From a virus, in IMG/VR virus record IMGVR_UViG_3300031671_000007, positions 1-28,424 of that record: a DNA stretch of 28,424 nt. One strand, 5' to 3'. The first letter of the stretch is position 1. Each line of letters begins with the position of its first letter. Of this stretch, positions 1 through 28,424 are shown piece by piece. The translations under genes and the position numbers were made by a program. The notes beneath the pieces are model-generated. The model made no database searches. It was given only the letters and a program-made list of their open reading frames with translations, and was not told the origin of the DNA.

Positions 1-228
1 GATCGAGCGTCGTCAGGCCCGTGCAGCCGCTGGCATACACCCAGGTCGCGGCCGGGAGATCGAGCGTCGTCAGGCCCGTGCAGCCGCTGGCATAGACCGT
101 GGTCGCGGCCGGGAGATCGAGCGTCGTCAGGCCCGTGCAGCCGCTGGCATACACCCAGGTCGCGGCCGGGAGATCGAGCGTCGTCAGGCCCGTGCAGCCG
201 CTGGCATCGACCTTGGTCGCGGCAGATT
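1..228 (-). repeat. 57-bp tandem repeats coding for 19-aa LRR units
   Basis: Four head-to-tail units begin at 1, 58, 115 and 172. Units 1 and 3 are identical over 57 bp. Unit 2 differs from them only in a short patch at the variable surface residues. Unit 4 differs there and at its end. The array continues past the left edge. Near-identity at the DNA level suggests recent expansion or recombination. Confidence 0.95.
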
Positions 229-289
229 TATCCATCGCCACGAATTGGGCGAGCGTGAAACGTTTGCCGTCTACTATGACATATTGCAT
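1..289 (-). CDS. BspA-like leucine-rich-repeat protein, N-terminal part (runs off left edge)
   Basis: This frame is open from ATG at 289 leftward to the window edge, so only the first 96 residues are visible. An AGGAAAA ribosome site precedes the ATG. The protein opens MQYVIVDGKRFTLAQFVAMD and then enters exact 19-residue repeats of the form CTGLTTLDLPAATWVYASG. This is the leucine-rich surface-protein type of repeat, with Leu in LTTLDLPA and a variable triplet after AAT. No signal peptide is visible. It is the third gene of a leftward operon read from the repressor-controlled PL promoter. LRR solenoids usually bind proteins or glycans, so an adhesin, tail-associated or host-interaction role is possible but unproven. 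The LRR identity is secure; the function is not. Confidence 0.8.
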   Translation of the reverse strand, partial: MQYVIVDGKRFTLAQFVAMDKSAATKVDASGCTGLTTLDLPAATWVYASGCTGLTTLDLPAATTVYASGCTGLTTLDLPAATWVYASGCTGLTTLD

Positions 290-365
290 TTTCGTTTTCC
301 TGTTGGGATTGGTCATGCCGGCCACTACACCAGCGCGGTGCGGCGGAGTTCGTGGACCGGGCCGC

Positions 366-665
366 TCACGATAACCACCCGATCAGCAACGCCAGCAGCA
401 CGAGTGCCGCCAACGAGCAGCAGGCGCCGGCCCAGGTTTGCGTCGGAATGCCAGGCATGCTCCGCAGCGGGTGCCCGATGAAGCCGTCCACCGCGCGGAG
501 GAACCGGTTGGGGCGCGCGGCAACGGCTGCCGGGTAGGCGATGGCGTGCTCGGCGTCGTCCAGCGGGTAGCCCTGAGCCTCAAGCAGCAACAGAGCATCG
601 CCGTCGAAGGGCGTTGTCGAAATCGAAAGTGGCGCTGGCGAGAGACAAACTGCGTTGTTGTACAT
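366..665 (-). CDS. Small protein with a C-terminal transmembrane segment, unknown function
   Basis: This 99-residue protein is not recognised. The last 25 residues form a hydrophobic stretch rich in Ala, Leu and Val ending IGWLS, consistent with one C-terminal membrane helix and a cytoplasmic N-terminal domain. I chose ATG at 665 because GAGGAA lies 8 nt upstream. A GTG at 683 would add six residues and overlap the stop of the preceding gene, but it has no better ribosome site. It is the second gene of the leftward PL operon, between the Pro/Ala-rich gene and the LRR gene. A holin-like or membrane-anchor role is conceivable but unsupported. Confidence 0.65.
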   Translation of the reverse strand: MYNNAVCLSPAPLSISTTPFDGDALLLLEAQGYPLDDAEHAIAYPAAVAARPNRFLRAVDGFIGHPLRSMPGIPTQTWAGACCSLAALVLLALLIGWLS

Positions 666-679
666 GAATTGGTTTCCTC

Positions 680-1147
680 TCACAGCCGCTCACGAGCGGC
701 GATCTGCACTGCTGTCTTTCGGTCGAGATATTCGCGGCGGTGGTCGCGCTCAGGAGCGGCATCGGGGGCCGCAGTCTGTGACCGGTCGTAACTGCGCCAA
801 ATCTCGCGACGCATCCCGGGTGTGAGGGACCTCCAATCGCCAGTCATTCCAGGGGGCGCTTCTGCTGGCGTAGGGGGCGCCTTGTAGGTCCAGTAAGACG
901 CTTGCTGGATCAGGCGCGGCGTGGGCAGAGAGGGCGCGCTGTCAGCCGATCGACCTAATCCGTCGTCGTTCTCCCGCTCCGCCGCGGCTTCTACCGCCGG
1001 TTGCGCCGCAGCACGGAATGAACGCCCAGATTGCAGTTGTGCGGCCGCCGGTGGCGGCGCCATGCTGCCGGCGGGGCTCACGGGGATGCGAGCGGGCGCG
1101 GCTACGGGCGAAGGGTCGGGACGTTGGAAGAAGTCGGGGTTGGACAT
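680..1147 (-). CDS. Pro/Ala-rich hypothetical protein, first gene of the PL operon
   Basis: A 155-residue protein of unknown function. The first 90 residues are Pro/Ala-rich and look disordered. The C-terminal 50 residues are charged and probably helical, with MRREIWRSYDRSQ and EYLDRKTAVQIAARERL. No catalytic motif is visible. ATG at 1147 has a perfect GGAGG five to six nt upstream, and the PL promoter ends about 20 nt before that, so the start is secure. Its stop overlaps the alternative GTG of the next gene, pointing to co-translation. Being first behind a repressor-controlled promoter suggests early or induction-time expression. Confidence 0.7.
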   Translation of the reverse strand: MSNPDFFQRPDPSPVAAPARIPVSPAGSMAPPPAAAQLQSGRSFRAAAQPAVEAAAERENDDGLGRSADSAPSLPTPRLIQQASYWTYKAPPTPAEAPPGMTGDWRSLTPGMRREIWRSYDRSQTAAPDAAPERDHRREYLDRKTAVQIAARERL

Positions 1148-1174
1148 CGGAGCCTCCAGGGCGTCGGTGGAAGC

Positions 1175-1203
1175 TGTCTAACAAATCTTTTGTCGGGCGT
1201 CAA
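1175..1203 (-). promoter_or_regulatory. PL promoter (leftward)
   Basis: On the minus strand TTGACG (1203-1198) is followed by a 17-nt spacer and TAGACA (1180-1175). Transcription would start near 1168, giving a short leader with GGAGG before the ATG at 1147. The spacer holds an operator palindrome in exactly the position it has in PR. Confidence 0.65.
1180..1194. promoter_or_regulatory. Repressor operator OL1
   Basis: AACAAATCTTTTGTC is a near-perfect palindrome with the same GACAAA-N3-TTTGTC form as the sites at PR. It lies 3 nt downstream of the PL -35, the same offset as OR2 in PR, so a bound repressor would block polymerase. Confidence 0.7.
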
Positions 1204-1221
1204 CGCAGATCGGACAGCAGC

Positions 1222-1236
1222 GACAAATATTTTTGC
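1222..1236. promoter_or_regulatory. Possible weak operator OL2
   Basis: GACAAATATTTTTGC has one perfect half-site and one degraded half-site. It lies about 42 bp (centre to centre) upstream of OL1 in the PL direction. It could be a low-affinity cooperative site. Confidence 0.35.
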
Positions 1237-1289
1237 GCTATCGTCGCTTGCGGGGAGCCTGTCTATCGGTTGGGCGCCGACAATCTGGG

Positions 1290-1676
1290 CTAGGGTGCCC
1301 CCGCCTTCGCGCGTGCGCGGGGAGCCCGAGCCCGCTTCTCCGGCCGAGGCAACGCCGGGGACGTCGCCGGCTCCGGCAGTCCCCGCAGGAGCGCCCGCTC
1401 CCCCTGGAGGGCTAGGGCCAAGCGGATAGCCTTAGGGCCAGGAAGGCCGGCGGGGTCCCCTTCATATAGCCAATCCAAGGTGACGCCGAGCGTGGCCTTC
1501 AACCGCCGCGCCTCCGGCACCATGGGGCGGCTGGTGCCGTTGGCCCAATTCCGGACCCGACTGCCGGTCTCCCCGATCATCGCCGCCAACGCCTCGGCGG
1601 TCTCGATCTCGCCCTCGGTCATTGCTGCCCGCAACCTGGCGCCGATCTCTACATTCCATGGGTCCTTGTCGCTCAT
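1290..1676 (-). CDS. XRE-family phage repressor (CI-like)
   Basis: A 128-residue DNA-binding protein. Residues 8-70 form a Cro/C1-type helix-turn-helix: IGARLRAAMTEG, then ETAEALAAMIGETGSRVRNWANG, then RRLKATLGVTLDWLYEG. The tail is Pro/Arg/Ala-rich and there is no LexA-like peptidase domain, so RecA-driven self-cleavage is not expected. The frame stays open to 1775, but I chose ATG at 1676 because the longer version would translate through the operators at 1740-1773. The gene reads leftward between PL and PR as cI does in lambda. Likely role: maintain lysogeny by binding the GACAAA-N3-TTTGTC operators. No strong promoter of its own was recognised. Confidence 0.8.
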   Translation of the reverse strand: MSDKDPWNVEIGARLRAAMTEGEIETAEALAAMIGETGSRVRNWANGTSRPMVPEARRLKATLGVTLDWLYEGDPAGLPGPKAIRLALALQGERALLRGLPEPATSPALPRPEKRARAPRARAKAGAP

Positions 1677-1739
1677 GGGCTGTATTGTGGCCCTAAGCCA
1701 TTGAACCGGCACGCAAACTGATTTGGCGCTCGCGGGTCC

Positions 1740-1754
1740 GACAAAGGGCTTGTC
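1740..1754. promoter_or_regulatory. Repressor operator OR1
   Basis: GACAAAGGGCTTGTC is a palindrome (GACAA/TTGTC) overlapping the -35 of PR. Its centre is 19 bp from that of OR2, about two helical turns, which suits cooperative binding on one DNA face. Confidence 0.65.
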
Positions 1755-1778
1755 AGGCGACAAATTGTTTGTCATAGT
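1750..1778 (+). promoter_or_regulatory. PR promoter (rightward)
   Basis: TTGTCA (1750-1755), a 17-nt spacer and CATAGT (1773-1778). The predicted start at about 1785 coincides with the A of the Cro-like gene's ATG. OR1 overlaps the -35 and OR2 fills the spacer. Confidence 0.65.
1759..1773. promoter_or_regulatory. Repressor operator OR2
   Basis: GACAAATTGTTTGTC has perfect GACAAA/TTTGTC arms around a 3-nt centre. It is the best-formed of the four sites and lies inside the PR spacer. Confidence 0.75.
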
Positions 1779-1784
1779 GCCGCC

Positions 1785-2021
1785 ATGGCACCAAAGACCG
1801 CGCGCGAAATTATCGATGCCTTCGGGGGCACCCGCGCGCTTGGCGACTTGCTAGGGCGCCCCCGCAACGTGGTCAGCCAATGGCTGCGGATTGGCATCCC
1901 GCCGAAATACTGGCCGGAACTGAGCCGCCGCGCGGCGGAAGGCATCGCCACGGAATCCATCACAATCGAGGTTCTCGAACGGCACGTGCCGTCCGAAGCG
2001 CGCACTCCGGAAGCCGTCTGA
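1785..2021 (+). CDS. Cro-like HTH regulator (carph-isopro/YdaS-like)
   Basis: A 78-residue protein. Residues 4-50 (REIIDAFGGTRALGDLLGRP, then NVVSQWLRIGIPPKYWPEL) match the short helix-turn-helix family found as Cro-like proteins in alphaproteobacterial prophages: D-GG-A-LG, then V-W--IP--W. It is the first gene rightward of PR and diverges from the repressor, so a Cro role in the lytic switch is likely. There is no Shine-Dalgarno sequence. The ATG coincides with the predicted transcription start, so the mRNA may be leaderless. Its TGA overlaps the next ATG as TGATG. Confidence 0.8.
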   Translation: MAPKTAREIIDAFGGTRALGDLLGRPRNVVSQWLRIGIPPKYWPELSRRAAEGIATESITIEVLERHVPSEARTPEAV

Positions 2022-2509
2022 TGCGCCCGTGCCCCACCACCTTCATGCCCAACGCCGCGTGGCATCGCTGGATCGCCCGTCACCCCGGATGGCGCGCTCC
2101 CATCACGGCCCCCTGCCACCTGGCAGCCGCCGCCGCAGCCGGATACACCGCCCCGACCGCCTGGCGCTGGACCGCGGGCACGATCGGGTCCGCCTGGTCG
2201 CGCCTGGTCGGCGGCGTCCCGTATGCCGGCGCTCCGGGGCTGCATCCCGTGCCGGTCCCGGAGCCGTCCGCGCTGCTCGTGCTGGTGCTGCCGATCGGGG
2301 CGCTCGCGTTGGACCAGAAAGACGTGATGACTGAGGCGAAATCCTCGGGCTTCGATGTCGCTGTCATCCGCGCCATCCTCCGCGAGCGCAAGATGGACGA
2401 AGAGGAGCGCGACCAACGCGAGCACCTGATGGATTTGTATAAGCGCGCTCTCGGAATGTTGGCCGACCTGCCGTTGGGCGCTGCCGCAGTAGAGCGCGCG
2501 GGGCGATGA
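2021..2509 (+). CDS. VPEP-hydrophobic segment fused to a GapR/DUF2312 C-terminal half
   Basis: A 162-residue protein with an odd architecture. Residues 1-75 are Trp/Ala/Pro-rich. Residues 78-97 read VPVPEPSALLVLVLPIGALA, which looks like a PEP-CTERM sorting signal, but acidic DQKD follows instead of the usual basic cluster. Residues 98-148 (DVMTEAKSSGFDV, AILRERKMDEEERDQREHLMDLYKRALGML) match the second half of GapR (DUF2312), an alphaproteobacterial nucleoid-associated protein. The N-terminal coiled coil of GapR is missing. It is coupled to cro by TGATG and to the next gene by ATGA. The GapR half could start separately at ATG 2327, but no good ribosome site precedes it. The GapR match is fairly sure; the functional reading is open. 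Confidence 0.65.
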   Translation: MRPCPTTFMPNAAWHRWIARHPGWRAPITAPCHLAAAAAAGYTAPTAWRWTAGTIGSAWSRLVGGVPYAGAPGLHPVPVPEPSALLVLVLPIGALALDQKDVMTEAKSSGFDVAVIRAILRERKMDEEERDQREHLMDLYKRALGMLADLPLGAAAVERAGR

Positions 2510-2697
2510 CCGACGAAGCCCCCATCGGCTGGGCTATCGCTCTCCCCAACGACCGCAAGGTCAAGCTGTTCCCGGACGGAGCCGAGTTCCACCTGGAGTT
2601 CGTCAGCGGCGAGCGAGTGACGTGTTTGCGGCTGTCTCGGGCGGCGATGGACGCGGTTGTGTTATTGTATCTTCAGGCTTGCGGGCCGGTGGCATGA
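2506..2697 (+). CDS. Small hypothetical early protein
   Basis: A 63-residue protein that I do not recognise. It begins MTDEAPIGWAIALPNDRKV and has alternating beta-like hydrophobic stretches, then a helical end (LSRAAMDAVVLLYLQAC). It overlaps the genes on both sides by four bases (ATGA), so it is part of a translationally coupled early operon from PR. No catalytic or metal motif is visible. Confidence 0.6.
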   Translation: MTDEAPIGWAIALPNDRKVKLFPDGAEFHLEFVSGERVTCLRLSRAAMDAVVLLYLQACGPVA

Positions 2698-2924
2698 CCG
2701 AAGCCCCCCTCTACGTCTCCCGCGGCATCAACCGCCGCTACACCGTCCGCGTGCGTGCGCCGGGGTGCCGCACCTACACGCTCGCCGGCCAGTTTCGGTC
2801 GAAGGAGCGCGCGCTGGCACGCCTCGCGCGGGAGATGGCGACGGGGAGATGGAAGCGCGGGGACGTGCTGTTCTCTTGCGATTGGTACGAACCGACACGG
2901 GTATTTGAGATGGTGCAGCAGTGA
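2694..2924 (+). CDS. Small hypothetical early protein
   Basis: A 76-residue basic protein starting at the ATG that overlaps the previous stop (ATGA). Its beta-rich start (PLYVSRGINRRYTVRVRAPGCRTYTLAGQF) and central helix (SKERALARLAREMATGRWKRG) resemble small phage nucleic-acid-binding proteins or the DNA-binding domain of phage integrases. There is no catalytic core, so function is unknown. The frame extends upstream to 2622, but the overlap start is the better choice. Confidence 0.6.
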   Translation: MTEAPLYVSRGINRRYTVRVRAPGCRTYTLAGQFRSKERALARLAREMATGRWKRGDVLFSCDWYEPTRVFEMVQQ

Positions 2925-3520
2925 GCGCCCTATTCGACGATCCTGCCGACGACGCCAAGGTGAAGCGGAAGCACGACAAGCCTGAGCACCGCTTGTCTCA
3001 CTGGCTGAATACGCTGCTTGACCGCATCCTGACTGGAGATTGCTGGTACACCGCGATCGACCATTCCGGCGCCGAGACCGGGCGCTCGCAAGCCGAGCGC
3101 GATGCGTGGCACCGGCGGCAGGCCTACCAGGGCATCAAGTCCTCGCACCTGGATTGGTATGCTTACCAGCGCGAGACAGGGATTTTCACGCAGTTCGAGT
3201 TGAAAGTCGGCAGCAACAAGCCGACCGATGGGCAATGCACGACGATGCGCCTGCTGGGCGAGCGCCACATCCCGACCGGGTGCTTCTACACGCTGCGCGA
3301 GGTTTACGATTTCCTGCGCGCCACCGGATTTGTCCTGCATGGGAATAGCGCCGGCATCCTAGCGGAAGTCGAAGCTCGGCACGCAGCGGCGGATCGCGCT
3401 GCCGCTGTCAAGAAGACCAGCACCGCGAAAGCTCCGCGCTCCTACAAGCCCCGCACGGCCAAACCGACGTTGCGGCAGGTGGCGCGGACGAATGCGTTGC
3501 GCAGCCGGGTGATGTTCTAA
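2921..3520 (+). CDS. Putative VRR-NUC/PD-(D/E)xK-like phage nuclease
   Basis: A 199-residue protein that probably cuts or resolves DNA during phage replication. The core at residues 85-140 has an acidic residue (SSHLDWYAY), then FELKVGSNKPTDGQ, then LGERHIPTGCFYTLREVYDFL. This resembles the D, ExK and Q pattern of VRR-NUC nucleases, with a Val-Gly after the Lys. The C-terminal 50 residues are Lys/Arg/Ala-rich, suggesting DNA contact. GTG at 2921 overlaps the upstream TGA. The family assignment rests on motif pattern only. An endonuclease of another PD-(D/E)xK family is possible. Confidence 0.6.
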   Translation: MSALFDDPADDAKVKRKHDKPEHRLSHWLNTLLDRILTGDCWYTAIDHSGAETGRSQAERDAWHRRQAYQGIKSSHLDWYAYQRETGIFTQFELKVGSNKPTDGQCTTMRLLGERHIPTGCFYTLREVYDFLRATGFVLHGNSAGILAEVEARHAAADRAAAVKKTSTAKAPRSYKPRTAKPTLRQVARTNALRSRVMF

Positions 3521-3681
3521 TGCCCGACGCCGCACCCCCTCGCGCTCCCGAGCCCGGCTTGTCGTGGCATATCTGGGACAAAGCCGAGTGGCGCTGCCTC
3601 GCATGTGGCACCACGACCATGTCGGATGATGCCTTGGATGGATGCCCGGGGAAGAAGAAGGAGACCGCAGATGCCGAATGA
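3520..3681 (+). CDS. 53-aa CxxC zinc-binding-type microprotein
   Basis: A 53-residue ORF starts at ATG 3520, sharing the final A of the upstream TAA, and ends at 3681 inside the next gene. It has WRCLACGTTT followed by a later Cys (DGCPGKKK), so one CxxC pair plus a third Cys, and a Pro-rich start. It fits the coupled gene chain exactly, which is the main reason to accept it. AAGGAGA within its 3' end serves as the ribosome site of the next gene. Function unknown. Confidence 0.55.
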   Translation: MPDAAPPRAPEPGLSWHIWDKAEWRCLACGTTTMSDDALDGCPGKKKETADAE

Positions 3682-4453
3682 CTCCTGGACCCCGAAGAAG
3701 ATCGACCGCCTGCGCGCACGGTGGCTTGCCGGCGATTCGGCTAGCGTGATCGGGACCGTCGTCGGCATGTCGAAGAATGCCGTGATCGGCAAAGCCCGGC
3801 GCGTCGGACTCAAGGCACGGCCGAGCCCGATCCAGCAAGCGACCGTCTCGACTGAGGCTGTGCAGGAACTTGCCGACGCCGGCTGGACGAAAGCCGAGGC
3901 AGCACGGAAGCTCGGCGTCGGCTACAACGTCGTCTGCGGCGTCGCGACGTACCGCGGCATCAAGTTCCAGTTGCACCGGCCTACGCCGGCGGCTCAGCAA
4001 CGAGGCCGCGAGACCGCAACGGCTCGGGCGGAAGAACGCCGCGCCGAGGTCGTCCGGCTGAAGCGTCGAGGCCTGAGCAACCACGACATCGCGCAGGAAG
4101 TCCACATGCGGCGCGATACGATCGGCAAGATACTCAAGGGAGCCGGTCTCTCTGTCGCGCGACGGCCCCCAACGACGCCGGCGGTGCGGGCGCCACGCCA
4201 ACGCACCATCTCGTTCGTCTCCACCGCGCCGACGGCGCCCTCCATGCCCGCCGTCACGCGGTTTTCGTGCCTCGCGCCGGGGGAACTGCCGGAGCCGAAC
4301 GGGTGCCAATACATCGTCTCCGGCGCCAAACCATGGGCGTTCTGCGCGGAACCGGGCGCGGTCGAAATGCGGGACGGGACTCCGGTGCGGCGCCCCTGGT
4401 GCGCTGGGCATCTCGCGCGGGTGTTCTCGCGGGCGATGGCGGTGGCGGCGTGA
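3671..4453 (+). CDS. GcrA-family transcription regulator with two extra HTH units
   Basis: A 260-residue protein. Residues 5-48 (SWTPKKIDRLRARWLAGDSA, MSKNAVIGKARRVGL) are the GcrA N-terminal DNA-binding domain. Residues 200-252 carry the GcrA-type C-terminal Cys pattern: C212, C225, then WCAGH with C244 and H247. Between them are two further HTH-like units, near 62-98 (AGWTKAEAARKLGVGYNVV) and 122-160 (RRGLSNHDIAQEVHMRRDTIGKIL). Host GcrA is about 170 residues, binds sigma-70 RNA polymerase and senses GANTC methylation. This larger version may redirect host cell-cycle transcription or control phage genes (inference). AAGGAGA seven nt before ATG 3671 fixes the start. It lies directly before the DNA methyltransferase gene. 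Confidence 0.8.
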   Translation: MPNDSWTPKKIDRLRARWLAGDSASVIGTVVGMSKNAVIGKARRVGLKARPSPIQQATVSTEAVQELADAGWTKAEAARKLGVGYNVVCGVATYRGIKFQLHRPTPAAQQRGRETATARAEERRAEVVRLKRRGLSNHDIAQEVHMRRDTIGKILKGAGLSVARRPPTTPAVRAPRQRTISFVSTAPTAPSMPAVTRFSCLAPGELPEPNGCQYIVSGAKPWAFCAEPGAVEMRDGTPVRRPWCAGHLARVFSRAMAVAA

Positions 4454-5157
4454 GCAAAGCCGCGCACCTGATGATGGTCGGCGCGCGGGACGAAGGCAGC
4501 GTCAAGGGCGACGATTTCTATGCGTCGCCACCGTCCGCCGTGCATGCTCTCTGCCGAGTCGAGCGGTTCGACGGCCCGATTTGGGAGCCGGCATGCGGCG
4601 ACGGCGCGATCAGTAGGGTCCTGTCCGAGCACGGAAACGACGTAGTTTCGACCGACCTGGTCGAGAGAGGGTTCGGGCGCGGGCATATTGATTTCTTGAT
4701 GGAATACACGACGATGGCGCCGAACATTGTGACCAATCCGCCCTACAAGATCGCGGACCAGTTTGCAGCACACGCGGTCAGTCTTGCTACCAGCAAGGTC
4801 GCGTTCCTGATGCGGCTCGTCTGGCTGGCAGGCCAGCGGCGCCGGCGCATGTTCGAATCGACGCATCTCGCCAGGGTTTGGGTTTTCAGCGCGCGCATTC
4901 CCCGCATGCACCGACATGGTTACGTCGGCCCCACCACGACCAGCACGATCGACTTTGCATGGTTCGTTTGGGACCGCGTCCACATCGGCCCTCCTACTAT
5001 CGGGTGGCTCAGTTCGGCCCCGTCTCGCGACGGTGCCCACGACCTCGGGGTCTCCCCCCGAGCAGCGGCCGGCTGCCCTACCGGCTCGTTCCCTCCCTCA
5101 ACTTCCCCGTCCGGACCGCTGCATCCCCCGATGCGCGACCGGGCGGCGGCTTTTTGA
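4450..5157 (+). CDS. Phage N6-adenine DNA methyltransferase
   Basis: A 235-residue SAM-dependent methyltransferase. WEPACGDGAISRVL near residues 40-53 is the SAM-binding motif I, STDLVERGFG follows as motif II, and NPPY near residue 96 is the catalytic adenine-amino motif. A C-terminal YVGPTTTSTIDFAWFVWD block is typical of phage Dam-like enzymes. GTG at 4450 overlaps the stop of the GcrA-like gene. Likely roles are protection of phage DNA from restriction or change of methyl marks read by the neighbouring GcrA-like protein. The target site cannot be told from sequence. The last 50 residues are Pro/Ser-rich and not conserved-looking. Confidence 0.85.
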   Translation: MSKAAHLMMVGARDEGSVKGDDFYASPPSAVHALCRVERFDGPIWEPACGDGAISRVLSEHGNDVVSTDLVERGFGRGHIDFLMEYTTMAPNIVTNPPYKIADQFAAHAVSLATSKVAFLMRLVWLAGQRRRRMFESTHLARVWVFSARIPRMHRHGYVGPTTTSTIDFAWFVWDRVHIGPPTIGWLSSAPSRDGAHDLGVSPRAAAGCPTGSFPPSTSPSGPLHPPMRDRAAAF

Positions 5158-5171
5158 GGGGGTGGAATAAG

Positions 5172-5453
5172 GTGCCGCAACAGGACCGGACCGATATCGA
5201 CGACTTAGCATCCGCGATCCGAGAATTCGAGGATGCGCTACCTGGATGGTGGTGGTCCGTGGGCGTTTGCAGCCTGACCCGCGATGCCAGTTGCGGCCCG
5301 GACCGAAGTGGGCCGGATTGCGACCTGCTCTTGATCCGCGAATTCGACGAAGGGTTCCATTGCGACGATGACGCCGGGACCTTGGCGTCATCGCTCCGGG
5401 CCGTAATGAGAGACGCGCTCGACGCGAAGGCCCGACAGGGGAGGGGAGATTGA
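5172..5453 (+). CDS. Hypothetical phage protein (93 aa)
   Basis: An acidic 93-residue protein beginning VPQQDRTDIDDLASAIREFE and containing LPGWWWSVGVCSLTRDASCGPD and an Asp-rich tail. GTG at 5172 is preceded by GAGGGGG. The frame is open much further upstream, but that part overlaps the methyltransferase and has no sense of its own. The Trp-rich core and two Cys suggest a compact folded protein. No function is recognised. Its TGA overlaps the next start. Confidence 0.6.
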   Translation: MPQQDRTDIDDLASAIREFEDALPGWWWSVGVCSLTRDASCGPDRSGPDCDLLLIREFDEGFHCDDDAGTLASSLRAVMRDALDAKARQGRGD

Positions 5454-5632
5454 GCAACCCGCCCGACGTAGCCCACGGCATCGCCCTCCGCACCGCCATC
5501 GCCGCCCTGGACCGCCTCTACGACGTGCTCCCCCGCACCGACGATCTGCCGATCCGGGTTGCGGTGCTGGCGGTGGAGCTGCGGGAGAGGGTGCGGGAAG
5601 TGCCGCAGGGCGCTGAGGTGCGCGCGCGATGA
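5450..5632 (+). CDS. Small helical hypothetical protein (TTG start)
   Basis: A 60-residue, largely helical protein (ALRTAIAALDRLYDVLP, AVLAVELRERVREV). It starts with TTG at 5450, overlapping the previous TGA, with GAGGGGAGA as ribosome site. Unknown function. It ends by overlapping the next ATG. It is accepted because of the strong ribosome site and coupling on both sides. Confidence 0.55.
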   Translation: MSNPPDVAHGIALRTAIAALDRLYDVLPRTDDLPIRVAVLAVELRERVREVPQGAEVRAR

Positions 5633-5943
5633 GCGCCCCCTCGAACATTAAGTCCGGCAACCGCCGCATGACGCCCGAGCCGTGGTCGCAATACGAAAGG
5701 CTCCCGTCATCCCTGCGCGCGGCCTTGCGAGAAGCGCACGTCAACTTTTCCGCTAGATCGGTGTGGAAACATTTGCGCCAGCACACCTTGCCGGAAGTTT
5801 TGCTGATGCTCCCTCGCGCTGAGCGGGAGGAAATCGCCCGGTTCGACCCTGACAGCTCGCACGTCCGCGCTGGCGCGACGATCCTGCGCTACGACGAGGC
5901 CGAGCGGGTGCGGGGCCGGCGTGGGCCGAGGGTGTTCCGGTGA
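5629..5943 (+). CDS. DUF6525-like hypothetical phage protein
   Basis: A 104-residue protein. The core YERLPSSLRAALREAHVNFS and the Trp-bearing segment after it (RSVWKHLRQHT) resemble DUF6525, a small helical family common in alphaproteobacterial phages, with a YDxLPxxLRxxLxxA pattern. The assignment is from memory of the pattern only. The second half (EEIARFDPDSSHVRAGATILRY) is not recognised. It is coupled to its neighbours by ATGA at the start and GTGA at the end. Confidence 0.55.
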   Translation: MSAPSNIKSGNRRMTPEPWSQYERLPSSLRAALREAHVNFSARSVWKHLRQHTLPEVLLMLPRAEREEIARFDPDSSHVRAGATILRYDEAERVRGRRGPRVFR

Positions 5944-6857
5944 GCGCCCCCGAATGCTGGTCCTGCGCCGCCCGCGAAGGCGAGGCCCCCTTCTTCGTGC
6001 GCCTGCCGCCGGAGCACGAGACCTGGTGCATCCTCTGTGCCCTAGAGCGGGCGAGCCTGGACGTAGTTTTAGCAAGCCGGCGGCCGGGCGCCCCCTACGC
6101 GAGCGCCCGGCCGTTGGTCCTACTCGACCCGCCAGACGCGCCACATTTCGCGCGGGGGCTTGCCCTCGACAACCCGCGTCTTCGTGAACCGGAAGCCGGT
6201 AGCGCGGCGGCCCGAAGCGACCTGGGGGCCTTCGCCGTCCCCGATCGGAACGGCGAACGAGTCACCGACTTTCATCTCCCGCCAGGGGTAGCGGGCGGCA
6301 GTGTGGATCGGGATGTTCTTCTCGATCTTAATCACGGCAGCAGCCCGTGCGCGGCCAGCATCTCGCGGATGATCGTCGGGCAACTCGCGTCCCCGATGCG
6401 CTCCTGCATGTCCGCCACCAACGCATCGGCGCGGTTTGCGAACGTGGAGTGCTCAGGCCAGCCGTCGTTAATTTCCTCATCCACGTCCTCCAACAGCTTC
6501 GTGATCGCATCATCTGCGGCCCCGTCGCTCTGGGCGATCTCGTTGACCGCGCCGGCAATCACCAATCGCACCGCCTGCCGCGCATGGCGGATCGTCACAT
6601 TCGGGTTTGTCACTTTGATGGTCCCTTTCTTTGTCGCGACCGGGATTTGGTCGGTAAGGCAAGTATGGGCCGTGCGCCGAGTAATGTCAATATGTTTTCG
6701 TAGGCGCCGCTCACTGCCGCGCCGCGCCACCAGATCGCCGCCGGAAGTACTGCCGCGTTCCCGGGTGGGGCGAGCAGCCGGCGGTGCGCGCCCGGTCCTG
6801 GCCGAGTCCCGCGGGGATACGGGGACCGGGCGCGAAGGCGCCGGGGTGGGGGCATGA
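5940..6857 (+). CDS. Cys-rich small protein whose frame reads on through an antisense cassette (end uncertain)
   Basis: GTG at 5940 overlaps the previous TGA, as in the genes before it. The first 50 residues look real, with CWSCAAREGEAPFF and then WCILCALERASLDV, two CxxC pairs suggesting zinc binding. The frame has no stop until 6857, but from about 6120 it runs antisense to two convincing leftward genes and turns Arg/Ser-rich and unstructured. I infer that the natural 3' end was lost when the leftward cassette was inserted, or that only the N-terminal 50-60 residues matter. The TGA at 6855-6857 overlaps the next ATG, so readthrough translation cannot be excluded. Confidence 0.35.
   Translation: MSAPECWSCAAREGEAPFFVRLPPEHETWCILCALERASLDVVLASRRPGAPYASARPLVLLDPPDAPHFARGLALDNPRLREPEAGSAAARSDLGAFAVPDRNGERVTDFHLPPGVAGGSVDRDVLLDLNHGSSPCAASISRMIVGQLASPMRSCMSATNASARFANVECSGQPSLISSSTSSNSFVIASSAAPSLWAISLTAPAITNRTACRAWRIVTFGFVTLMVPFFVATGIWSVRQVWAVRRVMSICFRRRRSLPRRATRSPPEVLPRSRVGRAAGGARPVLAESRGDTGTGREGAGVGA
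6120..6335 (-). CDS. Small conserved phage protein (IKIEKNIPI type)
   Basis: A 71-residue protein starting with GTG at 6335, which overlaps the stop of the 93-aa gene upstream. The order IKIEKNIPI, YPWREMKVGDSFAVPI, then FTKTRVVEGK and terminal MWRVWRVE matches a family seen in many phages and prophages, whose members usually end WRVE. The biochemical function is not known to me. It is the second gene of a two-gene leftward cassette with its own promoter, convergent with the rightward early genes. Confidence 0.75.
   Translation of the reverse strand: MIKIEKNIPIHTAARYPWREMKVGDSFAVPIGDGEGPQVASGRRATGFRFTKTRVVEGKPPREMWRVWRVE
6332..6613 (-). CDS. Hypothetical helical protein of a leftward cassette
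   Basis: A 93-residue helical, acidic protein (IRHARQAVRLVIAGAVNEIA, AITKLLEDVDEEIND, ALVADMQERIG). No match is recognised. I chose GTG at 6613 because AAAGGGA lies 8 nt upstream and a good promoter lies just beyond. The same frame is open to 6970, but that part covers the promoter. Its size, lone promoter and opposite orientation fit a moron-type accessory gene, expressed independently of the lytic programme. Confidence 0.6.
   Translation of the reverse strand: MTNPNVTIRHARQAVRLVIAGAVNEIAQSDGAADDAITKLLEDVDEEINDGWPEHSTFANRADALVADMQERIGDASCPTIIREMLAAHGLLP
6637..6653. promoter_or_regulatory. Inverted repeat at the start of the leftward cassette transcript
   Basis: CGACC-N7-GGTCG (6637-6653) lies just downstream of the predicted transcription start near 6655. 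It could be an operator or a leader hairpin. Confidence 0.4.
6662..6690 (-). promoter_or_regulatory. Strong sigma-70-type promoter of the 6120-6613 cassette
   Basis: On the minus strand a consensus TTGACA (6690-6685) is followed by a 17-nt spacer and CATACT (6667-6662). It is the best -35/-10 pair seen in the window. No GACAAA-N3-TTTGTC operator overlaps it, so the immunity repressor should not silence it. Confidence 0.7.
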
Positions 6858-7063
6858 CCTGGCTCCGCAAGCGCCCCGCGCCGTCGCTCCCGAACACGCC
6901 GCCGGCCGACCCCACGAGCGCCGACCTCAAGCTGCGCCTGCACGGCGACGCGACAGGCCCGGATATCCACGTCGGATACTACAAGCGGGATGCTGCCGAC
7001 GCGCTGGCCGAGATCGAGCGGCTGGAGGGCTTGCTTGCCCGGCTGCGGGAGCGGGCGCCATGA
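6854..7063 (+). CDS. Small hypothetical protein with a C-terminal coiled-coil-like helix
   Basis: A 69-residue protein. The first 20 residues are Pro-rich, the middle (DLKLRLHGDATGPDIHVGYYKRDAADA) may be a beta hairpin, and the end (EIERLEGLLARLRE) is a leucine-heptad helix. ATG at 6854 has only a weak G-rich region upstream. Its stop overlaps the next ATG. The 164 bp between this gene and the leftward promoter (6691-6853) hold no convincing gene. Unknown function. Confidence 0.55.
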   Translation: MTWLRKRPAPSLPNTPPADPTSADLKLRLHGDATGPDIHVGYYKRDAADALAEIERLEGLLARLRERAP

Positions 7064-7398
7064 AGACCGGCCGCTTTGCCCCCGACGAAACCGCGCGGCT
7101 CATCGATCTCAGTATCGGCGGCACGTCGGTGCGCGAGATCGCCACGAAGATGGACCGTGATTACCAGGCGGTCGCGAAGAAGCGGGCGCAGTTGGGGCTA
7201 GGGCGCGCGCGGCTTGCGCTGCTGGATTGTATCCAAGAACAAATCCGGACGATGCGCAGCGATGGGGGGTCATTTCTCGAAATCGCCGCTGTGACCGGCT
7301 ACTCGCCCCCCACAGTCCGGCGTTGGTGTGCCGAAATGGGACTGCCGATCGACCGCCTGAACCGCGGGCGCCGGCCGGGCCGTGAGGTGCTGCGGTGA
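7060..7398 (+). CDS. Two-HTH DNA-binding protein
   Basis: A 112-residue protein with two helix-turn-helix-like units. The first, at residues 5-48, is APDETARLIDLSIGGTSVRE followed by IATKMDRDYQAVAKKRAQLGL, and is similar in style to GcrA or Myb-like phage regulators. The second, near 58-96, is IRTMRSDGGSFLEIAAVTGY followed by SPPTVRRWCAEMGL. The basic tail NRGRRPGREVLR may contact DNA. It starts at an ATGA overlap and ends directly against the convergent stop of the leftward XRE gene. Target unknown. It may control the replication genes downstream. Confidence 0.65.
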   Translation: MKTGRFAPDETARLIDLSIGGTSVREIATKMDRDYQAVAKKRAQLGLGRARLALLDCIQEQIRTMRSDGGSFLEIAAVTGYSPPTVRRWCAEMGLPIDRLNRGRRPGREVLR

Positions 7399-7602
7399 TC
7401 ACTCCCCCGCCTCCCGCCACGCCGGCGCGTCCGCTGCTGCCCGGAGCACCCGCGCGAGATACCGCGCCACGTGCTCCGGGATCGGCCGCGGATACGACTC
7501 CGCCCGCTGCAATTGCTTGCGGTCCAGGCCGAGCAGGCGCGCGGCGTGGCGCTCGGTCCAGCCGAGGGAGATGCGGGCGGATTTCAACTCTGCGCCAGTC
7601 AT
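7399..7602 (-). CDS. Small XRE-type HTH regulator, last gene of a leftward cassette
   Basis: A 67-residue Cro/C1-type protein: MTGAELKSARISLGWTERHA, then ARLLGLDRKQLQRAESYPRP and a terminal helix. ATG at 7602 overlaps the TGA of the HNH gene. The frame also allows ATG at 7608. Size and position resemble the autorepressors (for example Aca proteins) that close many phage accessory operons. An imperfect palindrome over the cassette promoter at 8406-8424 would be its natural target (inference). The TGA codons of this gene and of the convergent rightward HTH gene abut at 7398/7399. Confidence 0.75.
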   Translation of the reverse strand: MTGAELKSARISLGWTERHAARLLGLDRKQLQRAESYPRPIPEHVARYLARVLRAAADAPAWREAGE

Positions 7603-8018
7603 TTCCACGTGGTCCCGGCCCTAATCTGGTAGATCGCGCTTACAGAAACTCCGAAGCGGGCGGCCAAACACTGCGCCGACAGTGGGCTGCTGCGAGCCTC
7701 TTGGGCCTGATCGCGCGTCATCTTCTGGTGGCGAGTTGGGGTTCGGTTCGCCCTTCCCTTACGGTCCATGTCAGCAACATTGTCCGCATGCGTTCCCAAC
7801 ATAAGATGCTCGGGGTTAACGCATGCAGGATTGTCGCATTTGTGCATGACGACAAGGGCGCCGGGAATTTCACCGTGAGTAATCTCATACGCGACCCGGT
7901 GGGCGTGTCTATTTTTGCCCTTGAAAAGAAACCTGCCATAGCCCCATTCGTCTTTCGCCGCAGTCCAGAGGATGCAACCGGAATCGTCCGGTCTGGTCTT
8001 AATCCAAAATCTTTCCAT
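7599..8018 (-). CDS. HNH endonuclease (HNH_3-type, homing-like)
   Basis: A 139-residue protein. The N-terminal part GCILWTAAKDEWGYGRF and the HNH core HAHRVAYEITHGEIPGALVV followed by MHKCDNPACVNPEHLMLGTH give the full His, Asn and His plus two-Cys pattern of phage HNH nucleases. The C-terminal 30 residues (AQCLAARFGVSVSAIYQIRAG) form a small HTH for target recognition, common in homing enzymes. AGGAG lies 7 nt before ATG 8018; a second ATG at 8021 is closer. The gene is visibly more AT-rich than its neighbours, suggesting transfer. Likely a selfish endonuclease inserted in the cassette. Confidence 0.85.
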   Translation of the reverse strand: MERFWIKTRPDDSGCILWTAAKDEWGYGRFLFKGKNRHAHRVAYEITHGEIPGALVVMHKCDNPACVNPEHLMLGTHADNVADMDRKGRANRTPTRHQKMTRDQAQEARSSPLSAQCLAARFGVSVSAIYQIRAGTTWK

Positions 8019-8033
8019 CATCTCTCTCCTTCT

Positions 8034-8060
8034 CCCGCGCGGGACCGATTCCCGCGCGGC
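8034..8060 (-). other. Intercistronic GC-rich hairpin upstream of the HNH gene
   Basis: CCCGCGCGGGA, a 5-nt loop and TCCCGCGCGGC pair over ten of eleven positions. It lies between the 98-aa gene and the HNH ribosome site. No T-run follows on either strand, so a simple intrinsic terminator is unlikely. It could stabilise or attenuate the message. Confidence 0.55.
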
Positions 8061-8069
8061 GGGGGTGGG

Positions 8070-8366
8070 TTAGGCGGCGCGGACTGCGGTCAGCCCATCG
8101 CGCCAGGCGCCGCTCGTGATGCGGCCGGCTGCGAAATCGTCATGCAGCGGACCCGTCACGTGCGCGATGCGGCGCAGATCATCGCGGTAGGCGCTGGCCC
8201 GCAGATACAGCGGCGAATCCAGACGACCATTGCGCCGCATGTGCGCCGTCATCGCGTAGTCGAGCACCTGTGCGGCGGCGCCGGCGCGCACCGCCCAATG
8301 GCCGTCGTCGTGCGCGCCGTGTGCCATGATTGCCTCTGCGGTCGAGATCGCCTGTGTGAGCGCCAT
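8070..8366 (-). CDS. 98-aa protein of unknown function, first gene of a leftward cassette
   Basis: A 98-residue helical protein: MALTQAISTAEAIMAHGAHD, then WAVRAGAAAQVLDYAMTAHM, YLRASAYRDDLRRIAHVTG and a C-terminal ITSGAWRDGLTAVRA. No family is recognised. GGAGAGA precedes ATG 8366; the upstream frame extension to 8441 covers the promoter and is rejected. It is followed by an HNH gene and a small XRE gene. Position first in a promoter-bearing reverse cassette that ends in an HTH gene is the setting where phage anti-defence proteins are often found. That is guilt by association only. Confidence 0.65.
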   Translation of the reverse strand: MALTQAISTAEAIMAHGAHDDGHWAVRAGAAAQVLDYAMTAHMRRNGRLDSPLYLRASAYRDDLRRIAHVTGPLHDDFAAGRITSGAWRDGLTAVRAA

Positions 8367-8405
8367 CGTCTCTCTCCGTCCCTCCGTCCGCCTCATCGCG
8401 TCCGG

Positions 8406-8424
8406 TGTCTCCACAATGGCGACA
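8406..8424. promoter_or_regulatory. Operator-like inverted repeat over the -10 of the 7399-8366 cassette
   Basis: TGTCTCCA-CAA-TGGCGACA: the two 8-bp arms match at seven positions. The repeat spans the -10 hexamer of the leftward promoter. A dimeric HTH protein bound here would block transcription. The XRE protein at the end of the operon is the obvious candidate. Confidence 0.55.
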
Positions 8425-8441
8425 GTTGGGGGTGGCGTCAA
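8413..8441 (-). promoter_or_regulatory. Promoter of the 7399-8366 leftward cassette
   Basis: On the minus strand TTGACG (8441-8436), a 17-nt spacer and CATTGT (8418-8413). Transcription would start about 40 nt before the 98-aa gene. Confidence 0.6.
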
Positions 8442-8465
8442 CAGGAAAATTCGGAGGGACGCGAT

Positions 8466-8603
8466 TTTTCTTCGGACCCGATCCTACCCGACCGCTTCGG
8501 CCATGAACCCGATGGCCAGGGGGTCTGCACGCTGTGCGGGGAGGTCGGGCCGTTCGATTTCGCGTGCGAGGGCGCGGCGTGTGAACCGGGGTCGATAGCA
8601 TGA
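8466..8603 (+). pseudogene. Remnant of a small Cys-rich protein lacking a start codon
   Basis: The frame ending at 8603 reads DRFGHEPDGQGVCTLCGEVG, then PFDFACEGAACEPGSIA. It has a CxxC pair and two later Cys, and its TGA overlaps the next gene's ATG, just as real genes do here. Upstream there is a good GGAGGG (about 8452), but no in-frame ATG, GTG or TTG follows it before the coding-like part. It is probably a gene whose 5' end was removed when the leftward cassette was inserted. A rare start codon is the alternative. Confidence 0.45.
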
Positions 8604-8815
8604 GCGCCTTCGCCTGCTTCCTCCCCCCTGACGACGTGCAGCGCCGCGCCTGGGAGTGTTGCGTCGTGTTGGGCGACGGGTTCGCGGACCGCCTTGCGCT
8701 GGTCGATCGCGTTCTGATCGAGGAGATGCAGCACGTCGGGCCGGCGGCGCTCGGATGGGCGGACTGCCGGATTGCGTTCCGGCTCTACAGCGCGACCATC
8801 GCGGAACGGGTGTGA
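8600..8815 (+). CDS. Small hypothetical protein preceding the primase
   Basis: A 71-residue protein (FLPPDDVQRRAWECCVVLGD, LVDRVLIEEMQHVGPAALGW, ADCRIAFRLYSATIAERV) with several Cys and amphipathic helices. It overlaps the remnant upstream (ATGA) and the primase-helicase downstream (TGATG), so it is translated together with the replication gene. A helper or loader role is possible, but nothing in the sequence proves it. Confidence 0.6.
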   Translation: MSAFACFLPPDDVQRRAWECCVVLGDGFADRLALVDRVLIEEMQHVGPAALGWADCRIAFRLYSATIAERV

Positions 8816-10821
8816 TGCAGATGGCGCTCGGGGATGTCGCCGCGAAGCTCGGCCTGCCGGTGTTCCCTTGCTCGGCCGATAAGCATCCCATTGTCGCGAC
8901 CGGATTCAAGGCGGCCACAACCGACCCGGACTCGATTCTCCGCGCGTTCAACGCGCCTGGCGCAGCTATGATCGGGATGCCGACCGGTAATCCTTCCGGC
9001 CTCGTCGTGATCGACGTCGATATCAAAAACGGCGCAGCCGGCATGGCGTGGCTGGACGAAAACCGCGAAGCCCTCCCGCCGACGCGGACCCACAAGACTC
9101 GTTCCGGCGGCCTGCATCTGGTGTTCGCCGCGCCCGCCGGGGTGGAAATCAGGAACAGCGCGTCCCGGGTGGCGCCTGGGGTGGATGTGCGCGGCAACGG
9201 CGGCTACGTGATCCTTCCTCCCTCGCCTGGGTATGCCCTCGCCGACCCCTCTGAGCCGGCCGAGATGCCGGGATGGCTGATCCACGCCTGCCTCCCGGCG
9301 CCCGCGCCAGCACCGGGTCCAGCCGCACCGCGCGACAGCACCACCCCGCGTTACGCCATGGTGGCGCTCGACGGTGAAGTTGCTGACGTGATGCGAGCCG
9401 GGGAAGGCACCCGCAACGATCGCCTCAACGTCGCCGCGGTCAAGCTCGGCAGCCTGGTGGGGGCTGGATTGCTCGCTCGCTCGACCGTCGAGGCGGATCT
9501 GACGCGGGCCGCGCAAACCGCCGGGCTCGACGCGAGAGAGATCGCGGCAACGATCAAGTCCGGCCTGGATTTCGGGATCGCGCATCCGCGGGATGTGCCG
9601 GCGCGGTCGAATGGCGCCCGTCACCACGCCGCACCCGAACCACCGCCGCCTGAATCCGAGGACCCGGGCCACCAGGGAGACGAGCAGGCAACCCCGGGGT
9701 CCACCGGAGAGCCCGACCCCGCTGACATCCTCCCCCTCCTCTGGTTCGGCCAGATCGAGGTCAGTCTAGATGCCCGCGATTTCGTACAGGGCACGCTCAT
9801 GGAAGAAGGGTCCGCGGTCGTCTACGGCCAGAGCAACAGCGGCAAGACGTTCTGGACCACCACCCTCGCGCTGCACGTCGCCGCCGGCCTGGAATGGCAT
9901 GGCCTGCGCGTCGAACAGGGGGGCGTCGTCTACTGCGCGCTGGAGGGCGGGATGGGCTTCCGCAACCGCGTGGCGGCATGGCGCGAGAAGATGGGCTTCG
10001 GCTCCTATCAACTCCCCTTCGCCGCTATCCCGGCGGCAATCAACCTGCTGAACCCGGCGGCCGATACCGACAAGCTCATCGCGACGGTAAAGCTCGCAGC
10101 CGCGGCAATGACCGTCCCGGTCAAGCTGATCGTGGTCGACACGCTGGCGCGCGCCCTCGGCGGCGGCAATGAAAATGCCCCCGACGACATGGGCGCCCTT
10201 GTGGCGAACATGGACCGCATCCGGGCAGAGACGCACGCCATGGTCTTGTTCGTCCACCACAGCGGCAAGGACCAGGCCAAGGGCGCGCGGGGACATTCCT
10301 CCCTGCAAGCAGCCATCGACACCGAGATCGAGGTCACGGTCGATGAGGTCGGCGAAGGCCGCACGGCGACCGTCGTCAAGCAGCGTGAAATGCGGAAGGG
10401 GCAGGTGTTCCCCTTCGCGCTACAGGTCGTCGAGCTAGGCGAAAATCGCCACGGCGAGGTGGTCACGACGTGCGTTGTTGAAGCCGCAGAACCCGGCGCC
10501 ATCCCGCAGCGTCCCGGTTCGGGCCTGACGGGCCATCCCAAGCGCGCATTCGAGCTACTGGCCGACGCCGTCGCCAGACGCGGCCAGCCGGGATACGGCG
10601 CTCCGGAAGGTGTCGTCTCGATCCCTGAAAAATGGTGGCGGGACGGTTTCTATGAACGCGCGATGCCGGGGGCGGAGGCCGACGCCAAGCGTAAGGCATT
10701 CCGCCGCGCTGCCGATGACCTTCTGAACAAGCACCTGGTCGCCATGACAGCCGGCCGGGTTTGGTTGCCAAAGGCACGCCCGGCCGATGCGCCTATCGAG
10801 GAAGCGGCCGATGCGGGATAG
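8815..10821 (+). CDS. Primase-polymerase/RepA-like helicase fusion
   Basis: A 668-residue replication protein. Residues 1-160 are a bifunctional prim-pol (archaeo-eukaryotic primase) domain, with IDVD at 66-69 (D67, D69), SGGLH with H101, and VDVRGNGGYVILPPS with D124. A linker of about 100 Pro-rich residues follows. Residues 315-520 are a RecA-fold helicase/ATPase, with Walker A GQSNSGKT at 338-345, Walker B LIVVDT near 438-443, and HHSGKD at 481-486. The C-terminal part (530-668) may bind DNA. It would unwind and prime at the phage origin, and the repeat field directly downstream is the likely origin. ATG 8815 overlaps the upstream stop; the longer frame to 8656 is a shadow of the previous gene. 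Confidence 0.9.
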   Translation: MQMALGDVAAKLGLPVFPCSADKHPIVATGFKAATTDPDSILRAFNAPGAAMIGMPTGNPSGLVVIDVDIKNGAAGMAWLDENREALPPTRTHKTRSGGLHLVFAAPAGVEIRNSASRVAPGVDVRGNGGYVILPPSPGYALADPSEPAEMPGWLIHACLPAPAPAPGPAAPRDSTTPRYAMVALDGEVADVMRAGEGTRNDRLNVAAVKLGSLVGAGLLARSTVEADLTRAAQTAGLDAREIAATIKSGLDFGIAHPRDVPARSNGARHHAAPEPPPPESEDPGHQGDEQATPGSTGEPDPADILPLLWFGQIEVSLDARDFVQGTLMEEGSAVVYGQSNSGKTFWTTTLALHVAAGLEWHGLRVEQGGVVYCALEGGMGFRNRVAAWREKMGFGSYQLPFAAIPAAINLLNPAADTDKLIATVKLAAAAMTVPVKLIVVDTLARALGGGNENAPDDMGALVANMDRIRAETHAMVLFVHHSGKDQAKGARGHSSLQAAIDTEIEVTVDEVGEGRTATVVKQREMRKGQVFPFALQVVELGENRHGEVVTTCVVEAAEPGAIPQRPGSGLTGHPKRAFELLADAVARRGQPGYGAPEGVVSIPEKWWRDGFYERAMPGAEADAKRKAFRRAADDLLNKHLVAMTAGRVWLPKARPADAPIEEAADAG

Positions 10822-10822
10822 C

Positions 10823-11149
10823 GGGACATCGGAGCGGGACACCGGGACATCGAGCGGGACACGAATGTCCCATGGACAGCAATGCTGCCCTAATCCCAAC
10901 AGGAAACGGCCCGCGAAACTGGCGGACTTCAGCCTTAAATGCGGTTCGTTCCGAGGCCGAACAGAGGGACATTCCCAAATGTCCCGCCCTGTCCCGTTCC
11001 GGAACCGAATAGAGGGACATCGAGCGGGACATCGCCGGGACATGAATGTCCCTGTGTTCGTATCCGGAACGGTGATGCGAGGAATATCAATGCATTACGC
11101 AAGTCTTGGAGCGGGACATAAATGTCCGGGTAGCGGGACATCGGGACAT
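10823..11149. repeat. GGGACAT iteron and palindrome field, candidate replication origin
   Basis: This noncoding stretch right after the primase-helicase gene carries at least ten GGGACA(T) boxes and several inverted copies. Palindromes: 10856-10871 (GGGACA-N4-TGTCCC), 10966-10985 (20 bp), 11037-11052 (GGGACAT-GA-ATGTCCC, perfect) and 11113-11128 (one mismatch). Single boxes lie at 10823, 10836, 10844, 11014, 11026, 11135 and 11143. Boxes in clusters are spaced 8-13 bp apart. Iterons beside a rep gene are the usual form of an origin in phages, satellites and plasmids. An operator array for a regulator is the alternative. Confidence 0.7.
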
Positions 11150-11161
11150 CACGACATACGC

Positions 11162-11190
11162 TTGACGCCCGGACATTTTGGGGTTAAACG
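11162..11190 (+). promoter_or_regulatory. Possible promoter toward the NusG-like and late genes
   Basis: TTGACG (11162-11167), a 17-nt spacer and TAAACG (11185-11190). The spacer contains a CGGACAT box related to the iterons. An imperfect hairpin with GGGTTAAACGC and GCGTTTACCC arms lies at 11181-11207. The -10 is weak. Confidence 0.4.
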
Positions 11191-11207
11191 CTCTATGGCG
11201 TTTACCC

Positions 11208-11474
11208 ATTGTTCGGACGGCGAGCCCCGGCGCGGCGCATGTCCAGACCGGTTTCAACGCACCCCTCAGATTCTGAAAACAGCGCCAGCTTTGCCTGCGG
11301 CACCGGGGTGTCCCCCGAGAAGCGGGAGGGGACATTTTGGGACAGCAGGGGTGCCGTATTGCCCCCCCCTCCGCTCGCCGACGCTGCGGGGGTGGGCCAT
11401 GATCAGCCGGAGTGACCCATGACCGAATCCGTGGGCGCCCATTTTGCCCCACCCACCGCACGCGGAGAAAAATC
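11208..11474 (+). other. Noncoding leader before the NusG-like gene
   Basis: No gene is supported here. It holds one more GGGACAT box (11329), repeated as GGACATTTTGGG at 11171 and 11330, and an 11-bp palindrome TCAGATTCTGA at 11266. It also has a C-run/G-run pair that can fold near 11360-11397 and a TGGGCGCCCA palindrome at 11432. A structured leader ahead of an antitermination factor could be its target site, but no known pause element is recognised. Confidence 0.4.
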
Positions 11475-12065
11475 TTGACCTATCCGCTCCGACTCGCTAA
11501 CGGCATCGGCATGCACTGCCAGGCTCCCGCCGCGATTCGCGACGAGATGGCCTGCGCTAGCTTTGCCGCCGATCCCTGGCACGTGCTGCAAACCAATCCC
11601 AACGTTGAACCTCGCGTGCTCGATGGCGTTCTCAGCGCTGGGTTCCGTGCCTACTTCCCGCAGCGCCTCGTCCGTCGCCGCCGTTACGGCCGGGTCGAGG
11701 AAGTGATCTGCGCTCTGTTCCCGACATACCTCCTGGTGGCGTTTAACGCCGCTACAGCCCCGTGGGGGGCTTTGCTGCGTCTCCGGGACGCCAAGCGCTT
11801 CCTCGGTCCCCAGGGCGCCCCTGCGGCGCTCCGTGAGGGCGAGGTGGAGCGCCTGATGGCGATGGGGCGCGAGAGCGACGGCGTGTTCGATGATGCCGCG
11901 CCTCCGTTCGAGCGGGGCCAGCAGCTCCGGGTGATGGGTGGCCCCTTCGCCGCAGTGCCAGCGATCTGCGAATGGTCGACGGCGGATCGGGTCGGCCTGC
12001 TGATGAGCATGTTCGGGCGCACGTTTCCGGTCGAGATGGGCCGGGCTGATGTGGAGAAGTTCTGA
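11475..12065 (+). CDS. NusG/RfaH-like transcription elongation factor
   Basis: A 196-residue protein. Residues 35-125 (WHVLQTNPNVEPRVLDGVL, GFRAYFPQRLVRRRRYGRVE, ALFPTYLLVAF) form the NGN domain that clamps RNA polymerase. Residues near 150-175 (FERGQQLRVMGGPFAAVPAI) form the KOW domain. As a NusG paralogue it most likely works as a specialised processivity factor. It is the first gene of the rightward block leading into the packaging and head genes, which suits late antitermination. TTG at 11475 follows GGAGA by about 7 nt. ATG at 11511 is the alternative. Family sure; target operon inferred. Confidence 0.85.
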   Translation: MTYPLRLANGIGMHCQAPAAIRDEMACASFAADPWHVLQTNPNVEPRVLDGVLSAGFRAYFPQRLVRRRRYGRVEEVICALFPTYLLVAFNAATAPWGALLRLRDAKRFLGPQGAPAALREGEVERLMAMGRESDGVFDDAAPPFERGQQLRVMGGPFAAVPAICEWSTADRVGLLMSMFGRTFPVEMGRADVEKF

Positions 12066-12241
12066 TGGCCGATGCGGACGACGCGATGCTGGGACAGGCC
12101 TCCTGGGATGACGCGAGGCAGTCCTACAACTGCCCGCGCTGCTCCGGCGGCGCCGTGCCGGACTGGGAGCATAAGGCGCCGCTCCGCTGCACGGGCTGCA
12201 AGCTGCCGCTGGCGCCATATGGCCGGTTGAGGGTCGGCTGA
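12065..12241 (+). CDS. 58-aa zinc-ribbon protein
   Basis: A 58-residue ORF from ATG 12065, overlapping the NusG-like TGA, to 12241, overlapping the next ATG. It has two CxxC knuckles (YNCPRCSGGA and LRCTGCKLPL) 17 residues apart, a compact four-Cys zinc ribbon. Such ribbons bind nucleic acid or RNA polymerase in phages. Next to a NusG-like factor, a transcription accessory role is possible but inferred only from position. Confidence 0.65.
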   Translation: MADADDAMLGQASWDDARQSYNCPRCSGGAVPDWEHKAPLRCTGCKLPLAPYGRLRVG

Positions 12242-12468
12242 TGCCCGCACCCCGCAAGGCCGAACGCGCACGCCTGGCGAAGGTCGGGAAGGCCGAGGAG
12301 CGGTCGGAGCGTGGCGCGCCGCGTGGGGCCTATCCCACAAATTCGCCCGGTCGGGCCGTCGCCGCGAAGGGATATGCAACCAAGGCGGTGGACGCGGGCC
12401 GTATGTCGAAATCGACCGAGCGCGGGATCGACGCGCGCGCCAACCGCGAACTCAAGAAAGGCAAGTGA
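12241..12468 (+). CDS. Small basic hypothetical protein
   Basis: A 75-residue Lys/Arg/Ala-rich protein: MPAPRKAERARLAKVGKAEE, a Gly/Pro middle, and an STERGIDARANRELKKGK end. Probably disordered and nucleic-acid-binding by charge. It is coupled to the zinc ribbon by TGATG. No family is recognised. It may be a virion-internal or packaging accessory protein, judging only from its place before the terminase genes. Confidence 0.55.
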   Translation: MPAPRKAERARLAKVGKAEERSERGAPRGAYPTNSPGRAVAAKGYATKAVDAGRMSKSTERGIDARANRELKKGK

Positions 12469-12469
12469 A

Positions 12470-12637
12470 ATGAAGAAGAGCGAACCCCCCAAGGCCGCCA
12501 AGCCTCGCGACCACATGGAGGACGCCGGCGCGCAGATGAAGCGCGGCGTCGAGCATCTGGCCGAGCACCACAAGGAAGAGCGCCGCGAACTGGAACGCGG
12601 CCACAACCACGAACGCGGCAACGAAGGGAAGCGCTGA
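12470..12637 (+). CDS. Small charged helical protein (55 aa)
   Basis: A 55-residue, strongly charged protein. After MKKSEPPKAAKPRDHM it continues as one probable helix rich in Glu, Lys, Arg and His (EHLAEHHKEERRELERGHNH). AAAGG lies about 9 nt before ATG 12470. No family is recognised. It could be an internal-head or scaffolding-type accessory, but the evidence is only composition and position. Confidence 0.55.
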   Translation: MKKSEPPKAAKPRDHMEDAGAQMKRGVEHLAEHHKEERRELERGHNHERGNEGKR

Positions 12638-12638
12638 T

Positions 12639-13136
12639 ATGGCCGGATGGATCACCGCCGGGTTGCCGCAAGTCGGCCCCGCTTCCCAGAACGGCGTCGT
12701 GCAGACGGCGCCGGCTGGGCAGTATCCGATGCTCTCGCCGCGGGCCTTCGTCGCGGCGGACACCGAAGCCGCCGCCGGCCAGGCGCCGCAGAGTGTGGCG
12801 GCCACTGTAGCGCAGATCGCCATGTTGGCCGTCGCGATGGCGCACAATCAGCAGACCTCGACCGCGGGCGCCGCCACGTCGAGCACGACCAGCGGCTCGA
12901 TCATCACGGAGGCGCTGACCACGGCGGCAGGCGCGACTTACACGATGACGCTGACCAATACCCTGGTCACCGCCGCCGGTGCGCCACTGCTCGTGGACAT
13001 CCGTTCGGGCTCCAACACCACGCCCGGCATGACGCTCACCAGCGTGACGAACGGCTCCGGCTCGTCCGTGTTCGTGTTCACGAACCAGGGCGCCGCGGCG
13101 CTGAATGGGACGATGGTCATCGGCTGGTCGCTCTGA
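12639..13136 (+). CDS. Ala/Thr-rich hypothetical protein, possible virion decoration protein
   Basis: A 165-residue protein. Residues 1-75 are Ala-rich with a helical stretch (SVAATVAQIAMLAVAMAHNQ). Residues 80-165 are Thr/Ser/Gly-rich beta strands (SIITEALTTAAGATYTMTLT, FVFTNQGAAALNGTMVIGWS), resembling a single beta-sandwich as in capsid decoration or fibre-like proteins. There is no signal peptide. GGAAG lies upstream of the ATG. Its position before the terminase genes is compatible with a structural role; not proven. Confidence 0.55.
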   Translation: MAGWITAGLPQVGPASQNGVVQTAPAGQYPMLSPRAFVAADTEAAAGQAPQSVAATVAQIAMLAVAMAHNQQTSTAGAATSSTTSGSIITEALTTAAGATYTMTLTNTLVTAAGAPLLVDIRSGSNTTPGMTLTSVTNGSGSSVFVFTNQGAAALNGTMVIGWSL

Positions 13137-13139
13137 CCC

Positions 13140-13628
13140 GTGTCTGACGATCCCGCCCCGAAAGCCGGTCGCCCTTCCGTCTACAAGCCGGAATACGCCG
13201 AGCAGGCGCGCAAGCTGTGCCTCCTGCTCGGCGCAACCGACAAGGACCTCGCCAAGTTTTTCGAGGTGGACGAAAAGACGATCGTCCGCTGGCGGCACGC
13301 GCGCGAGGATTTCGGCGCGGCGGTCGAGCAGGGCAAGATGGCGGCGGATGCGAACGTGGCGGAACGGCTCTATGTCCGCGCCGTGGGATACGAGCATGAG
13401 GCCGTCAAGATCTTCATGCCCGCGGGCGCCAAGGCGCCGGTCTATGCCCCGTACACTGAGCGCTTTCCTCCGGATGTGCCGGCGCAGTCGTTGTGGCTGC
13501 GCAATCGCCGGCCGGCTGAATGGCGGGATCGGGTCGAGCACACCGGTGACAAGGGCGGTCCGATCGTGAGCGAGGTCCGCTATCGCTGGGCGGACGAGAC
13601 CAAGGACGAACCGCCGAAGCCCGAATGA
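13140..13628 (+). CDS. terS: Terminase small subunit
   Basis: A 162-residue DNA-recognition subunit of the packaging motor. Residues 10-60 (GRPSVYKPEYAEQARKLCLL, GATDKDLAKFFEVDEKTIVR) form the N-terminal HTH that binds the packaging site. Residues 60-110 (EQGKMAADANVAERLYVRAV) form the oligomerisation helix. The end WLRNRRPAEWRDRVEHTG is typical of this family. GTG at 13140 begins 4 nt after the previous TGA. Its stop overlaps the large subunit's ATG, the usual terS-terL coupling. Confidence 0.85.
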   Translation: MSDDPAPKAGRPSVYKPEYAEQARKLCLLLGATDKDLAKFFEVDEKTIVRWRHAREDFGAAVEQGKMAADANVAERLYVRAVGYEHEAVKIFMPAGAKAPVYAPYTERFPPDVPAQSLWLRNRRPAEWRDRVEHTGDKGGPIVSEVRYRWADETKDEPPKPE

Positions 13629-14962
13629 CCGCGCAGATTGTCACGCTGCCGTTCTGCCCGCGGCCCTGGCAGGTGCCACTGATCGAGTGCCGGGCGCAGT
13701 CTATCGTTGCCGTGGTGCATCGCCGAGCGGGAAAATCCACCGCGTTTGTATGGCGCGGTCTCCGCAAGGCCCTGACGCACACCCGGAGCCATATCCCCGC
13801 CCATCGTCGCAACCTGAAGGCTGACCCTCCCCGCGTCATCCATGTGCTGCCGGCGCAGGTTTCTTGGAAGCGCACCGGCCTCTGGGACAAAGTTGCGCGG
13901 GCCGCTGCGGAAATCCCCGGCGCGGTGGTGATGAAGTCGGAAATGCGCGTCATCCTCCCGAATGGCGGAGTCTACCAATGCGGCGGGATGGACAAGCCTG
14001 ACTCCTGGCGCGGCGGCTTGGCGGATGAGGTAATCGAAGACGAGGCCGACGATGTGATTGCCTCCGGGCTCGACATGGTGGTCGAGCCGATGCTGGCCGA
14101 CTACGCCGGGTGCCGGGTGAAGATCGGCACGCCGAAGGGCAACGGGCGGCTCGCGGCGGCTTACCATAAGTGCGATCCAGCCTCGCGGTTTCTGCTGCCG
14201 TGGCAGGCGACGGGCGCCCTGGACGATGCTCAGATCGCGTCCCTGCGCGGCACCCTCGACGAAGAGGAATTCTCCCAGGAATTGGAATGTTCGTTTACCG
14301 CACCGAATAGCGGGTCCTACTTCGGCAAATGGCTCGACGCCGCGATCGCCGAAGACCGCGTCTGCCGCGTGCTCTACGACCCCAAGCTGCCCGTTTTCAC
14401 GGCGTGGGACCTTGGGATGGACGACAGCACGGCGATCTGGTGGTTCCAACGCTCGCCAGGCGGCGAATGGCGGTTCCTCGAATACTACGAGGATAGCGGC
14501 CCGGGCCTCGACACTTACGCCAAGCTACTGCTTCAGAAGCCGTACATCTATGGCCGCCATTTCCTGCCGCATGACGTCCAGGTCCGCGAGTTAACGTTCG
14601 GGGGCCAGTCGCGGCGCCTGTATCTCGCGGGCCTCGGCATTAAGCCGATCCATGTCGTGCCAGCGGCGAACCCGGCGGATCGTGTGGCGGCAACGCGCAA
14701 CATCCTCCCGCGGGCTTGGTTCGACGTGACGGGCTGCGCCGAGGGACTGAAGAAACTGCGGGCCTATCGGCGCCAGTGGAATGAGCACATGGGCGTCTGG
14801 AAGGCCGAGCCACTACACGACGGGTCTTCTCATTGCGCGGATGCGATTGGCACTGGTGTCCAGGGGTCTCAGGACCCCGATGCGGCACCAGTCGCGATCG
14901 CCCCCTATGTCGCCACGAAGCTACATACGACACCGTCCCGTCCCGGCCAGTGGATGGGCTGA
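13625..14962 (+). CDS. terL: Terminase large subunit
   Basis: A 445-residue ATPase/nuclease that pumps and cuts phage DNA. Walker A is HRRAGKS at 32-38, after the PRPWQ-type adenine-binding segment. Walker B is the acidic stretch at 132-143 (LADEVIEDEADD), preceded by the usual MDKPDSWRGG. Coupling motif IGTPKGNGR follows at 167-175. The RNase-H-like nuclease begins FTAWDLGMDDSTA (D262, D266, D267), and a second metal site lies near HDGSSHCADAI at the C-terminus. Full length for the family. It starts in an ATGA overlap with terS. There is no headful versus cos evidence. Confidence 0.95.
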   Translation: MTAQIVTLPFCPRPWQVPLIECRAQSIVAVVHRRAGKSTAFVWRGLRKALTHTRSHIPAHRRNLKADPPRVIHVLPAQVSWKRTGLWDKVARAAAEIPGAVVMKSEMRVILPNGGVYQCGGMDKPDSWRGGLADEVIEDEADDVIASGLDMVVEPMLADYAGCRVKIGTPKGNGRLAAAYHKCDPASRFLLPWQATGALDDAQIASLRGTLDEEEFSQELECSFTAPNSGSYFGKWLDAAIAEDRVCRVLYDPKLPVFTAWDLGMDDSTAIWWFQRSPGGEWRFLEYYEDSGPGLDTYAKLLLQKPYIYGRHFLPHDVQVRELTFGGQSRRLYLAGLGIKPIHVVPAANPADRVAATRNILPRAWFDVTGCAEGLKKLRAYRRQWNEHMGVWKAEPLHDGSSHCADAIGTGVQGSQDPDAAPVAIAPYVATKLHTTPSRPGQWMG

Positions 14963-14974
14963 CAGGAGTTCGAG

Positions 14975-15127
14975 ATGGCCCGCATGGAATCCAAGAAAGG
15001 CGCCCCGGCGCGCCCGCGCGACCCGGAGAAGGGAAAGGGCGACGGCATCAAGGCCGCGATGCGCCCCCAGGGCGGCAAGCCGTCGAAGCTGGCGCCGATG
15101 GGTGCGGCGAAGAAGCGGGAGCGGTGA
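14975..15127 (+). CDS. 50-aa basic protein between terL and portal
   Basis: A 50-residue Lys/Arg/Pro-rich protein from ATG 14975 with AGGAG upstream to a TGA at 15127. Probably disordered and nucleic-acid-binding by charge (MARMESKKGAPARPRDPEKG, KLAPMGAAKKRER). Its stop overlaps the next ATG (TGATG). It is one of four tiny coupled genes inserted between terL and the portal, which are normally adjacent. Function unknown. Confidence 0.6.
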   Translation: MARMESKKGAPARPRDPEKGKGDGIKAAMRPQGGKPSKLAPMGAAKKRER

Positions 15128-15300
15128 TGTCGATCCTCGATCGCGATCGGCCGCTACGCCAGCCCACCATGTCCGCAAAGGCGCTGGCACCCGAACGCCG
15201 CATGAGCCCCGGCAAGCCGGCCGGCGAGCAGATGGCGAAGTCGCCGCTGTCGGCGTTGCCGCCGAAGGGGAAGGTGCAGACGGGCATGAAGGCGCGGTGA
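15127..15300 (+). CDS. 57-aa basic hypothetical protein
   Basis: A 57-residue basic protein (MSILDRDRPLRQPTMSAKAL, SPLSALPPKGKVQTGMKAR). It shares style and a KP-S/L repeat flavour with the 50-aa protein just before it, so the pair may be diverged duplicates. It starts in a TGATG overlap, and its TGA overlaps a GTG start. No family is recognised. Confidence 0.6.
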   Translation: MSILDRDRPLRQPTMSAKALAPERRMSPGKPAGEQMAKSPLSALPPKGKVQTGMKAR

Positions 15301-15521
15301 GCGCCCGAGGCGCCAACGGAATGACGGTGGTCGATATCTGCCGCTCGATGCTTGACCGCGCCGAGCGCGGAGAGATCAGCGGCATCGCCATCGCGACAAC
15401 GCATCCCGACCTGTGCACTGCGAGCGCTTGGGTCATGGAGGAGGCCACGCTTGCCGAGTTGTTGGGGTCGGTCGCGATTTTGAACGCTCGGCTTATCCAA
15501 CAAGCCCAGGACGGCCCATGA
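15297..15521 (+). CDS. Small hypothetical phage protein (74 aa)
   Basis: A 74-residue protein: VVDICRSMLDRAERGEISGI, AIATTHPDLCTASAWVMEEA, then a helix TLAELLGSVAILNARLIQQA. The middle resembles small phage proteins with a central strand ending SxxW, but no named family is secure. GTG at 15297 overlaps the upstream TGA. ATG at 15321 would give 66 residues. Its stop overlaps the next ATG. Confidence 0.6.
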   Translation: MSARGANGMTVVDICRSMLDRAERGEISGIAIATTHPDLCTASAWVMEEATLAELLGSVAILNARLIQQAQDGP

Positions 15522-15649
15522 CCGCCACCGACCCCGCCGCCGTAGCCGCCGCGCTCCGTGCCCAAGCCGACGCCTGCCAGGATACCGACCCCGCGCGAGC
15601 CCAGATGCTCCGCGACAAAGCCGATCTGCACGCCAGGGCTGCCCGCTGA
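15518..15649 (+). CDS. 43-aa helical microprotein
   Basis: A 43-residue Ala-rich helical peptide (AAVAAALRAQADACQDTDPA, RAQMLRDKADLHARAA) that ends just before the portal ATG. ATG at 15518 overlaps the previous TGA. Regular Ala/Leu spacing suggests a helical hairpin. Unknown function. It is supported only by perfect coupling. Confidence 0.5.
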   Translation: MTATDPAAVAAALRAQADACQDTDPARAQMLRDKADLHARAAR

Positions 15650-15652
15650 TCC

Positions 15653-17809
15653 ATGGAAGACGTCGACACCGACCCGCGCGATGTTCCCAACCATAAGGAC
15701 GATCGCCACCGCCGCATCGTCTCCCGTGCGCACCGTCGGTTCAAGCGCGTCCGCACCTACGAGAGCGATGCCCGCAATCATTGGGTCGACGACTACAAGT
15801 TCGCGAACGGGGACGCCTACAACAACTACCAGTGGCCGAGCGAGATATACAACGCCCGGAACGGCGCCCAGCGCCCGACGCTGACGATCAACAAGACGCA
15901 GGTCCACAACCGGCACATCATCAACGACGCCAAGCAGCACAAGAGCGGGATCAAGTTCCGTCCGGTCGGAGACGGCGCCACCGCTGCGGCGGCCACGATC
16001 TGGGAAGGCATTGCGCGCCACGTCGAGAACATCAGCCGCGCGCAGTCGAACGCTTACGGACCGGCGATCGAGTTTCAGGTGCAGGCGGGTCTTGGCTTTA
16101 CGCAGGTCGTCACTGACTACGTGAGCGACGACAGCTTCGACCAGGAGATTTACTTCCGCGGCGTCGGCGATGTGCTCGGCACGTATCTGTTCGAGTGTAC
16201 GGAGAAGGACGGCGCCGACGCGCGCGGGGGCTTCATCATCGCCGACAAGCCGCGCGACGAGATGGAGGAGAAATATCCGGAGTTGAAGGGTCATGCGTCG
16301 CCCAGCAACGCGGTGGACGGCGAGGACAGTGACTGGCTGCGCGACGATCACATCCGCGAGGCGCTGTATTACGAGATCGAGGAAGAGAAGGACGAGCTGA
16401 TCGGGGACCGCACGAGCGGCGTGACGATCCTGCGGAGTGAGGTGACGGGCGATCTGGTGCACAAGTGGGAGCAGGATGCGAAGGATCGCGGTGAAAAACT
16501 GCACCGGCGCGACGTGGTCCGGAAGAAGGTGCGCTGGTACAAGATCGTCGGCGACATGATCGTTGAAGAAGGCGATTGGCCCGGCGTTACGATCCCGCTT
16601 GTCCCCTGGATCGGCGAAGAGACCGTCATCGACAAGCGCATGGACCGCCGCGGCCATACCCGTGCGCTGCTCGGCCCGCAGCAGATGCTGAACTACAACC
16701 GATCGGCAGCAGTGGAATACGGGGCGCTTCAGAGCAAGTCCCCGTACATCGCTCCCGCTGCCGCGATCGGCGACTACATGACGTATTGGGAAACGGCGAA
16801 CACCGTCAACCATGCGTTCCTGCCGTGGAAGCACGTCGACGACAACGGCGCCCTCATCCCGTCGCCAGAGCGCCAGGATGCCCCCCAGGCAGCTCCCGCG
16901 TTCCTGGAGGGGTCCCAGGCCGCCGAACAGGATATGCAGCTCGCCTCGGGCCAATACGACGCTGAGATGGGGGCGCCAGGCAATGAGCGGTCCGGCACCG
17001 CGATCAACCAGCGGCAGCGCCAGAGCGATCGCGCGACGTACCACTTCGTCGACAACCAGGCGATGGCGATCCGCCGGCACGGGCAGATCCTGCTGGAGAT
17101 CGTGCCGAAGGTGTATGACACCAAGCGGCTGATCCGGATCGTGGACGAAAGCGGGCTTGAATCGCACGTCCAGGTCGACCCGATGGCGAAGGAAGCGCAC
17201 TCAGTTGCTCCGGATGGCACGGTGACGTTCAACCCCAACCTCGGCCGCTATGAGGTGGTCTCCGATGCCGGGCCCGACTTTGCGACGCAGCGGCAGGAAG
17301 CCTTCAATGCGATCGTGCAGATTCTGACCCAGGCGCCGGCGCTGATTGATCGGATCGGCGATCTGCTGTTCAAAGTGGCCGACTTCCCGCTGGCGGATGA
17401 GATCGCGGAGCGGTTGAAGCCCGGCTTCCCGCCGGCGGCACAGCACGCGATCGGCGAGCTACAGAAGCAGCTCCAGGGCCAGAACAAGCTGCTCGGCGAG
17501 GCCATGCAGGCGTTGGCCGAAGAGCGGCTGAAGGTCAAAGGCGAGGATGCCGAGCAGGCCGTCCGGGCGTTTGATGCCGATACGCGGCGTCTGGCGGTCG
17601 TGAAGGACATGCTGCCTCTCGATCCGGCCGACATGCAGGCGATGATCCACGAAACGGTGCGGCAGGCGTTGCAGGACAATCTGGGGCCGATCGTGGCGCA
17701 CCTCTCGGCCGGGGTGGGGGCGCAGACCTCCGCGGATGGGCCGGCTGGGGCGACGGGACAGGCGCCGATGCGGCAGGTGACGCCGCCCATGGGAGATATG
17801 GCGGCATGA
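15653..17809 (+). CDS. P22-type portal protein
   Basis: A 718-residue portal, the size of P22 gp1. It would form the twelve-subunit ring at the head vertex through which DNA enters and leaves. Recognisable features are RRFKRVRTYESDARNHWVDD, NARNGAQRPTLTINKTQVHN, an IKFRPVGDG segment, and the wing/stem region ETVIDKRMDRRGHTRALLGP followed by QQMLNYNRSA. The last 110 residues (LQKQLQGQNKLLGEAMQALA, then a Gln/Ala-rich tail) form a coiled-coil barrel-like extension as in P22. It begins four nt after the upstream stop and overlaps the next gene by ATGA. Confidence 0.9.
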   Translation: MEDVDTDPRDVPNHKDDRHRRIVSRAHRRFKRVRTYESDARNHWVDDYKFANGDAYNNYQWPSEIYNARNGAQRPTLTINKTQVHNRHIINDAKQHKSGIKFRPVGDGATAAAATIWEGIARHVENISRAQSNAYGPAIEFQVQAGLGFTQVVTDYVSDDSFDQEIYFRGVGDVLGTYLFECTEKDGADARGGFIIADKPRDEMEEKYPELKGHASPSNAVDGEDSDWLRDDHIREALYYEIEEEKDELIGDRTSGVTILRSEVTGDLVHKWEQDAKDRGEKLHRRDVVRKKVRWYKIVGDMIVEEGDWPGVTIPLVPWIGEETVIDKRMDRRGHTRALLGPQQMLNYNRSAAVEYGALQSKSPYIAPAAAIGDYMTYWETANTVNHAFLPWKHVDDNGALIPSPERQDAPQAAPAFLEGSQAAEQDMQLASGQYDAEMGAPGNERSGTAINQRQRQSDRATYHFVDNQAMAIRRHGQILLEIVPKVYDTKRLIRIVDESGLESHVQVDPMAKEAHSVAPDGTVTFNPNLGRYEVVSDAGPDFATQRQEAFNAIVQILTQAPALIDRIGDLLFKVADFPLADEIAERLKPGFPPAAQHAIGELQKQLQGQNKLLGEAMQALAEERLKVKGEDAEQAVRAFDADTRRLAVVKDMLPLDPADMQAMIHETVRQALQDNLGPIVAHLSAGVGAQTSADGPAGATGQAPMRQVTPPMGDMAA

Positions 17810-18165
17810 AACGCATTCCCCGCAACTACGCCGGCCTGAACGCGCACCGCCTCGTGGCGAGCGTCGCAATCGAGATGGCGCAGGAGTGGTTTGAGGTCTA
17901 CGCGCGTGACAATGCCGTATATCGCAAGCTCCGCGCCGACGGTCAGGTGACGGAGCGCGCCGCGCGGGCGCTGTTCGTCGAACGGGTAGCGCCCCGGTTC
18001 CTAGAGGACGCGCGGGCGCAGTTGGCGTCCATGCTCGCCGCGGATGCGCCGACTTGCGAGTACACGAAGGAGCAGATTTATGAGGCGCTGTGCCTCGATT
18101 CCGATCTGCGGGCCAATCGGTTCGTCGCGGAAGATCAGGCGGCGATCCCAACGGCCCTCCACTGA
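17806..18165 (+). CDS. Hypothetical protein downstream of the portal
   Basis: A 119-residue, mainly helical protein (RLVASVAIEMAQEWFEVYAR, RAARALFVERVAPRFLEDAR, YTKEQIYEALCLDSDLRAN). It overlaps the portal stop (ATGA), so it is translated with it. It is followed by a 125-bp leader. Helical composition and position between portal and scaffold suggest a head-assembly accessory, but I recognise no family. Confidence 0.6.
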   Translation: MKRIPRNYAGLNAHRLVASVAIEMAQEWFEVYARDNAVYRKLRADGQVTERAARALFVERVAPRFLEDARAQLASMLAADAPTCEYTKEQIYEALCLDSDLRANRFVAEDQAAIPTALH

Positions 18166-18290
18166 TTCGCGCCGAGTATCCTCGGGGCCTTCGGCTACGC
18201 GAAAGCGGAAACCGGGCTGGGGGCGTGAAGCTACCCCGCGTATCTACCCTCCGGCGGGGCGAGCCGAGCGACTGAGACCAAGGAAGCACC
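18166..18290 (+). other. 125-nt structured leader before the small pre-scaffold gene
   Basis: Noncoding. A hairpin with CCCCGC and GCGGGG arms (about 18233-18257) is followed by GAGCGACT (18266-18273) and the AAGGAA ribosome site. The octamer GAGCGACT recurs twice in the coat-gene leader. Possible translational control element. Confidence 0.45.
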
Positions 18291-18566
18291 ATGAGCGACG
18301 ACCCCATCGAACTCCGCGCCGAAATAGCGAGGCTGCGGGAACTGCTGGACGACAACGGGATTGATCCCGATCCCGTCGTTTGGCCGGCAAAGCCCTTCGG
18401 TCCTCCCACGCTTCTAGATCATATGACCCACCAGGCCGCGGTCTCTGCGATCAGCAGCATGCTGGCAGACTGGAAGCGGACCGACGCGATTTTTGCCTCT
18501 TGGGGAGACAAAGGGGGCGCGCCTCTCCGTATTCGCCTTCCCGCTGACTTTTCGGTGCGGTCATGA
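18291..18566 (+). CDS. 91-aa protein with a coat-like C-terminal peptide
   Basis: A 91-residue protein. Residues 5-25 (IELRAEIARLRELLDDNGID) are a short coiled-coil motif common in phage proteins. The middle is helical. The last 13 residues, LRIRLPADFSVRS, closely match LRIRLPVDFTVRTG near residues 48-61 of the coat protein encoded 1.2 kb downstream. AAGGAA precedes the ATG, and the stop overlaps the scaffold ATG. The coat-like tail could bind coat-binding partners or be a recombination scar. Confidence 0.6.
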   Translation: MSDDPIELRAEIARLRELLDDNGIDPDPVVWPAKPFGPPTLLDHMTHQAAVSAISSMLADWKRTDAIFASWGDKGGAPLRIRLPADFSVRS

Positions 18567-19372
18567 GCGGCACCCAGACCCTACAGGCCGACCCGGAAGA
18601 GACTGCGCCGGTTGTCGAGACGCCGGCCGCCCCGGTTGCTGCCGACCTCCCCGTTGCCGCGCCTGAACCAGCGCCGGAGCCGACCGAGGCGGAGAAAGCC
18701 GCAGCGGCGAAGGAAATCAAGAAAGCCGACGATGTCCGCAAGCGCATCAACGCCCTCACACGACGCGGCGCCGAGGCCGAGCGTGAACGGGACGCGCTCC
18801 GGGCCCAGCTTGCCGCCGCCCAGGCGCTGATCGGCGCGCAGCAGCCGGCCGGTGAAGAGACTGCACCCACAGCACCCGCGGCGCCTCTTACCGACGAGGT
18901 GATCCGCGCCCGCGCAGCCGAGCTGAACGCCGCCGAGCGCTTCCAGGAACGCACCCGCGACCTGATCTCGAAAGGCGCCAAGGAACTCGGCGCCGACACC
19001 TGGAACGAAAAAACCGGCATCCTCGCCGAGATGGGCGCCACCGGCAATCAGGCGTTCATGCAGGCGCTCGCCGAGCTGCCCGACGCGCACAAGCTGGTCG
19101 CGCACCTGGCCGACGATCTCGACACCCTCTCCGGGCTGCTAGGGCGGTCACCAGTGGCGATGGCGGCCGAGATGGGGCGTATCGCCGCAGCGATCAGCAC
19201 ACCGGTCCAGCGGTCGCTCTCGGCGGCTCCGAAGCCGGTGGCGCCGGTGACCGGGCGTGTGACGGCCGAGCCGGATGTCTACGACGACAAGCTGTCCATG
19301 GCCGAGTACGTGAAGCTGCGGCGGAAGACGGCGCCGGTGGCGCTGGGTGGCGAGAGGCGGCGTAACGCCTGA
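18563..19372 (+). CDS. Head scaffolding protein
   Basis: A 269-residue protein placed exactly where P22 has gp8, directly before the coat. Residues 1-45 are Pro/Glu/Ala-rich and disordered. Residues 42-105 form a charged coiled coil (EAEKAAAAKEIKKADDVRKR, EAERERDALRAQLAAAQALI). The C-terminal end, MAEYVKLRRKTAPVALGGER, is a basic helix-turn like the coat-binding end of scaffolds. It would guide coat assembly and leave before packaging is complete. ATGA overlap at the start. Identification rests on position and composition; scaffolds are poorly conserved. Confidence 0.8.
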   Translation: MSGTQTLQADPEETAPVVETPAAPVAADLPVAAPEPAPEPTEAEKAAAAKEIKKADDVRKRINALTRRGAEAERERDALRAQLAAAQALIGAQQPAGEETAPTAPAAPLTDEVIRARAAELNAAERFQERTRDLISKGAKELGADTWNEKTGILAEMGATGNQAFMQALAELPDAHKLVAHLADDLDTLSGLLGRSPVAMAAEMGRIAAAISTPVQRSLSAAPKPVAPVTGRVTAEPDVYDDKLSMAEYVKLRRKTAPVALGGERRRNA

Positions 19373-19569
19373 CGAGATAGCGCGGACATTCCGCGCCGGG
19401 CACCGGGACCCGTAACCCGAGCGACTAAGCCTACCACGAAGTCGAGCGACTTTCCTTATCCGACTCAGTGGCAATCCGCAGTCCTGTCAAGAACCTTCGG
19501 GTGAGACGGGATTATGTGTTGTCCCGCGCTTGATCCTTTCGAGGATCGCGCAAAGTCGGAGTGCCTGTC
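19373..19569 (+). other. 197-nt structured leader before the coat gene
   Basis: Noncoding. Hairpins: GCGCGG/CCGCGC at 19380-19396, CGGGA/TCCCG at 19507-19526, and GATCCT-ttcg-AGGATC at 19532-19547 flanked by GCGC on both sides. GAGCGACT occurs at 19419 and 19444. The last hairpin ends about 10 nt before the coat's GGAG. Such leaders often raise stability or translation of the coat message. Confidence 0.5.
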
Positions 19570-20781
19570 ATGGCCGGGAATAGCTTGCTTACCATTTCTA
19601 TGGTGACTCGCGAAGCCGTTCGCCTCTGGAAGAATACAAATGCTTTCATGCGCAACATGGATACTACCTACGACGATCAGTACGCTCGCGAAGGCGCGAA
19701 AATCGGTTCGTCCCTGCGTATCCGCCTGCCGGTAGACTTCACGGTCCGCACCGGCGCCGCTGCGTCCTTCCAGGACGTGAGCGAGCAGTTCACCACCCTG
19801 ACGCTCGCGACGCAGCAGGGCGTGGACATGAGCTTCCCCTCGATCGACCTCACCCTGTCGGTGGACGACTTCGCGGAACGCTACATCGCCCCGGCGGTGA
19901 ACGTGCTCGCCGGCCAGGTCGCGGTTGCGATCATGTCGGGCGCCGAGGGCGGTGTCTGCAACTACATTGATAACGAGGCGGCGGGCGCGATCATCACGCC
20001 GACGGTCTCGACGTTCTTGACCGCGAATGCGATCCTGGACACGCAGTCGGCCCCGGTCCTCAACCACCGCATCGTGACGAACCCCTACACCGACGCGCGG
20101 ATTGCGGGCGCCCTCTCGGGTCTGTTCAATCCCGCGACGGAGATCAGCGAGCAGTATCGCAGCGGCGCGATGAAGAACGCGCTCGGGTTCGACTGGATGA
20201 AGGACCAGACCGTCATCCAGCACACGTCCGGCAGCTTCTCCGCCGGCACCGTGTCGGGCGCGGGCCAGAGCGGCAGCAGCGTCACCACGGGTGCCATCAC
20301 CGGCACGCTGGCGAAGGGCGACATCATCACCTTCGCCGGGGTGAATGGCGTTAACCGCATCACCAAGGCCGATTACGGGCAGCTTCGGCAGTTCGTCGTG
20401 ACGGGCGCGGTGGCGAGTGCCGGTACCTCGATCGGCATCTATCCGCCGCTGATCCCGCCCGGGCCCGGTGGCGCGCAGGTCCAGTATCAGACCGTCACCG
20501 CCTCTCCCGCCAATGGTGCGACGATCAGCCTGGTCGGGCCGGCGTCCGCCACCTACCGGAAGAACATCGCGTTCGTGCCGGAAGCGGTCACGATGGCGAC
20601 CGCGGACCTCGAAATCCCGCCGGATGTCCAGTCGGGGCGCGATCAGTTCGACGGGGTTTCGATGCGGATGGTTCGCCAGTACGTCGTCGGCACCGACCAG
20701 ACCGGGACGCGTCTCGATATTGTCTACGGCTACCTCTGGGTGAGGCCCGAATGGGCCTGCATCGTCGCAGACACGCTGTAA
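19570..20781 (+). CDS. Major capsid protein, P22 coat family
   Basis: A 403-residue coat protein that forms the icosahedral shell (HK97 fold with an inserted domain in P22). Features: an N-terminal helix (SMVTREAVRLWKNTNAFMRN), GAKIGSSLRIRLPVDFTVRT, a long beta/helix body (AERYIAPAVNVLAGQVAVAI), then an inserted domain with LAKGDIITFAGVNGVNRITK, which matches the P22 coat segment RGDKISFAGV. It ends YLWVRPEWACIVADTL. GGAG lies 8 nt before ATG 19570; a GTG at 19561 is less likely. It follows scaffold and a structured leader. Confidence 0.9.
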   Translation: MAGNSLLTISMVTREAVRLWKNTNAFMRNMDTTYDDQYAREGAKIGSSLRIRLPVDFTVRTGAAASFQDVSEQFTTLTLATQQGVDMSFPSIDLTLSVDDFAERYIAPAVNVLAGQVAVAIMSGAEGGVCNYIDNEAAGAIITPTVSTFLTANAILDTQSAPVLNHRIVTNPYTDARIAGALSGLFNPATEISEQYRSGAMKNALGFDWMKDQTVIQHTSGSFSAGTVSGAGQSGSSVTTGAITGTLAKGDIITFAGVNGVNRITKADYGQLRQFVVTGAVASAGTSIGIYPPLIPPGPGGAQVQYQTVTASPANGATISLVGPASATYRKNIAFVPEAVTMATADLEIPPDVQSGRDQFDGVSMRMVRQYVVGTDQTGTRLDIVYGYLWVRPEWACIVADTL

Positions 20782-20786
20782 CGAAC

Positions 20787-20820
20787 ACGGGCGCGGTGGC
20801 GGCAACGCTGCTGCGCCCGT
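20787..20820 (+). terminator. Hairpin after the coat gene
   Basis: ACGGGCGC (20787-20794) and GCGCCCGT (20813-20820) form a perfect 8-bp stem with an 18-nt loop, right behind the coat stop. There is no T-run, so it is more likely a partial terminator or 3' stabiliser than a full stop. Confidence 0.45.
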
Positions 20821-20848
20821 CGCGTTCCGAACATAACAGGAGAGAACT

Positions 20849-21511
20849 TTGTCGATCGAAACTGATCTCGCCCAAACCCAATTTCTGCAACGTGGCGGTG
20901 TTCTCTCGCGCGCCATCGCGAAGAAGATGGAGACGGGCGAAATGTCCCAGACCTACACGTTCCGCGAGTATCCGAAAATGCTCCGGATCAGCAAGGGCGT
21001 GCACAGCATTGAGTGCACGACGGAGAACGTGAAGGGCAAGACGCTGGAGTGGACCGAGCAGCGCGAGCTGTTCGATGAGATCATCGTCGCGACCGAGGAA
21101 GAGGAAGAGCGCGTCCTGTCCGGCGGTCGGACATCGGCGCAGATCGAACAGGAGCGGCTTGACCTGATCGGGCGCTGCCGGAATGCCGGGCTGCGGGTAG
21201 ACCCCACGTGGTCGTCCGTGCGGCTTCGGCGCGAGCTTGGCGATGCGATGGACGCACCGCCGGGCGACGAAGAGGCGCAGTTGCAGGCCGAGCTGGCGAA
21301 GCTGCGCCGCATGCGCGAGATGCGGGCCGAGATCGCGGCGCTCCAGGCGGAGATTGCCGAAGCGCCGGCGCCCGAGGTGGTGTCCGATGAGATCGAGGAT
21401 CTGCGGGTGCAGCTTCGGGCGCTCGGGATCAAGCCCGATCTGCGGTGGGGCGAGCCCCGGCTTCGGGGCGAGCTTGACAAGGCGACGGCACCCGATCGGG
21501 GCGCCGCGTAA
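20849..21511 (+). CDS. HeH/LEM-like repeat protein after the coat gene
   Basis: A 220-residue protein with TTG start at 20849 behind AGGAGAG. The N-terminal 85 residues are a compact alpha/beta part (MSQTYTFREYPKMLRISKGV). Two related helix-extended-helix units follow: RNAGLRVDPTWSSVRLRREL near 112-131 and RALGIKPDLRWGEPRLRGEL near 191-210. A Glu/Ala/Leu coiled coil separates them. Such short DNA-binding-like motifs are frequent in phage structural-region proteins. Possible head completion or DNA-contact role; not proven. Confidence 0.6.
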   Translation: MSIETDLAQTQFLQRGGVLSRAIAKKMETGEMSQTYTFREYPKMLRISKGVHSIECTTENVKGKTLEWTEQRELFDEIIVATEEEEERVLSGGRTSAQIEQERLDLIGRCRNAGLRVDPTWSSVRLRRELGDAMDAPPGDEEAQLQAELAKLRRMREMRAEIAALQAEIAEAPAPEVVSDEIEDLRVQLRALGIKPDLRWGEPRLRGELDKATAPDRGAA

Positions 21512-21513
21512 CG

Positions 21514-22245
21514 ATGCCCCTCGTAACCGCCCAGGACCTCGTAACGTTCGCCCTCAAGGCGACGGGCGTCCTGGGCGTGGGGCAGAGTGCGCTGGCTGAG
21601 GACAACACCGACAGTTTCTCGGCCCTCAACGGCATGGTGGGGCAGTGGAACGCCAAGCGGTGGCTGATCTACCAGCTTGTCGATTACTCAATCGTCTCGA
21701 CCGGCGCCGTCTCCTACACGGTCGGCGTCGGCGGCCAGATCAACACGCCGGGACGCGCGACGCGACTGGAATCGGCGTTCTTTCGGCAGTTCATCACGTC
21801 CGCACCGGCTGCGGTCGATTACCCCCTCACGATCCTGCAATCCCGCGAAGATTACAATCGGATCGTGCTGAAAGGGCTGGTAAGCTGGCCGGCATTCATC
21901 TTCCTCGACAGCGGCAACCCGCTCGGGAACGTGTATCCGTGGCCGGTGCCGGCAGCGTCGCTCTATGAGCTGCATATCACGCTGAAGCAGACGCTGCCGC
22001 AGTTTGCCACTTACACGCAGCAGATCGATTTGCCGGAGGAATACACCGAAGCGCTGTGGACGAACCTCGCGCTTCGCCTCTCTGCGATCTATCCCGGCGC
22101 CTCTGTCACCGATGATACCCGCAAGCTCGCCGCTGCGTCCCTGGAAACGATCCGGGTAGCGAATACGGAGATTCCGCGTCTGGGGATGCCGACGCCGCTG
22201 ACGCGCGGGAGTCTCTATAATATACTGAGCGATTCTATATACTAA
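21514..22245 (+). CDS. P22 gp4-like head-completion (tail accessory) protein
   Basis: A 243-residue protein of the packaged-DNA-stabilisation gp4 family. It would bind the portal ring after packaging and extend the channel. Typical segments: TAQDLVTFALKATGVLGVGQ, DSFSALNGMVGQWNAKRWLI, an IVLKGLVSWPAFIFLDSGNP to GNVYPWPVP run, and LPEEYTEALWTNLALRLSAI near the C-terminus. P22 gp4 is about 166 residues, so this form is longer. It starts 2 nt after the previous stop. In P22 gp10 follows directly; here a homing-type gene intervenes. Confidence 0.8.
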   Translation: MPLVTAQDLVTFALKATGVLGVGQSALAEDNTDSFSALNGMVGQWNAKRWLIYQLVDYSIVSTGAVSYTVGVGGQINTPGRATRLESAFFRQFITSAPAAVDYPLTILQSREDYNRIVLKGLVSWPAFIFLDSGNPLGNVYPWPVPAASLYELHITLKQTLPQFATYTQQIDLPEEYTEALWTNLALRLSAIYPGASVTDDTRKLAAASLETIRVANTEIPRLGMPTPLTRGSLYNILSDSIY

Positions 22246-22252
22246 AATATCC

Positions 22253-22281
22253 TTGAAAGCCATGCTATAACGCGCTATGCA
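22253..22281 (+). promoter_or_regulatory. AT-rich promoter of the inserted endonuclease-like gene
   Basis: TTGAAA (22253-22258), a 17-nt spacer and TATGCA (22276-22281). A second -10-like CTATAA lies in the spacer. The region from 22215 to 22275 is strikingly AT-rich against the GC-rich surroundings. Confidence 0.5.
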
Positions 22282-22307
22282 GGTCCGCCTGTTAGGAGGG
22301 GCTTGCG

Positions 22308-22928
22308 ATGGAAATCAACAAAGGCTACCGTTTCGAACGGCTCACTGCGGTCTGTTTCTCTCATTACAGCGAGCGGTGGCACATTCCGCATTGGCTGTTT
22401 CGATGCGATTGCGGCAAAGAGAAAGTGTGCGGCGTCTGCAATGTTGTGAGCGGCAGGACAAAGTCGTGCGGGTGTCTCCAAAAAGAACGAGCAAGCGCCG
22501 CGCGGCTACGACACGGAATGTCGGATCATCCCGCCTACAACACGTGGACTGCTCTCAATAACCGATGCAATAATCCGAACGCATCTGATTTTCAGCACTA
22601 TGGCGGCAGGGGAATCCGCGTATGTGCCGCGTGGCGCACGTTTGACGGGTTTTGGGCCGACATGGGCGCATCCTGGGCGCTGGGCCTTACAATCGAGCGC
22701 GTTAATAATGGCGGCGATTATGAGGCTGCCAATTGCGTGTGGGCTACATGGGAACGCCAGCAGCGCAATAGGCGCAACAGCAAAATAATCGACACTCCTT
22801 GGGGCCGTATGTCGGCGGCGGCGGCGGCGGAAAAGGCAGACCTTCCTTACGGTCTGTTCATTCAGCGCGTGCGAGCGGGCTGGTCGGCCCCCGATCTATT
22901 CCTGCCGCGGCGGCGGCGGAAAGACTAG
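22308..22928 (+). CDS. Homing-endonuclease-like protein (HNH/AP2-associated phage type)
   Basis: A 206-residue protein. Residues 25-65 have a four-Cys zinc knuckle (FRCDCGKEKVCGVCNVV, SCGCL). Residues 70-145 follow the recurrent phage pattern HGMSDHPAYNTWTALNNRCN, YGGRGIRVCAAWRTFDGFWA, ERVNNGGDYEAANCVWATW. Proteins with this pattern are usually free-standing homing-like nucleases. The C-terminal part (GRMSAAAAAEKADLPYGLFI) is an HTH-like target reader. It is more AT-rich than its neighbours, has its own promoter, and splits gp4-like from gp10-like genes, as a selfish insertion would. The exact nuclease class is uncertain. Confidence 0.7.
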   Translation: MEINKGYRFERLTAVCFSHYSERWHIPHWLFRCDCGKEKVCGVCNVVSGRTKSCGCLQKERASAARLRHGMSDHPAYNTWTALNNRCNNPNASDFQHYGGRGIRVCAAWRTFDGFWADMGASWALGLTIERVNNGGDYEAANCVWATWERQQRNRRNSKIIDTPWGRMSAAAAAEKADLPYGLFIQRVRAGWSAPDLFLPRRRRKD

Positions 22929-22948
22929 AATCGAAAGGATGACAAGAC

Positions 22949-22978
22949 ATGGCCGCCTTCCCCGTTACCAGAGTCTGA
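22949..22978 (+). other. Nine-codon leader ORF before the gp10-like gene
   Basis: MAAFPVTRV followed by TGA. It has a good ribosome site (GAAAGGAT), while the gp10-like GTG six nt after the stop has none. Re-initiation after this mini-ORF may drive gp10 translation. It could also be the scar of a former N-terminus. Confidence 0.45.
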
Positions 22979-22984
22979 CCGCCG

Positions 22985-24490
22985 GTGCGCATCCCGCTCG
23001 CGCAAGGCGCATATTCAGCGCGGTCGGTCATCGCCTCGGCGCAGCGCTGCGTCAACCTCTACGCCGAGAACAACCCCTCCGGCACGATCCTCGAACTACA
23101 AAGCGCCGGCCAACCGTCGCCGTGGGGCACCGGACAATCGGCCGAGGTGCCGGCACCGCGGACCTATTATCCGGCGCCAGGGCTGCGACTGCTCGGCACG
23201 CCGCCTATCGCGGGACCGGCGCGGGGGCTCTACTGGGCCAACTCTGGGGCGCTCTATTACGTCTGTGGCAACACCCTCTACACCGTGTCTCCCTCGTGGG
23301 CCTTCACCACGGTTGGCACGATCGATGTCGGCAGCGCGCCGGTCAGCATGGCGGACAACGGCACGCTGCTCGGCCTCATGGACGGCACCTCGAACGGCTA
23401 CCAGGTGACGCTCGCCACTGGCGCCTTCGCCCCGATCAGCGCCACCAACAACTCGCCCCCCGCCGGCAGCGGCGCCGTCTACGCCTTCTACGGTGCCGAC
23501 CGGGTCGACATGCTGGACGGCTTCATGCTGTTCAACCAGCCGGGCACGCAGAACTTCTACTGCACCTACAACAACGAGATGGTGTTCGACGCGCTCTACT
23601 TCGCCGCGAAGAACGGTTATTCGGACCCGCTGGTGTCAGTGCTCGCCACCCGGCGCGAGATATGGCTGATCGGGCAGCGGACGACCGAGATATGGTTTGA
23701 TGCTGGCGCGGCGAATTTCCCGTTTCAGATCGTGCCGGGGCCGTTCATCCAGCACGGATGTTCGGCGAAATACTCGGTCGCGCAGATCAATGGCGCTGTC
23801 TATTGGCTTTCGCAGGATCAGGCCGGGCAGAACATCATGGTCCGGGCCGAGGGATATGAGGCTGCGCGCGTGTCCACGCACGCGATTGAGACCGAATGGA
23901 GCACGTACTCTACCACGGCCGATGCGGTGGGCTTCTGTTTCCAGCAGAACGGCCACCCGTTCTACCAGATCAATTTCCCGACTGCGGACCGAAGCTGGCG
24001 CTACGATGAATCGACGCAGGAATGGCACGAGGCCGTCTACGTCGATGCCAACGGCGTGGAGCATCGGCATCTCGCGCAGTGCGCCATCTTCGCCTACGGG
24101 CTGAACATCGTCGGGGATTGGCAGACGGGCGCGCTCTACGCCCTCGATCCCGGCGCCTACACCGACAACGGAGCGCCGATGCAATGGCGCCGTGGCTGGC
24201 CGCATCTGATGAATGACGGCAAGCGTGTCGGCTACACGTCATTCTCGGCCGATATGCAATGCGGCGAAGCGCCCGGCGGCACTGTCGGGCTGCGGTGGAG
24301 CGATGATCGCGGCCGCACCTACGGCAATCCGGTGCAGCAGTCCATGGGCGCGACCGGGCAGTACCTGGCGCAGCCGAAGTGGAACCGTCTCGGGTTGGCG
24401 CGTGACCGTGTGTTCGAACTGTACGGCACGATCCCGGGGCCGTTCGCGCTCAATGGGGCGTTTATCGAGGTGCAGGGCTTCGCGACATGA
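22985..24490 (+). CDS. P22 gp10-like packaged-DNA stabilisation protein
   Basis: A 501-residue tail-hub protein that plugs or extends the portal channel below gp4. The start RIPLAQGAYSARSVIASAQR followed by CVNLYAENNP is the family signature. Later segments LDGFMLFNQPGTQNFYCTYN, REIWLIGQRTTEIWFDAGAA and FIQHGCSAKYSVAQINGAVY repeat strand patterns of its beta-propeller. GTG at 22985 has poor ribosome binding and is probably coupled to the nine-codon ORF. The stop overlaps the next ATG. Confidence 0.9.
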   Translation: MRIPLAQGAYSARSVIASAQRCVNLYAENNPSGTILELQSAGQPSPWGTGQSAEVPAPRTYYPAPGLRLLGTPPIAGPARGLYWANSGALYYVCGNTLYTVSPSWAFTTVGTIDVGSAPVSMADNGTLLGLMDGTSNGYQVTLATGAFAPISATNNSPPAGSGAVYAFYGADRVDMLDGFMLFNQPGTQNFYCTYNNEMVFDALYFAAKNGYSDPLVSVLATRREIWLIGQRTTEIWFDAGAANFPFQIVPGPFIQHGCSAKYSVAQINGAVYWLSQDQAGQNIMVRAEGYEAARVSTHAIETEWSTYSTTADAVGFCFQQNGHPFYQINFPTADRSWRYDESTQEWHEAVYVDANGVEHRHLAQCAIFAYGLNIVGDWQTGALYALDPGAYTDNGAPMQWRRGWPHLMNDGKRVGYTSFSADMQCGEAPGGTVGLRWSDDRGRTYGNPVQQSMGATGQYLAQPKWNRLGLARDRVFELYGTIPGPFALNGAFIEVQGFAT

Positions 24491-24843
24491 CGGTCCCGGC
24501 CGCACTGCCGGTCCCCGCAGCGCCGATGATCGGTCCCGGGGGTGTCGTCACCCATACATGGCGGTACTTCTTCCAGCAGGTGCTGACACGCGCCGGGGGC
24601 GCCTCCGGGAATGACTTCGGTGCGCCGGCCAGCGTGTCGCTCACATCGTCGCCGTTCGTCTTCACTGCGCCTTCGGGCGGCGCATTGTTCCTGTCCGGGG
24701 GCGGCATCTCGGCGCTGACGATCGCGCGCGGCGGGGTGGGGTTCCCGACGGGCTCCTTCTACGGGGCGTTTCCGATGGCTCAAGGGGATACGATGACGAT
24801 CCGCTATGTGCGCGCTCCGGCGGCGGTGTTCATCCCGGGATGA
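24487..24843 (+). CDS. Small tail-module protein, unknown function
   Basis: A 118-residue protein: a Pro-rich start, a helix (THTWRYFFQQVLTRAGG), then a Ser/Gly-rich beta part (VSLTSSPFVFTAPSGGALFL, ISALTIARGGVGFPTGSFYG) ending AAVFIPG. The order of short helix then small beta-sandwich is common in phage tail or fibre-attachment proteins just downstream of gp10. Coupled at both ends by ATGA. No named family. Confidence 0.6.
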   Translation: MTVPAALPVPAAPMIGPGGVVTHTWRYFFQQVLTRAGGASGNDFGAPASVSLTSSPFVFTAPSGGALFLSGGGISALTIARGGVGFPTGSFYGAFPMAQGDTMTIRYVRAPAAVFIPG

Positions 24844-25895
24844 GCGGCGGGTTCATCATCTACGCGCTGCCCCGCAGCAGAACCTGGTGGCTTTCCAGAT
24901 TCTTGACCTACGCCGATTGGACCTGCGGCCACGACGAGCTTCGCCACGCCCGCAGCCTGGACGACATACCGGCATGGTTCGGGCAGCCGTGCACCGGCAC
25001 GGTGGAGACCGCCGCGGCCCCGTGGTGGCGCCTTGTGCCGCCAGAGGTGCGCACGGTCGTGGTGCGGCGCCCGGTCGCCGAGGTGGTCGACAGCCTGTTC
25101 GGCGCGGGGCTCCAGTGCGACCGCGACCGGCTCACGAAGGAGATGGTCCGGCTCGACCGAAAGCTCGATCAGATCGAGCACCGGGCGCCAGGCGCGCTGT
25201 CGGTGCAGTTCGCCGATCTTGCCTCCGAAGAGACGTGCGCGCGGGTGTTCGAGCACTGCCTGCCATATCCGCACGATCATGTCTGGTGGACAACGCTGTC
25301 GCCGGTGAACTTGCAGACCAACCTGCTGGCGCTGATGCGGTACATGCACGCCTATCAGGCTCCCCTTGCGAAGCTGGCCGCGATGGCGAAGCAGCGCACG
25401 TTGGCGCAGATGACACCGCCGCCGCGCGAACCCGACGGGGTTACGATCCAGCAAGAGCCGTTCGAGGCACTGTTCCAGGACGGCCGTGCGCTATTCGCCG
25501 AACATTCTCTCCAGGTCGGGGAGGCGCCCGACTCCTACCTCAGCAAGAATATCCCGCTGATGCGCGTGCTGGAGGAAATCGGCGCGATGCAGATCACGAC
25601 GGCGCGAAGCAACGGCAGGATGTTTGGGTACCTAATGGCGATCATCAGCCCCTCTCTGGAATCGCCCGGAGTGACAACAGGTGTGCACACGTTGTTTTTT
25701 GCCGATCGCGCCTTTCCTGGTCTCGGCATGAAGTTGCAGCGGGCATCGATCGCGGCCCTCCGGGCGCGTGGGGTGGACGAGATCGTGCTGCGCGCCGGGC
25801 CGCGAGGGTCAGGGCCGAAGATGGGGGCTCTTTATCGGCGTCTGGGAGCGGTCGATCACGGACAGCTTTTTATTCTTGATGGGAAGGCCGCGTAG
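24840..25895 (+). CDS. Sulfotransferase-like domain fused to a GNAT acetyltransferase
   Basis: A 351-residue two-domain enzyme. Residues 1-175 look like a P-loop sulfotransferase: FIIYALPRSRTWWLSRFLTY at 5-24 is the PAPS-binding start, VVVRRPVAEVVDSLFGAG at 73-90 the second phosphate-binding strand-helix. Residues 200-351 are a phage-type GNAT: EPFEALFQDGRALFAEHSLQ, then RMFGYLMAIIS, FPGLGMKLQRASIAALRARG (acetyl-CoA motif A) and MGALYRRLGAVDHGQ. GNAT genes are common in this part of podovirus genomes. The fusion to a sulfotransferase is unusual to me. Possible modification of virion, DNA or host surface; substrate unknown. Confidence 0.7.
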   Translation: MSGGFIIYALPRSRTWWLSRFLTYADWTCGHDELRHARSLDDIPAWFGQPCTGTVETAAAPWWRLVPPEVRTVVVRRPVAEVVDSLFGAGLQCDRDRLTKEMVRLDRKLDQIEHRAPGALSVQFADLASEETCARVFEHCLPYPHDHVWWTTLSPVNLQTNLLALMRYMHAYQAPLAKLAAMAKQRTLAQMTPPPREPDGVTIQQEPFEALFQDGRALFAEHSLQVGEAPDSYLSKNIPLMRVLEEIGAMQITTARSNGRMFGYLMAIISPSLESPGVTTGVHTLFFADRAFPGLGMKLQRASIAALRARGVDEIVLRAGPRGSGPKMGALYRRLGAVDHGQLFILDGKAA

Positions 25896-26669
25896 ATGGG
25901 AATCGGGGCCGCTATCGCCGGAGGGGTTGCGGCTGCTGGGATCGGTGGCGCGATCATCTCGTCCAATGCCGCGCAGTCCGCCGCGAAGACGCAAGCCAAT
26001 GCGGCTACGCAAGCATCAAACAATGCACTGGCGGCCGGTAAGCAGGCGCAGGCAGACCTTGCGCCATATGCGGCGGTGGGACAGCCGGCGGCGGCCACAC
26101 TTTCGCAGATCACCAGCAACCCGGCTGCGGGTCTCGCGCCCTATGGGCTGTCCGGCCTCACGTTTCAGCCGACGCAGGCGCAACTTGCGGCCACGCCGGG
26201 GTATCAGTTCGATCTCAATCAAGGCTTGCAGTCAACGCAGAACGCGAACGCAGCGCAGGGGCTCGGGGTGTCGGGCGCGGCGTTGAAGGGGGCGGCCAGC
26301 TATGCAACGGGGCTGGCGAACAACACGTTGACGACGCAGCAAGGCATTTTTCAGCAGAACTTGAACAACGTGCTCAACCCGTTGCAGTTCAATGCCAACA
26401 TGGGCGAGAACGCCGCTGCGGGGCAGGGCAACTACGGTATGCAGGCGACGGCGAATGCAAACCAGTATGCGACTGCGGGGTCGGCCGCCACAGCGGCGGG
26501 GACCATGGGATCGGCGAAAGCCTTGAACAGCGGACTTCAGGCGGTGGGGAACGCGCCGTTGAACTACCTGTTGTATAGCAATCTGCTAGGAAGTCAGACG
26601 AACCCAGGATTTAACGGCGCCGCGTCGCCGCAGTCTTCTTATGCCGCCGGCAACAGTTGGGTGCCCTGA
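25896..26669 (+). CDS. Ejection (internal virion) protein, P22 gp7-like position
   Basis: A 257-residue protein, very rich in Ala, Gly, Gln and Asn. Residues 1-25 (MGIGAAIAGGVAAAGIGGAI) are a glycine-rich hydrophobic segment able to enter membranes. Residues 25-50 form an Ala/Gln helix. The rest (GYQFDLNQGLQSTQNANAAQ, GLGVSGAALKGAASYATGLA) is repetitive. This pattern is typical of DNA-transfer proteins that are packaged in the head and injected to form a channel across the cell envelope. It starts directly after the upstream TAG and overlaps the next gene by TGATG. Confidence 0.7.
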   Translation: MGIGAAIAGGVAAAGIGGAIISSNAAQSAAKTQANAATQASNNALAAGKQAQADLAPYAAVGQPAAATLSQITSNPAAGLAPYGLSGLTFQPTQAQLAATPGYQFDLNQGLQSTQNANAAQGLGVSGAALKGAASYATGLANNTLTTQQGIFQQNLNNVLNPLQFNANMGENAAAGQGNYGMQATANANQYATAGSAATAAGTMGSAKALNSGLQAVGNAPLNYLLYSNLLGSQTNPGFNGAASPQSSYAAGNSWVP

Positions 26670-28288
26670 TGAGCGGAACCGTCCCCGGCACCGGCATCGA
26701 TCCAGCTATCGCGCTGGATGCGAAGCCGCCCGCGCAGCCGAACCCCCTCGCGACGATCGGGCAATTCGCGCAGGCGAAGAACGCGCTCAATCAGCTCCAG
26801 ATGTTCCCGGGGCGCCTGGAGCAGCAGCAGATCGCGATCCAACAGGGGCAGTTGGCGAACCAGGGAGCGCAGTTGCACCTCCATCAGCAGCGGCTGAATT
26901 ACTTTGGCGGCCTGATGGTGAACGAGCTTCTTGGCCCGGACGGCAAGCCCACCACAGGCGTCGCTGCGAAGGACATCGCGAAGGGGCTCTCGACGGCTGT
27001 TTCCGATGGAATGATGCCGCCCAAGGATGCTGTGAGTTTGCTCAGCAGCCTTCCGAACGGGGGCGCCGATCCGGCGGCGAACCGGCAGTGGCTGATCCAG
27101 CACTATGGAGCGAACCAGGCGGCGTCCGGACAGATCGGGCAGGCGCTGGCGACGCTTGGGCAGACGCCGAGCAGCATCAACACGCCGGCCGGCACTTACA
27201 CCGGGGGCACCGCTGGCCCGCTGACGGGCGCTCCGGGTGCTTTCCAGCCGGCCACGATGCTGCCGAGCACCGTCGCGCCCTCCCAGGCCGCGGCGCCGGA
27301 AACCCGCGTCGGACCGAACGGGCAACCGATCACGGCGCCCGCCGGAACCTACATGCCGCCGGGCGTCGTTCCTCCGCAGGCTGGGGGCGCTGGCGGCGGC
27401 GTGGTGCAGCTTGGCGGTCCTGGCGCGGGCGCGCCTCCGGAGCCCGGAGCGTCCCCGGTTGCCTCCGCCCCTCTGGCGCCCCCGCCGAGCCCAACCAATC
27501 AGCCCCGGCTGGCCGGGGATGTGCCGCCACCAGCGCTCCCGGGCGCAGGGGGCGCGCCGTTCGCGGGAATGCCGGTCGGCACGGGGCCGGCGCTGCAAGC
27601 CTCGGCCGCCCACTACGCTGCGGCCAGCGAAGCCGCCAACGGCTACCAGCAGCGTGTGTTCCCGCTGGAAGCGGCTGCGACGGCTCTCCAGACCGCCAAC
27701 ACGGGGCCCGGGACCGGAACCGTCGAGCACATCAAGTCGTTCCTGGTCGGGCAGGGAATGTGGCCTGGCGGTCCCAATCAGGTCGCCTCCTATGACGAGG
27801 CTGTGAAATACCTTGCGTCGTGGGCATCTCGGCAGCCCGGCGCGGCCGGATCGGACATGCGGACCGAGTTGTCCCAGGTCGCGAATGCCTCGACGAAGAT
27901 CAGCAACCTCGCCGCCCGCGACGTGGTGCGAAACGCGCTCGGACTCGAACGTATGCAGCAGGCCGCGACGCTCGCCTTCCCGGGCGGCGCGCAGAACGCC
28001 GGGCAGTACGACCAGTACCAGCGCACCTTTGCCACCACGCACGATCCGCGGGGGTTTGTGTGGAATGAGGTGCCGTACGCCGAGCGGCAGAAGATCATCG
28101 CCAATATGACGCGGGGCCAGAAGATGGCCCTGAAGGCGAGCATCGATCTTGCGGGGCAATACGATCTGACCGGGAAGGCCCCTGCCGTCCCACAGCCTGC
28201 CGTAGCGACCGGGAACGCACCCAATGCCCAGCAGCCTGTCGCCCCAGCAGCAAACATTCCTGCAAACGTACTCGCCCCTCGCGCATGA
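26669..28288 (+). CDS. Large ejection/internal virion protein
   Basis: A 539-residue protein. Residues 20-95 form Gln/Leu-rich helices (ATIGQFAQAKNALNQLQMFP, GRLEQQQIAIQQGQLANQGA). Residues 170-320 are a long Pro/Gly/Ala linker. Residues 325-490 are a helical domain (FPLEAAATALQTANTGPGTG, YDEAVKYLASWASRQPGAAG, NEVPYAERQKIIANMTRGQK). Size, composition and position after the gp7-like gene suit a second DNA-ejection protein. There is no enzymatic motif; the lytic function is in the next gene. TGATG start; its 3' end overlaps the next gene by 65 bp. Confidence 0.65.
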   Translation: MSGTVPGTGIDPAIALDAKPPAQPNPLATIGQFAQAKNALNQLQMFPGRLEQQQIAIQQGQLANQGAQLHLHQQRLNYFGGLMVNELLGPDGKPTTGVAAKDIAKGLSTAVSDGMMPPKDAVSLLSSLPNGGADPAANRQWLIQHYGANQAASGQIGQALATLGQTPSSINTPAGTYTGGTAGPLTGAPGAFQPATMLPSTVAPSQAAAPETRVGPNGQPITAPAGTYMPPGVVPPQAGGAGGGVVQLGGPGAGAPPEPGASPVASAPLAPPPSPTNQPRLAGDVPPPALPGAGGAPFAGMPVGTGPALQASAAHYAAASEAANGYQQRVFPLEAAATALQTANTGPGTGTVEHIKSFLVGQGMWPGGPNQVASYDEAVKYLASWASRQPGAAGSDMRTELSQVANASTKISNLAARDVVRNALGLERMQQAATLAFPGGAQNAGQYDQYQRTFATTHDPRGFVWNEVPYAERQKIIANMTRGQKMALKASIDLAGQYDLTGKAPAVPQPAVATGNAPNAQQPVAPAANIPANVLAPRA

Positions 28289-28424
28289 TGTCGCCCAGGC
28301 AACGGGGCTTCATGCCTCCGTCGTGCTCGGGCAGATGGCGCAGGAAACGGGGTGGGGGGAGCACGTAGGGGACAACAACCCGTTCGGCATTTCGCCGGGC
28401 GGCGCGGCTGCAACCTATCCGAGC
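28224..28424 (+). CDS. Glucosaminidase-like peptidoglycan hydrolase, N-terminus (runs off right edge)
   Basis: The frame from ATG 28224 stays open to the end of the window (67 codons). It overlaps the previous gene by 65 bp in another frame. Residues 3-20 (SSLSPQQQTFLQTYSPLAHD) lead into TGLHASVVLGQMAQETGWGE, then VGDNNPFGISPGG. The order Q-A-ETGWG then NN-FGI is the catalytic-Glu region of the FlgJ/LytB-type glucosaminidase (LYZ2) fold. In a podovirus ejection cluster it would make a local hole in the peptidoglycan as DNA enters. An endolysin is the alternative. Confidence 0.75.
   Translation, partial: MPSSLSPQQQTFLQTYSPLAHDVAQATGLHASVVLGQMAQETGWGEHVGDNNPFGISPGGAAATYPS

Follow-up and report, generated by a model that had tools for sequence, protein, structure and literature searches.

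Origins served by an initiator that loads itself are already known: PMC7581432 describes the design for SaPI Rep and SCCmec Cch2, and variants of it occur in pRN1 (PMC4234260), P4 alpha and RSF1010. According to the account in PMC7581432, which cites Ubeda et al. 2007, the C-terminal domain of SaPI Rep and Cch2 recognises short iterons lying directly downstream of the gene for the protein itself. The oriV of RSF1010 combines iterons with two primase-specific hairpins, ssiA and ssiB (summarised in PMC4234260). For pRN1 ORF904 and the phage BIP-1 type an essential stem-loop just 3' of the gene has been described, the stem sequence of which is not conserved, and the binding motif of ORF904 is given there as 'not yet identified' (PMC4234260). 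The alpha protein of P4 unites primase, helicase and a C-terminal origin-binding domain in one protein and acts on repeats (PMC4234260).

Here we analysed a stretch of 28,424 nucleotides from the virus record IMGVR_UViG_3300031671_000007 (hereafter the window), which carries P22-type portal, terminase-like, scaffold, major head and head-closure genes. The window contains 29 copies of the hexamer GGGACA where 13.5 are expected, and none of 100 shuffles reached 29, and GGGACAT occurs 15 times against 3.6 expected. Of these 29 copies 18 fall in 10823-11344, where a uniform spread would place about 0.3, and this array starts one base past the stop (10821) of a gene encoding a Prim-Pol/helicase. 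An earlier note on this DNA had described such boxes beside the replication gene together with four inverted pairs and a further box at 11329, all of which we could confirm, with the pairs located at 10856-10871, 10966-10985, 11037-11052 and 11113-11128. A CGGACAT variant, which the note had placed at 11162, is also present but lies at 11170-11176, as position 11162 belongs to the preceding TTGACG. Additional boxes were found at 10990 (minus strand), 11309 (minus) and 11339 (plus), and a repeat of 26-28 bp is present in three copies, at 10947, at 10995 and inverted at 11046-11072, each embedding a box. The features of the locus are as follows:

8656..10821, plus strand: Prim-Pol, RepA-type (AAA_25) helicase and C-terminal winged helix, proposed origin-binding initiator (Pfam, Foldseek)
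10531..10764, plus strand: winged-helix domain, aa 626-703, as predicted by AlphaFold (blocks mostly with pLDDT >90)
10690..10695, plus strand: codons of R679 and K680, the recognition-helix residues tracking the box triplet (top of ~310 columns)
10823..11344, no strand: box array with 18 GGGACA and CGGACA variants, proposed origin and initiator-binding region (from the counts and the homologous position in relatives)
10823..10871, no strand: sub-array A, four direct boxes and one inverted pair (10856-10871)
10966..11052, no strand: sub-array B, boxes and two inverted pairs (10966-10985, 11037-11052)
11113..11176, no strand: sub-array C, inverted pair 11113-11128, boxes at 11135 and 11143 and CGGACAT at 11170, facing the hairpin
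11181..11207, no strand: hairpin GGGTTAAACGC-TCTATG-GCGTTTACCC with a 6-nt loop, candidate counterpart of the central hairpin of relatives (position, apex)
11239..11244, minus strand: degenerate inward-facing box ATGTCC, beyond the hairpin
11309..11344, no strand: sub-array D, boxes at 11309 (minus), 11329 (plus) and 11339 (plus)

Sub-array B sits within a large inverted repeat (10994-11020 and 11046-11072), and the DNA fold of 10990-11080 has a z-score of -5.5. With 520 bp the array of the window is atypical among its relatives, where about 170 bp are usual. A nucleotide search of the array region against phage records gave no match. The bare palindrome GGGACATNNATGTCCC was also searched in viral contigs, but its matches were set aside and given no weight.

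Three further observations concern the window outside the array. A NusG/RfaH-like protein is encoded at 11412-12065, directly past the array and ahead of the packaging genes, and could function in processive antitermination of the late genes; no relatives of this protein were found in viral contigs or phage records. A gene for a GcrA-like cell-cycle regulator (PF07750, 3605-4453) overlaps an open reading frame (4267-5157) resembling a phage DNA methyltransferase (phrog_799). In Alphaproteobacteria GcrA works with a DNA methyltransferase, and the two reading frames are possibly a viral counterpart of this pair. At the edge of the record, positions 1-223 consist of a 57-bp tandem unit (3.9 copies, 93% matches) that possibly encodes a repetitive protein segment, since the unit length is a multiple of three.

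The proposed initiator comprises 721 amino acids as called, with its true start uncertain, and shows Pfam matches to PF09250 (aa 62-207, E 1.6e-36) and PF13481 (aa 353-541, E 1.8e-38). RSF1010 RepA was the best structural match of the helicase model (1olo, Foldseek E 2.8e-10), occupying ranks 1-3 with TM-scores by target of 0.65-0.70, and the helicase fold is thus RecA-like and not SF3. An AlphaFold run on aa 329-721 with 79 sequences (mean pLDDT 89) predicted a C-terminal winged helix composed of a helix (626-642), a strand, a second helix (658-668), a recognition helix (675-691) and a hairpin wing (696-703), with residues 679 and 680 located near the start of the recognition helix; modelled alone, this domain reached a pLDDT of 84. 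Fold searches with the winged helix matched those of CRP/CAP and Orc/Cdc6 at a generic level, and therefore we do not claim any specific DNA-binding family. The likeness to Orc/Cdc6 is one of shared fold only.

Relatives were collected by Prim-Pol/helicase scans of viral contigs and prokaryotic genomes, which yielded several hundred loci. Once duplicates with identical C-termini had been removed, the set comprised 252 proteins, and for 247 the available DNA extended 250 bp or more past the stop. In 163 of these 247 a hexamer is repeated within 600 bp past the stop above all 30 shuffles, and in 133 an NNN-ACA array exceeds all 100 shuffles, while 84 show no significant repeated hexamer and 72 are positive in neither test, these being partly distant or truncated proteins. 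The triplet in front of the ACA core differs among the relatives and 20 different triplets were seen, namely GGG (50), CGG (25), GTG (13), GTA (8), GTC (7), GCA (6) and fourteen others including CCG and GAG. In one case (L455) the triplet was first scored as CAC, and inspection revealed GTCACA boxes overlapped by CACACA. For a set of 83 representatives sharing less than 80% identity, box density in the first 200 bp past the stop is 7.7 per 200 bp compared to about 0.1 elsewhere in the same loci, and the first box follows at a median of 4 bp past the stop; the tandem spacing is mostly 8-12 bp. As the density peaks right past the stop, the array belongs to the 3' end of the gene, whatever gene follows. 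The more distant RepA/primase of Caulobacter phage RW, which has a different C-terminus, shows no array in the 63-bp gap past its gene, indicating that the array accompanies this winged helix and not every related helicase.

Some relatives have arrays in the same place that do not follow the NNN-ACA pattern (L213, L225, L331 and L464; L036, L037 and L062), with boxes such as TTCCGCA and TACCGCA, and it may be that these branches differ in the core as well. By eye, the reading frame directly past the array in L440, L446, L428 and L436 starts like a terminase large subunit, and in this clade the origin and the packaging genes may be neighbours.

The arrays of the relatives share a geometry. Boxes on either side of a central point face inward, with a score of 0.82 compared to 0.69 for shuffled orientations, and the opposite arrangement (0.58) is below chance. 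Between the boxes a hairpin with a CT[A/T] apex was found in 65 of 78 arrays, compared to 5 of 78 in each of two control stretches, the gene end and a stretch one kilobase further on. Its stems vary freely (CCCCC, ATATATC, ACACCTC, ACACCC and others). That the stems vary yet remain paired, while the apex is kept, suggests that the hairpin matters in its folded or extruded form, by analogy with the ssi sites of RSF1010 as PMC4234260 summarises them. The hairpin of the window at 11181-11207, which has a 6-nt loop, was missed by the strict hairpin scan, and its assignment is based on position and apex. It folds better than shuffled sequences on both strands (z -2.9 and -3.3), its loop carries CTATGG as in L426, L427 and L433, and the CGGACAT at 11170 stands where, in relatives, the inward-facing boxes end ahead of the central hairpin. 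Judged from these sequence features it is probably a divergent counterpart of that hairpin.

The earlier note had proposed a search of relatives for co-variation of the box with the C-terminal domain of the protein, and this search turned out positive. Each triplet base was tested against all variable columns of the helicase core and the C-terminus; as these columns share one history, they control for one another. Among about 310 columns residue 679 ranked first for base 1 and residue 680 ranked first for bases 2 and 3, at redundancy levels of 95, 80 and 65%. Within the 83 representatives K679 goes along with G at base 1 in 22 of 23 cases and Q679 with C in 9 of 9, while R679 is ambiguous (G in 25, C in 14 and A in 1). 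All 55 representatives with K or R at position 680 have G at base 3, and 51 of the 55 have G at base 2 too; of the 10 with Q680, 9 have T at base 2 and 9 have G at base 3, and T, V, A, M and E at this position never occur together with G at base 3. In strata of helicase identity residue 680 reaches an odds ratio of 11.5 with base 2 and of 30 with base 3, compared to a median of about 1.1. Fisher tests on grouped residues gave p-values of about 1e-7 to 1e-15, with the groups picked after viewing the tables.

Shared ancestry was addressed with a tree of the helicase core. Changes at 679 coincide with changes of base 1 on 17 branches (p 2e-7), the first of 286 columns with the next at p 1.4e-3, and changes at 680 coincide with changes of base 2 on 14 branches (p 7.6e-8), again ranking first with the next at 1.1e-4. 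For base 3 residue 680 comes no higher than seventh (p 0.016), which would be expected if G is specified by K, R and Q alike. When full triplets were predicted by nearest neighbour from relatives less than 60% identical in the helicase, the helix residues gave the right triplet in 57% of cases, the helicase in 21% and the majority triplet in 25%.

Natural swaps point in the same direction. L309 and L318 share 94% identity in the helicase core but only 21% in the winged helix and have GGGACA and CCGACA boxes, respectively; the similarity of their DNA ends at the winged helix and restarts beyond most of the array. L018 and L019 are 99% identical in the helicase and 48% in the winged helix, with GCAACA and GTAACA boxes. 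Within one clade the helix sequence ..AARQAF.. is found with GTG, ..AARTAF.. with GTC, ..SARVAF.. with GTT and ..AARKAF.. with GGG. The rule was also applied to genomes outside the set from which it had been built, which contain seven independent arrays, leaving base 1 open where residue 679 is R or a residue not listed. Five of the seven triplets were predicted correctly, including that of L498 with 33% identity, while L495 was right at two of three bases and L536 was wrong. Two isolated Rhizobium phages, 16-3 and RHph_X2_25, encode putative initiators about 31% identical to the protein of the window; both carry ..KRQRF.. in the helix and GTGACA boxes as predicted by the code, 14 copies in 16-3 and 16 in RHph_X2_25. 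In two isolated Roseobacter phages, CRP-823 and CRP-831, the arrays consist of other boxes but the hairpin, AACCCTTTAGGGTT, is the same. In a comparison of CRP-823, CRP-831 and CRP-811 (L556, L557 and L559) gene order is nearly the same, the box sets differ (CTACAA, GTATAA) and so do the helix residues (SNPDSAY, SNPRSSY).

From these data it appears likely that two adjacent residues of the recognition helix dictate the triplet before a near-invariant ACA, and that winged helix and array are swapped as a cassette on a constant helicase-primase with a constant hairpin apex. The code would then read as follows: at position 679 K specifies G and Q specifies C, and at position 680 K or R specifies GG, Q specifies TG, T mostly TC, V either TA or TT, and A specifies CA. 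If this reading is true, origin specificity and replicon compatibility could be read, predicted and swapped from sequence in a large family of phages, prophages and related replicons.

The proposal of a candidate origin made in the earlier note is supported and much strengthened, by the family-wide array fixed at the 3' end of the gene and by the positive co-variation. The array is very probably the replication origin of the phage, bound by its own helicase-primase as initiator. As the co-varying protein is a helicase and primase, and the array follows the gene encoding it and is centred on a hairpin, an origin with a self-loading initiator is the most economical reading. A rise of the GC3 skew of same-strand genes across the array at 22 of 31 loci (p 0.01, obtained with crude ORF picking in high-GC DNA) hints weakly at divergent forks.

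Among the alternatives, the one surviving best regards the boxes as operators for the gene itself or the following late genes, bound by the Prim-Pol or another regulator and without any role in replication. The boxes do lie between an early gene and the NusG-like and packaging genes, but the genes downstream vary among relatives and a NusG-like gene was seen in only five other fetched loci, so that it is not part of the system. Likewise TTGACG at 11162 precedes CGGACAT, but a scan of 10700-11600 for sigma-70-like promoters found none, and the idea that the same boxes also gate late transcription thus gained no support. Several initiators are known to autoregulate too, and autoregulation of this initiator via the boxes is possible. 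Against operators without a role in replication, the arrays lie past the gene and not ahead of its promoter, the window's central hairpin lacks a terminator T-run, and the co-varying residues belong to the helicase-primase and not to a regulator. We therefore regard pure operators as unlikely. Equally bound by the Prim-Pol, the array might instead be a partition, incompatibility or copy-control locus or a pac site, and not the start of synthesis. Plasmid iteron arrays can act as copy-control loci away from the start site and packaging genes follow within ~3 kb (terminase-like, 13625-14962), but a binding partner with helicase and primase domains and a central hairpin with a conserved apex, which is what a priming site needs, make this very unlikely. 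In addition, the SaPI origins as described in PMC7581432 and the essential stem-loop of pRN1 as described in PMC4234260 occupy the same place relative to the initiator gene. That the boxes serve another DNA-binding protein of the phage, for which the HTH protein (6784-7398) and the GcrA-like protein would be at hand, and are associated with the Prim-Pol by mere linkage is hardly credible, as the signal is confined to the columns of the recognition helix and absent from hundreds of linked columns in the helicase, box swaps accompany winged-helix swaps on near-identical helicases, and the coupling is kept in loci of distant genomes.

Returning to the array as an origin with its own initiator, we propose the following mechanism. 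The C-terminal winged helix would bind boxes of the form NNN-ACA-t, with residue 679 reading base 1 of the triplet and residue 680 reading bases 2 and 3. Several bound subunits would then load the RepA-type hexameric helicase, and the unwinding would expose the hairpin or its flank, where the Prim-Pol domain could lay the first primer. The computation established the box array with its fixed place, the co-variation, the inward-facing arrangement and the hairpin. From these we infer origin activity, physical binding, helicase loading and hairpin priming, and we consider the complete explanation, consisting of an origin, a self-initiator, a box-reading winged helix and hairpin priming, to be highly likely.

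For most environmental phages, to our knowledge, the sequence does not reveal the origin. In this family origin, initiator and pairing residues can be read from the genomes, which gives predicted origins for more than 100 phages and prophages including the classic Rhizobium phage 16-3. The evolution of origin specificity also becomes testable, as single residue changes should shift a replicon to a new box set.

Compared to the known systems, the locus resembles SaPI Rep and Cch2 in having an array of short repeats directly 3' of the gene for an initiator helicase and, judged from the co-variation and the domain swaps, probably a repeat-specific C-terminal domain. It differs in the helicase family, as here an AEP Prim-Pol is fused to a helicase of the RSF1010 RepA type (AAA_25). 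The phage initiator would therefore work like SaPI Rep without being a member of the SaPI Rep family. In the literature searched we found no description of a residue-to-base code for SaPI Rep or Cch2.

With RSF1010 (IncQ) the initiator shares the RepA-type helicase, as indicated by the structural match of the model, and iterons and a hairpin are both seen in the family, although the hairpin of the window is divergent. RSF1010 uses a separate RepA helicase, RepB' primase and RepC iteron binder, whereas here all are found in one chain, the iterons probably being read by the helicase's own C-terminal winged helix next to one central hairpin with a CT[A/T] apex. The phage protein may thus be seen as a single-chain counterpart of the three-protein system of RSF1010. 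Like pRN1 ORF904 it joins an AEP primase to a helicase and a C-terminal winged helix within a single protein, but pRN1 has an SF3 helicase and a 100-bp stem-loop without iterons, in contrast to the RecA-like helicase, iterons and short hairpin found here, and our boxes supply the kind of binding motif that is missing for this related initiator. P4 alpha can be likened by its domain description, but has a TOPRIM primase and a different helicase in place of the AEP Prim-Pol.

Boxes or a residue-to-base code of this family, or an origin of phage 16-3, were not described in the literature searched, with most subscription journals outside its scope. Co-variation of Rep proteins and iterons as such is known elsewhere, for example in geminiviruses. 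The closest isolated example is p101 of Rhizobium phage 16-3, a relative with GTGACA boxes and a CTTTAG-apex hairpin past its gene, which is followed by a gap of 357 bp, and with the predicted helix residues, differing from the window in its triplet (GTG instead of GGG). New in comparison to all of these systems are the proposed code connecting winged helix and box in this family and the combination of an AEP Prim-Pol, an RSF1010-RepA-type helicase and a putative iteron-reading winged helix in one chain.
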